Assembly (NCBI GenBank): GCA_937891465.1
Contig: CALAHF010000204.1
Span: 1 to 64,000, forward strand
DNA: 64,000 bases
Source of the DNA: an uncultured Verrucomicrobiales bacterium
Lineage (GTDB): Bacteria; Verrucomicrobiota; Verrucomicrobiia; Verrucomicrobiales; DEV007
Direction of reading: 5' to 3'
The notes beneath the pieces were generated by a model. The model was given only the letters and a program-made list of their open reading frames with translations. It was not told the origin of the DNA and did no database searches. Of this stretch, positions 1 to 64,000 are shown piece by piece. Both the position numbers and the translations under genes were made by a program. Numbering within the stretch: position 1 is the first letter of the stretch; each line of letters begins with the position of its first letter.

Positions 1-122
1 TGAGAGTTGGGGGTCTTAATCAGCCTGATTCATCCGCCGATCCGGAAGAGAGCCTTTTAATTTTGGACGGATCGTTTTTTTCACCAATACTTTTCGGCGA
101 ACTCGCCCCCATTGTTCAATAT

Positions 123-383
123 TCATATACACGCATCATTTTCCATGCGCATACCGGTTTTATCCCGACCTTTTTTCGTACCGGTTTTACTCCGCCGTTT
201 ACAGAGATAGGCCTTCGCCAGTTCCTGTCCGAGAGCCGGAGATTCATGAGCCTGGTTCTCAGCGTCGATCAGTTTCTGCGCTGCCTTGCGACACGAAGTC
301 CCCGGACTGAAACGCTGGTTCGTCACAGTGTCTCGTTTGTAGTATTTGTTTCCTCGTTTGAAGAGTCGGTATTTAGGTTTCAT
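123..383 (-). pseudogene. Integrase N-terminal relic (tentative)
   Basis: An 86-codon frame whose first 60 or so residues resemble the N-terminal part of tyrosine recombinases common in Verrucomicrobiota: a basic start with RGNKYYKRDT, then a helix with KLIDAENQAHESPAL and LAKAYL. The remainder is a short basic tail that ends at a stop, and no SAM-like core-binding or catalytic R-H-R-Y domain follows in any frame down to base 1. It lies just beyond the 3' end of tRNA-Asn on the same strand, the usual place for an integrase of a tRNA-targeting element. I infer a decayed leftover of an integrated element. The family call rests on pattern memory only. Bases 1-122 and 384-556 show no gene. Confidence 0.45.
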
Positions 384-556
384 TGGCTGCTGAAATCAGC
401 CTAAAACCAACCGGTGGGAGAGCCCAAATGAGCGCTTCTAAGCACTGCGATAGCGGTGAGAGAGCAGTCTCAACTGTGCACAGTTTCATGCACGGCTGCC
501 CATTTCGGGACTTGGATTTGAGTAGTAACTAATTACCGATTAACGCGTTGCGTAGA

Positions 557-631
557 TGGCTCCTCCGGTTGGATTCGAACCAACGACCTAGTGGTTAACA
601 GCCACCCGCTCTACCACTGAGCTACAGAGGA
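557..631 (-). tRNA. tRNA-Asn(GTT)
   Basis: The reverse complement folds as a full cloverleaf. The 7-bp acceptor stem TCCTCTG pairs with CGGAGGA (one G-T wobble), the T arm carries GGTTCGAATCC, and the anticodon loop CTGTTAA gives anticodon GTT, which reads Asn codons. The 3' CCA is encoded (557-559). Upstream on its strand, 640-662 has a short TCCGC/GCGGA stem of uncertain role. The integrase relic lies downstream of its 3' end, so this gene may have served as an attachment site. Confidence 0.95.
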
Positions 632-758
632 ATTTGCTCTTCATCCGCTTTTTTGCGGAGAGCCGGACAATGCATTTCTTGGCCGCCTTTTGCAAGCGGA
701 AAATTTAACGCGTAAGATTTTTTTCTTTCACGCCCTTTATCCATGTAACTTCGTCTCC

Positions 759-1322
759 ATGTTCAGTATTGTGTCAGCTTCTAATTCCTCGTTCGAGTCT
801 CCTGATTTCGCCGAATTGATTGCAAGTCATCAAGGTCGTTTGCTGGGTTATATCCGGTCTTTGATATCGGATGCGCATTCTGCCAAAGATGTGCTGCAGG
901 AGACAAATATGACGATCTTGAAAAAGGCGAAAACGTTTGAACCGGGGACAAATTTCACGGCGTGGGCGTTCCGGGTGGCTTATTTTGAGGTGCTTACGTT
1001 TCGCCGAAAGCGGGGGAGGGATCGAATGACTTTTGATGATGACCTGGTTGAGCAGCTGGCAGTTACGGCTGAAAAGGCGGACGATGGATTGGCGGATCGG
1101 GTCGATGCGCTCAAGGAATGCATCGAAAAGCTGCCGGAAAAGCAGCGGCAAGTCATTGTTTCACGCTATTTGGATGCGGAATCCGTCGCAGGAATCGCTG
1201 AAACCCTGGAAACGAACCCGAATGCGATTTCACAGACGCTTTTCAGGGCACGAACGAATTTAGCAAAATGTGTCACGGCGGCGATGACGAAATTAAAGAA
1301 TGAGGATGACGCTGTTGGCTGA
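759..1322 (+). CDS. ECF-type RNA polymerase sigma-70 factor
   Basis: A protein of about 187 residues with the two ECF sigma regions. Region 2 runs from DFAELIASHQGRLLGYIRSL through SAKDVLQETN to FTAWAFRVAYFEVL. Region 4 is the helix-turn-helix around LPEKQRQVIVSRYLDAESVA and ISQTLFRARTNLAKCV. The frame is open from 690, but the first 23 codons do not look like sigma sequence, so I take ATG 759; no clear Shine-Dalgarno sequence precedes it. It presumably directs transcription of its own downstream genes, since the next gene starts with an anti-sigma-like segment and a membrane anchor. The 85-bp gap between them is filled by the hairpin repeat. ECF factors beside DUF1549/DUF1553/DUF1501 genes are a known arrangement in PVC bacteria. 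Confidence 0.9.
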   Translation: MFSIVSASNSSFESPDFAELIASHQGRLLGYIRSLISDAHSAKDVLQETNMTILKKAKTFEPGTNFTAWAFRVAYFEVLTFRRKRGRDRMTFDDDLVEQLAVTAEKADDGLADRVDALKECIEKLPEKQRQVIVSRYLDAESVAGIAETLETNPNAISQTLFRARTNLAKCVTAAMTKLKNEDDAVG

Positions 1323-1335
1323 TTCTTCGGGTTTT

Positions 1336-1434
1336 ACGATCGAACCCTGTTTGATCGATGAACCAACCCTATTTGAACGAAAACGACTTTCGAACCAACC
1401 TTATTGAATGAACGAACCAACCCTGTTTGATCGT
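1336..1434. repeat. Hairpin-repeat locus 1 (four units)
   Basis: Four tandem half-units of the dispersed repeat: CGAACCCTGTTTGATCG at 1341, ATGAACCAACCCT at 1358, CGAACCAACCTTATTGAATG at 1391 and ACGAACCAACCCTG at 1410. The second unit opens a 17-codon frame (1358-1411) whose TGA overlaps the ATG at 1408 of the next gene. The fourth unit supplies that ATG and the residues NEPTLFDR. Confidence 0.85.
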
Positions 1435-4400
1435 GAAGATCGACTTTTTGAACTGGCAAACCGGGCCTGTGGCTGCGGTGGCTTGACGCCGGCGGAGGAG
1501 GTTGATTTGTCGGAAATCCTGTCGAGCTCAGCGGAGGCCCGGGAGCTGTGGGCTGCGTTTTGGCAAATGGAGGCAGCGTTGGAGCGGAATGATGACATTC
1601 ATGCAATCCTTGGGGATCGTCCGGATAATGTCCTGTCGATGCCGGGAATGAAGAATGGCGGCGCTGGAACGGTGGATGGTGAAGTTGCTGAGGAAGAAGC
1701 GCGGTCAGTGATGGGGAATTGGTGGAAATATGCGGCTGCGGCAGTGGTTGCTTTTGGTCTTGGAATGTTGGGAATGGGGCTTTTGGGGCCGAAATCGGAT
1801 GGTCCGGACGTGATTTCGAGTGCGAATGAGTTGATCAATGCAAAGGACACGGGATCGTCGGATTCGGAGAAGGAGTTGGTTTCTGAGAATGAAGCAGAAA
1901 CGGGATCGGATCCGGAGTCGCAGTATCAAAAGTTATTGGCTTCCGGTGGTGGATTGGGGACGGGGTCGTTGGTGCGTCCGAATGTGAATATTCAGTTGGT
2001 TTCAGCGGCGGGCACGGCGATTGTGGCTTCGGGAGAGAAGCTGTCGTTTAACAAGCATATTCGTCCGATTTTGTCGGACAATTGTTTCGCCTGTCATGGA
2101 CCGGATGAGAAGGGGCGCAAGGCGAAGCTGCGGTTGGATACGGAGGATGGAGCGAAGGATTCGGTAATTGTCGCGGGTGATTTGGAAGCCAGTGAACTGG
2201 TTGCGCGGATTCTTTCGGATGATCCGGATGAGGTGATGCCAACTCCGGAATCGCATAAGAAGTTGTCGGCAGATCAAATCGCGCTGTTGAAGCGTTGGGT
2301 GTTGGAAGGCGCTGTTTATGAGGGGCATTGGGCGTTTGCGCCTCCGGCTCGAACGTTGAACGTCAAACTTCAAACGTCAAACATCGAACAGGGCGAGAAT
2401 GAGGTGGATCTTTTTGTGGAGCGGTTTCTTGAGAAAGAGGGAGTTGGGTTTTCAAAAGAAGCACGGAAAGGAACGCTGATTCGCCGGGCGACGCTGGATG
2501 TGACGGGACTTCCGCCGACGTTAGCGGATCTGAAAGCGGCGATGTCCGATGATTCTGAAAAATGGTATGAGGCGATGGTGGATCGGTTGCTGGCTTCGGC
2601 GGCGTATGGTGAGCACCGAGCGCGTTATTGGCTGGATGCGGCGCGCTATGGCGATACGCACGGGCTTCACCTGGATAATTACCGGGAAATCTGGCCGTAT
2701 CGGGATTGGGTGATTGCGGCGTTTAATTCGAATATGCCGTATGATCAATTTACGATCGAACAGATTGCGGGTGATTTGCTGCCGGACGCGACTCAGGCGC
2801 AGCGGGTGGCGACGGGGTTTAATCGGTGCAATGTGACGACTTCGGAAGGCGGAGCGATTGCGGAGGAGTTTCTGACGCGTTATGCGGTGGATCGGGTCAG
2901 CACGACTTCGACGGTGTGGCTGGGGCTGACGGCGGGGTGTGCGCAGTGTCATGATCACAAGTTTGATCCGATCACGCAGAAGGAATTTTATAAGCTGTAT
3001 GCGTATTTTAATAACACGACTCAGCCGGGAATGGATGGAAATGCGAAGGATTCAGCGCCGGTGATTCGGGTGTATGAAAATGATGCGGTAGAGAAAAGAG
3101 CTGCCGAGCTGCGGACAAAAATCGGGGCGGCAAAGGTGGCATTGAAAAAGCTGGAGGTGACGGAACAGGCGGGATTTAATAAGTGGAATGTAGAACATCG
3201 AACCGCGAAATTCGAACATCAAACCTCGAAACTGGCAGGGGAGATTGTGACGAGTCTGGATAAGGTGGCTGGTGATGAGGTGGTGAATTTGGGAAATGTG
3301 GGTCGTTTTGAAAAAGCAAAACCGTTCACCGTTTCGTTTCGCTATGCGTTGCCTGATATGGATAACGATGGACGAGTGACTTTGCTTTCGAAGGTTGATG
3401 AGTCGAAGCAGGGCAGGGGATGGCGTGTATTTGTCGATCAGCAAAGCATGAACGTGGAGATGATCGAGGAGGCTCCGAATAAAGTTCTGAAAACGGGGGC
3501 AACGCGGAGCTATAAATCGAAGGCGTCGGGGCTTTTCACGATCACTTACGATGGCTCGGGGAGCGGACAGGGATTTGCGCTTTATAAAAACGACCGGCTT
3601 CAAACGAGTCGTTTCACGAATGAGTGGGCAGATACGCTGACGGGTGATTTCGCAAGTGATGCGCCGTTGCTGATCGGCGGGAAGGATGCTGAATCGGGCC
3701 ACGTGCCGACGGTTTCTGAATTGCGAATTTTTGATCGGCAGCTGACAGCTGATGAAGTGAAAACGCTCAATGGTCGAGGTCAATTGGCGGGGCTTTTGAA
3801 AAAGGAAAAGCAGGATGAGAAAGGTCTGGCGGTGCTGCGATCGTTTTATTTGCAGACGAATTCGGAGAAATATCAAGCGCAGTTGGTGGCATTGTCAGGT
3901 TTGGAAGCTGAGCTGAGTAAAATTGAATCGCGGACGCCGTTCACTTTGGTGATGCAGGAAAAACCTGAAGCAGCCAAGGCGCACATTTTGGACCGAGGTG
4001 AGTATGATCAGAAAACTGAAGAGGTAAATCCGGGGCTTCCTGCGTTTTTGCCGAAACTGGCCGGCGAGTTTGAGCCGAATCGGTTGGGCCTCGCGAAGTG
4101 GCTGGTGCATCCGGAACACCCGCTAACGGCGCGGGTGACGGTGAATCGGATGTGGCAGGAGCTTTTTGGAACGGGCTTGGTGAAGTCGTCGGAAGATTTT
4201 GGAGTTCAAGGCGAGTCGCCGAGTCATCCTGAGTTGCTGGATTGGCTGGCAATCACGTTTATCGAGAGCGGCTGGGATGTGAAGGCGCTTTACAAAAAAA
4301 TGCTGATGTCGCGGACGTATCGTCAGGATTCTGCATCAACCCCGGAAATGTTGGCGATGGATTCTGAGAATCGACTGCTCGCTCGCGGGCCGCGTTTTCG

Positions 4401-5034
4401 CCTCGATGCGGAGGTGATTCGGGATCAGGCTTTGGCCGTCAGCGGGCTGATGGATCAGTCGGTTGGAGGACCAAGTGTGAAGCCCTATCAGCCTAGTGGA
4501 ATCTGGCAAACCGTCGGTTATACAAATTCGAATACGCAGACATTTTTCCAGGATTTTGGAAAGTCGGCCGAGCATCGCCGGACGTTGTATTCGTTTTGGA
4601 AGCGGACCGCCCCGCCACCGAATATGGCGATTTTTGATGCTCCGAACCGCGAGGACTGCATTGTTCGGCGCGAACGGACCAATACGCCGCTTCAGGCATT
4701 GGTGTTAATGAACGATCCTCAGTTTGTGCGGGCGTCGCGTTACCTTGCTCTGCGTGCTTTGAACGAGCAAGACAACGTCGAAGGGCGGCTCGATTTTCTC
4801 TCAAAGGTGCTGCGTGGTCGCGAAATGGATGCCGATGAAAAGACGATTGTGATGAATTCGTTGGATCAGTTTAAAAATGCTTATTCGAGCGATGAAGCTG
4901 CTGCCGAAAGGCTGTTGGTTGATGAGGTGAATCCAACCTTTTCACTGGGGAACACGAATGCCGTTGAACTGGCGTCGTGGACGATGGTGGCGAGTCAGTT
5001 GATGAATCTGGATGAAGTCGTGAACAAGAATTGA
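1408..5034 (+). CDS. Anti-sigma-like/DUF1549/DUF1553 cytochrome fusion protein
   Basis: 1208 residues. Residues 1-60 resemble the N-terminus of FecR/anti-sigma proteins of this phylum (LTPAEEVDLSEIL, ARELWAAFWQMEAALE). A single membrane segment lies near 108-127. A cytochrome c-like domain follows (CFACH at 226-230, then the PSCyt1-type KLRLDTEDGA). DUF1549 holds GCAQCHDHKFDP near 510-521, a LamG-like beta-sandwich spans about 640-790, and a C-terminal DUF1553 begins near 890 (NRMWQELFGTGLV). Function is unproven; the family is thought to act in extracytoplasmic oxidation and substrate binding. The ATG at 1408 lies inside a hairpin repeat, so the first eight residues are repeat-derived. Two heptanucleotide arrays are embedded in frame. 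The gene is in series with the sigma factor upstream and the P460-like gene 3 bp downstream. Confidence 0.9.
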   Translation: MNEPTLFDREDRLFELANRACGCGGLTPAEEVDLSEILSSSAEARELWAAFWQMEAALERNDDIHAILGDRPDNVLSMPGMKNGGAGTVDGEVAEEEARSVMGNWWKYAAAAVVAFGLGMLGMGLLGPKSDGPDVISSANELINAKDTGSSDSEKELVSENEAETGSDPESQYQKLLASGGGLGTGSLVRPNVNIQLVSAAGTAIVASGEKLSFNKHIRPILSDNCFACHGPDEKGRKAKLRLDTEDGAKDSVIVAGDLEASELVARILSDDPDEVMPTPESHKKLSADQIALLKRWVLEGAVYEGHWAFAPPARTLNVKLQTSNIEQGENEVDLFVERFLEKEGVGFSKEARKGTLIRRATLDVTGLPPTLADLKAAMSDDSEKWYEAMVDRLLASAAYGEHRARYWLDAARYGDTHGLHLDNYREIWPYRDWVIAAFNSNMPYDQFTIEQIAGDLLPDATQAQRVATGFNRCNVTTSEGGAIAEEFLTRYAVDRVSTTSTVWLGLTAGCAQCHDHKFDPITQKEFYKLYAYFNNTTQPGMDGNAKDSAPVIRVYENDAVEKRAAELRTKIGAAKVALKKLEVTEQAGFNKWNVEHRTAKFEHQTSKLAGEIVTSLDKVAGDEVVNLGNVGRFEKAKPFTVSFRYALPDMDNDGRVTLLSKVDESKQGRGWRVFVDQQSMNVEMIEEAPNKVLKTGATRSYKSKASGLFTITYDGSGSGQGFALYKNDRLQTSRFTNEWADTLTGDFASDAPLLIGGKDAESGHVPTVSELRIFDRQLTADEVKTLNGRGQLAGLLKKEKQDEKGLAVLRSFYLQTNSEKYQAQLVALSGLEAELSKIESRTPFTLVMQEKPEAAKAHILDRGEYDQKTEEVNPGLPAFLPKLAGEFEPNRLGLAKWLVHPEHPLTARVTVNRMWQELFGTGLVKSSEDFGVQGESPSHPELLDWLAITFIESGWDVKALYKKMLMSRTYRQDSASTPEMLAMDSENRLLARGPRFRLDAEVIRDQALAVSGLMDQSVGGPSVKPYQPSGIWQTVGYTNSNTQTFFQDFGKSAEHRRTLYSFWKRTAPPPNMAIFDAPNREDCIVRRERTNTPLQALVLMNDPQFVRASRYLALRALNEQDNVEGRLDFLSKVLRGREMDADEKTIVMNSLDQFKNAYSSDEAAAERLLVDEVNPTFSLGNTNAVELASWTMVASQLMNLDEVVNKN
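2351..2392 (+). repeat. In-frame heptanucleotide array 1
   Basis: Six consecutive 7-bp units of the form RAACNTY: GAACGTT, GAACGTC, AAACTTC, AAACGTC, AAACATC and GAACAGG. Total length is 42 bp, so the reading frame is kept. It encodes roughly ERTLNVKLQTSNIEQ at the junction between the c-type haem region and DUF1549. Confidence 0.8.
3193..3234 (+). repeat. In-frame heptanucleotide array 2
   Basis: Six further 7-bp units: GAACATC, GAACCGC, GAAATTC, GAACATC, AAACCTC and GAAACTG. Again 42 bp and in frame, encoding VEHRTAKFEHQTSKLA just after the DUF1549 domain. It is more degenerate than the first array in the same gene. Confidence 0.75.
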
Positions 5035-5037
5035 ATC

Positions 5038-5622
5038 ATGAAAATTGTCTCGATTTCATTTTTAAGCTGCGCCATGGGAGTGATGGCGGTTGCCGGCGAT
5101 GCTCCGAAGGCGGAAGCCGTTTTGAAATCGTATCAAACGAACTTTGTGAAAATGACCGAGAAACCTCATATGGTGAATGCTGCCATTTTCATGCTCTGCA
5201 GTAGAATGCCCGCCGCTAATTTGGAGAAAATGCTCAAAGAAGATTTCGGACCACATTTTCTCACCAACGTTGACATATTTGTTGATGAGAAAGGCGCGGT
5301 TGAATTGAAGAAGGAGATAAAGGCTCTTCCGGTCGGCACCGTCATCGTGAAGAAAAAAACGAAAACCGAGTATTTCACCAGCAGGTTGGTTTCGGTTGAA
5401 GGAGTTGATGGTGTTGGCGGAATGATCAAGCGTGAGGCGGGTTACGATCCTGAGAATGGAAATTGGGAATATTTTTACTCCGATGAAGATGGAAACGTGA
5501 CGTCAGGGAAGATGGAGAACTGCATCAAATGCCATCAGAAAGCGGCGGAGACCGACTATGTTTTCGGGACGTGGCTAAAACCAATTTTGAAAAAAGAGGC
5601 TGGGGAAACGAAGAAGCAATGA
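5038..5622 (+). CDS. Cytochrome P460-like c-type haem protein
   Basis: 194 residues. A signal peptide covers about 1-20 (hydrophobic stretch ending AVAGDA). The C-terminal half carries the P460-family pattern: a [20 protein letters not shown] core, then CIKCH at 162-166 followed by [11 protein letters not shown]460 proteins are periplasmic c-haem enzymes or electron carriers; the substrate here is unknown. It starts 3 bp after the upstream stop and shares an ATGA overlap with the next gene, so the three genes are very probably one transcript. This suggests an electron-transfer partner of the upstream cytochrome fusion protein. The start is well fixed by the signal peptide. Confidence 0.8.
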
Positions 5623-7082
5623 AGCCATTCAACGATTATCTATCTTACGAAACGCGCCGTCAGTTTTTTGGAAAAACCGCCAATGGTCTCGGTGCTGCCG
5701 CTCTGGCTTCGGTGCTTGGACCGTCTCAATTTGGACAGGCCGCCGGATCTTCAGGGGGAGGGGACGGGCACATGCCATATCACTTTGCGCCGAAAGCGAA
5801 GCGGGCGATTTATATGTTCATGTCAGGGGCGCCTTCACAGATCGATATGTGGGATCCGAAGCCGAAGATGGCGGAGTGGTATGATAAAGATCTGCCGGAT
5901 GAAATTCGGAATGGGCAGCGGCTCACGACGATGACGTCGAAGCAAAAACGCTTTCCGGTTGCGCCTTCGATTTATAAATTCGCGAAGCACGGGCAGTGCG
6001 GAACGGAGGTTTCTGAGTTGCTTCCGCACACCGCAAAAATCGTTGATGACATCGCGGTCGTTCGCAGTATGTGGACGGAGGCAATCAACCACGATCCGGC
6101 GATCACATACATCCAGACAGGAAATCAGATTCCGGGTCGCCCAAGTCTCGGCGCGTGGTTGAGTTATGGGTTGGGGAGCGAAAACGAAAATCTTCCGGGC
6201 TTTGTCGTGTTGAATTCAACGTGGTCGTCGAAGCGCGATGCGCAGGCATTGTATCAGCGATTGTGGGGCGCGGGTTTTTTGCCATCGAAGCATCAAGGAG
6301 TCGCATTGCGTTCGCAGGGCGATCCGGTTTTGTATCTCTCAGATCCGAATGGAGTTTCGCGCGATGTTCGCAGGACTATGCTCGATGGCTTGAACGCGCT
6401 GAATGAAAAGCATTTTGATGCTGTGGGTGATCCTGAAACGCACACGCGGATTTCACAGTATGAAATGGCGTTTCGGATGCAGTCGTCGGTTCCTGAATTA
6501 ACGGATTTATCTGACGAGCCCAAGCACATCCTCGATATGTATGGGCCGGACGTGACGACGCCGGGAACGTTTGCCTACAACTGTTTGCTTTCCCGTCGGA
6601 TGGCGGAGCGCGGAGTAAGGTTCACCCAGATTTTTCATCGTGGCTGGGATCAGCACGGAAATCTCACGGGGGATCTCCCGTTGCAATGTGGCGATGTGGA
6701 TCAGCCGAGTGCGGCATTGGTGAAAGACTTAAAAATGCGCGGGATGCTGGACGACACACTGGTGGTTTGGGGCGGTGAATTTGGTCGCACCATTTATTGC
6801 CAGGGCGGGCTTTCGAAAACAAATTACGGTCGAGATCATCACCCACGGAGCTTTTCAGTGTGGATGGCTGGCGCTGGGGTGAAAGGCGGAACAGTCTATG
6901 GCGAGACGGATGATTTTTGTTACAATATCACGAAAGATCCCGTTCACATTCGAGATTTGAATGCCACTATTTTACACCTGTTAGGGCTAGACCATTCGCG
7001 TTTCAGCGTGAAGCACAAAGGGCTCGACGTGAAACTGACGGGCGTTGAAGAAGCGCACGTGGTGAAAGGCATTTTGTCGTAA
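5619..7082 (+). CDS. DUF1501 family protein with Tat-type signal
   Basis: 487 residues from the ATG at 5619, which overlaps the upstream TGA (ATGA); the frame is open from 5529 but that extension lies inside the previous gene. The N-terminus has a twin-arginine-like motif ([14 protein letters not shown], arginines 13-14) and a hydrophobic stretch, suggesting folded export. The body matches DUF1501, a sulfatase/alkaline-phosphatase-related family: [14 protein letters not shown] early, [19 protein letters not shown] and [17 protein letters not shown] late. DUF1501 is the standard partner of DUF1549/DUF1553 proteins in PVC bacteria. The reaction is not known. A hairpin repeat follows the stop. 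Confidence 0.9.
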
Positions 7083-7087
7083 AACGA

Positions 7088-7130
7088 AGCAATAGGGTAA
7101 GTTTGTCGAACGTACCCTATTGGATCGTGG
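7088..7130. repeat. Hairpin-repeat locus 2 (inverted pair)
   Basis: Two units face each other, giving a perfect AATAGGGTA/TACCCTATT inverted repeat with GTTTGTCGAACG between. It sits between the convergent ends of the DUF1501 and PQQ-propeller genes. The rest of 7083-7351 shows no convincing gene. Confidence 0.85.
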
Positions 7131-7351
7131 ATTCCGTTTCTGGAACGACGGTTCCGGCTTCCACTTCGATTGTCTCAGCTTCAGTTACAACTGCGGCATT
7201 TTCAAAAACTACGGAGTTGCTGCTTAAAGTGAATCGAAGATTTCCAGACAATCTGACCCAATCTTCTTTGCGAAGTGAGATTAATTGAGAAGCGGCTTCA
7301 GCTGGAAATTCGGCTTTACAATTGGAGGCCTTGTTTGGAAGTTGTCACCGA

Positions 7352-8908
7352 TTATTTGGATGGCTGAAACTGGTAACAGCTGACACTTGCTGAAGTGCGC
7401 ATGAATATTTTATCGCCAACGATGGCTGGTGAGGCGCAGTAGAGAGCTCCCACTTTTGCGCGGCCAAGCGACGTGTAATCGTCAGGTGAAGCCTTGATGG
7501 CAGCGAGGAATCCGCCTCGATTTTCGTAGACGAAGATTTTTCCATCAGCCAAGAACGGACTGGAGATCGAAGATTGAGCCTTGCGTTCCCAGGTAATTTT
7601 GCCGGAATCCAAATCGATGCACATGTGGCGTTCACTTCCGAGATGATAGACGTGGTTTTCGAAAATAATCGGGCTGGAGCCGTAGCGTCGTGCCATGAAA
7701 TCGAGGCTCCATTTTTCTGTCGGTGGGCCTTCGGGATTAAGCTGATAAGCGATCAGGTTTTTCCCGTCAGTTTTGCTGGAAATGACGAGTGAGTCGTTTG
7801 AGATTACCGGCGTTCCATCACCTCCGCCTGGCGCTTGCCAAAGGGTTTCGCCGCTTTTTGAATCAACTCCAACGACTTCTTTAGAGGAGTTGCAGATGAC
7901 AACGCCTTTCCAAAAATTCGGCGACTGATTGGCTCCTTTCACGGCCTTGTTTTCCCACGCTTGCCCGCCAGTGATTGCATCAAACGCGACGAGTGAGTTT
8001 GCCTGTAAAAACACTTTTCCGTCAGCAACGAGCGGTGAGGAAGCCGGGCCTTTTTTGGGAATTGGAGAAACCCAGAGCTGCTTGCCGGTTTTCGCGTCAA
8101 CGCAGTAGAGGCCTTTGCTCAGAGCGGCGTAGACTTTTCCGCCGGAAACAGCCGGGGTGCTGGAGGAACCACGGCCGCTGGGGAATCCTTCGACTTCATG
8201 TTTCCAAAGTTCTTTTCCGCTTTCGGCGTCGAGGCAGATCACCACATCGGTCGCAATTTTTTTCGTGTTCGGCACAGCGTCGATGATTTGTTTTTCCACT
8301 GATGGATCAAATTGTTGCGCTTTCACCCAGGCTTCCATCTCAGCCTGGTTTTCAAAAACGGTCTTTGAGTTTTTATTCAGAACCGCAAACGTCGACAGTG
8401 AAATCGCTGCTTTGCCTTTCTGGAAACGACTGATGACCCAACTGCCGAGCGAGAGTTGGGTTTTCTTGTCTAAATTGTCTTCGACCCATTTCTGCGCAAA
8501 TTCATCAAGGGCAGCTCCTCGCATCCGTCGCCCCAAATTTACTCGCTGCTCCTCCATATCAGCGACGATTATTGGATCAATATTGCTCACTCCACGATTT
8601 CCGAGTTTGGAAAGCACGTCGCTGCCGATTTGCCGGGTTTCCGTGGGCTGATCAGCGTGCCACACGACTGATAGATAGACTCTTCCATCCGCAACAGCGA
8701 GGCTGCCATGCCCGCCGTAATGATCGCTGGGGACCTCTGTGGATTCCCATTCTTTTATCGGAGCATTCGCCTCCGTCAATTCATCGGGAATAGCAACGCT
8801 GTTTGGGACGGTGCCATTGCGGAGCGGTCCACGCCATTGTGGCCAGTCAGCATGAACGCTTTGGCAAATCAGAAGGGGAAGGAGAAAAATGAAAACGGCT
8901 TTTTTCAT
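7352..8908 (-). CDS. Exported PQQ-like beta-propeller protein
   Basis: 518 residues with a signal peptide (1-20, ending VHA|DWPQWRG). DWPQWRGPLRNG is the typical start of a large PVC family of secreted outer-membrane-assembly-like (BamB/PQQ-like) propellers. Repeated blades are visible, for example CLDAESGKELWKHEV, CVDAKTGKQLWVSPI, FDAITGGQAWENKA, VDSKSGETLWQAPG and DLDSGKITWERKA. Residues about 90-215 form an inserted non-propeller segment. There is no evidence that it binds PQQ; many relatives lack enzyme activity. It is transcribed alone, convergent with the sigma-module-1 genes. Confidence 0.85.
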   Translation of the reverse strand: MKKAVFIFLLPLLICQSVHADWPQWRGPLRNGTVPNSVAIPDELTEANAPIKEWESTEVPSDHYGGHGSLAVADGRVYLSVVWHADQPTETRQIGSDVLSKLGNRGVSNIDPIIVADMEEQRVNLGRRMRGAALDEFAQKWVEDNLDKKTQLSLGSWVISRFQKGKAAISLSTFAVLNKNSKTVFENQAEMEAWVKAQQFDPSVEKQIIDAVPNTKKIATDVVICLDAESGKELWKHEVEGFPSGRGSSSTPAVSGGKVYAALSKGLYCVDAKTGKQLWVSPIPKKGPASSPLVADGKVFLQANSLVAFDAITGGQAWENKAVKGANQSPNFWKGVVICNSSKEVVGVDSKSGETLWQAPGGGDGTPVISNDSLVISSKTDGKNLIAYQLNPEGPPTEKWSLDFMARRYGSSPIIFENHVYHLGSERHMCIDLDSGKITWERKAQSSISSPFLADGKIFVYENRGGFLAAIKASPDDYTSLGRAKVGALYCASPAIVGDKIFMRTSASVSCYQFQPSK

Positions 8909-9001
8909 GAAAATCGGAAATAGAACGTCGAGAAATTAGCACTCGTTGAATTGAGCGGCAATCACATCTCTGCGGCGTCTGAAGCGATTGCTCGGATACG
9001 A

Positions 9002-9041
9002 AAAAACCCGCCGCCGCAGAAATTGCGAGGACGGGTTTTTG
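9002..9041 (-). terminator. Rho-independent terminator of the barrel gene
   Basis: Read on the minus strand, AAAAACCCGTCCTCGC pairs with GCGGCGGCGGGTTTTTT around a short loop. The hairpin ends in a T run 25 bp after the stop of the outer-membrane protein gene. Confidence 0.8.
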
Positions 9042-9065
9042 AAAATGGATTGTTGAAGTCGTCGA

Positions 9066-9677
9066 TTAGAAAGAAACGCGACCACCTACAAAAAGTTGGC
9101 TGGAATCATCTACGAAACGTCCGCCAACGCGAAGTCCGAGGTTATCGGTGAGCTGGAGAATTGCACCAACGGTTGCTTCGAGTTGACCTTCGTTGAGGCT
9201 GTCGATCCAATTAGCGTTCGTGAAAAGCTCAAGGTTTTCGATAACCTGAATCCGGAGACCGAGACCAACTGCGGAGCCCCATTCGTCGAATTCTTCGGCA
9301 TTGGCTTCAATGCCTGCGTCGGTGTAGACCGCGCTGGCATTTGCGGTGAGATCGATGCGGTTGCTCAACGGAATGCGTCCGCCAAGACCAATCATGATGC
9401 GATCAATGTCGACGTTGGTTCCAGCGATATCGGTGTCGAGTTGTGAGTAGCTCGCAGTTGCAAAAATGGAATCGGTGATTGATTTCGAACCGGCAACAGA
9501 CCAGCCGTTACCGTTTTCGAGTTCATCGTCAAAGCCCTGATAAATCCAGTCAGCATCGATGTAATCGTAGCTGAAGCCAGACTGTGGATTCGGGACGGAA
9601 GACGGGGCCCAGTCACCCGCAAAAACAGGGGATGCGGCAAGTGCAACCAGGGTAGCCAAAAGAGTTGTTTTTTTCAT
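9066..9677 (-). CDS. Outer-membrane beta-barrel protein
   Basis: 203 residues. The signal peptide spans 1-20 (cleavage near VFA|GDW). The rest alternates short amphipathic strands and polar turns and ends VGGRVSF, with the C-terminal Phe expected of a Bam-inserted barrel. About eight strands are plausible for this size, similar to small OmpA/OmpX-type barrels. No ligand can be inferred. It stands alone with its own terminator and shares a 177-bp divergent upstream region with lpxI. Confidence in the barrel is high; any narrower family is not recognised. Confidence 0.8.
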   Translation of the reverse strand: MKKTTLLATLVALAASPVFAGDWAPSSVPNPQSGFSYDYIDADWIYQGFDDELENGNGWSVAGSKSITDSIFATASYSQLDTDIAGTNVDIDRIMIGLGGRIPLSNRIDLTANASAVYTDAGIEANAEEFDEWGSAVGLGLRIQVIENLELFTNANWIDSLNEGQLEATVGAILQLTDNLGLRVGGRFVDDSSQLFVGGRVSF

Positions 9678-9746
9678 GATGATAGAATGGTGTTTCGGTT
9701 TCTATATTCGCAGATGAATTTCATGGGATGTCACGGTTTTGTCAAA

Positions 9747-9787
9747 TTCGTTAGGTTTCACTAAGCTGAGCCTTAACAACTAACGAA
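9747..9787. other. Inverted repeat in a divergent promoter region
   Basis: TTCGTTAG and CTAACGAA form an 8-bp inverted repeat around a smaller AAG/CTT stem. It lies between the starts of the barrel gene and lpxI and could be an operator. Nothing links it to a known regulator. Confidence 0.35.
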
Positions 9788-9854
9788 ACTTAAATAAAAT
9801 TTCGAAAGTGCGTGTTTTCCGCTCGATCCGTGTTTTTTTCCTCACTTCAAAACG

Positions 9855-10673
9855 ATGGACGCAGACTTCCCCAAAACGATCGGCATGATTGCCGGCAACG
9901 GCATTTACCCTGAAACCTTTGCCCGTGCCGCGCGCAAAGCCGGGGTTGAAAAACTAGCGGCTTCCTGTTTCACAGGAGAAACCGAGCAGCAAATCGAAGA
10001 GCTTGTCGATGTCACAACGTGGCTGCGTGTTGGTCAGTTGGGGAAAATGATCAAGTTTTTCAAGAAAGAAGAAGTGAAGCACGCGGTGATGGTCGGGCAA
10101 ATTGCGCCGAAAAACCTGTTCGATCTGCGCCCTGATTTGCGAACGCTGAAGATGCTGAGCGCCGTGAAGGAGCGAAATGCGGAATCACTTTTCGGAGCGA
10201 TCGCCGACGAAATGGCGAAGGATGGAATTGAGTTGTTGCCCGCGACGACTTTTCTCGAAGACATCATTCCCCGGGATGGCCACGTCTGTGGGCCGGAGTT
10301 GAAAGAGCGTCAGTTGGAAGACGCGGATTATGGATTTCGGATCGCCAAAGAAACCAGCCGTCTCGATATCGGGCAGACCGTGGTGGTGAAAAAAGGCACG
10401 GTTTTAGCAGTCGAAGCGTTTGAAGGAACCAACGAAGCGATCAAGCGTGGTGGGGCGCTCGGAAAAGGCGAGGCAATGATGGTGAAGGTCAGCAAGCCCA
10501 ATCAGGATTTACGTTTTGATGTTCCAGTAGTCGGCCCCGCCACGATCGAAACCGCCGCCGAAGCCGGTGTGAACGTGATTGTGGTCGAAGCTGGCAGCAC
10601 GCTCTTGTTGGGGAAAGACGAGATCGTTGAGAAGTGTGAGTCGCTCAAAGTTTCGATTTTTGCGAAGGGATGA
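9855..10673 (+). CDS. lpxI: UDP-2,3-diacylglucosamine pyrophosphatase LpxI
   Basis: 272 residues, the usual LpxI (formerly DUF1009) length. LpxI hydrolyses UDP-2,3-diacylglucosamine to 2,3-diacylglucosamine 1-phosphate in lipid A synthesis, at the inner face of the cytoplasmic membrane. Family marks include IGMIAGNGIYPETFARAAR at the start, HAVMVGQIAPKNLF, the central GTVLAVEAFEGTNEAIKRGG and the C-terminal DVPVVGPATIETAAEAGV. It supports a lipid A-bearing diderm envelope. Its stop overlaps the start of the small membrane-protein gene by 4 bp, so the two are probably co-transcribed. Confidence 0.93.
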   Translation: MDADFPKTIGMIAGNGIYPETFARAARKAGVEKLAASCFTGETEQQIEELVDVTTWLRVGQLGKMIKFFKKEEVKHAVMVGQIAPKNLFDLRPDLRTLKMLSAVKERNAESLFGAIADEMAKDGIELLPATTFLEDIIPRDGHVCGPELKERQLEDADYGFRIAKETSRLDIGQTVVVKKGTVLAVEAFEGTNEAIKRGGALGKGEAMMVKVSKPNQDLRFDVPVVGPATIETAAEAGVNVIVVEAGSTLLLGKDEIVEKCESLKVSIFAKG

Positions 10674-11029
10674 ACCTCATAGCGACAGTGAGCAGGTCAC
10701 AGGATTTTGATCGGATTCACGAGCCGGTTTCGATCGTTTTATTTTTCGCCACGTTCCTGCTTGTTTTTGTGGCACTGGGATTTCGGATATTCGGACGATC
10801 AAAAAAGCACTTTGCGAAGCCGCTGGCGATGCTTGTGATTACGCTCAGTATTTATCCGCTCGTGTGGTTTTCATTTGCTGCCTATGCCGATTACATCCCT
10901 CCCGAAAGCATTGGCCGAAAATCATCAACTCCAGCGCAATTGAAAGGGATCGGGATTGTATTGATTCCAGCTCTTGTTGGAATTGGAATTTTTTTGAGTT
11001 GTAAGGGAATTCGGAAGAATGTTGAATAG
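10670..11029 (+). CDS. Small three-helix membrane protein
   Basis: 119 residues starting in an ATGA overlap with lpxI. Three hydrophobic segments are visible: about 22-41 (SIVLFFATFLLVFVALGF), 50-72 (LAMLVITLSIYPLVWFSF) and 93-110 (GIGIVLIPALVGIGIF). No family is recognised. The translational coupling suggests expression with lipid A synthesis, but that says nothing firm about function. It ends 33 bp before a degenerate hairpin repeat in the convergent intergenic space. Confidence 0.6.
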   Translation: MNLIATVSRSQDFDRIHEPVSIVLFFATFLLVFVALGFRIFGRSKKHFAKPLAMLVITLSIYPLVWFSFAAYADYIPPESIGRKSSTPAQLKGIGIVLIPALVGIGIFLSCKGIRKNVE

Positions 11030-11061
11030 TGACGTCGATCAAGAAATACGATTCAGGATTT

Positions 11062-11108
11062 ACGATCCAACAGGGGCTGTTCGACGATTTAACCGGGGTG
11101 GTTCGTGA
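11062..11108. repeat. Hairpin-repeat locus 3 (degenerate pair)
   Basis: CGATCCAACAGGGGCTGTTCG and CGATTTAACCGGGGTGGTTCG are two diverged, facing copies of the unit. They lie between convergent gene ends at 11029 and 11118. Confidence 0.65.
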
Positions 11109-11117
11109 AAAAAGTTC

Positions 11118-11651
11118 TCACCGCTTCTTCTTATAAGTCTGCCCCTTTTCGTTTTTCAGAGTCAGCTTATTCACATCGTAACCGCGCGACTTATACCAAC
11201 TGACAGAATGGTAGCCCTTGGGCTTTGTTTTGCTGCCTGTGCTGCCACCGGCGATTCGATAAGCGCTAGGGTTGTGCTTCAAATTATCGTCTTTCTTCGA
11301 CTCGTTTCTGGAACGGTCATCCCGGTGGTCGTAGCGTTTGCGGTCGTCATGATCATTATGACCCCGGTGGTCATCGTAGCTGTTGTATCGGCTTGAGCCG
11401 GTTCGGTAGCGATCGTTAGAGTTGTTGTAGAAAGGGCTTCGGCTTTGTTCATAGGGTGAATAGCCCCGGCTGTCCCGATATTGGGTCGAACGTGGACCTG
11501 AACGGTAATCGGAGGAATAGGGGCTTCGCGAGGAATGGCCGCCGCCTCCGCTGTGGACGATTGTTTCGTCATACATGACGCAAGAGGGGAGTGCGATCAC
11601 GACGAACGCCGAAACCGTGAGTGAACAGAGAAGTGCAGAGAAATTTTTCAT
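11118..11651 (-). CDS. Arg/Tyr/Ser/Asp-rich lipoprotein
   Basis: 177 residues from the ATG at 11651 (the frame is open to 11702, but the extension would bury the signal peptide). The signal peptide ends in the lipobox ALPSC, so it is probably a lipid-anchored protein. The mature part is low-complexity: an SSRSPYSSDYRSGPRS-type stretch, then DHRGHNDHDDRKRYDHRDDR, mixing Arg, Asp, His, Tyr and Ser, and looks disordered. The C-terminal 50 residues (GYHSVSWYKSRGYDVNKL) are better ordered and end in KKKR. No family is recognised. Such composition could favour surface or polyanion binding, which is speculation. Confidence 0.65.
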   Translation of the reverse strand: MKNFSALLCSLTVSAFVVIALPSCVMYDETIVHSGGGGHSSRSPYSSDYRSGPRSTQYRDSRGYSPYEQSRSPFYNNSNDRYRTGSSRYNSYDDHRGHNDHDDRKRYDHRDDRSRNESKKDDNLKHNPSAYRIAGGSTGSKTKPKGYHSVSWYKSRGYDVNKLTLKNEKGQTYKKKR

Positions 11652-11730
11652 GTAAAACGCAACAGCCCAATATTCCGAAGAATGGGCTCGCCGTCCATGC
11701 AAAATTTGCGGAATCGGTTACACTGTGGCA

Positions 11731-12963
11731 ATGCAATTCAATGCCTGGTTTTTCTTCATCGTTGCGGCCTTCGTCATTTTTTGGAAAGTCGATTTCTTCA
11801 TAACGCTGCTCAACATGAAGTCGCTCTCGCCGGAGGTTCCTGATGCTTTCCGCGATATCTTTGATGCCGATACCTACGCCAAATCTCAGGAATACACGCG
11901 GATTCGATCTGTTTTTGGAATTGGGAAAAGCGTGCTTTCGATCGTTGTTTTCTTCACTTTTTGGTGGCTGGGCGGCTTCCAATGGCTCGATAACTGGGTG
12001 CGCGGTTTCGAGTGCGGGCCGATTCTCACCGGCATGATTTTTGTGGGTGTGCTATTTCTAGCGAACTACCTGCTTACAATTCCACTCGATCTTTACAGCA
12101 CATTCAAAATCGAGGCCGATTTCGGATTCAACAAAATGACCTTTGGCACATGGATGGGAGATCAGGCGAAAGCGCTGATTCTAGGAGTGATCATTGGCGC
12201 GCCCATGCTTGCTTTGATCCTTTGGCTCTTTCAAACCGTGCCGAACGCGTGGTTGTGGGGCTGGGTGGTGACGACCGTTTTCTCCCTGTTTCTCGCTTAC
12301 GTTTCCCCGACATACATCATGCCGCTGTTCAATAAATTTGAGCCAATCGGCAACGGCCCGTTGAAAGATGAGATCCATAAGATGGCTGAGAAATGCGATT
12401 TCCCGCTCAAGGAAGTCAGTATTATGGACGGCTCGAAACGCTCTTCGAAATCGAACGCGTTTTTCACCGGCTTTGGAAACAACAAGCGGATCGCGCTTTT
12501 CGATACCTTGGTCGAAAAACACACCGTCCCTGAGCTTGTCGCGGTGCTTGCCCACGAGATCGGGCATTTTAAAGAAAAGCATATCGTGAAAGGCATCACG
12601 ATCAGCATTCTCACGACCGGTCTGATGTTCTTTTTGCTTGGTCGGATGATGGAAAGTCGCAGCTTGTTTGATGCCTTTGGCGTCAAGGAAACCTCCGTTT
12701 ATTTGAGTCTCGTGTTATTTGGAATTCTCATGCAACCCGTCGGCGAGCTTCTGGGAATCGGCGGGAACATTCTCAGTCGCAAACACGAATTCGAGGCAGA
12801 CGCGTATGCCGCAAAGGTGACGGGCGATCCCGATGCGATGGTGTCCGCACTGAAACAACTCAGCAAGGACAATCTCAGCAATCTCACGCCTGACCCAGCG
12901 TACGTGTTTTTGAATTACTCGCACCCGCCGGTGATCCAGCGGATTGAGGCATTGCGAGAGTGA
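11731..12963 (+). CDS. M48 (Ste24-type) membrane metallopeptidase
   Basis: About 410 residues. The zinc motif HEIGH is near residue 275, with the third ligand in EFEADAYAAKV near 350, as in CAAX prenyl protease 1/Ste24. There are five or more hydrophobic segments, two before the catalytic domain and two after HEIGH. The motif SKRSSKSNAFFTGFGNNKRIALFDTLV is characteristic. GTG 11725 is an alternative start two codons earlier. Bacterial Ste24 homologues are thought to clear misfolded membrane proteins. It is divergent from the lipoprotein and convergent with purK. Confidence 0.9.
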   Translation: MQFNAWFFFIVAAFVIFWKVDFFITLLNMKSLSPEVPDAFRDIFDADTYAKSQEYTRIRSVFGIGKSVLSIVVFFTFWWLGGFQWLDNWVRGFECGPILTGMIFVGVLFLANYLLTIPLDLYSTFKIEADFGFNKMTFGTWMGDQAKALILGVIIGAPMLALILWLFQTVPNAWLWGWVVTTVFSLFLAYVSPTYIMPLFNKFEPIGNGPLKDEIHKMAEKCDFPLKEVSIMDGSKRSSKSNAFFTGFGNNKRIALFDTLVEKHTVPELVAVLAHEIGHFKEKHIVKGITISILTTGLMFFLLGRMMESRSLFDAFGVKETSVYLSLVLFGILMQPVGELLGIGGNILSRKHEFEADAYAAKVTGDPDAMVSALKQLSKDNLSNLTPDPAYVFLNYSHPPVIQRIEALRE

Positions 12964-12987
12964 AACGAATCTCCTTTAATCAGTTAC

Positions 12988-14118
12988 TTAAGAACCAATC
13001 CCCAGGACCACCTTTGCCGCTTCCGCTTGCACTAGGGCCTCGGCACGTGTCTTCGCGACAAAGGTCACGTGTCCCATTTTACGTCCGTCACGAGCTGCGT
13101 GTTTGCCGTAGAGATGTAATTTTGCTCCGGGTGTCTTTAGAATCGAAGTCCAGTCAGGTTCGCCACCTTCAGGCCAAATATCTCCGAGCAGGTTTAGGAT
13201 AACGCCTTCGGAAATCGTGCGAGTTCCTCCGATCGGCAATCCGCAAATCGTTCGCAACTGTTGCTCGAATTGCGAGGTCTCACACAAATCGAGTGTGTGA
13301 TGACCCGAGTTGTGAGGACGCGGCGCGATCTCGTTTACGATGATATCGCCGTTGGTCGATTCAAAAAATTCGACCGCCAAAATTCCGACATACTCGAGTG
13401 CTGCCGTCAAGCGAAGCGCAATTTCTTTAGTTTGCTCAGTGATCGAATCCGGCAACCGGGCGGGTACAATTGAGATATCCAGAATGTGATTCCGGTGGAA
13501 ATTCTCGGCCGGATCGTAAGTCGCCATGGCACCGTTTTGATCACGGACGACGAGAACGGAAAGCTCACTTTTAAGATCGACGAGTTCTTCCAAAACAGCA
13601 CGTGGCGTATCGAATTCCGCCCAGACTGCAGCAGCATCATCCGATTTCGAAACACGGCGTTGGCCTTTACCGTCGTAGCCAAATTCGGCTGTCTTTAAAA
13701 TACCGCCATCGTTTGGCAAATTTTTGAGCGCCTCGGCAAAAGACTCTGCCGAATCAACGACCGCAAACCACGCGCAGGGAATTCCATTTTCATGAAGAAA
13801 CTGCTTCTCGCGTTCGCGATGCTGACACGTTGCAACCGCGTCCGCATTCGGATACAACGGTATTTTCGCAGCTACCTTTTCCAACAGCGAGCGGGGAATG
13901 TTCTCGAACTCAACCGTGGCGACATCGGCTTTTTCCAAAAATTCAGCGAGCCCGGCTTCGGAGTCAAAATCGTCTTCGATGATGTAATCTGCTGCGTCCG
14001 CCGGTCCCGAATTGGGGCCACCGATCCACATGAGCGAGCGATAGCCCATCCGCCGTGCTTCCAGAGCCAGCATGCGCCCCAGCTGACCTCCGCCAAGAAT
14101 TCCAATACACTGTGTCAT
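12988..14118 (-). CDS. purK: 5-(carboxyamino)imidazole ribonucleotide synthase PurK
   Basis: 376 residues with the ATP-grasp fold. The N-terminal start is GILGGGQLGRMLALEARRMG, there is a VEFENIP segment near 70, and the ATP-binding lysine region reads ILKTAEFGYDGKGQRRV. The metal region is EVVNEIAPRPHNSGHHTLD-like (here IIVNEIAPRPHNSGHH). PurK carboxylates AIR to N5-CAIR at the expense of ATP in purine synthesis. It follows purE on the same strand with a 3-bp gap, so the pair is an operon. Confidence 0.96.
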   Translation of the reverse strand: MTQCIGILGGGQLGRMLALEARRMGYRSLMWIGGPNSGPADAADYIIEDDFDSEAGLAEFLEKADVATVEFENIPRSLLEKVAAKIPLYPNADAVATCQHREREKQFLHENGIPCAWFAVVDSAESFAEALKNLPNDGGILKTAEFGYDGKGQRRVSKSDDAAAVWAEFDTPRAVLEELVDLKSELSVLVVRDQNGAMATYDPAENFHRNHILDISIVPARLPDSITEQTKEIALRLTAALEYVGILAVEFFESTNGDIIVNEIAPRPHNSGHHTLDLCETSQFEQQLRTICGLPIGGTRTISEGVILNLLGDIWPEGGEPDWTSILKTPGAKLHLYGKHAARDGRKMGHVTFVAKTRAEALVQAEAAKVVLGIGS

Positions 14119-14121
14119 GAC

Positions 14122-14637
14122 TCAGTCTTCTAAATCGGGCAGTTCAGCCGCTTCAACTTTCGCGCGCAATTCCTCGCGGTAAGTCGTCAGTTTCTTCGCC
14201 AATTCAGGATCGTTGTTCCCGAGCATCGCCACTGCGAAAAGGGCGGCATTAGCTGCTCCGGCTTCGCCAATCGCAAAAGTGGCTGTGGGAATTCCCGCCG
14301 GCATTTGAATAATCGAAAGCAACGAATCAACGCCATTTAGAACCCGACTTTTCACGGGAACTCCGAGCACAGGAACCGTCGTCATGGCTGCTGCCATTCC
14401 AGGTAGATGAGCCGCTCCGCCCGCACCAGCGATGATGCATTTCAATCCCCGTCCGGAAGCTGATTTTGCGTAATCGAACAGCAAATCGGGAGTCCGGTGA
14501 GCCGAGACCACCCGGCTTTCGAAATCGACACCAAAATCGCGCAGGATTTCAGCGGCTTTCGACAGCGTCGGCCAATCCGACGTGCTGCCCATGATGATGC
14601 CGACTTGCGGCGATGAATCTGGTTGTTGCTCGCTCAT
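14122..14637 (-). CDS. purE: N5-CAIR mutase PurE
   Basis: 171 residues. Class I PurE signatures are complete: [20 protein letters not shown] at the start, [13 protein letters not shown] with the catalytic His, then [19 protein letters not shown] and PVLGVPV. It converts N5-CAIR to CAIR, using the product of the adjacent PurK. The gene order purE-purK is common. The 236-bp gap upstream (14638-14873) holds only a weak half-copy of the hairpin repeat near 14661 (CGAACAAACAGGGTTGAGTC). Confidence 0.96.
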
Positions 14638-14873
14638 ATTAGAATGCGTTTGGCATCATTACGAACAAACAGGGTTGAGTCAACGAGGATTGGAAGGAGG
14701 GCAGGGGCTAGGAGTCAGGATTTAGGGCGGAGACGTGTAATTGTCGGATTCAAAATTCAAAATTTACCTTTTAAAATAAGAAACGGAGGACATCCGCATC
14801 GCCATTCCGCTCCTCAAACCCCTCCCACCACAAGGCCACTGCCCTGAATCCCGATTCCCAGCCCCCCTCTCAC

Positions 14874-16469
14874 CTAGTGCGTTTTCAAAAAATGCACGAT
14901 TTCGTCCGCTAGTCTCGGATTGATTCCATTGACTGTCGCGAATTCCTCGGCGCTGACTTTCCGCATTCTTGCGACGGACTTAAATTTCTTCAACAATCGC
15001 TCTTTTCGAGCTTGGCTGATCCCGGGGCAGTCATCGAGGATCGATTCCTCAACGCGGCGTTTCATCAAAATCTGGTGATACCCGTTGGCGAAGCGGTGGG
15101 CTTCGTCACGAATCCGTTGCATGAGTTTGAGCGCGCCGGTGTCATGGGGAAGCACAATGGGCTCGGATTTGCCGGGTTGGAAGATTTCCTCGTGTTGTTT
15201 GGCGAGGCCCACAATCGGTAAGTCATGTAGTCCAAGTCGTCGCAGCTCTTTCACGGCGGAGCTGAGTTGGCCTTTTCCGCCGTCGACGATGACCAAATCG
15301 GGAAGCCGCACGAAGGGCTTTTTCTTCTTCTGCGATTCGGAAATCATGTGTTCGCGCTCGATTCGGCGCATTGCATCCATCGGATTTTCCTGTGATTCAT
15401 CAGCGAGGACATCCCCGACAAATTCCCGCGCTTCCAGCAGAATTCGGGAGTAGCGGCGCCGCACGACTTCGGCCATCGACGCAAAATCGTCCTGGCCTTT
15501 CACCGTTTTGATTCGGTAACGGCGGTAGCTTGAATTTTCGGAGATTCCATCACGAAATCGAACCATCGACGCGACGATGTGATTGTCAGAAATATTGGAA
15601 ATATCAAAACACTCCATCACTGAGGGAAGGTCCGCCATTCCCAGCGCATCTTTCAGCTCGAGGACGTCCTCTTCGGGCTTGATGGCTTTTCCGGGGACGC
15701 CTCGTTTACGAAACTGGCGGGTCGGTCGCAACGTCTTCCGCAAATTATCGATCATGTCACGGAGTTCCGCCGCGCGCTCGAAATCAAGCGAGGCAGCCGC
15801 TTCGTGCATTTCCTCCTCAACCGTCGTGATGAGATCTTTGCTGTGGCCTTTGAGAAATTCGCAGGCTTGGTCGACTTTCACCATGTAGCCGTCACGATCG
15901 ATTTTGCCGATACAGGGAGCCGCGCAGTTTTTGATGATGTCGTTCGAACAATGCTTGTAGTCGTTTTCACCAGGCCGCATCGGACGGCAGGCACGAAGTC
16001 CGAACTCGCGATTGATCCACGAAATCGTCTGGCGCAGGGCTCCCGAATGAGCAAACGGCCCGAAATAACGAGCGCCATCGTCCTTTTTCACCCGTGAAAG
16101 CTGGAATTTTGGCCACGGCTCTTCGTGGTGAATTTTCACAAGCAGGAATTTTTTATCATCCCGAAACGCGATGTTGTATTTCGGGCGGTATTCCTTGATC
16201 AGCTTGCCCTCGAGCAGGAGCGATTCCGGTTCGTTGCGCACCGTGTGATATTCAAAATCCCAGATTGATTGGATCAGCGCCCGCGTTTTGTGTTCCGCCA
16301 TGCGCTGCCGCGACGGTGTAAAATAGTTGGCGAGTCGCTTGCGGAGATCGCGCGCCTTTCCCACGTAAATTACCGTCCCCAATCGATCCTTATGCAAGTA
16401 CACACCCGGCTTATGCGGCACAGTTTGCAGCTTTTTCTGGAGATCAGGTTTGTTGGGTGAAGAAGCCAC
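14874..16469 (-). CDS. uvrC: Excinuclease ABC subunit C (UvrC)
   Basis: 531 residues, shorter than the roughly 600 of Escherichia coli UvrC but with all domains. The GIY-YIG nuclease is at 18-95 (KPGVYLHKDRLGTVIYVGKA). A Cys cluster lies in the middle (CRPMRPGENDYKHC, CAAPCIGKI). A UVR motif is near 215-245 (DFERAAELRDMIDNL). The RNase H-like nuclease has ECFDISNISDNHIVASMV and LVIVDGGKGQLSSA, and the helix-hairpin-helix tail begins DDCPGISQARKERLLKKF. It makes both incisions in nucleotide excision repair. It is monocistronic here. Confidence 0.95.
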   Translation of the reverse strand: MASSPNKPDLQKKLQTVPHKPGVYLHKDRLGTVIYVGKARDLRKRLANYFTPSRQRMAEHKTRALIQSIWDFEYHTVRNEPESLLLEGKLIKEYRPKYNIAFRDDKKFLLVKIHHEEPWPKFQLSRVKKDDGARYFGPFAHSGALRQTISWINREFGLRACRPMRPGENDYKHCSNDIIKNCAAPCIGKIDRDGYMVKVDQACEFLKGHSKDLITTVEEEMHEAAASLDFERAAELRDMIDNLRKTLRPTRQFRKRGVPGKAIKPEEDVLELKDALGMADLPSVMECFDISNISDNHIVASMVRFRDGISENSSYRRYRIKTVKGQDDFASMAEVVRRRYSRILLEAREFVGDVLADESQENPMDAMRRIEREHMISESQKKKKPFVRLPDLVIVDGGKGQLSSAVKELRRLGLHDLPIVGLAKQHEEIFQPGKSEPIVLPHDTGALKLMQRIRDEAHRFANGYHQILMKRRVEESILDDCPGISQARKERLLKKFKSVARMRKVSAEEFATVNGINPRLADEIVHFLKTH

Positions 16470-16526
16470 GAGATGAGGGAGCGAATGAATTTTCTATGAA
16501 GCGACGCCTCTATTCGTTTTTACGAC

Positions 16527-16817
16527 ATGAACCGCACGAAGCGAACCTTTTATACGACGATGGGGATTGTTTTGATCTTACTTTTTATGTGGGTGGGATC
16601 GTATTGGGCGCTACGAAACTGGGGAGGCGAAGGCTTTGGCTGGTTTCATGGAAAATCGAGGCGGATGATTCGCGTTAACTCAAATTTCTATCAATTCCGG
16701 TTTTGTTTTCGACCGCTTCAGAAAATCGACTCGCATCTCACTCGAACGATCGTTTATTTTGGTAATGCCGGGGAAGCAAGTGGGGGTTTTAACTCTTCAA
16801 TCCAAACTCAGTTCTGA
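16527..16817 (+). CDS. Small membrane protein, WVGSY family, copy 1
   Basis: 96 residues: a short basic start, one transmembrane segment (about 12-28), the motif WVGSYWALR just after it, and CFRPLQKIDSHLTRT further on. Two downstream neighbours share the same layout (W-[VI]-G-S-Y-x-[AG]-L-R and [FY]-x-P-L-x-x-[ILV]-D with an LT or IT soon after). I do not recognise the family. The C-terminal 25 residues differ from the other copies. The gene is divergent from uvrC. Confidence 0.6.
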   Translation: MNRTKRTFYTTMGIVLILLFMWVGSYWALRNWGGEGFGWFHGKSRRMIRVNSNFYQFRFCFRPLQKIDSHLTRTIVYFGNAGEASGGFNSSIQTQF

Positions 16818-16846
16818 TTCAAAAAATACGGCTCTAACTTACCTCC

Positions 16847-17095
16847 ATGAAACTCCTCGGAAAACTCATCTTTCTTGCCGCCATTCTCTGGATCGGTTCC
16901 TACATCGCGCTGCGGACGTTTGGTGTCGAGGAAAAGCGGGGCTTGAATAAAATTCTCAATCTCATTGATGTGCAATACATTGAGGTTCCAGAGCCTCTGG
17001 CCTCGATGGTGGAGATTTACGAGCCGCTCGTCGCGCTGGATGGAAAGCTGACCGGAACCAAGATTAAGTTAGCAACCCCGATGGAAAAGCGATGA
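16847..17095 (+). CDS. Small membrane protein, WIGSY family, copy 2
   Basis: 82 residues with one transmembrane segment at about 6-20 (LIFLAAILWIGSY), the shared motif WIGSYIALR and a second shared block IYEPLVALDGKLTG. A predicted exposed segment of about 60 residues follows the helix. It begins 29 bp after copy 1 and its TGA overlaps the ATG of copy 3 (ATGA), so copies 2 and 3 are translationally coupled. Function unknown. Confidence 0.65.
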   Translation: MKLLGKLIFLAAILWIGSYIALRTFGVEEKRGLNKILNLIDVQYIEVPEPLASMVEIYEPLVALDGKLTGTKIKLATPMEKR

Positions 17096-17376
17096 AGAGA
17101 TCAAGCGGTTCGATTCTGGCTCAATGCGGGGCTATTTTTGTTTTGTTCCTTGTGGTGTGGGTGGGGTCTTATGTTGGCTTGCGAGAATTTCGCGAGGGAA
17201 GGATATTCACAGGCATGAGTGATTCTTTTCGAGTCATCGATCTACCGAATAAATTTCATGGCGTCGCGACAGTTTATCGGCCATTGCAAAAAGTTGATCA
17301 AATGATTACGGGCCAAAAAATCGAAATAGCGGATACAAAGGTGCGATTTCACATCGGGGCCACGGCGAAATTTTAA
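17092..17376 (+). CDS. Small membrane protein, WVGSY family, copy 3
   Basis: 94 residues with a transmembrane segment at about 10-27 (GAIFVLFLVVWVGSY), the shared motif WVGSYVGLR and the second block VYRPLQKVDQMITG. It is the third member of the tandem array, with an ATGA overlap with copy 2. A 6-bp inverted repeat (CACGGC at 17361-17366, GCCGTG at 17378-17383) brackets its stop codon and could be a weak terminator. It converges with the CxxCH dehydrogenase gene. Function unknown. Confidence 0.65.
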   Translation: MKRSSGSILAQCGAIFVLFLVVWVGSYVGLREFREGRIFTGMSDSFRVIDLPNKFHGVATVYRPLQKVDQMITGQKIEIADTKVRFHIGATAKF

Positions 17377-17414
17377 GGCCGTGATTTCCCGAGAGTTATC
17401 CGTGTTTTTGAAAA

Positions 17415-19964
17415 TCACTTAATCGCCTTCAGCTCCTTCTCGGTGAACGGCGCATGTATCGGATTTTTATCACGATAGCTTTTCACTTGCTCGGCCGAGA
17501 TCGGCTTGGCACCGTTGCCCCAATCGTTGCGAATGTAAGTCATGACTGACGCCAAATCTGCATCGGTAAATTCTGGATTGGCTCGCAATCCCGGCATTAG
17601 CGGCTGAATTGCGGGTGCCTCGTATTTTTTGCCATTTACATGAATCGGCCCCATCGCGCCGTCCATGATGATAGCGATAAGACGATTGTCCGGACCGGAG
17701 ACCCATTCCGAATTAATCAACGGCGGCGCAAGGGCGAGCTGACCTTTTCCATCGGGCATGTGACACGCGATGCAGAGGCGGGCGTAGTTTGCTTTCCCTT
17801 CGGTGAATTGTTTTTTGTGCTGGGCCGTTTTCAAGAAGCTGATTTCTTTCGCTGATTTTGTGGTGAAAAGCGCTGCGGCGAATTTTGCGTCTTCCGAACC
17901 TGGAAGTGAACCGATGCTCATCTTCTTGAACTTTTTGTCCTTCGCGGCGGAAAGCATGCCTTCGCGAATTTTCTTCTTCTGCTTGTCCGATCCAGCAAAC
18001 GCCAACAGCGGCGTCACCGCTTTGGTATTGCGGGACTTTGCGGTGTCTTTTGCAATGTGATAAAAATCATCGTCGAATTTCACGGATGCAGCGAGTTCTC
18101 CGGATTCAGAACCTGCGGCACGAACGGCGGTCGTGATCAAACTGCGGCGAGCGCCGTGCTTTTCAGGCAACGCTGCGAGCAGCTTCGCCTCGTGTCCAGA
18201 TGCTGAGCTGATCGCAAGCGCACCAACCTGCTGGTCGTTTGAACCGGCCATCAATTTAGCCAATTCTTTTACACCGGCTTCGCCATGAAGTCCGAGCGAT
18301 GCGGCCAACTGACGCTGAACGACGATCGATTTACTCTTCAATGCGGGAGTCAATGCGGCGAAGATTGTCTTGTCACCTGCGAACGAATCGGAAGCCCGAA
18401 TCGTTTCTGCGACCGCCCAGGGATGATCTGATTTCACACCTGCTGCCACATCAGCCGCCGCCAGTTCTCCGAGGCCTTCTAGCGTCCATGCTGCGTGGAC
18501 TCGAGCCAAATGATTGTCAGAAGTCGCCAACACCTTACGCAACGGAGTAACCGCCGATTTATCTCCACGCTCAACGATCAAACGCTGCGCTGTGTCACGC
18601 CACCAACCGTTCGGATGACTGAGATGCTCCACCAACTCGACACTGGTTTTCTGCTGCATCTTCGGGGCTTCACCACGAGGCTTCCCTTTTGTATGCCGGA
18701 CGCGCCAAATTCTTCCCAGCCCGACAGGTACGTCGAGCGCACGCTCCTCGTATTGAGCGCGAAGATATGAAGTGACATAGGTGGCGTGCTGGATGATGCC
18801 TCGGTAAAAGTCGACGAGGTAAATCGTGCCGTCTGGTGCGGTGAAACAATTCACGATCCGCGAACGTTCGTCTGTAGAGGTGAAAAACTCGCTTCCTTCA
18901 TACGCCGGCGTGATTTCGTAACCGCCTTCAGGGGACTCTTTCAAAAGCGCTCGCTTCACCAAATTTCCGCCCGGCTCGTTTAAGAAAAGGCTGTTGGAGT
19001 ATTCCGAGGGGAATTGATCACCCCGATAAACCGCCAGTCCAGAAGCTGCGGTTGGTTTGTAGAGGTAACCGTCTTCCGTGAGAGTTCCCTTAATATATCC
19101 ACGGTTTACGCCGGGATTGATTCGGCTCGGATACGTTTTCTGGTCTTTCATTCCCGTGGTTTTCCGAGCGGTGAAATCCTGATTCTTATTCCGAATTGAC
19201 AAGCCGGGGGCCAGCGCATCGGCAGTTACGAAATTTGAATTCGTGTTCGTGAAAAGCCGCCCGTAGTTGTCTTGAGAAATTCCCCATTGGCCGCGCGATT
19301 CGGTTTTTTCGTTCACCCATTTGCCGTCGATTTTCTTGTATCGTTTGTCACTCTTTGAATTGTAGCGCCAGTTATCAAGCGCAGGCATAAAGCCGTTCTC
19401 CTTGTGCTCCGGGTTCCCCCCGTGGGCGTAGTCAGGGAGAGAGGCATTGGTTTTTCCGGCAGAAATCGTGCCGTCGTTAGCGATGTTGATTTCCGTTTCA
19501 AAAAGTGTCGATCCATTCGCCCACTGCAAGATTTTGTCCGCTCCACCCAGCGCAACGGCGCGTGGCATCACCAGCTTGTCGAGAAATACCGTGCTTTTAT
19601 CGATCGAACCGTTGTTGTCGGTATCTTCCAAAACCACAATTCGTCCGTTTTCCACGTCTTCGCCTTTTCCGTCGATGTTCGGCATGTAGCCGCGCATTTC
19701 TGCCACCCAGATGCGTCCGTTTCCATCAAAAGCAAGAGCGACTGGGTCGTGAATCATGGGTTCAGCCGCAACGAGTTCGACTTCAAACCCATCTTCGACC
19801 GCCAATGATTTGATTGCCCGTTCAGCCGTCAAAACCGGAGCCGGTGGGATTTTCCAATGCGCTGGAGGTGGCTGCATGTCGTGCCCTTTACGATCTCCTC
19901 GTTGGGCAATCGCAAGGCTGGAAATAGTAGCTGAAAGAACAAAAAAGAAGACAATCCGACGCAT
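17415..19964 (-). CDS. PVC-type CxxCH dehydrogenase-like protein
   Basis: 849 residues. Signal peptide about 1-20. A glucose/sorbosone-dehydrogenase-like propeller covers roughly 50-420: EDGFEVELVAAEPMIHDPVA, GRIWVAEMRGYMP, FTAPDGTIYLVDFYRGIIQH. HEAT-like helical repeats follow at about 440-690, and a C-terminal cytochrome c domain has CIACHMPDGKGQLALAPPL near residue 730. This order matches a well-represented PVC family of predicted membrane-bound or periplasmic dehydrogenases; the substrate is unknown. It is transcribed alone. Confidence 0.88.
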   Translation of the reverse strand: MRRIVFFFVLSATISSLAIAQRGDRKGHDMQPPPAHWKIPPAPVLTAERAIKSLAVEDGFEVELVAAEPMIHDPVALAFDGNGRIWVAEMRGYMPNIDGKGEDVENGRIVVLEDTDNNGSIDKSTVFLDKLVMPRAVALGGADKILQWANGSTLFETEINIANDGTISAGKTNASLPDYAHGGNPEHKENGFMPALDNWRYNSKSDKRYKKIDGKWVNEKTESRGQWGISQDNYGRLFTNTNSNFVTADALAPGLSIRNKNQDFTARKTTGMKDQKTYPSRINPGVNRGYIKGTLTEDGYLYKPTAASGLAVYRGDQFPSEYSNSLFLNEPGGNLVKRALLKESPEGGYEITPAYEGSEFFTSTDERSRIVNCFTAPDGTIYLVDFYRGIIQHATYVTSYLRAQYEERALDVPVGLGRIWRVRHTKGKPRGEAPKMQQKTSVELVEHLSHPNGWWRDTAQRLIVERGDKSAVTPLRKVLATSDNHLARVHAAWTLEGLGELAAADVAAGVKSDHPWAVAETIRASDSFAGDKTIFAALTPALKSKSIVVQRQLAASLGLHGEAGVKELAKLMAGSNDQQVGALAISSASGHEAKLLAALPEKHGARRSLITTAVRAAGSESGELAASVKFDDDFYHIAKDTAKSRNTKAVTPLLAFAGSDKQKKKIREGMLSAAKDKKFKKMSIGSLPGSEDAKFAAALFTTKSAKEISFLKTAQHKKQFTEGKANYARLCIACHMPDGKGQLALAPPLINSEWVSGPDNRLIAIIMDGAMGPIHVNGKKYEAPAIQPLMPGLRANPEFTDADLASVMTYIRNDWGNGAKPISAEQVKSYRDKNPIHAPFTEKELKAIK

Positions 19965-20027
19965 ATGTATTTAACGCACAAAAACAGAATTTAGCCGCTG
20001 GCACGATGACGTGGCTGTTGTTTTTTT

Positions 20028-20128
20028 CGAATCAATAGGGTTAGTTCATCGAACGCATACTGTTGGTTCGTGAAGGTATTTCGAACAGACCCTAATGGTT
20101 CGTCGAACGCAGCCTGTTCGTTCGAAAG
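20028..20128. repeat. Hairpin-repeat locus 4 (two inverted pairs)
   Basis: Pair one is CGAATCAATAGGGTTAGTTC facing CGAACGCATACTGTTGGTTCG. Pair two begins TTCGAACAGACCCTAATGGTTCG and is followed by CGAACGCAGCCTGTTCGTTCG. The locus lies between the start of the CxxCH gene and the end of the M20 gene, both on the minus strand. Confidence 0.85.
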
Positions 20129-20133
20129 AGGTC

Positions 20134-20325
20134 AACGCCAAAGGTGTTCTGGATCGTAGCCCAGGGTACTCGAACCCTGGGAAAATACGCAATATAACCA
20201 ATTGAACTCCACCGGAGTTCTGGAAACGGGGAGATTCCGCAATCCCGTTGGGATTGATTAAAAACGGGATCTCAAATCTCAGAGTTCAAGAACCTTCGGC
20301 TACAATACGAAACGCCTTTGGCGTT
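20134..20325. repeat. Multi-hairpin cassette
   Basis: A run of short perfect stems: AACGCC-AAA-GGTGTT (one G-T), CCCAGGGT-ACTCGA-ACCCTGGG at 20160-20181, GAACTCC-ACC-GGAGTTC at 20204-20220, AATCCC-GTT-GGGATT at 20241-20255 and AACGCC-TTT-GGCGTT at 20311-20325. The last stem contains the stop codon of the M20 peptidase gene. No reading frame explains the region. Its regularity suggests either a structured RNA or a non-autonomous repeat element. I recall similar strings in other PVC genomes but cannot verify it here. Confidence 0.7.
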
Positions 20326-21661
20326 AAGGTGCACAAAATTCACTCACCGTTTCGTATAGGGTCTCGATACCCCATTTGAATCCGTCGATCGGAATCCGCT
20401 CATTATCGCCGTGGAACATGGCTGCGAAATCGAGTTCGGGATCGAGTTTCAGTGGATAGAATCCGTAACAGTCTGCGCCGAGACGCGCGTAATTCTGGCT
20501 GTCGGTGAAACCGGGGATCATCGACGGTACCACGATGCCTTCGGGATCGCGTTGGGCCATGACGTCGCGGATTTTTTCGAAAAACGGAGTTTCGGAATTG
20601 AACTGAACGGCAGGGAATTCTTGAAGGATCTCGATTTCAAAGTCGTCGTCGGCGATCACTGATTTGATTTCGCGAATGAGATCGTCAGCGGTTTGCCCCG
20701 GAGCCAATCGTCCATCGAGATCGAGTGTGGCGAGACTCGGGGAAACGTTGATTTTTGATCCTGCAGAAAAAACGGTCGGTGTGGCGGTATTTCGCAACAG
20801 TGCTTCGAAATTCGGCTGGCGGTTCTTTGGCACGACGAGTTTCATCAGTTTCGGGCCGAGCGTGGGATTGAGCAAAAGCCGTTCGCAAAAGGCCTTGGCC
20901 CCAAATCCGGCGTGGGCAGCGATTCCGGTGATGAAGGTGCGGGCTGGATCGCTGACGTGCCACGGCAGGCGCGCGCGGCTGAGTTTTGCGGCAGCTTCGC
21001 CGAGACGGGCGATCGCGTTTTCTGATTGAGGCAGGGAACTGTGACCTGGTTTTCCGCGAACCGACATTCGCAGCCAGGCGACACCTTTTTCGGCAACTTG
21101 AACGGGGTAAAATCGTTTGCCGTGCTGATGCAGGGTAAAGCCGCCAACCTCGTTGATGACGTATTCGGGATCGTCGCCGAGAATGTCCGGCCGGTTCTCG
21201 ACGAGCCAGCGTGAACCGAATTCAGTCCCAGCTTCTTCGTCAGCGACGGCGGCAAAAATAATGTCTCGATCAATCGGAATGTTGTCGGACTTCAGCCGCA
21301 AAATGGTGGTCAGTGCCATCACGGCGAAACCTTTCATGTCGATCGCGCCGCGTCCCCAGATGCAGCCATCGGCTTCGACACCGGAAAACGGCGGATGAGT
21401 CCAGCGCTCTGGATCAGCAGGGACGACGTCGAGGTGACAACTCAAGACGAGCGGTCGATGGCGACAGTTTTCAGGATCAGCAGCGAGTTTTGCGACTAGA
21501 TTAGGTCGATCTGGATCGGGGCCGACGAGTTCAGGTGTGAAGCCCGCGTCGCGTAAAATGCTGGCGATAAACTCAGATGCAGGCCGCTCGTTTCCGGGCG
21601 GATTGGTCGTGTCGAAACGGATCAGGCTTCGCAGTGTTTCGACGGGATCGATGGGAAGCAT
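20324..21661 (-). CDS. M20-family metallopeptidase (ArgE/DapE-like)
   Basis: 445 residues. M20 hallmarks: SCHLDVVPADPERW (metal-ligand His and Asp), GRGAIDMKGF, the catalytic ADEEAG, a dimerisation domain starting RMSVRGKPGHSS, and a C-terminal GD-N/His region (AAMFHGDNERIPIDGFKWG). The family hydrolyses acylated amino acids or peptides; ArgE, DapE and carnosinase-like enzymes cannot be separated by eye. argA 0.9 kb away makes an arginine role attractive, but they are divergent, not an operon. The stop lies inside the multi-hairpin cassette. Confidence 0.87.
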   Translation of the reverse strand: MLPIDPVETLRSLIRFDTTNPPGNERPASEFIASILRDAGFTPELVGPDPDRPNLVAKLAADPENCRHRPLVLSCHLDVVPADPERWTHPPFSGVEADGCIWGRGAIDMKGFAVMALTTILRLKSDNIPIDRDIIFAAVADEEAGTEFGSRWLVENRPDILGDDPEYVINEVGGFTLHQHGKRFYPVQVAEKGVAWLRMSVRGKPGHSSLPQSENAIARLGEAAAKLSRARLPWHVSDPARTFITGIAAHAGFGAKAFCERLLLNPTLGPKLMKLVVPKNRQPNFEALLRNTATPTVFSAGSKINVSPSLATLDLDGRLAPGQTADDLIREIKSVIADDDFEIEILQEFPAVQFNSETPFFEKIRDVMAQRDPEGIVVPSMIPGFTDSQNYARLGADCYGFYPLKLDPELDFAAMFHGDNERIPIDGFKWGIETLYETVSEFCAP

Positions 21662-21675
21662 CTCGAAATTTCAAT

Positions 21676-22383
21676 TCACGGACGGAGCTCGTTTTTATCG
21701 AACAACTTCTTCGGGAAATTCTGCAGCTTCACGTTGCTGAATTTCAAATCGACCGTGCGGTTGCCGTCTTTGACGATCATCCGTGATAGGAATGGCGCGC
21801 CGTTGACTTTGTTGTCGTATTCCATCGTCGAAGTGCGAACTAGCTTGCCTGATTTGGTGTAAAATTCGGCTTTCTTGCCAAGGTTGCCGGCCTTCGTCAC
21901 CCAATACTTGATCTGTTTGTATGTGTCGCCGAATCCAGTCGCTTTCATCGTGTAAACGGTGGCTGGCTCGCCGTCGACTTCGCCACTTTCGGAGCCTTCC
22001 ACCTTGTAGCCATCGACAAAACTTGTTGATGCGATGTCACCGATTGCGGCATCACCTGAGAGTCGTTGGCGTTTTGAAACGGAAACGGCGCTGTTGAGAC
22101 CGGGTTTCCAAAACCACATTTTGCCATCAGCTTCGGCAATGTAACGACGGCCCGCAGCATCGGCAGGCTCGAGGATTTCAGCGAAAATTTTGCCACCTTG
22201 TGAAGATGATTGAAATTTTGCTTTCCGGTCTGCGCTGGTCACGTTCACCGTCCAGCCCACGCCAGTATTGCCAGTCATGATGCCGCGGGCCTTTTCAGCA
22301 GCGAGCAACGCAGCATCCTGAGCCGTCGCAAAAGTCGGCATCAAAATTGCGGTGAGAAGTGGTAGAAAAACGAAACGTTTCAT
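21676..22383 (-). CDS. Outer-membrane lipoprotein-sorting-like protein (LolA fold)
   Basis: 235 residues with a signal peptide (1-21, ending TFA-TAQ). The body has the alternating strands and KYWVTKAGNLGKKAEFYTKSG-type segment of the LolA-like outer-membrane lipoprotein-sorting family (PF17131 type). A WFWKPGLNSAVSVSKRQR motif and FVDGYKVEGS also fit. It is probably periplasmic and binds a lipid or lipoprotein. It lies 14 bp upstream of the M20 gene on the same strand, so they may share a transcript. It is divergent from argA. Confidence 0.8.
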   Translation of the reverse strand: MKRFVFLPLLTAILMPTFATAQDAALLAAEKARGIMTGNTGVGWTVNVTSADRKAKFQSSSQGGKIFAEILEPADAAGRRYIAEADGKMWFWKPGLNSAVSVSKRQRLSGDAAIGDIASTSFVDGYKVEGSESGEVDGEPATVYTMKATGFGDTYKQIKYWVTKAGNLGKKAEFYTKSGKLVRTSTMEYDNKVNGAPFLSRMIVKDGNRTVDLKFSNVKLQNFPKKLFDKNELRP

Positions 22384-22531
22384 AGATTTGTGGGAAGTTT
22401 TGAGGAGATAATAGACGCGGGGCCGTGACGATTCAATAGTATTGATCTGTCACAAATAATTGACGTGCAAAGATGACAAAAAATTCAGCAGATCTGAAGT
22501 TTGCCGTTAAATTCCAGCTTCTTTTATTGAT

Positions 22532-23812
22532 ATGAAGTTCGGCGATCTACGCGGCATTTTGCAATACGTCCCCCAGTTTCGGGGACGGACGTTCGTGATT
22601 GCGCTTGATGGTGCGGTCCTCGCATCGTCGGCGTTTTCAGATATTTTGCTGGATTTAGCCGTACTGCGCTCGCTGAACATTCGAGTCGTATTGGTGCACG
22701 GGGCTGAATTTCAGATCCAGAGGCTGGCGGAAAAACGAGGGGTAATTCTGACTAGTTGCAACGGGATTGGCGTAACGGATGAAACGACGATGGAGGTCAG
22801 CCTTGATGCGATCACCCGGGTCAGCAGTGACATCATGCAGAAACTTTCTGCCCTGAAGATCCGAGCTGCCAGTGCGAATGCGATCCATGCTCACCCGGCG
22901 GGAATTCGAAAAGGTGTCGATTTCGGCCACACCGGCGAGATGGAAAAAATTGATGGGGAATCGATCATTGGATTTCTAGATCAAGACATTTTGCCGGTGA
23001 TTTCTCCCGTGGGATATCATTCGGCGGCAGGAACGTTGCGGCTTAATTCCGATGCGGTTGCGATGGAAACGGCGTCGATCATTGATGCCGATAAGATGAT
23101 TTTTATGGTTCGGGAATCGCTCGATCCATTGTTCGAAAAGCTGGGTGGCCGGCAAATCACATCAGCGGGAGCCGAGACGTTTGTCTCGTCACAGACAGAT
23201 CAGGCGGACTGGTCGATTTCGAAGATGGAGCATGCTTTTGAAGCGGCCAAACACGGAATTCCCCGGACCCATTTAATCAGTATCGAGCACGAGGACGCTC
23301 TTCTCGCCGAGCTTTTCAGTAATGCTGGAGTTGGGGTGATGATTTCCGATGAATCTTACCAGCGCTTCCGCGAAGCGACTCCGGGGGATATTGACGAGCT
23401 GATGTTTATTCTTCGGCGTGCAGTCGATTCCGATAAAATCCTGCGCCGGAGCCGCGAGGAATTGCTCGCGATGCTGAGTGATTTCATTTTGTTGGAGATT
23501 GATGGCAACGTCGTAGGGTGCGTAGCTGTTCACAGGGGAAATGACAGCAGCGCCGCTGAGATCGCCTGCATGTATGTGAAAAATTCGCACATAGGTCAGG
23601 GCTATGGTCATCTCCTGCTCGAGGAAGCTGTCCGGAAAGCGGCGGCACTCGGGGCAACTCAAATGTTCGCGATTTCGACTCAGGCAATTGGATTTTTTGA
23701 ACTCTGCGGATTTTCCAGAAAAGAAGCACTTGCCGAAATGCCGGAAGCGCGTCGGGAGAAATGGGAAACCAACGGCCGGAATGCAGTGCTTCTGGTTAAG
23801 GCGCTGGATTAA
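22532..23812 (+). CDS. argA: N-acetylglutamate synthase ArgA
   Basis: 426 residues, the standard ArgA layout. An amino-acid-kinase-like domain covers 1-280 (VLVHGAEFQIQRLAEKRGV, PVISPVGYHSAAGTLRLNSDAVA) and a GNAT acetyltransferase domain 285-426 (IACMYVKNSHIGQGYGHLLLEEA, the acetyl-CoA loop). It makes the first step of arginine synthesis. In this class the kinase-like domain usually binds arginine as inhibitor. The stop overlaps the end of the convergent gene at 23809 by 4 bp. Confidence 0.93.
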   Translation: MKFGDLRGILQYVPQFRGRTFVIALDGAVLASSAFSDILLDLAVLRSLNIRVVLVHGAEFQIQRLAEKRGVILTSCNGIGVTDETTMEVSLDAITRVSSDIMQKLSALKIRAASANAIHAHPAGIRKGVDFGHTGEMEKIDGESIIGFLDQDILPVISPVGYHSAAGTLRLNSDAVAMETASIIDADKMIFMVRESLDPLFEKLGGRQITSAGAETFVSSQTDQADWSISKMEHAFEAAKHGIPRTHLISIEHEDALLAELFSNAGVGVMISDESYQRFREATPGDIDELMFILRRAVDSDKILRRSREELLAMLSDFILLEIDGNVVGCVAVHRGNDSSAAEIACMYVKNSHIGQGYGHLLLEEAVRKAAALGATQMFAISTQAIGFFELCGFSRKEALAEMPEARREKWETNGRNAVLLVKALD

Positions 23813-24623
23813 TTGGAGGCGGCGGCGAGTTTGGAGGCGGTGCCGGGGAATTTGCTGGAGCTAAACCGGGGGCGGGAGTCCGAAGTCGGAACAGGGGCTG
23901 GTTCCACGGCGGATTCTACCTTAGCGAGCGAGGGAAAGAGGGCGTTTGAGATTTGAAAAGGTTCTTTTTCGTCGTCCTCAGAAAAAGCAGGGAGGTCGGC
24001 TTCCTTTACAAACTCGGTCGTGCCGGACATGCGGGTGCTGCCGGATCCGCGATACGCCGACGCAACGTAGTACACCTTCGTACGATTCTCGTAGCCGAGC
24101 TGCAACGTCAACCAATCGATATTTGACTGAATCCGATCGCTCTGAGATTTCATGGCGACCGAAAATTCATCAGGGCGTTTGCTGATCACTTCTTCAATCA
24201 AATGCTGTGCCTCTCGCATCTTTTTGAAGGCTTCACCAAAATCCTTTACCTGAAGGCGCTCCATCTCGCCCTTCTCGATCATTTCGATTGCATCGAAGTA
24301 CAGCATCGTAATTTCATGATCCGAAGCGGTCAGCTTTTCGTTCGTCTCGGCGATCATTTCTTTCAGCTTTTCCATGCGGTAAGCAAGAATGTCCGGCTCG
24401 TATTCCAGATAATTTTCAACCACAGCAGCAAATTGTTTCAGCGATTCCGAATAGCTCGCAGCGGCCATTGTTCAAGAGCCGCGATATTTTTCCCCGTTTG
24501 CAGCCATGCGAACGCGCTCGACCACAGATCAGAGGCGTCATTTGTCTACTCCTGGGTAAGGTCGGCCCAAGCGGCATGCGAAAATAGCACCGCTGCCGCA
24601 AAGACTGTTTTCAAAAAATTCAT
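23809..24623 (-). pseudogene. Exported coiled-coil protein gene, N-terminus disrupted
   Basis: The intact frame is 24468 to 23809 (219 residues, helical, rich in E/K: LKEMIAETNEKLTASDHEI, then a Pro/Ser tail). Upstream, ATG 24623 opens a classic signal peptide ending AAWA|DLTQE, which stops at TAG (24546-24548). The same frame then reads TNDASDLWSSAFAWLQTGKN and ends a few codons beyond the point where the long frame takes over with AAASYSESLKQF. One nonsense codon and one frameshift therefore separate a signal peptide from its mature protein. The downstream part could still be translated from 24468 without export. Function unknown. Confidence 0.65.
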
Positions 24624-24688
24624 AAAGGAGACGTTGAAAAGATACGCCACCTGATTAGACGTCACAAATGCTTGTGGATAAGGCGATT

Positions 24689-25387
24689 TTATGCGGCCAA
24701 CCGCGCCGAATAGATGGCTGAAATTCCACCCATCAGTGGCTCGAACGTCGGTTCGTGGGATTCCGCTGCGCCGAAGTTTTCTTCGATCAAATCCTGCATC
24801 GCCGCGCCTTTCGGGAAGCGTTCGATCGAGTCTCCCAGGTAAGCGTAGGCAGCGCGATTTCCAGCGAGTACGCCCGCGATTTTTGGCAATACGTGGTGAA
24901 GATAAAAGCGATACGTGCTTCGAAACAACCCCTTCTCCGGCAACGAGAAATCGAGAACGACGAGACGGCCACCGGGTTTCACGACGCGTTTGAATTCACG
25001 CAACGCAGCCGCCCAGTCCGCCATATTTCGCAGGCCAAAACCAATCGTCAACGCGTCGAACGAGTTGTCTTCAAACGGAAGGTCGAGCCCGTCCGCGACG
25101 ATCAAATTTTCGAGCCCTCGCTTGCGGGCATTCTCCAACATCTCCGGGCAAAAGTCCGAGCCGATGATTTTTGCATTCGGGCAGGCTTTGCTGACTTCTG
25201 CCGCGAGATCACCGCTCCCCGTTGCCACATCGAGGATGTTTTTTGGATCATCCGCCGCGACGATTTCTGCAACCCGTTTTCGCCAAAAAATATCGATCCC
25301 CATGCTGAGGACATGATTCGTCAGCACATAGCGCTTCGCGATCGAAGCGAACGCATTTTTCACAAAAACCGGATCTTGGTCGGACAT
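24689..25387 (-). CDS. ubiE: Demethylmenaquinone/ubiquinone methyltransferase
   Basis: 232 residues. UbiE/MenG signature regions are present: FASIAKRYVLTNHVLSMGID at the start, the SAM-binding loop ILDVATGSGDLAAEVSKACP, DGLDLPFEDNSFDALTIGFG, LREFKRVVKPGGRLVVLDFS and YRFYLHHVLPKIAGVLAGN. It methylates the quinone ring in menaquinone (and, in some lineages, ubiquinone) synthesis. Verrucomicrobiota mostly use menaquinone, so menG is the likelier name. It is followed on the same strand by the disrupted coiled-coil gene. Confidence 0.94.
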   Translation of the reverse strand: MSDQDPVFVKNAFASIAKRYVLTNHVLSMGIDIFWRKRVAEIVAADDPKNILDVATGSGDLAAEVSKACPNAKIIGSDFCPEMLENARKRGLENLIVADGLDLPFEDNSFDALTIGFGLRNMADWAAALREFKRVVKPGGRLVVLDFSLPEKGLFRSTYRFYLHHVLPKIAGVLAGNRAAYAYLGDSIERFPKGAAMQDLIEENFGAAESHEPTFEPLMGGISAIYSARLAA

Positions 25388-25587
25388 CGTAGAAGATTAC
25401 GACGGGAAATCAGGATTTGCCGCAAAAATTCCGCAGGGAGGAATGATTTCCCGATTTCAGAAAGCCGCAGCAATTCCCGCCAATTCTGGAAAATTCGTTC
25501 CAATTCCCGTTCGAAATCGAGATGGATACGAGCGTGAAAAGTCGGCGATTCCGATGATACGAAGCACGGTTATTTGCCCCTGTGTTT

Positions 25588-25634
25588 CACGAACGAGCAG
25601 TATCCGTTCGACGAGCCAACCCTGTTGGTTCGAA
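25588..25634. repeat. Hairpin-repeat locus 5 (inverted pair)
   Basis: CACGAACGAGCAGTATCCGTTCG faces CGAGCCAACCCTGTTGGTTCG in the 560-bp gap 25388-25947 between divergent genes. The rest of that gap holds a GGCCCCGGGCC palindrome near 25770, a G9 run at 25803-25811 and no convincing gene. Confidence 0.75.
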
Positions 25635-25947
25635 AATTCCCAATTTGACCGTGGAAAAGATAATTCTCGAGCGTGATACCAACGGATCAATAATGCTGGA
25701 AATTTCACTGAAGTCAGCGCGGGAGGAACTGACACGCTTGATGAATTGGTAATGTGAACTCCGGGAATCAAAGGCCCCGGGCCAGACCCAGGGCTAGTTG
25801 AAGGGGGGGGGAGTTTGGTCGGGAATACCTAAATTCCCTGACCCAACAGCTTTGAAAGTCCTATCGTTGCCTTTGAATTTTGTTTTGATAGTTAGGAGGC
25901 TTGATATCAAAAGCATCACTATCAACACAGTTATCCCGCTGAATTGA

Positions 25948-26715
25948 ATGTCGGAGGCAAACATAAACGAATCCGATGAAATCTCCGCGAAGCCTGTGCC
26001 TGTTTCGCGAGGCAATCCCCGTCGGATCAGAGTTTCCATTGTATTTATCGTTTTTGGGGCAGCCATCGGATTAGTCTCGCTTGCGCTGGTTTCGAACCAA
26101 TTCGGCAACACTGATTCGATCGGCCTCTTTTTGTTCGGGGGCGCGGGGTGCATCTTCGTGACCGGGGTAGCTTATTTGTTTGTCCGCTTTCCCTATGCTG
26201 TTCTGGCGGGTATCGTTGCCGCCCCGCTTTTGGTTGGACTCCTGTTTGTCCTGTTTTGGATGGCGTTGTTTGCTTCAGCCTTTCAAAATCGGGACCACCA
26301 AGATTTTGCCGCCAATGGTGTTTCGAAGGTTCAGCCTGCTTTGCAGATGGAGAATCTATACGATGACTGTCGTCACTAGATCACTTATGGTCAGGATGGT
26401 CCGTTGTTTAATTCGGTCGCATATTTCGGTGACCGGTATGAACTAACAATGCAGGTTCAGATTGAAATCCGATCCAAAACGTCTGGATCAACGATAGGAG
26501 AACCGAGATGTCACCTCAATGAAATCAGTGCTGTTTCTGTTTCGCCATCAGGACAGGTCGGTGCTTCTTTTTCCCGAAGTCTCCAATTCGGCTCGTCTGA
26601 ATAGCAAACCGTGTATAAATCCAATGGCGACATCAGTAAAATAGGATTTTACATCAAGCCAACTGGTGTGCCTGGCTTTCGAAAATACGCTGACGCATCG
26701 CGACCCTCCAACTAA
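25948..26715 (+). pseudogene. Membrane-protein gene with two in-frame TAG codons
   Basis: A single frame runs from ATG 25948 to TAA 26713-26715 but is broken by TAG at 26377-26379 and 26602-26604. Before the first TAG lie 143 residues with three hydrophobic segments (IRVSIVFIVFGAAIGLVSLA, FLFGGAGCIFVTGVAYLF, AVLAGIVAAPLLVGLLFVLF). Between the stops the frame continues as ITYGQDGPLFNSVAYFGDRY and so on, and after the second as QTVYKSNGDISKIGFYIKPT to PSN. The second break, SSE-stop-QTVYK, looks like a Trp codon turned to TAG. The predicted protein would have a membrane domain and a soluble beta-rich domain. Family unknown. Confidence 0.6.
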
Positions 26716-26784
26716 ACGAGTTTCGCAGAAAATCTTCAAAAATCCGTTCCTGCTCAATCCGAGAATCCGTGCTAATCTCCTAGC

Positions 26785-28449
26785 GTGAAATGGTTCGTAA
26801 TTAGCTCGCTTTTCCTGACGACGGCAATCATCGCCCAACAACCGGTGGCGAAATTCCAGGCGCTGCCGTGTTTGGCTCCGTTGGCGAAGCAGGCGAGATC
26901 GGGATTGGAGCCGCTTTCGTTTCAAGAAGCGTTCTTTGATGGGCCTTATCGACGGGTGGCAGGTGATGATTTAAAAGCGCAGGGATTTGCGGCGTTGCAT
27001 CGCTTTGATGATGGTGAGGCGCAGCGGATTTTTCGTGAAATGACGATTCGGGAGCCGGATTCTGCTGCGGGCTACTTTGGTTTGATGCTGGCAAATTTAA
27101 GCGATGAACGACGGGCGCGGACTTTTTTGGAACGCGCCAAATCGTTGGCGAAATCGTCAGAGGATCGAATGTGGACGGAGCTTTATGATGGGTTTCTGAA
27201 TTCCTGGCCGGAGACTAAATCGACGTCGAATCAGCCACGATTTCGGAGATTGGCGGAGGAGTTGGAGTCGTTGGCGCTGGAGAAGGATGACGCGCATTTG
27301 CGCTTGTGGATGTTGCGAACGTTGATCCTCAATCAGCGCCGAGAGGGAATTCCAATCGCAAGCCGAATGGGTGTGGATGCGCTTTTTTCGGGCAAGCATC
27401 TGGATTTGGTTTATCGGCTGCTGTTGTGGCAGGATAAGGCGGAAAAAAGTCCGATTGGTGGGGACTTGCCAAATTTAAAATCGTCGTCGGAGCTGCGAAT
27501 TGCGGCAGATTTTTTCCGATTGCGGGGCGATTTTGAAAAGGCGCTCGATTTTCTGAAACAAGCGATCGAGGTCGATTTGAAATCGTCCCCCGTTATGTTG
27601 GATCAGGCTGGAAATCTGGCTTCGAACACGATGGCGGCGGCGCGGTTGTTGACGGATTTGGGGAGGGAGTCTGAAGCGAAGGAGGTCTTGAATTGGTTGA
27701 TTGATCAGCCTGAAACGCCGGCGATGAAGCGGAATGTTCGCGAGGATGCAAAAGCGCAGCTGGCCCGAATTTCGGAGTCAAAACCGTCGACTTTCTGGAT
27801 TGGGCGAGGGAATTCGTTTGGCCCTGTGGCTGACAAAATATTGAAGGCAAAAACTCCGAAAGAGGCTCAGTTTCTAGTCACGAAACAGTTCCGGCAAATG
27901 TGGGCATCAGTTGATGATGATTTGGGAATTCACTCGCAACTGGAGCCAATCATTGGGAAACGTCCGACCTCGGTCGATTCAAAGATCAACTGGCCGAGAA
28001 GAAATTTGAATCAAAGCGAAGGATTCGCGTTGCCCAACGCAGATGGTTCGATCATCGATCTGGCGTCGTATCGCGGGAAGCCGGTGGTGGTGATTTTCTT
28101 TTTGGGAGGCGGCTGTTTGCACTGCGTTCAGCAACTGACGGCGTTTGCGCCGAAAGCGGAAGTTTTTCGCGAACAGGGCATCGAAATGATTGCGGTGAGC
28201 ACCGATGGCATCGCAGATTTGAAATCTGGTTTTGAAAAGTCAGCCATCAAACTCGATTTCCCGATTGTCTCGGGAGAAGGACTTTCGGTTTTCAAAAAAT
28301 GGGGCGTTTACGACGAGTTCGAAGATCGTCCGCTCCACGGGACGTTTCTCCTAGATGGTAAGGGCGGAGTGCAGTGGCTAGAAGTCGGGCACGAGCCGTT
28401 CATGGAAGCTGATTTTTTGTTAAGTGAAGCAAAGCTTCTTTTGAAATAG
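26785..28449 (+). CDS. Exported TPR-like/redoxin protein
   Basis: 554 residues with a signal peptide (1-18). About residues 60-350 are helical and TPR-like (GFAALHRFDDGEAQRIFREM, AAGYFGLMLANL). The C-terminal domain from about 410 is an AhpC/TSA-type thioredoxin fold: GFALPNADGSIIDLASYRG, then FFLGGGCLHCVQQL with a CxxC pair, and IEMIAVSTDG. It probably catalyses or senses thiol redox outside the cytoplasm. It lies upstream of sigma module 2 on the same strand with a 51-bp gap, so it may be co-transcribed. Confidence 0.83.
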   Translation: MKWFVISSLFLTTAIIAQQPVAKFQALPCLAPLAKQARSGLEPLSFQEAFFDGPYRRVAGDDLKAQGFAALHRFDDGEAQRIFREMTIREPDSAAGYFGLMLANLSDERRARTFLERAKSLAKSSEDRMWTELYDGFLNSWPETKSTSNQPRFRRLAEELESLALEKDDAHLRLWMLRTLILNQRREGIPIASRMGVDALFSGKHLDLVYRLLLWQDKAEKSPIGGDLPNLKSSSELRIAADFFRLRGDFEKALDFLKQAIEVDLKSSPVMLDQAGNLASNTMAAARLLTDLGRESEAKEVLNWLIDQPETPAMKRNVREDAKAQLARISESKPSTFWIGRGNSFGPVADKILKAKTPKEAQFLVTKQFRQMWASVDDDLGIHSQLEPIIGKRPTSVDSKINWPRRNLNQSEGFALPNADGSIIDLASYRGKPVVVIFFLGGGCLHCVQQLTAFAPKAEVFREQGIEMIAVSTDGIADLKSGFEKSAIKLDFPIVSGEGLSVFKKWGVYDEFEDRPLHGTFLLDGKGGVQWLEVGHEPFMEADFLLSEAKLLLK

Positions 28450-28500
28450 AAAAATGGAATTTGATGTAGAGATTTGGTCGCTGCGTTCGATTGGGAGGTG

Positions 28501-29049
28501 ATGGCAATTGATCAAAAAGAAATTTTGAATCTGATCTTTCGGGAGCGGAACGAATTTCTTGCGTACATCAATTCGTTTTTGAACGATTTTTACTTGGCCG
28601 AAGATTGCTTTCAGGAAGTTGCGTTAGCGGCTTTGGCCAAGGGGATTGGATTTGAAGATTCGCCCCACGTTATTCGGTGGGCGCTTCGGGTGGCTCGGAA
28701 TAAGGCAATCGATCTGGCTCGAAAAAGGGAGCGGCAGCCATCTCAGTTGCCGGAAGATGTTTTTGATTTGCTTGAAGAGCAGTGGGCTGTGGCGATTTCC
28801 CGAAATTCGAGCGAGGTTTCTTCCGGTGTGACCCATCTCGTTGCGTGCGTTGAAGACCTCGCGCCGCATTCACGGAAGCTTGTGGCGCTGCGTTATTTTG
28901 ACGGATTGAAATCCTCTCGCGGCGCAGAGGTTGTCGAGATGAAAAAGGAATCTGTTTATCAGGCATTAACGCGGGCTCTTGCTGTTTTGAGGAAATGTGT
29001 TGCCCAAAAAAGGGCGGAAGGAACTCAGTCGACTTTACAAAATGGATAA
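28501..29049 (+). CDS. ECF-type sigma factor, module 2
   Basis: 182 residues from ATG 28501; the frame is open from a TTG at 28474, and GGGAGGTG sits immediately before 28501. Region 2: EFLAYINSFLNDFYLAEDCF and VIRWALRVARNKAIDLARKR. Region 4: LAPHSRKLVALRYFDGLKSS and KESVYQALTRALAVLRKCV. It overlaps the FecR gene by 8 bp, so sigma factor and its likely anti-sigma are co-translated. It is a different ECF subgroup from the 759-1322 factor, to judge from region 4. Confidence 0.88.
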   Translation: MAIDQKEILNLIFRERNEFLAYINSFLNDFYLAEDCFQEVALAALAKGIGFEDSPHVIRWALRVARNKAIDLARKRERQPSQLPEDVFDLLEEQWAVAISRNSSEVSSGVTHLVACVEDLAPHSRKLVALRYFDGLKSSRGAEVVEMKKESVYQALTRALAVLRKCVAQKRAEGTQSTLQNG

Positions 29050-30703
29050 CTCTTTTGAACCAGATCTTGGATTTTCAATGCGACTGGCTCGCTATGAAAA
29101 TCAAGAGTTGACTGAACCTGAACTCGAGGCGTTTGCCGAAGAGTTGCGATTGGATTCGTCGAAACGGGAGGCGTTTGTCCAGCATTTTCAAATGACGCAG
29201 GAATTGAGATCTGTCGGTGGAATTGCTGAGGCGGAACACGCCGTGAATAGTCGGATCCAGCAATTCATTCCGCCGCCGGATGAGCCGAAGTTGGAGGTCT
29301 TCCGACCTGTTGGGCCAAGGAAAAGGAGACGTTCCCCTCGGCCGAAGCCGGTGGTTTTTGACGATAAATCCAATTGGCTTTGGAAAGTGGCGGCCGTTTT
29401 GATCATCGGGATTGTAGGGAATTGGGCCTTCATCCAACATCAATCGGGAGGCGAGATAAATCAAACGTCCCCGGAAATTGCGAAGGAGGGTGGCAAATCA
29501 GAATTGAGTCCAAAGCATGTTATCTCCGGTCCGGTGACGCCGGTAAATGAAGAGCGCCTGTCGAACGAAAACGATTCGACTAATGGCGCTAACGGCTCCG
29601 ATGAAAATAAAACATCACCAACTGTTGATTTGGTAAAACAGGATCAAGAGCAAGAAGTGAATCCCAATTCGAATTCTGTCATGGTGCCCGATCCGGAAGT
29701 TTCGACGGAGACACTTGGGTTTGTATGGAAAACAGAATTGAGAACGGATGAGTGGTATCCTGAGCGAGAGATTAGAGCGGGTGACTATTCTATCGGAAAA
29801 GGTGAAGTCGAAGTGCGACTTCTGAATGGCGTTCGATTGTCGCTTGTCGGCCCAACAGAGTTTTCGATTGAGAACACCGAGGGAATTCGTCTGAAGTCGG
29901 GGAAGATGTCAGCTGAAATCAATCCTGCGGTGGCGTCATTTAAGGTAGATACGGATTCTGTCAAAGTGGTCGATCTAGGGACGCGTTTTGCGGTGACCGC
30001 AAATTCAAAAGGAGACGCCGCTGTCCACGTCTACGATGGTAAGGTTTCGGCCGCTGTTAACACTGCTTTGGAAAAAGCCGAGATGCTTGAAACGGGTGGC
30101 ACGGTGAAGTTGGATACCCGAACGGATCAGCTTAAACCCATCGCGTTTGATCAGGACTTTTTTGCCCCAAGGCCCGAACGGCTTGGAATCATAGAAGGGA
30201 ATGGAGCTGGATCCAGGGTTCTTGATCGAGCTCCGAGAAGAATATCTGATGAGACGGCAGGAGACGTGGCGTTCATCATCTTTCAGGAAAGAAGTGAACT
30301 CAAGTTGGCGCGTGATTTGGAATTGGATGCATCCGGGCATGAGCTTGGTGAAGGAGCGGGATCGTCAATTACAACACCCAAAGAGTTGATTATTCCTGCT
30401 GGAACTAAAGTCTCAACCTTCTTGATATGCGGCAATGATGTGCCTCCATCGGCACAAACCTATCTTGCAGACAATTTCGTGCGTTTTGATGGACCTATAT
30501 TGGGAGTTGTTTCAAAGGGTGAAAAACTTGAGGAAACAACTCGTCGGGGCGGATCAACGCGGACTCGATATCCTGATAATATGAAAGCGAAAGGGATCGT
30601 CATCCCTAAACATCATGCTCAAGTTAGCGAAGATCTCCATCAAATTTCCCTAAGGCGCGGGTCTTTCGGGAAGTTTATCCGAGTCTATGTCGCGCGCGAC
30701 TAA
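29042..30703 (+). CDS. FecR-domain anti-sigma factor/transmembrane regulator
   Basis: 553 residues from ATG 29042, overlapping the sigma gene. The cytoplasmic N-terminus (LTEPELEAFAEELRLDSSKR) has the same pattern as the N-terminus of the fusion protein at 1408. A transmembrane segment lies near 116-132 (VAAVLIIGIVGNWAFI) after a basic stretch (RKRRRSPRPK). A FecR domain follows at about 230-345: GEVEVRLLNGVRLSLVGP, LKSGKMSAEI, VDLGTRFAVTANSKGDAAVHVYDGKV. The C-terminal 200 residues are of unknown fold. It probably inhibits the sigma factor until an outside signal is sensed. Confidence 0.88.
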   Translation: MDNSFEPDLGFSMRLARYENQELTEPELEAFAEELRLDSSKREAFVQHFQMTQELRSVGGIAEAEHAVNSRIQQFIPPPDEPKLEVFRPVGPRKRRRSPRPKPVVFDDKSNWLWKVAAVLIIGIVGNWAFIQHQSGGEINQTSPEIAKEGGKSELSPKHVISGPVTPVNEERLSNENDSTNGANGSDENKTSPTVDLVKQDQEQEVNPNSNSVMVPDPEVSTETLGFVWKTELRTDEWYPEREIRAGDYSIGKGEVEVRLLNGVRLSLVGPTEFSIENTEGIRLKSGKMSAEINPAVASFKVDTDSVKVVDLGTRFAVTANSKGDAAVHVYDGKVSAAVNTALEKAEMLETGGTVKLDTRTDQLKPIAFDQDFFAPRPERLGIIEGNGAGSRVLDRAPRRISDETAGDVAFIIFQERSELKLARDLELDASGHELGEGAGSSITTPKELIIPAGTKVSTFLICGNDVPPSAQTYLADNFVRFDGPILGVVSKGEKLEETTRRGGSTRTRYPDNMKAKGIVIPKHHAQVSEDLHQISLRRGSFGKFIRVYVARD

Positions 30704-30898
30704 GTGCGCAGGCTCAAGTGCCTGTGAATGCATGAACTACTCCACTTTTTACTTGGAAAAAACGTCGATTTACTTAAGAATTTTCAATCTTCGAAAAATA
30801 ATCAAAATAGGTGTCGAGATTTTCACCTAAATTTCGATAGGATAGCAGAAGACCAATTTGGCGACTAAATCGCCACCTCATTTTTAGAAAAGAATTCA

Positions 30899-33800
30899 AT
30901 GGTTTGCTCATTCAATAATATCTGGAGATCGCTGTTGCTCATCACGGGGCTTACAATCTCGCTTGGATCTGATGCTGCGGATGTCGATCTTGATGGCAAC
31001 GGTTTGGATGACGTCTGGGAATTGCTTTACAACGCGGGCGGCCTCGTGGCCGACGACGACGCGGATGGTGACGGCGATTCCAACGTGATGGAGGAAGAAG
31101 CAGGGACAAATCCGCTCGATCGGGATTCGAAATTACGGGTCGGGAATGTGGATTTGTCCGGTAGTGACGCGACGGTGACTTTTGCGGCTCAGGCCGGAAA
31201 GCGCTATAAATTGCTCGGTGGAGCCATCTCTGACGGAACTGATTTCACGGAATTGGGAACGTTGGATGCAATTTCTGAGGCTGGTGAAATTTCAGTGACG
31301 GGATTGGCTGCCGGTGTTCGGTTCTTTCAAATATCTGCCGAAGACCTTGATTCCGATAACGATGGCATTCGCGATTGGTCGGAACTGCAACTGGACGGTT
31401 ATGAACCGGATAGCGCGAATTCACGTGACCCGTTCATCAATGATCGTGGGTTTTTGATTCAGATGCTGAATGCCGAGACTGGTGCTTTTCAGATGACGGT
31501 GATCGAAGCCGAAGGATTTGAAAATGGTGGCGGTGGTGCTCCGACGCCGCTGAAAGTTCGAATTTCGCGGACAGGTGGAGTTTCTCCGGTCACTCTTTTT
31601 TATACGGCAGCTGGTTCAACAGACCCTGCGAAAGAACCTGCGGTGGAAGCAGATTATGCGGCGCTCAGCGGAATGGTTGCGTTTGCAAATGGTGAGACCG
31701 CTCACGATGTCGAGATCGTGCCAACGGTTGATGGTATCTACGAATTTCCAAATTCGCTGATCTTCTCGCTGGATCCTCATACGGACTATGACTTGGGAAT
31801 AGAAAGGTCGGGGGAATTAACGATTTTTGATGCGACAAACGATCCTGAAAATCAGGTGAACTTTGTCGGGCAAATGCGTCCAGAGCGGAATTCGGAAACG
31901 AGTGCTTCGGGATATGGTTTTATCAAGCTGAATGGCAAGCGCGATACAGCGTTGGTGACGATGCGTTTTTCGGGGTTGACCACGACTCAAATTGCCGCGC
32001 ACATCCACCAGTCAACCATTGCAGGGGATGGCATCAATATCACCAACGGGCCTGTTGTGGAGAGTTTGCCGCTGGGACAAATGACGGATTACGTTTGGAA
32101 TATTCGCAGGACGGGAGCCAATTCAGCGCAGAATTTGATTGATGCGCTGGCTGCTCAGAATGGTAGACCGCCTCTCTACTGCAATGCCCACTCGATGCAG
32201 AATCCAGGTGGTGAAATCTGGGCGTTTTTCGGCAAAACAAATGGCTCGACCGAGTTTGAAGTTCCTGATGCACCTCCGGCAATCGAGCCGCTCACGGGTG
32301 ATGATTTGACGCGGGACGTTCAACGTTTTCTTACGCAGGCTACCTTCGGGGCTCGCGAGGGAGAAATCCAAGCGCTGGTGGATGACATCAACAATAATCA
32401 CGGCGGTGATCGGATGGCGGGGTATGAAGCGTGGATTGATGCCCAGTATGCGCTTGATCAAACCCGCCTCTACGATCTGGCGTATTTCGCCGATCAGATG
32501 GAGTGGGACCGTCTCGGGCTTGATCCGGCGAATTTGGTGAACAACCCGCCGCAGCCACGGCAATCCAATCGTCAGGGAGGATTTTACGCGATTGCGATGA
32601 ATGCGCACGATCAGCTTCGGCAGCGAGTGGCGTTTGCTTTGAGCGAGATTTTGGTGATCTCAGAATTGGAAGGAATCGTAAATAGTCGCCACTATGGGAC
32701 CGCAAAATACTACGACATGCTGGGGAATCACACTGATGGCCATTTTCTTCAGATTCTTCGCGATGTCTCGAAAAGCCCGATGATGGGGCAGTATCTCAGT
32801 TCGTTGAGAAACTCGAAGGCAACGTTGGATGGGCAGGGAAATGTCATCATTGCGCCGGATGAAAACTACGCTCGCGAGATCATGCAGCTATTCTCGATCG
32901 GTCTGCTTGAACTTCACCCCGACGGCTCGCTGATTCTGGACGAGAACGGCCTGCCTTCACAGACTTACACCAACGACGGGATTACCGAATTGGCTCGGGT
33001 TTTCACTGGTTGGAGCTTTGGCAAGCGCAATGGAGCCAAGAACAGTGGCTATCCGGTTGAGAACAACACTAATTATTTTCAGGGTGGCGGGCCGCTGTAT
33101 TTTCAGGCTTCCTGGGAAAATTTGATGAAGAATTTTGCGGATTATCACGATCAAAACGCTAAGACAATTTTTGGTCAAACGTTGGCGGCGGGACGCAATG
33201 GTTATCAGGATCTAAATGACGCGACGTCGATTCTTGACAGTCACCCGAATACCGGGCCGTTTATCGCGCGGCTCATGATTCAGCGTTTGGTCACTTCAAA
33301 TCCGAGTGCGGGTTACATTTATCGCGTCGGGAAGGTGATGTCCGATAACGATGGCGGAACGGGCGGTCAAATGAAGAAAGTCGTAACAGCCATTTTACTC
33401 GATTACGAAGCACGCAGTCTCACCAATGTGGAGAAAGTAGGATATGGGAAACAGAAGGAGCCTATGCTGCGATACCTTCAGCTGATGCGGGCGCTAGATT
33501 CAAAATCACAACTCTCATTAGATATGCTGAACGAACACGGCTACCCCGCCGGGCAGCGAAACAACTTTCCCGCTGATGCGACAATGCTTCGCTGGACCAC
33601 CCATTTACATTCGTGGTTCAGCCAATCGCATCTACGCGCGCCCACGGTTTTCAACTGGTTTTTGCCGGATCAACAGGTCGGCGGTCCACTGCAAGAAGCC
33701 GGTTTGGTAGCCCCTGAATTCACCGCCACCAATGAATATCAGGTGATTCGCTGGGTCAATTATGCCCGAAATCTCATCGTATCGACAAATGGTTTTGGAG

Positions 33801-34162
33801 CGCGCGAATTGCCGAACCAACGGACCGACGAAGCGTTGAACGACCCTACAGGGCTGCTCGATAACATTAAAAACGATCACACGATCACTGCCTATGTTAC
33901 GATGTTGAACGACTACATTGCCAATGGCGATACCGAAGAAATCGCGACGGAGAAAATTCTCGATCAGCTCGATCTGCGCCTTACCGGCGGGCGAATGAAA
34001 GTCAAATACGGCTCCGATACCACTGGGGATAATCCGCGAAACGCGATCCTTGCGCAGGCGACTTACGTTTACGATCCCGGAAGTTCGAGCAGCCATATTT
34101 GGACCATTCGCGATATCTTTTACCTCCTCTCCACCAGCCCTGAGTTCATCACCCAGAAGTGA
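30899..34162 (+). CDS. CHRD/DUF1800 secreted protein
   Basis: 1087 residues. Signal peptide 1-26. Then calcium-binding type-3-like repeats (DVDLDGNGLDDVWE, DADGDGDSN, DLDSDNDGIRDWSE), a beta-rich Calx-beta-like region, and a CHRD domain at about 318-455 (MRFSGLTTTQIAAHIHQS, HSMQNPGGEIWAFFG). DUF1800 occupies about 467-1087 (RFLTQATFGAREGEIQAL, ARVFTGWSFG, APTVFNWFLPD). DUF1800 proteins are normally partnered by DUF1501, which follows 18 bp later. Function not established. The 195-bp gap upstream is AT-rich, with a TGGCGA/TCGCCA inverted repeat at 30859-30875. Confidence 0.9.
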   Translation: MVCSFNNIWRSLLLITGLTISLGSDAADVDLDGNGLDDVWELLYNAGGLVADDDADGDGDSNVMEEEAGTNPLDRDSKLRVGNVDLSGSDATVTFAAQAGKRYKLLGGAISDGTDFTELGTLDAISEAGEISVTGLAAGVRFFQISAEDLDSDNDGIRDWSELQLDGYEPDSANSRDPFINDRGFLIQMLNAETGAFQMTVIEAEGFENGGGGAPTPLKVRISRTGGVSPVTLFYTAAGSTDPAKEPAVEADYAALSGMVAFANGETAHDVEIVPTVDGIYEFPNSLIFSLDPHTDYDLGIERSGELTIFDATNDPENQVNFVGQMRPERNSETSASGYGFIKLNGKRDTALVTMRFSGLTTTQIAAHIHQSTIAGDGINITNGPVVESLPLGQMTDYVWNIRRTGANSAQNLIDALAAQNGRPPLYCNAHSMQNPGGEIWAFFGKTNGSTEFEVPDAPPAIEPLTGDDLTRDVQRFLTQATFGAREGEIQALVDDINNNHGGDRMAGYEAWIDAQYALDQTRLYDLAYFADQMEWDRLGLDPANLVNNPPQPRQSNRQGGFYAIAMNAHDQLRQRVAFALSEILVISELEGIVNSRHYGTAKYYDMLGNHTDGHFLQILRDVSKSPMMGQYLSSLRNSKATLDGQGNVIIAPDENYAREIMQLFSIGLLELHPDGSLILDENGLPSQTYTNDGITELARVFTGWSFGKRNGAKNSGYPVENNTNYFQGGGPLYFQASWENLMKNFADYHDQNAKTIFGQTLAAGRNGYQDLNDATSILDSHPNTGPFIARLMIQRLVTSNPSAGYIYRVGKVMSDNDGGTGGQMKKVVTAILLDYEARSLTNVEKVGYGKQKEPMLRYLQLMRALDSKSQLSLDMLNEHGYPAGQRNNFPADATMLRWTTHLHSWFSQSHLRAPTVFNWFLPDQQVGGPLQEAGLVAPEFTATNEYQVIRWVNYARNLIVSTNGFGARELPNQRTDEALNDPTGLLDNIKNDHTITAYVTMLNDYIANGDTEEIATEKILDQLDLRLTGGRMKVKYGSDTTGDNPRNAILAQATYVYDPGSSSSHIWTIRDIFYLLSTSPEFITQK

Positions 34163-34180
34163 TTTAGACGATTTTGATTA

Positions 34181-35674
34181 ATGAAAACCAGAGATAAAAA
34201 CCTGAAAAGCCGCCGTGACTTTCTTCGGCAAGCTGCCTGCGCCAAGCTCGGCTATTTCGGGTTGGTCAGTGGCCTCTCGCAAATGCGGCTTTTCAACGCA
34301 TCCTTGGCTGCTCAGGAAAATACCAGCGATTACAAAGCGCTCGTCTGCCTCTTTCTTTTTGGTGGAAACGACTCGAACAACCTTCTGGTTCCCTACGCCA
34401 ACGGCCAGCGTAGCACCTACCAAAATAAGCGCGGGATTTTGGCACTGCCGAAAGCGGAGATGCAACGCATCAACCCGACCAATGCAAACGGAAACGAGCA
34501 GTGGGGCCTGCATCCGAATTGCACGGGCATGGCCAGCCTTTTCGAATCCGAGAAACTTGCGTTCATTCAGAATGTTGGAACCCTCGCGTATCCCATCGCA
34601 AACCGGGCCGAATATTTGAGCGGAAACGTGCCGCTTCCCCCGCAAGTTTTTTCGCACTCTGATCAGCAAACTCAGTGGCAAAGTTCAGTTCCCGATAAAC
34701 CGTTCACCTCTGGCTGGGGCGGCCGCGTCGCGGATTTGGTTGATGCTGGTTATAACGGAAGCGGCAACGTTTCCATGAATATTTCCCTTGCTGGGATCAA
34801 TTCCTATCAGGTTGGGCAAAACGTCATTCAGTATGTCGTCAATCGTAATGAAGGAGCGACCTCGCTGTGGGGATACGGCACCTCGGCTGACCGCTACGCC
34901 TATGCCTTGAATGAAGACGGCAGCTACAAAAACAATTGGGACGGCCAGCGACTTCGCCGATTTGAGGAGATCATGAATTTCTCCCACGCAAATTTACAGG
35001 AGGAAGCCTACACAACCGTGGTGCGTCGAGCTCGTGAATACGAAGGTGTCATTGGCGGAGCGATTACCGATTCTGGAACTGCCGGTGTCGACTTCGATGT
35101 CATGTTTGAGCAGGCGCAAACTCCGCTGGGCGATCAGCTTAAAATGATTGCCAAATTGATCGCTGGACGAGGCACCACCGGAAATAATCGTCAGATTTTC
35201 TTTGCTTCAGCTGGTGGATACGACACCCACGCGAGCCAACTTCCGAGTCACGCCAATCTCATGACCGAGCTTAGTGGCGGCCTTCTCGCATTCCAAAATA
35301 CGCTCGACGCACTTGGAGTTTCCGATAACGTGGTCACTTTCGAAAACAGCGATTTCACACGAACCTTCACTCCTAACGGAAGCAACGCCGCCTCCTCCGG
35401 TTCCGATCACGGTTGGGGCGGTCACCAGTTCATCATGGGCGGTCCGGTGAAAGGTAAAAAGCTCTACGGGAAATTTCCGAACCTCACGCCCGGTGGTGTC
35501 GATGACGCAGGCGGTACCCGCGGACGCTGGATTCCGTCAACGGCGGTGGACCAATACAGCTCCGTCATCGCCAACTGGTTCGGCGTCGATTCCAACTCCA
35601 TGGAAACCATTTTCCCAAATCTCGGGCGCTTCGAAGATCCGTTCGGCGCGACTGCAAACCTTGATTTCCTCTAA
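34181..35674 (+). CDS. DUF1501 family protein, DUF1800 partner
   Basis: 497 residues starting 18 bp after the DUF1800 gene. The N-terminus KSRRDFLRQAACAKLGYFGL has a twin-arginine-like motif followed by a moderately hydrophobic stretch. Family marks: CLFLFGGNDSNNLLVPY, HPNCTGMASLFESEKLAFIQ, GGYDTHASQ, and SGSDHGWGGHQFIMGG near the end. It is only distantly like the other DUF1501 protein of this window (5619-7082) and belongs to the DUF1800-associated subgroup. Probably exported; activity unknown. Confidence 0.9.
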   Translation: MKTRDKNLKSRRDFLRQAACAKLGYFGLVSGLSQMRLFNASLAAQENTSDYKALVCLFLFGGNDSNNLLVPYANGQRSTYQNKRGILALPKAEMQRINPTNANGNEQWGLHPNCTGMASLFESEKLAFIQNVGTLAYPIANRAEYLSGNVPLPPQVFSHSDQQTQWQSSVPDKPFTSGWGGRVADLVDAGYNGSGNVSMNISLAGINSYQVGQNVIQYVVNRNEGATSLWGYGTSADRYAYALNEDGSYKNNWDGQRLRRFEEIMNFSHANLQEEAYTTVVRRAREYEGVIGGAITDSGTAGVDFDVMFEQAQTPLGDQLKMIAKLIAGRGTTGNNRQIFFASAGGYDTHASQLPSHANLMTELSGGLLAFQNTLDALGVSDNVVTFENSDFTRTFTPNGSNAASSGSDHGWGGHQFIMGGPVKGKKLYGKFPNLTPGGVDDAGGTRGRWIPSTAVDQYSSVIANWFGVDSNSMETIFPNLGRFEDPFGATANLDFL

Positions 35675-35680
35675 TAAAAC

Positions 35681-36289
35681 GTGAACGAGAAAACGATCAA
35701 AATCTTAGCTGGAGCAATCATTGCGTTTGTGGTGATCGTGACTGCTTGGCAGTTGGTCACGGTGGCTCCCGATAACACAGCTCAGTCGACGAAAAATCCG
35801 GAAGTTGGGATGCAAGCGAAGCCGGATGATGTGAAAATTCCAGAAGATCTTTCAGTTTCTCACCAAGAAATTACTAAATTCCCCGGCTCTACCGAAATCG
35901 CAGCAAACCTCAATTCTTCCGAAACCGAGCCTGTTGAAGACATCCAGACAATTCAGCAAATCTTCACGATTTTCCGAAAAGCAAACGGCAAGAATCCATT
36001 TGGCTCAGAAAACTTTGAGATCGTTGCCGGATTGATCGGTAACAACGACAATAAACTCGCGGTTCTTGCTTCCAATCATCCGGCGATCAACGAAAGCGGC
36101 GAACTTACCGACCGCTGGGGCACGCCTTATTTTTTCCACGCCGAAACTTCGAAGGACATGCAAATCGTCAGCGCCGGACCTGACAAACAGCTTTTTACCA
36201 AAGACGACGTTCAGCTTCCCGAAGCGATGTCGGCTCCGAAAGAAAATCACGAACTCCCCGAAGAAGAAATCGTTTTGTCTGCTGAATGA
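35681..36289 (+). CDS. Pseudopilin-like membrane-anchored protein
   Basis: 202 residues from a GTG start, 6 bp after the DUF1501 stop. One membrane anchor lies at about 8-28 (ILAGAIIAFVVIVTAWQLV). After a Ser/Thr/Pro linker, the C-terminal half has a major-pseudopilin-like core: TIFRKANGKNPFG, ELTDRWGTPYFFHAET, and VSAGPDKQLFTKDDV, which resembles the calcium-site end of type II secretion GspG proteins. It lacks the prepilin cleavage motif and the hydrophobic Glu-5 helix of true pseudopilins. Co-transcribed with its neighbours; the ATGA overlap to the next gene is exact. Confidence 0.68.
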   Translation: MNEKTIKILAGAIIAFVVIVTAWQLVTVAPDNTAQSTKNPEVGMQAKPDDVKIPEDLSVSHQEITKFPGSTEIAANLNSSETEPVEDIQTIQQIFTIFRKANGKNPFGSENFEIVAGLIGNNDNKLAVLASNHPAINESGELTDRWGTPYFFHAETSKDMQIVSAGPDKQLFTKDDVQLPEAMSAPKENHELPEEEIVLSAE

Positions 36290-37311
36290 AAACCGTTCTA
36301 AACACATCTTTCGAACCAACAGGGTCTGTTCATCGAACCAACCCTATTGCTTCGTTTTTCGCGATTCTGCTTTTTGCGAGCGCGGCTTTTGGGCAGGTGA
36401 AATCACCGATCGTTGGCGTTTCTGAAAAGGACGTGATTGGCGGCTCAGATACGTTTTTTGGAATTCCGCTTCAGCGCGATGCGATTTATTCGGGAACGAT
36501 TGATTCAGTGACTCCAGATACGTCAATCAATTGCACCACAATTACCCCGGATGGAAATCCCAGCTGGACGGCAGATGAATTTGCTTTCAGTGCCTTTGTC
36601 AGGATCACTTCAGGTCGCGCTGCAGGACGGATTGAATTAATTTCTGAAAATCAGGGATTCAATTTAACGGTGAAGACCGTTTTCGCTCCTCGGGTTGGCG
36701 ACTCATTCGAAATTATTCCCGGTTGGACGTTGGATTCACTTTTCCCGCCCGCTACGCAAACCACATTTCACCTCTCGATCGGAAAGCTTCCGGCTGATCG
36801 CGGTTCTGAACTTCTTTTCTACCCGGAAAATGGGGAGGGAATCGAGACGTCGCCCATCAGTCTGGCATTTTTAACTTCTGGAGGATGGACTGGCCTCGGC
36901 GATTTATATCCCCGCTTCGGCGGAGTGGTTTTGTCACCCAGGTCGGTTTTCGCAATTCGCCATCCAGATGAAGCGGCGGACACGAAGCTGCCGTTGTTCG
37001 GAAATGTGGATGACTCACCTCGTTTGATTCCAATTCAAATTCTAAAAGGGCGGGCGAATGAAAATTTCACCACTCCAAACCGCGCGACTTCCACAACACT
37101 GCGTCGATTGGGTTTGAAGCTGGGATCTCGCGATCGTTTGCTCGTTTTTGATGACGCTGAACCGGACGTTTTCAGATTTGATGGAAGGAGTTGGCTCGAT
37201 GAAACGGGAGCTTCTGCCAATAACATTGTTATTGAAGTCGGGGCGGCGCTCGCCATCCGAAAAGCCGCCGGAACTGCGGATAAACTTACGTTTTGGAAGC
37301 AACTGCCATGA
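36286..37311 (+). CDS. Exported TIGR02597-like protein
   Basis: 341 residues. I recognise the pattern of a Verrucomicrobiota family (TIGR02597 type, to be confirmed): DTFFGIPLQRDAIYSGTI, the FRFDGRSWLDETGASANN end, beta-rich throughout. The signal peptide is unusual: before the hydrophobic core FFAILLFASAAFGQ there is a 24-residue n-region of which TSFEPTGSVHRTNPIAS comes from a pair of dispersed hairpin repeats. No Met lies between the repeat and the core, so export depends on a repeat-encoded leader or on a non-AUG start. It overlaps the genes on both sides by 4 bp (ATGA). Confidence 0.7.
   Translation: MKTVLNTSFEPTGSVHRTNPIASFFAILLFASAAFGQVKSPIVGVSEKDVIGGSDTFFGIPLQRDAIYSGTIDSVTPDTSINCTTITPDGNPSWTADEFAFSAFVRITSGRAAGRIELISENQGFNLTVKTVFAPRVGDSFEIIPGWTLDSLFPPATQTTFHLSIGKLPADRGSELLFYPENGEGIETSPISLAFLTSGGWTGLGDLYPRFGGVVLSPRSVFAIRHPDEAADTKLPLFGNVDDSPRLIPIQILKGRANENFTTPNRATSTTLRRLGLKLGSRDRLLVFDDAEPDVFRFDGRSWLDETGASANNIVIEVGAALAIRKAAGTADKLTFWKQLP
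36310..36355. repeat. Hairpin-repeat locus 6, inside a signal-peptide coding region
   Basis: TCGAACCAACAGGGTCTGTTC and CGAACCAACCCTATTGCTTCG, an inverted pair, lie within codons 9-24 of the 36286 gene. They are translated as EPTGSVHRTNPIAS. Confidence 0.85.
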
Positions 37312-40300
37312 TTTTCCCGAAACACCAATTTCTTACCTTTTTCGTTGCAGCAACTGCCGTCTTTACAGCATTTGGTTCTGCTCAGGCTCGTCCGTCGGTT
37401 GAATTCGTGCTTGGAGGAGACAATGCCATTCCCGGAAATACGGTGGGTATTTTGGTAGCTGACCGGGCTGGAAACGGATTCCAAGCGCTGACTCATTCCT
37501 CGGTTGTCGGGACCGAACTGACAGCTGGAGAGGCTGTCGGATTAAGCGATGATCTGATCCTTCATGTTTTTCGTTCCGGGTCAGAGGGGTTTGATTCAGG
37601 CAATGGATTTGCCAGTTTGATTCCAAATCTTAAAATGGCCCACTGGCAGTTGGATTCCCAAACACCGCTCGCTTTTTATTGGTTCGGCGGGATTTCAAAT
37701 CGTGGTCAAATGCTTGCGGCCAATGACGATTTTGCGTCGTTGCTGCTGTCAGAGAAACTCGATTTCCCTCAGAACCGCGGGCTTTTCACGATCGCCGTAC
37801 TTACGCCGGCGAACGGAGGAAGCGCTGATGTTGCGGGTAACCGGACCGTTGGAAAAGTCGGAGAAGATCCGACCAATCAGGGTGAAAATGATCAGATCAA
37901 TATTCCGGGGACGCCTTTTGAAGATGCGGAACTGACTGATGTCGGATTTTCCGATCCACAGCGAGGCCGATATGTAGGGCTCGTGCAAGGGGCAGACACC
38001 AGAATTCACGGTGAAGTTGGGCTAACGGTTGGCAAGGACGGCGCTGCGAGTTTTCTCGTCGTGATCGATGGCCGGGCCGCGAAACTGAGGGGAACATTTG
38101 ATCCGGCGACTGGGTTGTTTTCGACGGTGGTTATTCGAGGCGTGGCTTATACATTCCAGTTGAGCCAATCTGCTGATGGAAATTTTTTCGTCACGGGAAC
38201 GGCTGAGGAAAACGGCTCAACGTTCCTGATCGGAGCCGTTCAGCAAGCCTTGCCTGGTCAATTTGACAGTGATAAAATTTCCGGACGATACACGGTTGTT
38301 TTGCCTGCTGATGCGGATGCCAACTCGGCGATCTTGCCGGGTGGAAATGGGCATGCCATGGTTACTGTTTCTTCGAAAGGCTCAATCAAAGCGACGATGA
38401 TTTTGGGAGACGGATCGGTCGCTTCGGATTCTACGTTTCTTGGTCGTGGAAATTCGTGGCAGCTGTTTTTACCGTTGTATCGCGGGAAAGGTTTTATCGC
38501 AGGTGAATTGAGATTCCGCAAAGAAAATAACGTTTCAGATGTTGATGGGTCGTTGCATTGGAGAAAAGGGCAGAACCCGAAGGATCGTCGCTACAGCATG
38601 GGATTTGAAACAGCCGTTCATGCTGTTGGCAGCAAATACCGGGCTCCATGGGCGGACGAACGAGGGCTGACTCAGCTTGCTGATTCGGACAGCAACGCCA
38701 CGTGGAACTGGGGGTGGTCGGATGATACCCAAGTTGAGCAAACATTTACCTGGGCGGGCAGAAACAAGCTTGAGGGGCCGAGCGAAGCGTTCGTGACGGT
38801 TCCTAACGAACCCCTTCTTGATGGCGTTTTGAAACTGCGGCAGGCGTTTGTTTCAAAAACAGGTCAGATCGTCGGGTCCGTGGAAGTTCCTTCGTTCGCC
38901 GTTGCGATTCCGCCGGTGAACGGTCGTCCTCCAAAACCTGAGAGCGCCCGTTTCTATGGCGTGGTCCTGCAAAAACAGGGGATTGTTGCTGGTGTGGTTC
39001 GAAGAACGAGCTTCACGCAGGATTTTGTGATCGAGCCGGTCGGTGGTCCTAGTCTGATGGTGACTGATGCTGGAGGAAATCCACTCGCTACCGGCGATAC
39101 AGTCGATTTTGGAGACATCGGCGTCGGCGGAGGAATCGGTGAGCGAGTCCTCGAAATTGGCAATGCAGGAAATGCGAATTTGTATCTCGGAGAAAATCCA
39201 GCCATCTCGCCGGAAGCATACTCACTGGAGGTGTGGCGTCGTGGTTACCTCGCACCGGGTGAGACTGCGCTGATTCGAGTTAGGGTCGATCCTGAAGCGA
39301 TTGGTGCTGCTCCTGGTGAGCTGATTATTTCATCCAATGATCCGGCGAATAATCCTTTTAACCTCACTTTGGCGACGAACGGAGTGGCTGGCGATCAGTC
39401 GGATGTCGATTCTGAAACCGGCGGCAACACGAGCCTGACGCTTCCGGCTGAATTTGAGGCAGCCGAATTTTCCGATGCTGATTTCTTGCCTGAAAACGAC
39501 GCAGGGCGTTATGGCGGCGCGATTTTGAGCGCTGGCGGTGGCAATGCGTCATTGCTGATTTCAGAATCTGGCGCTTTCTCAGGGCGGATCAAAATTGGAA
39601 TAAATTACGCAAATGTTCGCGGAACGATGGGAGCGGATGGTTTCGGAACGGCGTCGTATTTCAAAGGACGGCTTGCCGCAACGCACCAAATCTCAGCGAT
39701 TGAATTGCTCGAAAATCCAGATGGTGCCAACGCAATTTTGATCAATTTAGTTTCACCTGAAGGAGATGAAGCCGTGCTGCTTCAGCATCAGAATTTTGGA
39801 AAAACGAACCGAACCACGAAGGCTGGGAAATATACGTTTGTCCTGCCAAACACCGAAGACCTCGGGGCTGGATATCCGTCCGGCGACGGTGCTGGGGTGT
39901 TGTCGATTGATCGCTACGGAATTGTTCGAGCGAAGTTGAGGCTGGCAGATCGACAATCTCGATCGCTCACCGGGCGCCTAGCATCCGACGAAAGTTGGTC
40001 ATTTTCGCAACGCTGGACCCTCGGGATTTTGACTGGGAAAGTTCATCTGACTGAGTCTGCCGAAGCCGATTTCCAAGGCAGCGCCAGCTACCAGCGACTT
40101 GCTCACCCGCGCGTCACGTTGTTTCCGCGTGGGTTTGCGATTCAGAATTCTATTCTCGGATCTCGTTTTGCGGCTGTGAAAGGCGAAAACTTGCTTGCGC
40201 TTGAAGCAACAACTGGAAATGCTCTGCTAAGCCTTGCAGGTGATCTCACGAATCCGATTGCTGGAATGCCGCTTAATTGGACGCCAAGTGGGCGTATCGC

Positions 40301-40505
40301 CGTCGAGACGCGAGCATCAGGGGAATCCATTCGATTCACAGTCAGTCGCACGAGTGGTTGGGTGACTGGAACATCTTCAATTCAGGGGGAGAAATCCGCT
40401 TTCTCAGGAGTTGCCTTTCAAAAGCAAAACCTAGTCACCGGAAGCTGGGGTTCAGGGGATAAAGTTGGCGCGTTTTTGATTACGCCGATATTGGGTTCAA
40501 AATGA
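37308..40505 (+). CDS. Large secreted protein with an internal duplication
   Basis: 1065 residues from the ATG at 37308 (ATGA overlap with the previous gene). Signal peptide about 1-27 (ending SAQA|RPS). Two long related halves flank a central HYDIN-like/choice-of-anchor D beta-sandwich. The first half has GRYVGLVQGADTRIHG and RYTVVLPADADANSAILPGG; the second has GRYGGAILSAGGGNASLL and YTFVLPNTEDLGAGYPSG. The central domain carries VDFGDIGVGGGIGERVLEIG and ELIISSNDPANNPFNLTL. I do not recognise the repeated unit, which occurs once per half (about 150 residues). Being last in a run starting at 28501, it may be a surface or secreted product of sigma module 2. Confidence 0.75.
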   Translation: MIFPKHQFLTFFVAATAVFTAFGSAQARPSVEFVLGGDNAIPGNTVGILVADRAGNGFQALTHSSVVGTELTAGEAVGLSDDLILHVFRSGSEGFDSGNGFASLIPNLKMAHWQLDSQTPLAFYWFGGISNRGQMLAANDDFASLLLSEKLDFPQNRGLFTIAVLTPANGGSADVAGNRTVGKVGEDPTNQGENDQINIPGTPFEDAELTDVGFSDPQRGRYVGLVQGADTRIHGEVGLTVGKDGAASFLVVIDGRAAKLRGTFDPATGLFSTVVIRGVAYTFQLSQSADGNFFVTGTAEENGSTFLIGAVQQALPGQFDSDKISGRYTVVLPADADANSAILPGGNGHAMVTVSSKGSIKATMILGDGSVASDSTFLGRGNSWQLFLPLYRGKGFIAGELRFRKENNVSDVDGSLHWRKGQNPKDRRYSMGFETAVHAVGSKYRAPWADERGLTQLADSDSNATWNWGWSDDTQVEQTFTWAGRNKLEGPSEAFVTVPNEPLLDGVLKLRQAFVSKTGQIVGSVEVPSFAVAIPPVNGRPPKPESARFYGVVLQKQGIVAGVVRRTSFTQDFVIEPVGGPSLMVTDAGGNPLATGDTVDFGDIGVGGGIGERVLEIGNAGNANLYLGENPAISPEAYSLEVWRRGYLAPGETALIRVRVDPEAIGAAPGELIISSNDPANNPFNLTLATNGVAGDQSDVDSETGGNTSLTLPAEFEAAEFSDADFLPENDAGRYGGAILSAGGGNASLLISESGAFSGRIKIGINYANVRGTMGADGFGTASYFKGRLAATHQISAIELLENPDGANAILINLVSPEGDEAVLLQHQNFGKTNRTTKAGKYTFVLPNTEDLGAGYPSGDGAGVLSIDRYGIVRAKLRLADRQSRSLTGRLASDESWSFSQRWTLGILTGKVHLTESAEADFQGSASYQRLAHPRVTLFPRGFAIQNSILGSRFAAVKGENLLALEATTGNALLSLAGDLTNPIAGMPLNWTPSGRIAVETRASGESIRFTVSRTSGWVTGTSSIQGEKSAFSGVAFQKQNLVTGSWGSGDKVGAFLITPILGSK

Positions 40506-40764
40506 GGGCAGATTAGTCACGACAAGACAGATTTAGCGGCGCTTATGCATTCACTGGAGCACGAGTTCCGGTGGCGACACTTTCAAAACTTCAAAGCAGG
40601 CGACTGTCGATGAGTTTTTGAAATGGTTTCCTGGGGCTGTTCGACAGAAGATCGAATCAGTTTTAAGGTTTGTTGCGGTGCAGGCGCCTTCGCAAGCTGC
40701 ATTAAGATTCTTTTCGACCAAGCCTGAAGGATTTTTACCAATTACAAATTCGTTGAAAGTTTAG

Positions 40765-41178
40765 ATGGAATTCCTCGAAATTATCCCCAGTTACCAAGCT
40801 CGTTTTCGGGGAGAGATGGCGTTCCGCGATCCGTCTGTGCCGTCGGAATTTAGAGAGCTGATTTCAAATAAAAAGAGTCTTCCTTTCTATTTAGCTCGAA
40901 AAGGGCAGCGGCTTTGGGTCGCTCATCAATTGGAGGTTAAAGTGATCGACCTGAGTCGGTGTCACCGGATTCGCCTGGCCAATATGACTCCGGCGAGAGG
41001 GCGAGGATTTATTTCAATCATGGCTGCGAGCAAGGGAAGGAAATCTGCTAATTCGATAATCTTAGACTACGATTTGCACACTCAAGTGCTCTTTGACGAG
41101 GCTACGCTGCTCGCGGAGGACATAGGTGCCTTCCTCGGATACAAAATCGAGGTATCCTATGGAGGTGCAGATTGTTAG
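40765..41178 (+). CDS. Hypothetical protein, 137 residues
   Basis: A compact, soluble, mixed-charge protein: EIIPSYQARFRGEMAFRDPS near the start, RLWVAHQLEVKVIDLSRC and a C-terminal LLAEDIGAFLGYKIEVSYGG. No signal peptide or membrane segment, and no recognised family. The 259-bp gap before it (40506-40764) contains a frame, open from a TAG near 40533 to a TAG at 40762, reading FLKWFPGAVRQKIESVL and ending TNSLKV, but it has no convincing start; it may be a remnant or the 5' part of an older gene. Confidence 0.5.
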   Translation: MEFLEIIPSYQARFRGEMAFRDPSVPSEFRELISNKKSLPFYLARKGQRLWVAHQLEVKVIDLSRCHRIRLANMTPARGRGFISIMAASKGRKSANSIILDYDLHTQVLFDEATLLAEDIGAFLGYKIEVSYGGADC

Positions 41179-41275
41179 CCCAAGGCTGACATTTGACCTG
41201 ATTTTTTTGAATCTGGGACTTCCTGATTCAGATTGGAAAGCGAGTTATAGAGCGGCTGGATGCAGAGCCGACTCC

Positions 41276-41659
41276 TTAAACCCAACTATTCAGCAACCAC
41301 CAGCCCAAGGCACAGGCGGCTCCAAACAGCACTAAAAACGCCAAGCCACTGCGCTCGCGCTGAGCTGCTTGTTGACGCTGCTGCCAGCGAGGGCTGCGTT
41401 TTGCTGATTTGTTATTTCCCCTTTTTGTCAGGGCTTTCCGCCACTGCTCGGGTGGCGGAAGGATGTTGCGATCGCGCATCTGACTGCGGCGCTCTTGTTT
41501 GGCTGCAGAGGTAGTGATGAAATCTTCGAGAACGCCGATCTTGGCGTGAAGTTTCTCGTATTCATGGTTCAGCATCGATTCCTTCGAAGCGGAACGCTTG
41601 CGTGTTGCCGCCGTTTTTGGGCGACGACGATTTTTTTTAGTGCGTGCGGACGTGAACAT
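41276..41659 (-). CDS. Basic tail-anchored membrane protein
   Basis: 127 residues: a very basic start (KKNRRRPKTAATRKRSAS), a helical middle, and a C-terminal membrane segment (GLAFLVLFGAACALGWWLL) ending with NSWV. The topology implies a cytoplasmic domain anchored at its C-terminus. It is the last gene of a minus-strand run with the next coiled-coil protein and the permease. The frame shows Lys/Arg-rich codon use but no frameshift. No family recognised. Confidence 0.6.
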   Translation of the reverse strand: MFTSARTKKNRRRPKTAATRKRSASKESMLNHEYEKLHAKIGVLEDFITTSAAKQERRSQMRDRNILPPPEQWRKALTKRGNNKSAKRSPRWQQRQQAAQRERSGLAFLVLFGAACALGWWLLNSWV

Positions 41660-41771
41660 GGGATTTCAGACAGACTGAGAGAAGGAGCTGTGTTTTGAGA
41701 ATCCCGAGGATTTCTATTTCTAAAAAGTCGAGCGGTCAGGCAGGGAGCAACTTTTTGAACCAATCAGAGAA

Positions 41772-42440
41772 TCAGCTTCCAAAAATGGCCTTGATGATGC
41801 TCATCACGACTGCGAAGACCATCAGCGGAAGGGTGAAGGCAAGGCCTGCTTTCACCCAATAGTTGAAGGGCTGAGCGGTACCGGCCTGCTGTGATGTCGC
41901 AGGAGTGGAAGCAGATTTGAATGCTTTCTTTTTCTTCGCGCCCAGGCTTTGCAAGAGAGGGCTGTTTTTGGAAATGTCTTCCTCAGCAGCTTCGATGTAG
42001 CTGATGGCACGGGCGAGTTCGCCACGAAGATCAGTGCGGCTCCAGCTTTCGGGGCGGAGGCACTGCACGGTGCGCATGTGATGTTCGAAAATTTCTTTGG
42101 TATCGAGACATTCGTCAGCAAGGCGCTGAGAATCAGCTGCTTCAGTTCCGAGCGCGTTGCCATAATCTTCGAGCTCCTGGATGATGCGGAGACGACCTGC
42201 GGTGAATTCTTCCTTTTTCTGAGAAAGCTCTTCGAGTTCGGTTTTCTGACGCTCGAGCTGCTCTTGCTTTTGGCGAAGAGTGGCGAGCTGCTCCTGAGCG
42301 AAGTGGACTTGATCTTCGAAATCTTCTTGATACGGCGTCGCTGGCTCGAACGCGTTGTCATCAAACTGGATCATGAGATCCTGTTCGTCGGTTTCTTCTT
42401 CGTCTATGAACTGCGGCTGGAATTCTGCGATGGCTGACAT
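41772..42440 (-). CDS. Coiled-coil tail-anchored protein
   Basis: 222 residues. Acidic N-terminus (IDEEETDEQD), a long coiled coil at about 40-90 (LATLRQKQEQLERQKTELEE), a helical domain to 150, and a C-terminal membrane segment near 196-215 (AGLAFTLPLMVFAVVMSIIK). This is the same anchoring mode as its neighbour. It may tether something to the membrane. The gap to the permease gene upstream is 39 bp. No family recognised. Confidence 0.65.
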   Translation of the reverse strand: MSAIAEFQPQFIDEEETDEQDLMIQFDDNAFEPATPYQEDFEDQVHFAQEQLATLRQKQEQLERQKTELEELSQKKEEFTAGRLRIIQELEDYGNALGTEAADSQRLADECLDTKEIFEHHMRTVQCLRPESWSRTDLRGELARAISYIEAAEEDISKNSPLLQSLGAKKKKAFKSASTPATSQQAGTAQPFNYWVKAGLAFTLPLMVFAVVMSIIKAIFGS

Positions 42441-42479
42441 GGGATTTTGGGCGTTAAATTTTATTAAGATAACTTAATA

Positions 42480-44225
42480 TTATAAATTGCCTAGAATTTC
42501 CAGTCTTTTTAGTCGTTTCATTGAAAAAAATAACGGAAACGCGGTCGCTATTAGGGTTAAAATTAGTGAAATTCCTACTCCGAGCTTGGAATGGATGTCT
42601 GTAAACCACCCTGTGGGCAGTTCATTGGACCGAAAAACTTCGAGTCGAGCCCAAGATATAAGTGCAAGAAAAGCAACGACATAGACAAAGCTGGTGACGA
42701 GACAGAGCGTTCCACCAAATCCGCTGACAATTTTTGCGGTGTTGGATTCTTCCAAATTGGGAAAGAGAACCCCAAATCCGACGGCGATGGCGTTTAATCC
42801 GGTCGCAAGTTGGATGACGGCGCATGTAAAAAACAGGGTATCACTGCCGCCAAGGTTCAAATTATTGCCCGAAAGCATCAGAATGAAGGTGACGGCGGCT
42901 CCGGTGAAAAGCGCGCTCATGACGAATTTTTGCAGAACGAGACGCTGCAATTTCAGGGGCGACATGGCAAGAATCCAGAGTCGCCGGCCTTCGAGACTGA
43001 ATTGAGGAAAGACGAAACGCGTCGTCAGGGCAGAGAGTGCGAGGGCGCAAACAGTGAGGTTTAAATACGCAACGAGGTAGAGGTCGCGGGCGCTATCGAG
43101 GTTGTCATTCATCGTCCGCAAGCCGCTGGCGTAAATCGCGAGCAATCCAAAAACGATGGCGAACTGAATCCATTGACCGGGCTCGCGCACAAACGTGAGG
43201 ACATCTTTTCGGGAAATCGCGGCGAGCGATCGGCCAATGAGATGTCGCATCCAGCTTGGTTTTGGCAGGTATTTCACCATGCCCTCGCGGGTGGCGGCTC
43301 CGGCTTTATGCTGTCGACGCAATGCGGCTGAAGCGGAGGCCTGAACGGAATTATTCCACGACGTGTAAAACCAACGGCGGCCCGCCCAACAGGTGAGCAG
43401 AGTCGCCATCAGCGCGTAGCTGAATAGCAGCGCGGGGTAAAGTATGGTGCGGTATTGCTGATAAGGGCGGCTCCAGGCGACGAGTGAATCGGCCAGCCAC
43501 GTGCTGGGCATCGCGCGGTTCACTGAAATCTGCGTGTGGTGCAAAATCCGCTGAAAGGTAAGCGCGGCGCTTTGACCCGAGGCGTCAACGATATCGTGGT
43601 CTTTTTTTACGGAAAACGCAGCGAAGCCTAGAATGACGACGGCGAAGGCCGCAACTGCCCAGCCAACCTGCCGTCGGGTAAACCAGCGCACTGCAGCAAT
43701 TAAAACGAACGAACCAACTGATGCAGAGATCATCAAGAACGGAATGATGCACAGGATCGTTTTAAAATAGAAATCCGCAGGAGCGCCCCGATTGATAGCA
43801 AACGCCAGTAGGAGGGGGGCGAGGATGAAAATCATGCCCCAGCTGGCGAACAAGGCGGATTCGATACATTTCCAGAGAAAGATAACGCGATGTGAAAGCG
43901 GTAACGTTAATAGCCATCGCGTATCTCGACTTCGAAAGAGCGAGATATATCCAGTCACCGAGACGGAGAACAGGAGCATCATCAGAAAGCAGAAAAAGAT
44001 GATGTAGATCAGTCGATCGCTCAACAAGCCGCCGGCTGCGGGGAGCTTCGAGACATAAAGCAAGCCCCGCTCGAAGAGAAAGAACGCCGTCAGCGTGTAG
44101 GTGAGCAGAAACCCGATCAGAGTAAACAGCATCAGCTTGGACGTCTTTGCCATCGTCACGAATTTCACCAGCGCCATCCGTGTGTGGACACGGAAGAGGA
44201 GGCGAAGTTGGGCGAATTCGGACAT
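42480..44225 (-). CDS. Predicted ABC-2-type export permease
   Basis: 581 residues with about twelve hydrophobic segments, including TLIGFLLTYTLTAFFLF, IIFFCFLMMLLFSVSV, ILCIIPFLMISASVGSFVLI and a C-terminal ISLILTLIATAFPLFFSM. The pattern of an early loop (SLFRSRDTRWLLTLPLSHRV) is like ABC-2 membrane proteins and YthQ-type permeases, in two half-repeats. No ATP-binding subunit is near, so the call is provisional; other multi-spanning families are possible. It is the first gene of the minus-strand run with the two tail-anchored proteins. Confidence 0.55.
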   Translation of the reverse strand: MSEFAQLRLLFRVHTRMALVKFVTMAKTSKLMLFTLIGFLLTYTLTAFFLFERGLLYVSKLPAAGGLLSDRLIYIIFFCFLMMLLFSVSVTGYISLFRSRDTRWLLTLPLSHRVIFLWKCIESALFASWGMIFILAPLLLAFAINRGAPADFYFKTILCIIPFLMISASVGSFVLIAAVRWFTRRQVGWAVAAFAVVILGFAAFSVKKDHDIVDASGQSAALTFQRILHHTQISVNRAMPSTWLADSLVAWSRPYQQYRTILYPALLFSYALMATLLTCWAGRRWFYTSWNNSVQASASAALRRQHKAGAATREGMVKYLPKPSWMRHLIGRSLAAISRKDVLTFVREPGQWIQFAIVFGLLAIYASGLRTMNDNLDSARDLYLVAYLNLTVCALALSALTTRFVFPQFSLEGRRLWILAMSPLKLQRLVLQKFVMSALFTGAAVTFILMLSGNNLNLGGSDTLFFTCAVIQLATGLNAIAVGFGVLFPNLEESNTAKIVSGFGGTLCLVTSFVYVVAFLALISWARLEVFRSNELPTGWFTDIHSKLGVGISLILTLIATAFPLFFSMKRLKRLEILGNL

Positions 44226-44326
44226 GAAGGTCGACAGTAAATTTTCCGGAGCGGAAAGTAAACGGCTTTCCTAAAATGGAGGGGTTTTGTAATCGATCGC
44301 GACCTGATTCTGATTAAAGTGCTCCT

Positions 44327-44727
44327 ATGGATCAATCATTTGTGCCCATCATTTTTGTGGTTTTCATTTTCTCGCCATCGTCATTCGCTTGGCAGCGGTA
44401 AGTTTTGATGGAGAGCGGGTTGAACAGCACATTCATGAAATGGGAGGAACAGTGCTGGATCGATCGTGGGATCCCTTTGGTCCCGGGTGGTTCGGTGACA
44501 AAAATTCCCGAATCTATCAGATTCGATATGAAGACAGCGAAGGCGCCATCCACGAAGCTCATGTAAAGACCTCGATGCTAAGCGGCGTCTATTTAACGAA
44601 TGACAGGATTATCAAATCAGCACCTGCAAAGGCGCAAGCTTCGAGCTTACAGGCCTTGCCTACTGATTTGGCGGAAGAAAATGCACGCCTCCGCGCCCGA
44701 CTTCGTGATCTGGAAGGTGAGCGCTGA
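44327..44727 (+). pseudogene. Small membrane-anchored protein gene with a frameshift
   Basis: ATG 44327 starts MDQSFVPIIFVVFIF, an N-terminal membrane segment, in one frame. The frame one base off continues LAIVIRLAAVSFDGERVEQH and runs to TGA 44727. Removing one base in the run of T and C residues near 44370 would join them into a single protein of about 133 residues ending in a coiled coil (LAEENARLRARLRDLEG). The conserved-looking middle has WDPFGPGWFG and RIYQIRYEDSEG. Either a real frameshift or a one-base consensus error. Confidence 0.7.
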
Positions 44728-44735
44728 ATGTTTTT

Positions 44736-44782
44736 TCGATCCAACCCTATTGATTCATCGAACGAACCCTGTTGGATCGTGA
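44736..44782. repeat. Hairpin-repeat locus 7 (direct pair)
   Basis: CGATCCAACCCTATTGATTC and CGAACGAACCCTGTTGGATCG lie head-to-tail rather than facing. They fill the gap between the frameshifted small gene and the moxR-like gene. Confidence 0.85.
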
Positions 44783-44813
44783 CGTTGGGAAATTTTTGTG
44801 GTAACACATTCAC

Positions 44814-45816
44814 ATGAGCGACGATTCGACCTTGAGCACTGCGACCGATGATCTTGATCCTGATTTGGTTCAGGACGTCTTCAATCGATTGCAGAACGAG
44901 ATAGGGAAGGTGATTGCCGGTCAGGAACACGCTGATGCTCAGTTTGTTTTGTCAGGGACATGCCCTGCTCATCGGTGTGCCGGGCTTGGCAAAAACATTG
45001 CTGGTGAAGTCGCTAGCGGAGTCGTTGGGGATGGAATTCTCCCGGGTCCAGTTCACGCCGGATTTAATGCCGGGCGACATTTTGGGAACCGAAATTTTGC
45101 GAGAAACGAGCAACGGTCTTGAATTCGATTTTCAGCTCGGACCAATTTTTTCTAATTTATTGCTGGCGGATGAAATCAACCGAACGCCTCCGAAAACACA
45201 GTCGGCTCTGCTTGAAGCGATGCAAGAGCGCAAAGTCACCGTAGTTAGCTAGACACGCGATTTACCCGATCCATTCCTAGTGGTCGCGACCCAAAACCCA
45301 ATCGAGCACGAAGGAACCTATCCGCTTCCGGAGGCTCAGCTCGATCGCGTCATGTTTTCAATCAATGTCGGCTATCCCGGAAAATAAATTGAGGCAGAAA
45401 TCGTTCGTCGCACTACTCAGGCCGTGCAGCCCAAGCTGCAACCGGTGGTTACTCAACAGGAAATTCTTGATGTTGAAAAAATCGTTCGCGCCGTTCCCGT
45501 GGCTGATCACGTGATCGATTCCGCCGTAGAGCTCGCCAGCGCAACTCGAGCCACCGAGCCGGGTGCGAGCGAACTTGCTAAAAAATACATCGAATGGGGA
45601 GCCGGTCCACGCGCCTCGCAGTATCTCGTTATAGGTGCCAAAGCCCTGGCCCTGATGACTGGTTTGTCTGCACCTGAAACCAAACATGTTCGTAGCGTCG
45701 CGCCGTTTGTCTTGAGCCATCGAATCGTCCCGAATTACCGCGCCACCGGCGAAGGATTGAAGTCCGCTGAGTTGGTCGCCAAGCTGATCGAAGGAGTTCA
45801 CGAGCCAAGTTATTGA
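44814..45816 (+). pseudogene. moxR: MoxR-type AAA ATPase, broken by one frameshift and two stops
   Basis: The N-terminus ([16 protein letters not shown]) is in one frame; after about base 44928 the match continues in the next, with Walker [36 protein letters not shown] and [24 protein letters not shown] 45250-45252 and TAA 45385-45387 then interrupt [20 protein letters not shown] and IEAEIVRRTTQ. The last 130 residues are intact to TGA 45816. MoxR ATPases act as chaperones for partner vWA/DUF58 proteins. An intact DUF58 gene follows 19 bp later, so the pair has lost its ATPase unless these are sequence errors. Confidence 0.85.
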
Positions 45817-45835
45817 GGTTCTGGTTTAGCAGAAA

Positions 45836-46906
45836 ATGGCAGACCAACGATCCAGTTTTAACGAAGCGGAAAAACGCGCCAAAGCGGGGCCGCCGCCGTT
45901 GCCACATCAGCGGGGGGCATCAGGCGATGCACCGACTCCCCATCCCGCCTCGTTGCCGCGCCCGCCGACGAAATTGGTTTCGCTCGCACCTCCGCCGTTG
46001 CCGATGCGCTCTCAGTTTGGTTCGGGAAAAGTGCTGAATCCTGAAGACATCGATCCGCTGACGGATCTGCTGCTGTTCGCAAAAATGGTGGTGGAGGGCT
46101 GGTTTGCAGGAAAACGCCGCTCGCTGGATTTTGGATCGAGCGCGGAGTTCGAAGAGCACAAACATTACGTGCCCGGCGATCCCGTCGCGATGATTGATTG
46201 GAAGGTCTATGCGCGTTCAAAAGATCTGGTCATTCGAAAGCATCGCGAAGAGAAAAATATGACGAGCTACATCGTCGTCGATTCCAGCGCGTCGATGGCC
46301 TATCAGGGAGCGACGCGAGAATCGAAACAAACCCGCGCGGCAAAAATTGCAGCAGCGCTTACCTATTTGATGACGAAACAGGGCGATGAATCCGCGCTGA
46401 CTTTATTCAATGACAAGATCGTCGACCATGTGCCGTCCGGGAGCACGCGGCGGCATTTGTATGATGTTGTAACAACGCTTGAGCGATCGTTGCAAAAGCC
46501 GACGGGAAGCACCGAGGCACACGCGGCGCTCGATTTGTGTGTCCCGCTTTTCAAGAAACGGGGAAGCCTTGTCGTGATTTCCGATTTTTTCACCGACCTC
46601 GATCAGCTCTTCGATTCGCTTGCTCAATTTCAGCACCGCCGGTATAAGGTGCTGCTTCTGCATGTTAGCGATCCCGATGAGAGGCTGTTGCCAGACGTCC
46701 CTCTGGCTCGATTTGTCGACATGGAAACACGCGATTCGATTCAGGTCGCGCCCGATGAAATTCGTAAGGCTTACCGTGCTGAGATGAAAGCCATGACCGA
46801 ACGAATTAAATCTGAAGCGATGCGTCGCGGTATCGAATATCAGCAACTGCCGACTGAAGATCCCTACAAAGACGCGATCGAATCGTGGTTGGGGCTTCGC
46901 GGCTAA
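45836..46906 (+). CDS. DUF58 (vWA-like) MoxR-partner protein
   Basis: 356 residues. A Pro-rich basic start (GPPPLPHQRGASGD, PTPHPASLPRPPTK) precedes the DUF58 core: GSSAEFEEHKHYVPGDPVAM with the IDWKVYARSKDLVIRKHREE motif. A vWA-like fold has a metal-site DSSAS (IVVDSSASMAYQG), and VVISDFFTDLDQLFDSL marks its last strands. DUF58 proteins are found beside MoxR ATPases and BatA-like proteins and are thought to be their clients. Here moxR is broken and the only BatA-like sequence is a fragment 2.4 kb away. The core itself looks undamaged. Confidence 0.9.
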   Translation: MADQRSSFNEAEKRAKAGPPPLPHQRGASGDAPTPHPASLPRPPTKLVSLAPPPLPMRSQFGSGKVLNPEDIDPLTDLLLFAKMVVEGWFAGKRRSLDFGSSAEFEEHKHYVPGDPVAMIDWKVYARSKDLVIRKHREEKNMTSYIVVDSSASMAYQGATRESKQTRAAKIAAALTYLMTKQGDESALTLFNDKIVDHVPSGSTRRHLYDVVTTLERSLQKPTGSTEAHAALDLCVPLFKKRGSLVVISDFFTDLDQLFDSLAQFQHRRYKVLLLHVSDPDERLLPDVPLARFVDMETRDSIQVAPDEIRKAYRAEMKAMTERIKSEAMRRGIEYQQLPTEDPYKDAIESWLGLRG

Positions 46907-46910
46907 GGCA

Positions 46911-47495
46911 TCACGGAGCGGTCGCTTTCGAAATTCGTTTTTTAGTTCCGGGCAAAATGCGTTCCATTTTCTCCAGATTGAAATTGACTTTTATGCTCGT
47001 TTTCAGGCGAGTGACCGATTTTACAATCGCATCCATCTCATCCCAGTTCGAAGTGGCATCAAAGGAATTCAGAACAGGTTCGTCTTCTGGAAGCGCGATG
47101 TTCAATCGAAGACACAGGGGGCCAAATTCAGTCGCTTTCAAAAATACGACCGAAATCAGGCGGCTTGAATAAATCTCAACACCAACAATTTCGAGCCTCG
47201 AGATTGCAGGATCTTGTCCTGTCGGAACCACTTGTTTGATCGCGACTGATTGCTCCAGTTTGCGGGATCATTCGTGACTTGTTGCAACGATTTTCGAAGC
47301 CCGCTCGATGTCGCCGTTTAAAACAAGAAGGGCGTAAACCGACAGGTCATCAATCAGGTTGCCCAATCCAAGCCGTTCGATTTCAGAAATCGATTGATCG
47401 ACCGGCAAACCTTGTTTCACGACTTCGTCGTCGGAAAACCCGCAGGTGGTCGTAAGAATCGAAAGAGTAAATACCAAGCTTCGATGAACGTTCAT
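46911..47495 (-). pseudogene. Exported hypothetical protein, internal TGA
   Basis: One frame runs from ATG 47495 to TAA at 46911, interrupted by TGA 47268-47270. The N-terminal 75 residues hold a signal peptide (SLVFTLSILTTTCGF) and a helical domain (SEIERLGLGNLIDDLSVY). After the stop the frame continues SRKLEQSVAIKQVVPTGQDP with a beta-rich domain ending KRISKATAP. The stop replaces what is most simply a Trp codon (TGG to TGA). Without it the protein would be about 194 residues. Family unknown. Confidence 0.65.
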
Positions 47496-47579
47496 GGCGC
47501 AACAATGCCGAACGATTCCCCTGAATGCGAATCAAAATTGTATCGTGAAAGTCGAACCGGTTTGAGGAATGCCGAAGCA

Positions 47580-48986
47580 TTAACCGCGACCACCTCTGTT
47601 GCCGCCGCGAGGTCCGCGTCTGGCGCGATTTCCACCGCCGCCTCCGCCACCATTTCCGCCACGGCCACCACCACCGCCTTTGCGAGGGCCGCCACGTCCG
47701 CCGCCGCGATTTCCACCGCCGCCACGGCCTCGGCCGCCACCACCGCCGCCGCCTTGTTTTGGAGCGGGCATGGTTGAGTTCATCGCAGCATCGCTGTGCA
47801 AATCGTGGTTAAGATCAGCGGGGACTTTCTGGCCCAGCAGTTTCTCGACTTCTTTCAAAAGGGCACGTTCTTCGGCGCAGCAAAATGAAATGGCTTCGCC
47901 TGCGGCTCCGGCACGAGCGGTTCGCCCGATTCGGTGAACGTAAGTCTCAGCTTCGACTGGAAGATCGTAGTTCACGACGTGAGTCACGTCGTCGACGTCG
48001 ATTCCACGAGCTGCCACATCGGTTGCTACAAGCACTTTAAAACGACCTTCTTTGAAGCCATCAAGCGCTTTTGTCCGCGCTCCCTGACTCTTGTTTCCGT
48101 GAATTGCGGCAGCTCGAACACCAACACCTTCAAGCTTTTCAACGACGCGGTTGGCGACGTGTTTCATCTGAGTAAACACGATGATTTTACCGATATCGTC
48201 TTGCTTAACGATCGTAGCAAGAACCCGGTTTTTGTCATCTTTATCGATAAAAAGGACAGTCTGGTTGATACGTTCGACGGTCGGCTGATCCGGTTGGATC
48301 GTGATACGAACGGGATTTTTCACCATCGTTTTCGCGAGCGTTTCGATCGCCGGCGCCATCGTCGCGGAGAAAAACAGCGTCTGCCGATTCGCCGGAATTT
48401 TCGCGATCACCTTTTTGATGTCGTTGATGAATCCCATGTCGAGCATGCGATCGACTTCATCGAGAATGAAAAAACCGATTTCATGTAGCTTGATGTAGCC
48501 CTGATTCATGAGGTCGAGCAAACGTCCCGGTGTTGCGACAAGAATATCAACTCCGCGTTGGAGTGCCTGGACCTGGCGGCCCTGACTAACCCCACCGAAA
48601 ATAACGGTGTGGCTCAAATTCATGTAGTCGCCGTAAGTTTCGATGCTGGCGCCGATCTGAGCAGCGAGCTCGCGGGTTGGTGCAAGAATCAAAGCGCGCG
48701 GAGAGCAACGATTCGGGCGGGTTTTCTTTTGGGCAAGCAATTCGAGAAGCGGCAAGGTGAATGCCGCGGTCTTTCCGGTTCCCGTTTGGGCGCTACCGAT
48801 CAAATCTTTTCCTTCGAGAAGGTGAGGGATGGCTTGCTCCTGAATCGGAGTCGGCTGGGTATAGCCGGAGTCCATGATGGCATCCTGAATTTCACGCCGG
48901 AGCGTGGCAAAGATGCCTTTTAGTTCCAAAGGGGGAGGGCCGAAGTCATCCGGAAGCCCGGACGCAGCATTGTCGTTATTCGTCAT
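47580..48986 (-). CDS. DEAD-box (DEVD) RNA helicase with an RGG tail
   Basis: 468 residues. The helicase core is complete: Q motif GYTQPTPIQEQAIP, Walker A AQTGTGKT, PTREL, TPGR, box II ILDEVDRMLDMGF, SAT, VATDVAARGIDV and HRIGRTARAG. Box II reads D-E-V-D, where the RhlE-like family normally has D-E-A-D; hydrolysis residues D-E and the last D are kept. The tail of about 55 residues after PAPKQGGGGGGG is an RGG/GGN-rich domain, typical of RNA-binding disordered tails. It presumably remodels RNA and ribosome precursors, often in the cold. Confidence 0.9.
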   Translation of the reverse strand: MTNNDNAASGLPDDFGPPPLELKGIFATLRREIQDAIMDSGYTQPTPIQEQAIPHLLEGKDLIGSAQTGTGKTAAFTLPLLELLAQKKTRPNRCSPRALILAPTRELAAQIGASIETYGDYMNLSHTVIFGGVSQGRQVQALQRGVDILVATPGRLLDLMNQGYIKLHEIGFFILDEVDRMLDMGFINDIKKVIAKIPANRQTLFFSATMAPAIETLAKTMVKNPVRITIQPDQPTVERINQTVLFIDKDDKNRVLATIVKQDDIGKIIVFTQMKHVANRVVEKLEGVGVRAAAIHGNKSQGARTKALDGFKEGRFKVLVATDVAARGIDVDDVTHVVNYDLPVEAETYVHRIGRTARAGAAGEAISFCCAEERALLKEVEKLLGQKVPADLNHDLHSDAAMNSTMPAPKQGGGGGGGRGRGGGGNRGGGRGGPRKGGGGGRGGNGGGGGGGNRARRGPRGGNRGGRG

Positions 48987-49183
48987 ATTTCTTTTTTTGG
49001 TGGGTCCGGGGGTGGTTTGTAACTCTCAGCCAGCCGGACACGTGGAAAAGAAAAAAGGCCAACCGGAAATCGGTGACCTGTCGAAGCATTTTGAACCAGC
49101 ACGTGGTTTGCTCGGGCGGAACATATGCCTACAAACCTAAACTGCAAGCTCGGATTATCATGCCGCGAATTGGGCTGTTTTTA

Positions 49184-49282
49184 GGATCCAATAGTATGTG
49201 TTCGTTGATCGTACCCTATTGGATCGTGAAGCCGTTTCGATCGAATAGGGTTGGTTCGTCGAACGCATACTATTGATTCGAA
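49184..49282. repeat. Hairpin-repeat locus 8 (two inverted pairs)
   Basis: Pair one: GGATCCAATAGTATGTGTTCG facing GATCGTACCCTATTGGATCG. Pair two: CGATCGAATAGGGTTGGTTCG facing CGAACGCATACTATTGATTCG. They lie in the 309-bp gap 48987-49295, whose remaining part (48987-49180, upstream of the helicase) has no clear gene and may be its leader. Confidence 0.88.
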
Positions 49283-49295
49283 AAGGACACTATTA

Positions 49296-50162
49296 TCAAT
49301 GGCCAGCGGCCTTTTGAAACGGGCGGAACAGCAGCATTTCTATGAGCAAAAATACGGCGAGAGCAATGAGGAAGCAGTGGAGAACGGGCTTTCCTTCGGT
49401 GACTTCGCGGTAGTCGTCGGCTCCTTTTACAAAATGCCCTTCGCCATCAGGAACGGACTCTGCACGGGAGGTGAGTTCTGCGGAATCGATCGAGCGGAGA
49501 TCGGATTCTTCATCAGCGTTGGCGTTGACGGCTTCGTTCCAAATCGGAGCATTGGACTGTTCAAGTTGGTAAATTCCGGGACGGTTTGCGGCGAACGATG
49601 CGGTCACTTGTTCGCCATCGCCGACGGCTTTTGCGATGATGGCGGTGCCGTCGGGACCGGTGAATTCATGATTTTTGAAATCGCGCCGCCACACGGTCGT
49701 GATCAGCGTGGCGCCAACATCGCGAGTCGCGTCAGGCGTTGATTGGGGCGTGAGGTTCTTCGTTATCTCCTGCATCCATGCAGGAAAAAGTCGTTGGCGG
49801 GCGAGGTTCGATGAAAGCTCGGCAGGCGTGAAATTTACAAACACAGCCGTGCCGATTCCGATTTCCGAAATGCCCAGCGCCGGTGTTCCGTCGGCAAATG
49901 TCAGGGCGATTTCTCCCTCTCCGGTGGGCAAGGCTCGCTGAACGGCGTAAAAATCAAGTAGTCGGAGTGCCTGCCGATTTTCGCCACGAAAGAGTCGTAA
50001 GAAGCGGGAATTAAAATTTCCTTTGGCGATTTTTTGAGGCTCACCACCGAAGTTTTCGGTCGTCAGCTTACCTGCTAATTGAAAGGGAACGATCGGGCGA
50101 CCAGCGGCGGAATCGAGCGCAAGCAGGTTTTTGAAAATCGATGCGAAGACGGGTGAAATCAC
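49296..50162 (-). pseudogene. BatA-like membrane protein, C-terminal fragment
   Basis: 288 codons that look like only the C-terminal half of a BatA-domain-type protein: ALGISEIGIGTAVFVNFTPA, an immunoglobulin-like stretch (IIAKAVGDGEQVTASFAAN, NRPGIYQLEQSNAPIWNEA) and a C-terminal membrane segment LHCFLIALAVFLLIEMLLF. No signal peptide, N-terminal membrane helix or vWA domain precedes it; the frame begins at a chance Met in the junction with the plus-strand dehydrogenase fragment. BatA-like genes normally follow DUF58 genes, but this one is inverted and 2.4 kb away. It is probably a rearrangement relic. Confidence 0.7.
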
Positions 50163-51003
50163 TCCCTGGGCATCAGGTTTTCGATCTCCGAATGGCTTGG
50201 GTTTTGATGCGAAGGGAAACCTTTTTGTGTCGGATAATCAGGGCGATTGGCTGGGAACCAGTAAACTGCACCATGTAGTAAAAGGTCGCTTTCATGGGTA
50301 TCCGGCGAGTTTGCCGTGGCACGAAAACTACGATGGTCGGGATCCGCTTGAGCTTCCAATTAAAGAGCTTGAGGAACTTCGAACGTCGGCAGCTGTCTGG
50401 TTTACGCAGGGCACGATGGCGAATTCACCGACGCAGCCGATTTTGATTCCCGAAGGATTTGGTCCGTTTACCGGGCAGATGTTGATTGGGGAAATGAACC
50501 GTGCTCGAATTATTCGGTTGATGACTGAAAAGGTGAATGGCCTGATGCAGGGCGCCTGCACTCCGTTTATCGATGGGGGTGGGCTTCCTCCAGGTGTGAA
50601 TCGTTTGGCATTTGGGCCTGACAATTCGCTGTGGACCGGGCATACCCATCTGACCTGGGCCGGAGGGCAGGGGATGGCGAACATCAAGTTTTCAGGCAAT
50701 GAAAAAGTTCAGGATGTTCTTACGCTAAAAATCACCAAAGACGGCTTTAAGGCAACGTTCGTTGAGCCCGTGGAAGATCTTGGCGAAGTGAAGTTGAAGC
50801 GCTACACGTTTGCTTATCACAGCAAATATGGATCGCCGGAATTGGAGAAAGCGGATGTTAAATTCGAGACGGAAAAGATTTCTGACACCGAATACCAATT
50901 CAAGCTCAGCGAGCCACTGAAGCGTGATTTCTGTTATCAGTTTGAATTCCCAACCGCGCAGAACTCGATGGTCTGCTACACCGTGCGAGAAGTTCCTGAG
51001 TGA
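50131..51003 (+). pseudogene. PVC-type dehydrogenase, C-terminal fragment
   Basis: 290 codons that begin abruptly inside a glucose/sorbosone-dehydrogenase-like propeller: KIDAKTGEITPWASGFRSPN, then GLGFDAKGNLFVSDNQGDW, HVVKGRFHGYPASLPWHE and GGLPPGVNRLAFGPDNSLW. The C-terminus is a beta domain ending CYQFEFPTAQNSMVCYTV. No signal peptide or first blades are present; the opening TTG at 50131 lies inside the junction with the BatA-like fragment on the other strand. Related to, but distinct from, the CxxCH dehydrogenase at 17415-19964. Confidence 0.75.
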
Positions 51004-51007
51004 TTCT

Positions 51008-51652
51008 TTAGATCACGGTGATCAATTCATTGCGCTCAAATCGAACTTTCGGTAGCGAGGCGTATTTGTCATCTGCCGAGCGATATCCGGCGGGGCAGAG
51101 CACGCTGGCAGTCAGGTTCTTTTCCTTCAAACCAAGGATTTCATCGTATTTCTCGGCGACAAATCCTTCCATCGGGCAGGCGTCGATTGCGAGCATTGCG
51201 GCTGATGTCATGAACTGGCCAAGTGCAATGTAGGTCTGCATTTTTGCCCAATTCATTGTCTGCGCCATGTCCATCCGTTCGATGAATCCAGCCATCATAT
51301 CGCGGTAGGGACCGTGGGTTCCTTCACCGCCACGAGTGGCTTCGGTGCTGGAAATGAAACGATCGACCTGTTCGTCACCCATATCAGTGCGGAAAGTGAT
51401 GACCAGCAAATGCGACGCGTCAGCCACCTGCCGCTGGCCCCAGGAATGTTCGACGAGCGATTCCCGAATTTCCTGATTTTTTACGATCACAAATTCCCAC
51501 GGCTGAAGACCGAATGACGATGGCGTCAAAACGAGTGAATCTTCCAAAGCGGCCCAATTTTCTTCGGAAATTTTCTTTTCCGGATCGAACTGCTTGGTGG
51601 CGTAGCGCCAGTTCAGGGCTTCAAGAAGATGGTCTGTGGAAATCGGGGGCAT
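51008..51652 (-). CDS. NAD(P)H-dependent nitroreductase-family oxidoreductase
   Basis: 214 residues from ATG 51652; the frame is open to 51724 but that extension is unlikely because it overlaps the upstream gene. FMN-nitroreductase marks: LNWRYATKQFDPEKKISEEN, SSFGLQPWEFVIVKN, and MTSAAMLAIDACPMEGFVAE with CPAGYRSADDKYASLPKVR near the end. It is NfsB-like. It likely reduces quinones or nitro compounds; natural substrate unknown. It is downstream of the phosphatase-fold gene on the same strand and shares a short intergenic space with it. Confidence 0.9.
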   Translation of the reverse strand: MPPISTDHLLEALNWRYATKQFDPEKKISEENWAALEDSLVLTPSSFGLQPWEFVIVKNQEIRESLVEHSWGQRQVADASHLLVITFRTDMGDEQVDRFISSTEATRGGEGTHGPYRDMMAGFIERMDMAQTMNWAKMQTYIALGQFMTSAAMLAIDACPMEGFVAEKYDEILGLKEKNLTASVLCPAGYRSADDKYASLPKVRFERNELITVI

Positions 51653-51711
51653 GATGAATGGGAAGGTTGCGGATTTCGACGAGGCGTCAACCGAAGACCT
51701 TACCAAATCAT

Positions 51712-53112
51712 TCAACGCGAGCACACATCCATCAGGTGTCGATACACTTCAGTCGCCTGAATTTTTGCGCCGTCGCGGGACAAATTCGGCATGTCGCCGA
51801 TCACGACGGGCCAGTCTTTTTCGCTAGCAGGAATCGCGCCGTGAGACCCTTTCACCAAATCGGCATCAAGCGGAATTAGATTCATCAGCGTGCGGAATCC
51901 CAGCTTTTTACGAAGCACTTTCATGCCTGCTTTCAGCTTTGGGTTTCGGAACTTCGGGTTCATAAAAAGCTCAACCGGGTCGTAGCCTGGTTTGCGATGA
52001 ATATCCACAGTCCGCGCATAGTCGGGTGCTTTGCGATCCTTCTCCCACCAGTAGTAGGTGAACCAGCTCTTTTCATCTGAAACCGCGATGAGGTCACCAG
52101 CTCGCGGATGTTCCATCCCGTAGTAGTTTCGCATCGAGCCATCCATGACCTGGGCAACTCCGTCGAGTTCTGTTACGGCGTTGCGAACTTCACCGAGGAT
52201 CGATTTATCGTTCACGTAGATGTGCGCGACCTGATGATCGACCACGGCAAATGCCTGACAGCTTCCCAAATCGAGCTGTTCTTTTCGCAATTCATCGCGC
52301 CAGACGAGCCAGCCTTTTTCCCGGAAAAGTCGGTTGATGTGAATCGCCCGGTCCACCTGTGTAATTCCGTATTCGCTGAGCAACACGACTTTTACGTCAC
52401 GGTTTTCATAGAACCGAATCAAGTCACCAACGACGGCATCGATCTGTCCCAAATCCATTGAAATATGAGGACCTTCTGGCCCGATGCGTTGCAAATTGTA
52501 GTCCAAATGCGGCAGGTAAACGAGATTCAGGTTGGGTGAGTATTGTTCCTCAAACCACTTCGCGGAGCGCGCAATCCAGTGGCTTGAATCGATCCCCGCC
52601 ATCGGACCCCAGAATGCTTGAAACGGAAATTTTCCGATCTTCCGCTTCAGCTTTTTTGTCAACTTCATCGGAGCCGTTTGCACATCAAAGACCTTTTTTC
52701 CATCTGCGCAATAAATTGGCCGCGGAGTGATTGTGTAGTCCGCCGACGAATACATATTGAACCACCAGAAAATTTTCGCACAGGTGAATTCGGGATCCGT
52801 TTCGCGAAGGTGTTCCCACAACTTTCGGCCTTTGATGAGATGTTCCGACTGCTTCCAGCCGCGATGCTCATCGTATTCCCGATCGTACCAATAATTGCCG
52901 ACAACACCGTGTTCTGCCGGCGTTTTCCCGGTCAAATACGTTGCCTGCATCGAACAAGTCACTGCTGGAATGAGCGGCTCAACGTGCGCAATTCTGTTCT
53001 CCGGGCGATCGAGGAAATCCGAAATATACGGTGTATCCGGCCCGATATGGCGCGGTGAAAGCCCGACGACGTTTAAAATCGCGGTGCGTTTGAGGGTAGA
53101 GGAAGTGCTCAA
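51712..53112 (-). CDS. Alkaline-phosphatase-fold (nucleotide pyrophosphatase-like) enzyme
   Basis: 466 residues, no signal peptide seen. Start region: VVGLSPRHIGPDTPYISDFL, then EPLIPAVTCSMQATYLTGK with Thr as the likely nucleophile, and HGVVGNYWYDREYDEHRG. Metal sites: LPHLDYNLQRIG, LLSEYGITQVDRAIHINRLF and HPRAGDLIAVSDEKSWFTYYW. This is the nucleotide-pyrophosphatase/phosphodiesterase class, as in EboC-like neighbours of PVC and cyanobacterial clusters, though no ebo partners are here. Substrate unknown. A hairpin repeat lies 100 bp upstream. Confidence 0.8.
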   Translation of the reverse strand: MSTSSTLKRTAILNVVGLSPRHIGPDTPYISDFLDRPENRIAHVEPLIPAVTCSMQATYLTGKTPAEHGVVGNYWYDREYDEHRGWKQSEHLIKGRKLWEHLRETDPEFTCAKIFWWFNMYSSADYTITPRPIYCADGKKVFDVQTAPMKLTKKLKRKIGKFPFQAFWGPMAGIDSSHWIARSAKWFEEQYSPNLNLVYLPHLDYNLQRIGPEGPHISMDLGQIDAVVGDLIRFYENRDVKVVLLSEYGITQVDRAIHINRLFREKGWLVWRDELRKEQLDLGSCQAFAVVDHQVAHIYVNDKSILGEVRNAVTELDGVAQVMDGSMRNYYGMEHPRAGDLIAVSDEKSWFTYYWWEKDRKAPDYARTVDIHRKPGYDPVELFMNPKFRNPKLKAGMKVLRKKLGFRTLMNLIPLDADLVKGSHGAIPASEKDWPVVIGDMPNLSRDGAKIQATEVYRHLMDVCSR

Positions 53113-53212
53113 AACAAAATCAGAAATTCAGGGCGCGTAGATTAACCCCGATTGAGCAATGAACAAACGCAGGAATGAACTGAGGTTGGCGGTTCTTCGA
53201 ACTCGGAAATTC

Positions 53213-53306
53213 CACGAATCAATAGGGAATGTTTGGCGAGCAGACCCTGTTGCTTCGAAACGGCTTTTCGATCGAAGAGGGTTGTCTCGTCGAACGGATA
53301 CTATTA
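53213..53306. repeat. Hairpin-repeat locus 9 (two pairs), overlapping a stop codon
   Basis: Pair one is CACGAATCAATAGGGAATGTTTG with CAGACCCTGTTGCTTCG. Pair two is CGATCGAAGAGGGTTGTCTCG facing CGAACGGATACTATTACTTAG. The last unit contains the TAA (53304-53306) of the broken gene that ends here on the minus strand. Confidence 0.8.
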
Positions 53307-55059
53307 CTTAGCTTTTTTGGAAAATTCTATAGCGAGATCTTTCTTTCCGGCGTCGCTGGCAACTCGGGCGAGGTCGCTCCATTTGCGTAAATTCTCTTCA
53401 GGCAGTGCGGCGGCAAGTTGGCTGGCGTTTTCGAGAATTTCTTCGGGGGATAAATATCGATAGTTGTAAAAAATGGCGATGGCGGCCGGTGTCACAGGGC
53501 GGTAGGCGCGGATTGCGGCGGCTATTCGTGCTTCGGCAGGTTGGTCGTGAGCCACGTCATGAAGGGTGCGGACGAGTTCGAGGAGAGGACGAGTTTCTGG
53601 ATCAGGCTCGAAAGGAACGGCTTCCCCCCCCCAATCTCCAGAGCCTTTGACCACGATATCATTTCTCAAAATATGATTAATGAACGTGAGGTCGTAAATC
53701 TTGCGATCGGCAGGTGGTATTTCGGCATGCAGTTTCCACCAAACAGACATCAGTTCATACTCGGTATGTTTTGTGATCGTCGTTTTGATCAGATTTCCGC
53801 GAACGTAATGCTCGGTTGGCAAAAAGTTCATTCGAGGAAGCCGATTCAAATAGCGGGCGATTGGAAGCAATTCCAATGAAGAACCTTCTGCTTCAAATTT
53901 TTCGGTAAACACTCTCACCAGTTCACCCCACAGATCGTTGTGCGCTCTGCGTGAAAAATTCCCTTCGAGACGGGCGGTGAACTGCGCAATTCTTTCTAAG
54001 AACCATTTCAGCGTCATCGTACCGCTTCGCTGCCAGGACGGCCTTGAACGTATCGACAGCTAACTCGGAGCACGCCTTGTCGCGAAAAATGTCGTTTAGG
54101 TTTTTATCAACGCGATCGAACTGCGAATAGACGATGTAGGTGTCGGCGATTTGTCCGGCAGATTCGGGGAAATTTCCGATCATCTCGGAGAGCGGTGTAT
54201 TTTGCCTCTGGCGCTTTGAATTCCATGCCTTTCAATCGAAGAGCAATTTCGCGGGTGCTTTCTGCGTGATTGGTTTGCGGAGGAACATCAGGATGATCAG
54301 GAAGGAGCTTGAGGTGAAGTTCCGCAATAAATCTTACGTCGGCATCGGTGATGGTTTTGAGGAATTCGGTCGTGCTGGACTCTAGTTTTTCATCGAATGA
54401 GACCAATTGGAATCCGGAACTGTAATGGAGGAAATCGCCTCTTGAGATTTTTTTCGATCATTGGCTTCAGGAAGATCAACTTGCGACACTGCAGTGACCA
54501 ATTTTAGGACCTCGTGGTATTTCTCTGTTCTCACATCTTTCAATAGCAGGTCGAGGATTTCATCCTTACTTAAACCAGATTCCGAATCGGCATACATCGC
54601 GAGACCGAAGATGAGTTGATTAAATTTCAGGACAGTGCCCAACGCGGGAATCGTCAGAACCGGCGGCATGTCTTCCGGCGCGGCTAAAAGGAGTAGAGTA
54701 ATTTGCGCTTCATTGACTAAGGGGAAAATATCTTTGGCTTCCAGATCTGGTGAAGGTAGCTCCAAGCTCTCATAATCCACTGTTGGTGAGAGCGACAGCC
54801 AGCCGAAAACGAACCGGTTAGCGAGTGCTTCGTCTTTACGAATTTCGTTCAGGAGGCGGAAATGAGCGGGGGCTTCGAGGTCGCTGAATGCCTCGTAAAT
54901 TCCTTCAGGATCGAGATTTTCGGAAGTGCGCAGCATTTCAACCGCAGTTGTAGCGTCTGATTTGGCAAGCTTAGCGACTTCTGCAAAGACATCGGTTTCA
55001 GGTTCTTGTGCAGAAGCCTGAAAGCAGAGCAGCATGAAGAGCAGTCCACGGAAATTCAT
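53304..55059 (-). pseudogene. Exported protein gene broken by three frameshifts
   Basis: Four overlapping minus-strand frames read as one protein of about 580 residues. Frame A (55059 on) has a signal peptide ending ASAQEPETDVF and continues to VPDSN near 54405. Frame B continues LVSFDEKLESSTTEFLKTI to EAKYT near 54195. Frame C continues PLSEMIGNFPESAGQIADTY to AAKR near 54020. Frame D continues TMTLKWFLERIAQFTARLEG to the TAA at 53304. Each junction is explained by a one-base indel. A G9 run on the coding strand (53624-53632) lies in frame D without breaking it. I do not recognise the family; it is all-helical with no enzyme motif seen. Confidence 0.82.
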
Positions 55060-55138
55060 CGAGATCACTATTAGTGATGCGGGAAAAATTGTCCGCTACA
55101 AAATTGGAGCGCTTCTGAAAATTCATTTGCTTGAGAAA

Positions 55139-55648
55139 ATGGCGGATGCCGATTCAGTGGCGGCGATGCGAATTCTATTTGTTTGTCTCGGAAATATCTG
55201 TCGATCGCCTTCGGCTGAAAATGTGATGCGTGCTGTTGCTGAGCGCGAAGGAATTTTGGATGACCTCGAGCTCGATTCTGCGGGGACGATTGGGATTCAT
55301 GGAGGGAACGCGCCGGACGCGCGGATGACGGCGGCGGCAAAAGGGCGGGGGATTACGATGCGGGGTGCGTCACGACAAATTCGGTCAGCGGATTTCACCG
55401 AGTTCGATTTGATCGTGCCGATGGATGAATCGAATGTGCGCGATTTGAAAGCGTGGCCGGGGGCGGCTGAGGGAACAGCGAAACTGAAATTGTTCTGCGA
55501 GTTTTGCGAAAAATTTACCGACACGCACGAAGTTCCCGATCCGTATTATGGCGGCGCGGAAGGATTTGAAACGGTGATGGATTTGCTGGAAGACGGCTGC
55601 GAGGTGATCGCGCGAAAGTTTAAAGACGGAACGCTCCTGAAAGACTAG
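55139..55648 (+). CDS. Low-molecular-weight protein tyrosine phosphatase
   Basis: 169 residues from ATG 55139; ATG 55166 (160 residues) is equally possible and gives the usual family start. The catalytic P-loop CLGNICRSPSAE has the C-x5-R-S signature, and the acid/base loop is VPDPYYGG near the end. The family dephosphorylates tyrosine residues, often on exopolysaccharide kinases, or arsenate in relatives. Here no tyrosine kinase is near. The frame is open from 55034, but that part overlaps the divergent broken gene. Confidence 0.92.
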   Translation: MADADSVAAMRILFVCLGNICRSPSAENVMRAVAEREGILDDLELDSAGTIGIHGGNAPDARMTAAAKGRGITMRGASRQIRSADFTEFDLIVPMDESNVRDLKAWPGAAEGTAKLKLFCEFCEKFTDTHEVPDPYYGGAEGFETVMDLLEDGCEVIARKFKDGTLLKD

Positions 55649-55696
55649 GACAGCCTCGGCTTGAAATTCGGGTGGCTCTCTGTTAATCCATTGGAA

Positions 55697-55852
55697 ATGA
55701 CAACTGTTTTTCGAAAACTCTGTGCCGCCACTCTTGCCTTCTCGTGTTTGGCTATTGCGAGTTGCTCGACGTATTCCGGGCCGGGTTCGTCTTTAAAAAA
55801 GAGCGCGGTTTACGAAGCGCAAGACAATGCCTTTCGTAAAATGGCGCGTTGA
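55697..55852 (+). CDS. Small lipoprotein
   Basis: 51 residues from ATG 55697. The signal peptide (FRKLCAATLAFSCLAIASC) ends in the lipobox IASC followed by STYSGPGSS, so the mature lipoprotein is only about 28 residues (KKSAVYEAQDNAFRKMAR). Entericidin-like in size, but no family match can be claimed. The frame is open from 55661 with a TTG. It ends 44 bp before the next start on the same strand. Confidence 0.65.
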   Translation: MTTVFRKLCAATLAFSCLAIASCSTYSGPGSSLKKSAVYEAQDNAFRKMAR

Positions 55853-55896
55853 AAATTAGACTTCCCCCAAAGCCGTTTTTTTCGCAGAATCGGCTC

Positions 55897-57030
55897 ATGA
55901 AACAGTTTTCCGTTTTCCTCATAGTGGGTTTGGCCGTCGCTTCAATTGGAGTGGCTCAAAATAAGTCGGCCTCGGATTTTTTGAAAAAGCCGCAAGCGAA
56001 TGGCTTGGAATTGAAGTCGGTTGGGCGGGTGAGTTTTGGTCCCCATGGTTTGCTACTGGTTTCAGATCCGGTGAGCGCTTCGATCGTGGCCATCGATACG
56101 GCGGATGTCGGGCCGGTGAAAAAGCTGGCTGCGTCGGTGAAAAATGTGGACGAGAAAATCAAAGCTGCACTGGCGGTCGGTGAGGGCGACGTGAAAATCG
56201 TGGATATGGCAGTGAATCCTGAAAGTGGAAAAATTTGGTTTACGGTGAATCAAAGTCCAGGCAACAAAGCAAAAATCGTGGTGATTGCTTCCGACGGGAC
56301 GGCCTCGGTGCCGGATATTACAAAAATGCCTTATGTCCGGATGACGCTGCCAACGGCTGAAAATGCAAAGCTTCGTAACGTGACTGATCTGGCGTGGGGC
56401 AAGTTTTCGGTGATTGTAGCGGGGCAATCGAGTGAGGAGTTTTCGAACAAGATTTTTCAAATTCCAATTCCGCTGGAACACGGCGAGAACGCGCAATTTT
56501 TCTCGGCTGAGACGTATCACGTTGCGCACAAGCGCTGGGAAACGAAGGCACCGATTCAATCTTTTATTCCCTACGAGGAAGATGGGAAAAATTACATTGT
56601 CGGCGCATTTGCCTGCACTCCGATCGCGAAATTCCCTCTCGATGACATCGAAAGCGGGGCCCAGATCAAAGGCATCAGCGTGGTGGAATTGGGTTCAGGG
56701 AACCGGCCGCGTGACATGTTCACTTATAAGAAAGATGGCGAAGAATGGCTGGTAACAAACACGCAGCGCTTTAAGAAAAATCTCTACGGACCGAGTAAAT
56801 TCTGGGCGGCGAAAGTGAAGATGTCGTTGCTTGCCGCAGAAGACGTCAATGAAGATGCGATTCGTCGAAATCCTGAAAAGACCAGTGGTCCTGAAGCCAA
56901 TGGAATGGAAGTGGTTGAACAACTGTCCGGTGCAGTGCTGGTCAGTCAGCTGGAAAACGCGGAAGTTGTCGTGCTTCGTGAGCAGGCTGAAAACGGGCCC
57001 CACCATTTGGAATTGGTTGAATTGAACTGA
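55897..57030 (+). CDS. Exported beta-propeller protein
   Basis: 377 residues from ATG 55897. Signal peptide about 1-20 (ending VAQNKS). Blades are suggested by RVSFGPHGLLLVSDPVSASI, MAVNPESGKIWFTVNQ, VTDLAWGKFSVIVAGQS and IVGAFACTPIAKFPLDDIES. It ends VVVLREQAENGPHHLELVEL. The pattern resembles secreted propellers of PVC bacteria, without clear catalytic residues or cofactor motif. It converges with the FG-GAP gene, the two stops being 19 bp apart. Confidence 0.65.
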   Translation: MKQFSVFLIVGLAVASIGVAQNKSASDFLKKPQANGLELKSVGRVSFGPHGLLLVSDPVSASIVAIDTADVGPVKKLAASVKNVDEKIKAALAVGEGDVKIVDMAVNPESGKIWFTVNQSPGNKAKIVVIASDGTASVPDITKMPYVRMTLPTAENAKLRNVTDLAWGKFSVIVAGQSSEEFSNKIFQIPIPLEHGENAQFFSAETYHVAHKRWETKAPIQSFIPYEEDGKNYIVGAFACTPIAKFPLDDIESGAQIKGISVVELGSGNRPRDMFTYKKDGEEWLVTNTQRFKKNLYGPSKFWAAKVKMSLLAAEDVNEDAIRRNPEKTSGPEANGMEVVEQLSGAVLVSQLENAEVVVLREQAENGPHHLELVELN

Positions 57031-57048
57031 TTTCGGAACTGTCTCCGA

Positions 57049-58890
57049 TTACTCGTCCAATACGATCACAGCATCGCCGCCGCGCTCAATTGCGATTCGC
57101 GAATTCAAAGGCACGTCTTTGCCCAGATATTTGGAAGGCGGTGTGCCTTCTTCAGGCCAAATCACTTCGATGGTTTCAATCGTTTTGGCGTCGCCCAGAC
57201 CAATGATGGTAGGCTGATACCCGTTCGCGACGCGAAAGGTTGAATGTAAAATCCAGTCGTGATCGCGTGTGACGACGCAGATTTTTGAAGCGGTCGAGTT
57301 TTTCTCCAGATGGATGGTGAGTTGAGGGGAGGGTGGGGTGCCGCTGGCAACAGTCCCGTCAAAAACAAGCCCTGTGTCGCTTGTCTGGATGGACTGGGAA
57401 TCTGCGAGAAACCCGAGTTCGCTGGTTACGGTTGCTTCGCGAAAGGCGATGCCGTCGCGGTTCCAAAAAATGCGGTTGGGAACGCCGCTTCCGCCTCCGA
57501 CGATGAGTTCTTCGAAGCCGTCAGCATCCAAGTCAGCTGCGGCGAGGCTGGTGGCTCCAGCGAGATCCGGGAGCTCCAGTTCAGCAGTAATGTCGGTGAA
57601 TTTACCTTCGCCATCATTTTGAAAAAATCGAACGAGGCGAGCTTCGATGTCGTCGTTGACGAGAGTTGTGACAAAAGCGCTCTCGGAGTTCTCTGAGCGG
57701 CTGGCGATGACAACATCGAGATCGTTGTCGTTGTCGAAATCTGCAAAAACGGATGTCGAATCTGGCGTTTCCCATTCGAGTCCGGTAATGGCGGTGGCAG
57801 TCAAAAGCGCGCGATCAGGGCCATCAGCAATGCCTGCAAACAGGTCGGATGCGCCATCTCCATCGATGTCAGCGCGGGTGAGTTCGAGAACTTTTGTCAC
57901 GCTCTCGACGCCTAATTTGTCGGAGGCATATTCGAAGGTTCCGTCGCCAACCGCCAGATAGATTTCCAGAGGGGCATCGAAATTTCCGACTGCAAGATCG
58001 AGTTTGCCATCCCGGTTAAAATCCCCCCATGCCGCTGCGCACGTATCCGCAAAGGACAGCAATCCTGCGCCTTCCGTAAAATCGATAAACGTTCCCCCGC
58101 CTTCATTTATCCACAGTGAATTGGGAAGGCCGGCGGTCCGGGTGGCAAAAAGGTCAACATCGCCGTCGCCATCAAAGTCGGCTGGAAAAAGCCCATTGGC
58201 GGCCGGCAGGTCAGTGCCGGTCGGATCGCTATCGAAGAATTTCCACAAGGTGGTTCCGCCCTTACCGATGAGATCATCGCGTCCGTCGCTGTCAAAATCG
58301 GCAACGGCGAAGACCGAGCCGGAATTTAAATTCAAAATATTTGTGAAGTGGACGGGAAACTGCTCACTGGGGGCATCGAGCAATCCCGGAAATAAATAAT
58401 TATCAGCGACCGCATCGGGATACGTCCCCAAACCGGCGTGAGCGACGTTAACGCGCCAACGATCCAATAGGGTTGGTTCGTCGATCGTACCCTGTTGGTT
58501 CGTGGAAATGAAATTTGCGAGAGCTGCTTTGTCGCGGGGCTCAGTTCCTCCAGAAAACGGGAAGGCGGCTTCCGGCAGGGCGTCAAACATCGTCGGTTCG
58601 TTTGCATCTGGAATAGCCTTTTCCGGTGAGAGCGCAGCAATCATGTCTGAAATCGGTTTACCCGAAAATTGGTCAACTTTCTCTTGATCGTGACGAATGC
58701 GCGTTGGTTCTTCCGGTTCGGGTTCCGGCTCAGGCAACTCCTTCTCGATGGGAGCGAAGTCCCGTTTCTCCGGCGTTTCTAACCCGGTCACTTCAAAACT
58801 GGGCCCCTGTTCGCGGGCATTCTTATGAATAAAAAAACCGGCGACAGGAACCGCAATGGCGATGATCACGAATGCGAAACGATTAGTCAT
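57049..58890 (-). CDS. FG-GAP/VCBS repeat protein with UnbV-like end
   Basis: 613 residues from ATG 58890. An N-terminal anchor (FAFVIIAIAVPVAGFF) is followed by a Pro/Glu spacer (LPEPEPEPEEP), then FG-GAP units (VFAVADFDSDGRDDLIGKGG, GLFPADFDGDGDVDLF, TLARADIDGDGASDLF-like), with calcium-loop D-x-D-x-D signatures. The end is ASPIC/UnbV-like: LTIHLEKNSTASKICVVTRD, YQPTIIGLGDAKTIETIEVI. It is probably surface-exposed and protein- or glycan-binding. The segment NQQGTIDEPTLLDRW at about 132-146 is translated from an in-frame hairpin-repeat pair. Confidence 0.85.
   Translation of the reverse strand: MTNRFAFVIIAIAVPVAGFFIHKNAREQGPSFEVTGLETPEKRDFAPIEKELPEPEPEPEEPTRIRHDQEKVDQFSGKPISDMIAALSPEKAIPDANEPTMFDALPEAAFPFSGGTEPRDKAALANFISTNQQGTIDEPTLLDRWRVNVAHAGLGTYPDAVADNYLFPGLLDAPSEQFPVHFTNILNLNSGSVFAVADFDSDGRDDLIGKGGTTLWKFFDSDPTGTDLPAANGLFPADFDGDGDVDLFATRTAGLPNSLWINEGGGTFIDFTEGAGLLSFADTCAAAWGDFNRDGKLDLAVGNFDAPLEIYLAVGDGTFEYASDKLGVESVTKVLELTRADIDGDGASDLFAGIADGPDRALLTATAITGLEWETPDSTSVFADFDNDNDLDVVIASRSENSESAFVTTLVNDDIEARLVRFFQNDGEGKFTDITAELELPDLAGATSLAAADLDADGFEELIVGGGSGVPNRIFWNRDGIAFREATVTSELGFLADSQSIQTSDTGLVFDGTVASGTPPSPQLTIHLEKNSTASKICVVTRDHDWILHSTFRVANGYQPTIIGLGDAKTIETIEVIWPEEGTPPSKYLGKDVPLNSRIAIERGGDAVIVLDE
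58458..58504. repeat. Hairpin-repeat locus 10, inside the FG-GAP gene
   Basis: CGATCCAATAGGGTTGGTTCG facing CGATCGTACCCTGTTGGTTCG. The reverse strand is translated as NQQGTIDEPTLLDR, similar to the repeat-derived NEPTLFDR at the start of the 1408 gene. Confidence 0.88.
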
Positions 58891-58968
58891 GGTTGAGAGG
58901 AATAGACAAGCCATCTTCGCACTGGTAATCCCCAATGCGAATAGAAAAGCTGGACTATAAAGATCTCC

Positions 58969-60378
58969 TTACAGCTTATCCAATAGGGCGCTAGCGAAGC
59001 TGAGAACCAGAAAGAAGCCGCACATGTCAGTCACGGTGGTTAAAATCGGACCAGAAGCAAGAGCGGGATCGACCTTGAATCGTTTTAAGAGCAGGGGCAC
59101 TAAACCTCCGAGGCTGACGGAAATGATCGTATTCAACATCAAGGCTCCGCCAACGACAAGTCCCAGCCAGACATTGTCTTTCCAGATTCCGGCGATGAGT
59201 CCGAGCACAATTCCGAGGACAAACCCGTTGATGAGGCCGACGAGGCTTTCTTTATGAAACACTCGCCATACTTCCGATGGGCGAATGAGGCCGAGCGAGA
59301 GTTCGCGGATGGAAACGGCCACAGCCTGATTTCCCGAACAACCGCTCATGTCTGAAATGATGGGCAGGAAAACGGCGAGAACGATGACGGCTTGCAACGT
59401 GTCTTGAAACTGAGCAATGACGCTAGCTGCAAGAAGGTTGAGCAGAATGTTCGGCGCGAGGAAGGCAAGGCGACGAAGTGAGCGGACTTTCAACGGAAGC
59501 GAGCGCAATTCTTCACCTCCAATAATACCCGAGAATTTCAGGAAGGTGCTGCTGGCTCGTCGTTCTTTGGCTGATTCGACCGCTTCGGTGTCGAGCACGC
59601 CGACCAGTTTGTTTGTAATGTGATGAACAACGGGAACGCCGAGAAAGTGATGATCGTCGAAAAAATCGGTCATCGTCTCCAAGTCCGCATCCGTTTTCAG
59701 AAACAGCGGATTTTGAATCATGAGCTGACTGAGGTGCTCTTCGTGGTTAGAAAGCACCAAATTTCGCAGCTGCAAAACTCCGCGTAACTCTCCGTTCTTC
59801 CTGGTTACATAGGCGTAAAGCACGTCGTATTTCGCGTATTTTTCGCGGTTTAGCTCCAATTCCTGAAAAACTTCGCGGACAGTTTGGGTTTCGTGAAAGG
59901 AGAGGATGTCGGGCGACATGAGAGCACCAGCGGTGTCGGGCTCAAAGTGGATCATCTCGCGGGTGATATCGGCCTCTTCCTTCGATAAGTTATCGAGAAT
60001 GGCTTCGGCACCAGCTGCCGGCATATCACGGAGCAATTCGGCGCTCTGTTCATTGGGAAGCTCATGAACAATGGACGCCGCATTTTCCGGTGTCAGCACT
60101 TCCATCAAATCCGACGCCTGGGATTCCGGCAAATCCTCCACCACGTCGGCAGCATCTTTTGGATTGAGGAGTGTCAAAATTTCCACCCGATCCTGTTCAG
60201 ATACACGCGAAATCAAGCGAGCTGTCTCAACTGGAGAAAGGGGCGCGATTGCATCGGCCACCGCCTGGTGGTCGCCAATTTCAATCGAATCGTGGATTTG
60301 ACGCCACAAGCCGGATTCAGAATTGAGATCGGTTTCGGAATCTGATAAATGATTGGAATCTATTGGTGAATTCTCCAT
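58969..60378 (-). CDS. mgtE: MgtE magnesium transporter/channel
   Basis: 469 residues from ATG 60378; the frame extends to 60426. The N-domain of helical repeats (LPESQASDLMEVLTPENAAS, IVHELPNEQSAELLRDMPAA) is followed by two CBS domains (LMIQNPLFLKTDADLETMTD, VVHHITNKLVGVLDTEAVES). Five membrane helices follow, including LAFLAPNILLNLLAASVIAQ and MSGCSGNQAVAVSIRELSLG, the latter matching the conserved pore-lining segment. It gates Mg2+ influx by intracellular Mg2+. Length is normal for MgtE. Confidence 0.95.
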   Translation of the reverse strand: MENSPIDSNHLSDSETDLNSESGLWRQIHDSIEIGDHQAVADAIAPLSPVETARLISRVSEQDRVEILTLLNPKDAADVVEDLPESQASDLMEVLTPENAASIVHELPNEQSAELLRDMPAAGAEAILDNLSKEEADITREMIHFEPDTAGALMSPDILSFHETQTVREVFQELELNREKYAKYDVLYAYVTRKNGELRGVLQLRNLVLSNHEEHLSQLMIQNPLFLKTDADLETMTDFFDDHHFLGVPVVHHITNKLVGVLDTEAVESAKERRASSTFLKFSGIIGGEELRSLPLKVRSLRRLAFLAPNILLNLLAASVIAQFQDTLQAVIVLAVFLPIISDMSGCSGNQAVAVSIRELSLGLIRPSEVWRVFHKESLVGLINGFVLGIVLGLIAGIWKDNVWLGLVVGGALMLNTIISVSLGGLVPLLLKRFKVDPALASGPILTTVTDMCGFFLVLSFASALLDKL

Positions 60379-60517
60379 ACTAAAAAAATGAGCACACGTT
60401 GATGGTTCTATGGACTTCGGGTCCAAAGGATTTAATCCCCTTTTGATAGATTTGACTTTTTTGCGATAACCAGCTTAGAATCCGGCCTTATCTCTACGGA
60501 GACACCCTGAAAAACTT

Positions 60518-60982
60518 ATGAAATTCCCTACTATTTTTGCTGTCCTCGCACTTTCCACGATGACTGCACTCGCACAGGAAACGCCACCGGTATCAGCCGC
60601 ACCGGCAAAAGCGCTCTCGCCGAAACAACAAATCACCGGTTTTTACGCTTTATGCAAAGACAACCGTGCGGCGGAAGGTCTCCAGGAAATGCTTTCATCC
60701 AACCCGGTTGTGCAGGGAAATGACGTGACTCGTGTCGCGCAGGCGTTCGGCCAGCTCGTTTCTCAAATGGGACCGTTTGTTGATTTTGAATTCAACAAAG
60801 AAACCCAAATTTCAAAACGCACGGTGGTGATTCGCTGCATTGCTCATTTCGAGCGTCAGCCGTTCACCAATGAATATACCTTCTACGATCCAGGCAATGG
60901 AGACTGGCGCCTCGTTCACCTTCGCTACGATGCGAATCTAGCTTCGATGTTTCTTGAAGATTTGGCGCCTCCTAAAAAGTAG
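60518..60982 (+). CDS. Small exported protein
   Basis: 154 residues with a signal peptide (1-19, ending ALAQ|ETPP). The mature part has an Ala/Pro spacer (PPVSAAPAKALSPKQQ) and a compact domain QITGFYALCKDNRAAEGLQE, RTVVIRCIAHFERQPFTNEY and DWRLVHLRYDANLASMFL, an NTF2/SnoaL-like alpha-beta pattern by eye. No active-site motif is evident. It is monocistronic, with a hairpin remnant and a strong terminator after it. Confidence 0.75.
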   Translation: MKFPTIFAVLALSTMTALAQETPPVSAAPAKALSPKQQITGFYALCKDNRAAEGLQEMLSSNPVVQGNDVTRVAQAFGQLVSQMGPFVDFEFNKETQISKRTVVIRCIAHFERQPFTNEYTFYDPGNGDWRLVHLRYDANLASMFLEDLAPPKK

Positions 60983-60999
60983 TGATCGCACAGCCTCAC

Positions 61000-61050
61000 G
61001 TTTCGATCGAATAGGCTCTTTTCGTCGATCCGATCTTGATCGGCTTTCTT
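61000..61050. repeat. Hairpin-repeat remnant (locus 11)
   Basis: TTTCGATCGAATAGGCTCTTTTCGTCGAT keeps the left unit of an inverted pair; the right unit (CGATCTTGATCGG) is too diverged to be sure. It precedes the terminator. Confidence 0.4.
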
Positions 61051-61073
61051 AAACCGATTCCAGGCCTTTTTAT

Positions 61074-61109
61074 AAGCGGTTTCCCGAATTACGGGAAACC
61101 GCTTTTTTT
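61074..61109 (+). terminator. Rho-independent terminator
   Basis: AAGCGGTTTCCCG and CGGGAAACCGCTT form a perfect 13-bp stem around AATTA, followed by TTTTTA. It lies 92 bp after the stop of the 60518 gene. Confidence 0.93.
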
Positions 61110-61297
61110 ATGGTTAATGGGATACTTTTTTGTACAGTTATTTAATTTATAAAAAATATCAATAACACTTGAATAATATGACCACTCTGCTACCCTCATT
61201 TACTAGAATTGTGATAATTTATAGCCATATTCGTTGAATTTAAGCCTGTTAGGCGTTTAACGGTTCTCCACAAAAAACTGAAGTCCCCACTAACGTC

Positions 61298-63484
61298 ATG
61301 TCATTTTCATTTCGAAATATGTTCTCAAAGGATGATGAAAACGCATCCAACGACGCTGGAGCTTCGAATCCGGATGATCAGCAACCTTTTATAAACCCCC
61401 GGCAATACACCGGTGACGGTAACTTTCAGGCGATGTTCGATCATTCATCCGGCAACGCACAAGCAGGTATGCCAATGGAAGGTGGGGCGGGAGCCGATCC
61501 TCGCGGTGTTAGTCTGATGGGGCAGATGCCTGCCGCGGCGGCTCCGGGAATTAAACAGCATTATTTAGCGAGTGAGCTTTTGGCGTTTATCCCTCCAGCG
61601 ATTGCTCCCCAGGCGGGGATCCCCATGGAGCAAACGATCGCGATTGGACTTCCTGCTGATGGTTCTACCGACGTGCGTCTTTCGACTATTTGTGCGGCAT
61701 GTCCGCAATTGTTTGCGGTGGAAATCACTCCGTTGAACGATTCGGTGATTACGTTGCCTCCGCGATTGGCTGCTGCTCCGCAACCACAGGCAGCTCCCCA
61801 GGCCAGTGGTATGGATTTAGCCAGCATGCGGGCAAATACGGGCGGTTCACTGGTTGCAAACAATCCTTTCGCAGGTGCGGCTCAAAGCCCAATTCACCCC
61901 CAAAACACGGGTGCCCCGGCTGCCGGGCCTCCTCAGGCACCTGCCGCAGCGGCAAGTCCGTTTGGTGCTCCGCCTGCAGAGCCAACGGGGACTCCTTCTC
62001 AATTTGGATTTCCGGAACCGCCGGCGGCAGCTGCCCCGGATGCGCAATCTGCTTTCAGTCCTTTTGGCGCTCCACCTCAAGCCGCGCCCATGCCTCAACC
62101 GGCGCCTACGCCAGCAGATCAGTCAGGCGCTACCCCGACGGTAGGTTTTTCCGCGATTGGGCCGATCCCTGATTCGAACGAAGGTGGTGGTAACATCTTC
62201 GGTCCAACGCCGCAGGCGGATTCTATTTTCCCTGCTGGAAATCCATTCGATGAGCCTGCTGCGGCCGCTCCCGCTTCGCCGCCGCAAGCTGAATCGCCGG
62301 CCAATCCATTTGGTGAAAGTGGGGCTTTTGGTGCGCCTGCTTCGGCGGCGGCTCGATTTGCGACTCCTGAGGCCAACCCGTTCGATTCCTCAGCGAGTTA
62401 TTCGACCATTTTTTCAGAGAAAGCTCAAGAAGATGAACAAAAGGAGGTTCCCGGTATTTTCGGTTCTCCTGTAGCACCAGACCAGGCGGTGCCAGCTCAG
62501 GCAGTAGTCGCTTTTGAGCCAGTGAATGCTCCTGCTCCTCAAGCCGAACTTCCGACGATTGATGAGGCGTTGCCTCCGCAAGCAGCTGGTTCGCCTAATC
62601 CGTTTGCGCAATTTGAGGCATCCCCTGCTTCTGAGCAGCCAAATCCATTTGGGCAACTGGATGCCGCGCCGATCGCTGAACAGCCTAGCTTTGAGGATGC
62701 ATTGCCGCATCAATCAATCGAAAGTCCAACACCTCCTTTTGGACAGCCTGCCGCAACCAGTTTTGAGCCGCCGACTGTTGCCCCCGAAGCTGCCAACCTG
62801 CAGCTTTCTCCGTTTCATTCACCTGAAGCGCCTGCTGAAATGCCGGCGCCAGCTGCTGCTCCTCCTGCCGAGATATCTGCGTTCGATGCAGGTGAGTCCG
62901 ATAGTTTCGATGATCTTTCTCCGTTTACGGCAGCGGTAGGGGCTCGGAATTCCTTTTTTGACGAAATTTCAAACTCTGAACCAGCTTCGAGGGCAGAAGT
63001 TCAGGGAACTGCTCCAATCCCGGAAGATCCCAAAGCTACTGCTTCTCCTGCTCCAGAAGCAGCGCCCGTTCCAGAGATGGTGCCTGCTCCCTTCGATTCG
63101 GTGGTCAAGAACGTTGAGTTGAGGGCAGTGTTTGGGACGAATGAGGAGTTCACTCCCGAAAGTGTTGCAGTGAAAATCGTTGGTATCGATGGCATTGCGA
63201 CCTGCGCAGTTCAATCGGGTGCGGCAACCAGTCAAGCGGTGCGAGCAGGTCAGCCGACGATGGCGCTTTCGCAGATTAAAAGTCTCTCGGAGAGTGCGAA
63301 GCAAATTGCTGCGCTCAGCGGTGTGGCGGACGCATGTGCATTCACGATCCACACTGACAAAGGGTTGATTTCCATTTTTTCACATGAATCCGCAACTGTT
63401 TTCGTTCGGCATCTCTCCGGCGAATTCGATCCCGGTGTTCGCGAAAAACTCATGCTCATCACTCGCGGTGTGGCCAGTCTCTGA
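61298..63484 (+). CDS. Disordered NPF-rich protein with roadblock-like C-terminus
   Basis: 728 residues. An N-terminal conserved-looking block lies at about 90-155 (YLASELLAFIPPAIAPQ, then FAVEITPLNDSVITLPPR). About 155-590 is Ala/Pro/Gln-rich and disordered, with six NPF motifs (NPFAG, NPFDE, NPFGE, NPFDS, NPFAQ, NPFGQ) and several SPFG/PPFG. The last 130 residues look like a roadblock/LC7 domain (DGIATCAVQSGAATSQAVRA, HTDKGLISIFSHESATVFVR). It is followed by an MglA-type GTPase, whose regulators (MglB) are roadblock proteins. It probably acts as a scaffold and GTPase regulator in polarity or motility. Confidence 0.75.
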   Translation: MSFSFRNMFSKDDENASNDAGASNPDDQQPFINPRQYTGDGNFQAMFDHSSGNAQAGMPMEGGAGADPRGVSLMGQMPAAAAPGIKQHYLASELLAFIPPAIAPQAGIPMEQTIAIGLPADGSTDVRLSTICAACPQLFAVEITPLNDSVITLPPRLAAAPQPQAAPQASGMDLASMRANTGGSLVANNPFAGAAQSPIHPQNTGAPAAGPPQAPAAAASPFGAPPAEPTGTPSQFGFPEPPAAAAPDAQSAFSPFGAPPQAAPMPQPAPTPADQSGATPTVGFSAIGPIPDSNEGGGNIFGPTPQADSIFPAGNPFDEPAAAAPASPPQAESPANPFGESGAFGAPASAAARFATPEANPFDSSASYSTIFSEKAQEDEQKEVPGIFGSPVAPDQAVPAQAVVAFEPVNAPAPQAELPTIDEALPPQAAGSPNPFAQFEASPASEQPNPFGQLDAAPIAEQPSFEDALPHQSIESPTPPFGQPAATSFEPPTVAPEAANLQLSPFHSPEAPAEMPAPAAAPPAEISAFDAGESDSFDDLSPFTAAVGARNSFFDEISNSEPASRAEVQGTAPIPEDPKATASPAPEAAPVPEMVPAPFDSVVKNVELRAVFGTNEEFTPESVAVKIVGIDGIATCAVQSGAATSQAVRAGQPTMALSQIKSLSESAKQIAALSGVADACAFTIHTDKGLISIFSHESATVFVRHLSGEFDPGVREKLMLITRGVASL

Positions 63485-63560
63485 CAGAGACCAGTCCGCC
63501 GATATTTTTGAGCACTCAGAAACTCGAAACCAAACCCTATAGACTAAAAACTTTCCCATT

Positions 63561-64000
63561 ATGATCGTTAATCACGACACCAAAGAAGCTCAGTTTAAAA
63601 TCGTCTATTGCGGCACTCCGTTTGGCGGGAAAACGACGAATTTGAACTACATATACGGTCAGTTGGGTCCCGGTCTTCGGGGGGGGCTTGTTTCGATCGC
63701 AACCAATCAGGATCGCACGTTGTTCTTCGATTTTTTGCCGGTAAATGCGACTGAAATCGGCGGGTATCAGACTAGGTTTCAGCTGTATACCGTTCCCAGT
63801 CAGCGTGTTTATGCAAATACCCGGGAAGTGGTCCTTACGGGGGTTGATGGAATCGTTTTTGTGGCTGATTCCGATCCAGAGCGTCAAAGCGAAAATCGTG
63901 AAGCCTACTCAGCAATGTTGAGTGCGTTGGCTCATCATGGTCTGGATCAAGAGTCCGTTCCAATTACTATTCAGTTCAATAAGCGAGATCTGGACGATGC
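63561..64000 (+). CDS. mglA: MglA-like small GTPase, 3' end outside the window
   Basis: Partial: 146 codons from ATG 63561 to the window edge without a stop. Ras-like motifs: P-loop CGTPFGGKTTNLNYIYGQ, switch region LFFDFLPVNATEIGGYQTRF, then VLTGVDGIVFVADSDPERQ and FNKRDL, the guanine-specific NKxD. MglA switches with MglB-type roadblock proteins to set cell polarity and gliding in myxobacteria. A G8 run (63679-63686) lies in the coding frame. The 76-bp gap to the previous gene has only a half hairpin unit (CCAAACCCTAT). Confidence 0.92.
   Translation, partial: MIVNHDTKEAQFKIVYCGTPFGGKTTNLNYIYGQLGPGLRGGLVSIATNQDRTLFFDFLPVNATEIGGYQTRFQLYTVPSQRVYANTREVVLTGVDGIVFVADSDPERQSENREAYSAMLSALAHHGLDQESVPITIQFNKRDLDD

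Follow-up and report, generated by a model that had tools for sequence, protein, structure and literature searches.

Analysis of a draft genome (5.97 Mb) of an uncultured Verrucomicrobiales bacterium revealed a gene set in which the Ras-like GTPase MglA and its partner MglB are encoded next to a roadblock-containing protein with a long array of [NS]PF motifs (here named A) and to genes for a TolQ-TolR-TonB-like module. Most likely, the motif serves as a clade-specific docking array, and A would act as a roadblock adaptor between the MglA/MglB cycle and a TolQR-type envelope machine. The window, i.e., the whole stretch of DNA that was analyzed, comprises positions 1 to 64,000 of contig C204 (86,756 bases) and ends within the second gene of the set. 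An earlier note made from the window's sequence had advised a look beyond position 64,000, and there the operon indeed goes on with a true mglB and the TolQ-TolR-TonB-like module. The features are as follows (window or contig coordinates).

61074 to 61104 (about), + strand: intrinsic terminator hairpin with a 13-bp stem and a TTTTTT tail (dG, -24.4 kcal/mol; z, -6.6)
61298 to 63484, + strand: gene A, 728-aa open reading frame with N-terminal domain, [NS]PF linker, and C-terminal roadblock domain; orthologs found
61298 to 61324, + strand: N-terminal signature of A, MSFSFRNMF, kept in most orthologs of the window's family
61535 to 61774, + strand: conserved N-terminal domain of A, aa 80 to 159 (62% mean column identity, 29 sequences)
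61775 to 63088, + strand: linker of A, aa 160 to 597, Ala/Pro-rich, about 440 residues, 10 [NS]PF motifs
63089 to 63481, + strand: C-terminal roadblock domain of A, aa 598 to 728, according to AlphaFold model, Foldseek, and VIA-align
63561 to 64253, + strand: gene B, MglA-type GTPase; the window holds 63561 to 64000, i.e., the first 146 of 230 aa
64323 to 65354 (contig, beyond the window): gene C, mglB with acidic tail (Robl_LC7 and MglB homology)
65471 to 66196 (contig, beyond the window): gene D, tolQ/exbB (Pfam MotA_ExbB; nearest TolQ/ExbB)
66193 to 66600 (contig, beyond the window): gene E, tolR/exbD (Pfam ExbD; ExbD/TolR)
66597 to 67043 (contig, beyond the window): gene F, TonB-like membrane protein, apparently with one membrane helix, which holds S-x3-H

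The hairpin at about 61074, which the earlier note had already called a strong terminator, is predicted to close the upstream unit before A. A terminator scan gave weaker terminator-like matches also inside the A-F unit, which do not in themselves indicate function.

Domain structure of protein A

The 728-residue protein proposed in the earlier note is present and has orthologs in 48 of the 75 genomes of the window's family. Searches with A against Pfam and NCBIfam gave no match. Its N-terminal signature occurs in a recognizable form also in many loci beyond the window's family, and named relatives found via the N-terminal domain come from Verrucomicrobiales and Akkermansiaceae metagenome assemblies. 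An AlphaFold 2 (AF2) model of this domain of about 80 residues reached a pLDDT of 83 and found no fold match in the PDB, which does not in itself make it a new fold. A candidate second copy of the domain in the genome (contig C19; E = 0.008) was rejected as a chance match inside a transporter-like sequence. The linker that follows is probably disordered, judging from its composition and the absence of alignable sequence.

The C terminus was modeled by AF2 with a pLDDT of 89.9 and shows the alpha-beta-beta-alpha-beta-beta-beta-alpha order expected for a roadblock domain. The top Foldseek match of this model was MglB of Thermus thermophilus (1j3w; E = 7.5e-5), and VIA-align against MglB yielded a Z score of 12.9. 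At the sequence level, a weak match to a Robl_LC7 chain was obtained (E = 0.0015), and a profile comparison of the A roadblock with gene C (MglB) gave no sequence alignment, so the likeness to MglB is one of fold only. On the modeled structure, the C terminus is predicted to be a roadblock fold closest to MglB, in line with the roadblock-like end that had been suspected.

The [NS]PF motif array

In the window, the linker of A harbors six NPF and four SPF motifs, i.e., 10 in total compared with 0.72 expected and a maximum of 6 in 20,000 shuffles. The repetition described in the earlier note as NPF/SPFG thus lies far above shuffled controls, but SPFG covers only part of the motifs, which are better given as [NS]PF, often with A or G next. 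In a pool of 78 linkers drawn from five families within the order, 427 motifs were observed versus 38 expected, an approximately 11-fold ratio that is descriptive, since the shuffle expectations take residues as independent and the orthologs are related. The residue before PF in these 78 linkers was Ser in 286 cases (66 expected) and Asn in 141 (15 expected); the depleted residues include Ala, Pro, and Gly, and most other xPF combinations fell below expectation. In related families outside the order (20 loci), the operon is present and most linkers are Pro-rich, many with about as much proline as those of the order, but [NS]PF is not enriched (2 observed versus 3.3 expected). This contrast with the sister families is a stronger argument than the pooled ratio. 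It indicates that the array evolved in the order or was retained there, and with the operon otherwise intact in the motif-less families, core function does not require the motif.

The Ala/Pro-rich linkers of A change length fast, and those of the orthologs do not align despite their [NS]PF enrichment. Fast drift in length would suit an ordinary low-complexity filler whose motifs stem from repeat expansion or composition. These sources were rejected on the strength of the shuffles, the absence of a tandem-repeat array in the DNA of gene A (TRF), and the motif-less sister families; together with the variation of NPF codons and flanks between copies in A, these results argue strongly against a filler, an explanation that is largely refuted and highly improbable. 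The [NS]PF motif is under selection. Among 1,074 genes without an operon-family match in the fetched neighborhoods, it was found 120 times (80 expected), and none of these genes had at least three motifs. A genome-wide search with a motif-pair pattern gave a sole cluster (three hits) in gene A, with a total near that of the reversed-pattern control. In the window's family, one or two SPF motifs, usually SPFE, are present in the majority of MglB tails.

How such an array would act can be read in two ways. Regular Phe residues in an Ala/Pro-rich linker, with a strict choice of Asn or Ser ahead of PF, could represent condensate stickers that bind each other or the N-terminal domain of A, so that A phase-separates into a cluster. 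However, the same strict preference argues for a specific pocket over generic aromatic stickers, and we consider condensation unlikely. Docking on a partner is the reading that we prefer. A search of the host genome for an EH-domain partner (PF12763) gave no match, and the control genomes gave no match either.

Switch genes, motor genes, and their linkage to A

The open reading frame at 63561, directly after A, corresponds to the MglA-like gene anticipated from the window. A phmmer comparison with T. thermophilus MglA (3t12) gave an E value of 3.5e-47 over residues 3 to 188, and the P-loop GTPFGGKT (GxxxxGKT) and NKRD (NKxD) are both present. By these features, gene B is assigned to the MglA small GTPase family, with GTP binding and hydrolysis predicted. 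Its G3 region reads TVPSQ in the window genome; outside one family (f2), almost every relative has TVPGQ or a close variant. This exchange of the usual Gly for Ser may be genuine or stem from an error in the draft assembly, and the GTPase cycle may differ. In family f2 (L143-L146, L149, L150, and L162), GTPase relatives after A are without NKxD and mostly without an intact P-loop, as if they were pseudo-GTPases, while A there keeps its SPF motifs.

Gene C matches Pfam PF03259 (Robl_LC7) above the cut-off, with MglB as the best PDB match (E = 3.9e-15). Most loci of the window's family encode an acidic MglB tail of about 200 to 430 residues. At the end of these acidic tails stands a conserved peptide that resembles a C-terminal docking motif; it reads GPFYF in most of the family and GGPRYVFEI in the window's genus (L002:4823-4852).

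The motor genes resemble those of Tol-Pal/Ton systems: D is nearest to TolQ/ExbB, E to ExbD/TolR, and the N-terminal helix of F carries S-x3-H, a motif known from TonB, with a nearly invariant Ser and an invariant His in 24 sequences. In contrast to Tol-Pal/Ton, the present genes are linked to a Ras-like switch, and D and E score below the equivalog cut-offs. The C-terminal region of F in most relatives matches a TonB C-terminal profile weakly (E = 0.068), Pfam TonB_C gives no match, and the F of the window genome is without that region. Two further TonB_C proteins are found in the window genome. Contigs C89 and C52 of this genome (G000; L208, L209, and L217-L220) hold two loci in each of which a pair of ExbB-type genes precedes a TonB_C protein, a doubled ExbB arrangement.

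The C-terminal domain of A was found in 182 of 289 genomes and 40 of 50 genera of the order and is thinner in the class (42/189). In 76 of 98 neighborhoods, mglA comes next after A, which bears out the conserved linkage expected from the window; the 98 loci were chosen by their match to A and are uninformative on mglA without A. Their architectures are A-B-C (33 loci), A-B-C-D-E-F (30), A-D-E-F without mglA and mglB (12), A-B (11), A alone (8), and others (4). The 30 loci with all six genes together and the 12 in which A stands with tolQ-tolR-tonB-like genes but without mglA and mglB identify A as the common part; with the 33 A-B-C loci, they show A to be linked to MglA/MglB and, independently of these, to the motor genes. 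These independent ties are the main evidence that A joins the two. In genus g8 (L052, L055, and L057), a short, motif-less A directly precedes tolQ-tolR-tonB-like genes, and mglA and mglB are absent. A correlation of the motif with the presence of MglA, suggested by this genus, was dropped since f2 genomes without detected mglA keep SPF arrays.

These architectures also bear on the possibility that A is a second MglA regulator (a co-GAP or GEF, comparable to RomY or MglC, which act with MglB in Myxococcus), with a linker that mainly positions the domain and motor genes that are mere neighbors. One GTPase gene is flanked by two roadblock proteins, as such a role would have it, and MglB is known to work in heteromeric roadblock complexes (PMC9481161), including GAP complexes, with RomY and MglC as its roadblock-domain partners (PMC9481161, PMC7949163). 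Many loci, moreover, hold A-B-C without adjacent tolQ-tolR, seen at the locus level only. On the other hand, A stays with the tolQ-tolR-tonB-like genes in the 12 loci without mglA and mglB, and in family f2 A is retained next to GTPase relatives that are without NKxD, which makes a purely regulatory role possible but doubtful. The earlier note had proposed a multivalent polarity scaffold. Multivalency is reasonable, as the motif is under selection and clusters only in A in this genome, but the retention of A beside the motor module where mglA and mglB are absent points to an envelope-motor adaptor rather than a polarity protein alone.

A proposed envelope machine and its relation to known systems

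Drawing on the domain folds or homologies, the operon conservation, the modular co-occurrence, and the selection on the motif shown here, we give roughly even chances to a model in which A-mglA-mglB-tolQ-tolR-tonB-like encodes a GTPase-controlled envelope machine with A as cytoplasmic adaptor and the [NS]PF array as docking site. In this model, MglA (B) would serve as switch, with MglB (C) as its probable GAP, while TolQ/TolR (D and E) would form a proton-driven motor whose work the TonB-like F would carry into the periplasm. Through its roadblock domain, A would form a pair with MglB or bind to MglA, and its N-terminal domain, together with the MSFSFRN segment, would make contact with a conserved partner or the membrane. 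The [NS]PF array would offer many weak contacts by which switch, A, and motor could be gathered at one site. Several observations weigh against the model: the roadblock profiles of A and MglB do not align, F matches the TonB C terminus weakly in relatives and is without that region in the window genome, many A-B-C loci have no tolQ-tolR next to them, the motif is missing from families with an otherwise intact operon, and the window's MglA has the unusual Ser. We infer all of these binding events as well as the direction of control and the clustering, and the process served may be envelope constriction, surface attachment, pili, or motility. A bolder and clearly tentative version would be that the Ras-like GTPase module runs a proton-driven envelope motor via a disordered roadblock protein whose Verrucomicrobiales-evolved [NS]PF array recruits a partner not yet known in bacteria, as a counterpart of eukaryotic motif-array adaptors.

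The adjacent genes for a GTPase and a probable roadblock GAP are homologous to MglA-MglB of Myxococcus xanthus and T. thermophilus. In contrast to these switches, a motif-array protein with its own roadblock precedes mglA here, and MglB has a long acidic tail. The MglA of Myxococcus works together with the AglRQS motor and GltG, a TonB-like protein (PMC3169522), and the MglA-linked TolQ/TolR-type motor and TonB-like transducer of the present operon are alike in this respect. However, the operon contains one TolR-type (ExbD/TolR) gene, where Agl-Glt has two, no Glt genes were recognized among the conserved neighbor families, and F is without the FHA domain described for GltG. Lacking the two-TolR-gene feature, the present system would work like Agl-Glt without being a member of it. 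RomR is a disordered, Pro-rich scaffold that acts with MglA/MglB (PMC12719032); unlike RomR, RomY, and MglC, A joins a roadblock and a disordered linker in one chain, and no receiver domain was recognized in it. A GTPase survey places the Verrucomicrobia MglA in Group 5, whose neighborhoods vary widely, and the A-mglA-mglB-motor arrangement is not described in the available part of that survey (PMC4316618). Our literature search found no paper joining MglA, ExbB, and roadblock, and Verrucomicrobia, MglA, and gliding motility were joined only in a GTPase survey.

Most knowledge of MglA/MglB switches comes from Myxococcus, Thermus, and Bdellovibrio. In Verrucomicrobia, a different phylum, the switch shares an operon with a putative adaptor and, in many of the genomes, also with a TolQR/TonB-like motor, and this gene set suggests a previously undescribed way of connecting a Ras-like switch to the cell envelope. 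The [NS]PF array is a clear case of a short linear motif in a disordered protein of bacteria and lends itself to testing, and the natural variants with or without MglA, the motor, and the motif array offer a comparative system for the wiring of Ras-like switches to envelope machines.
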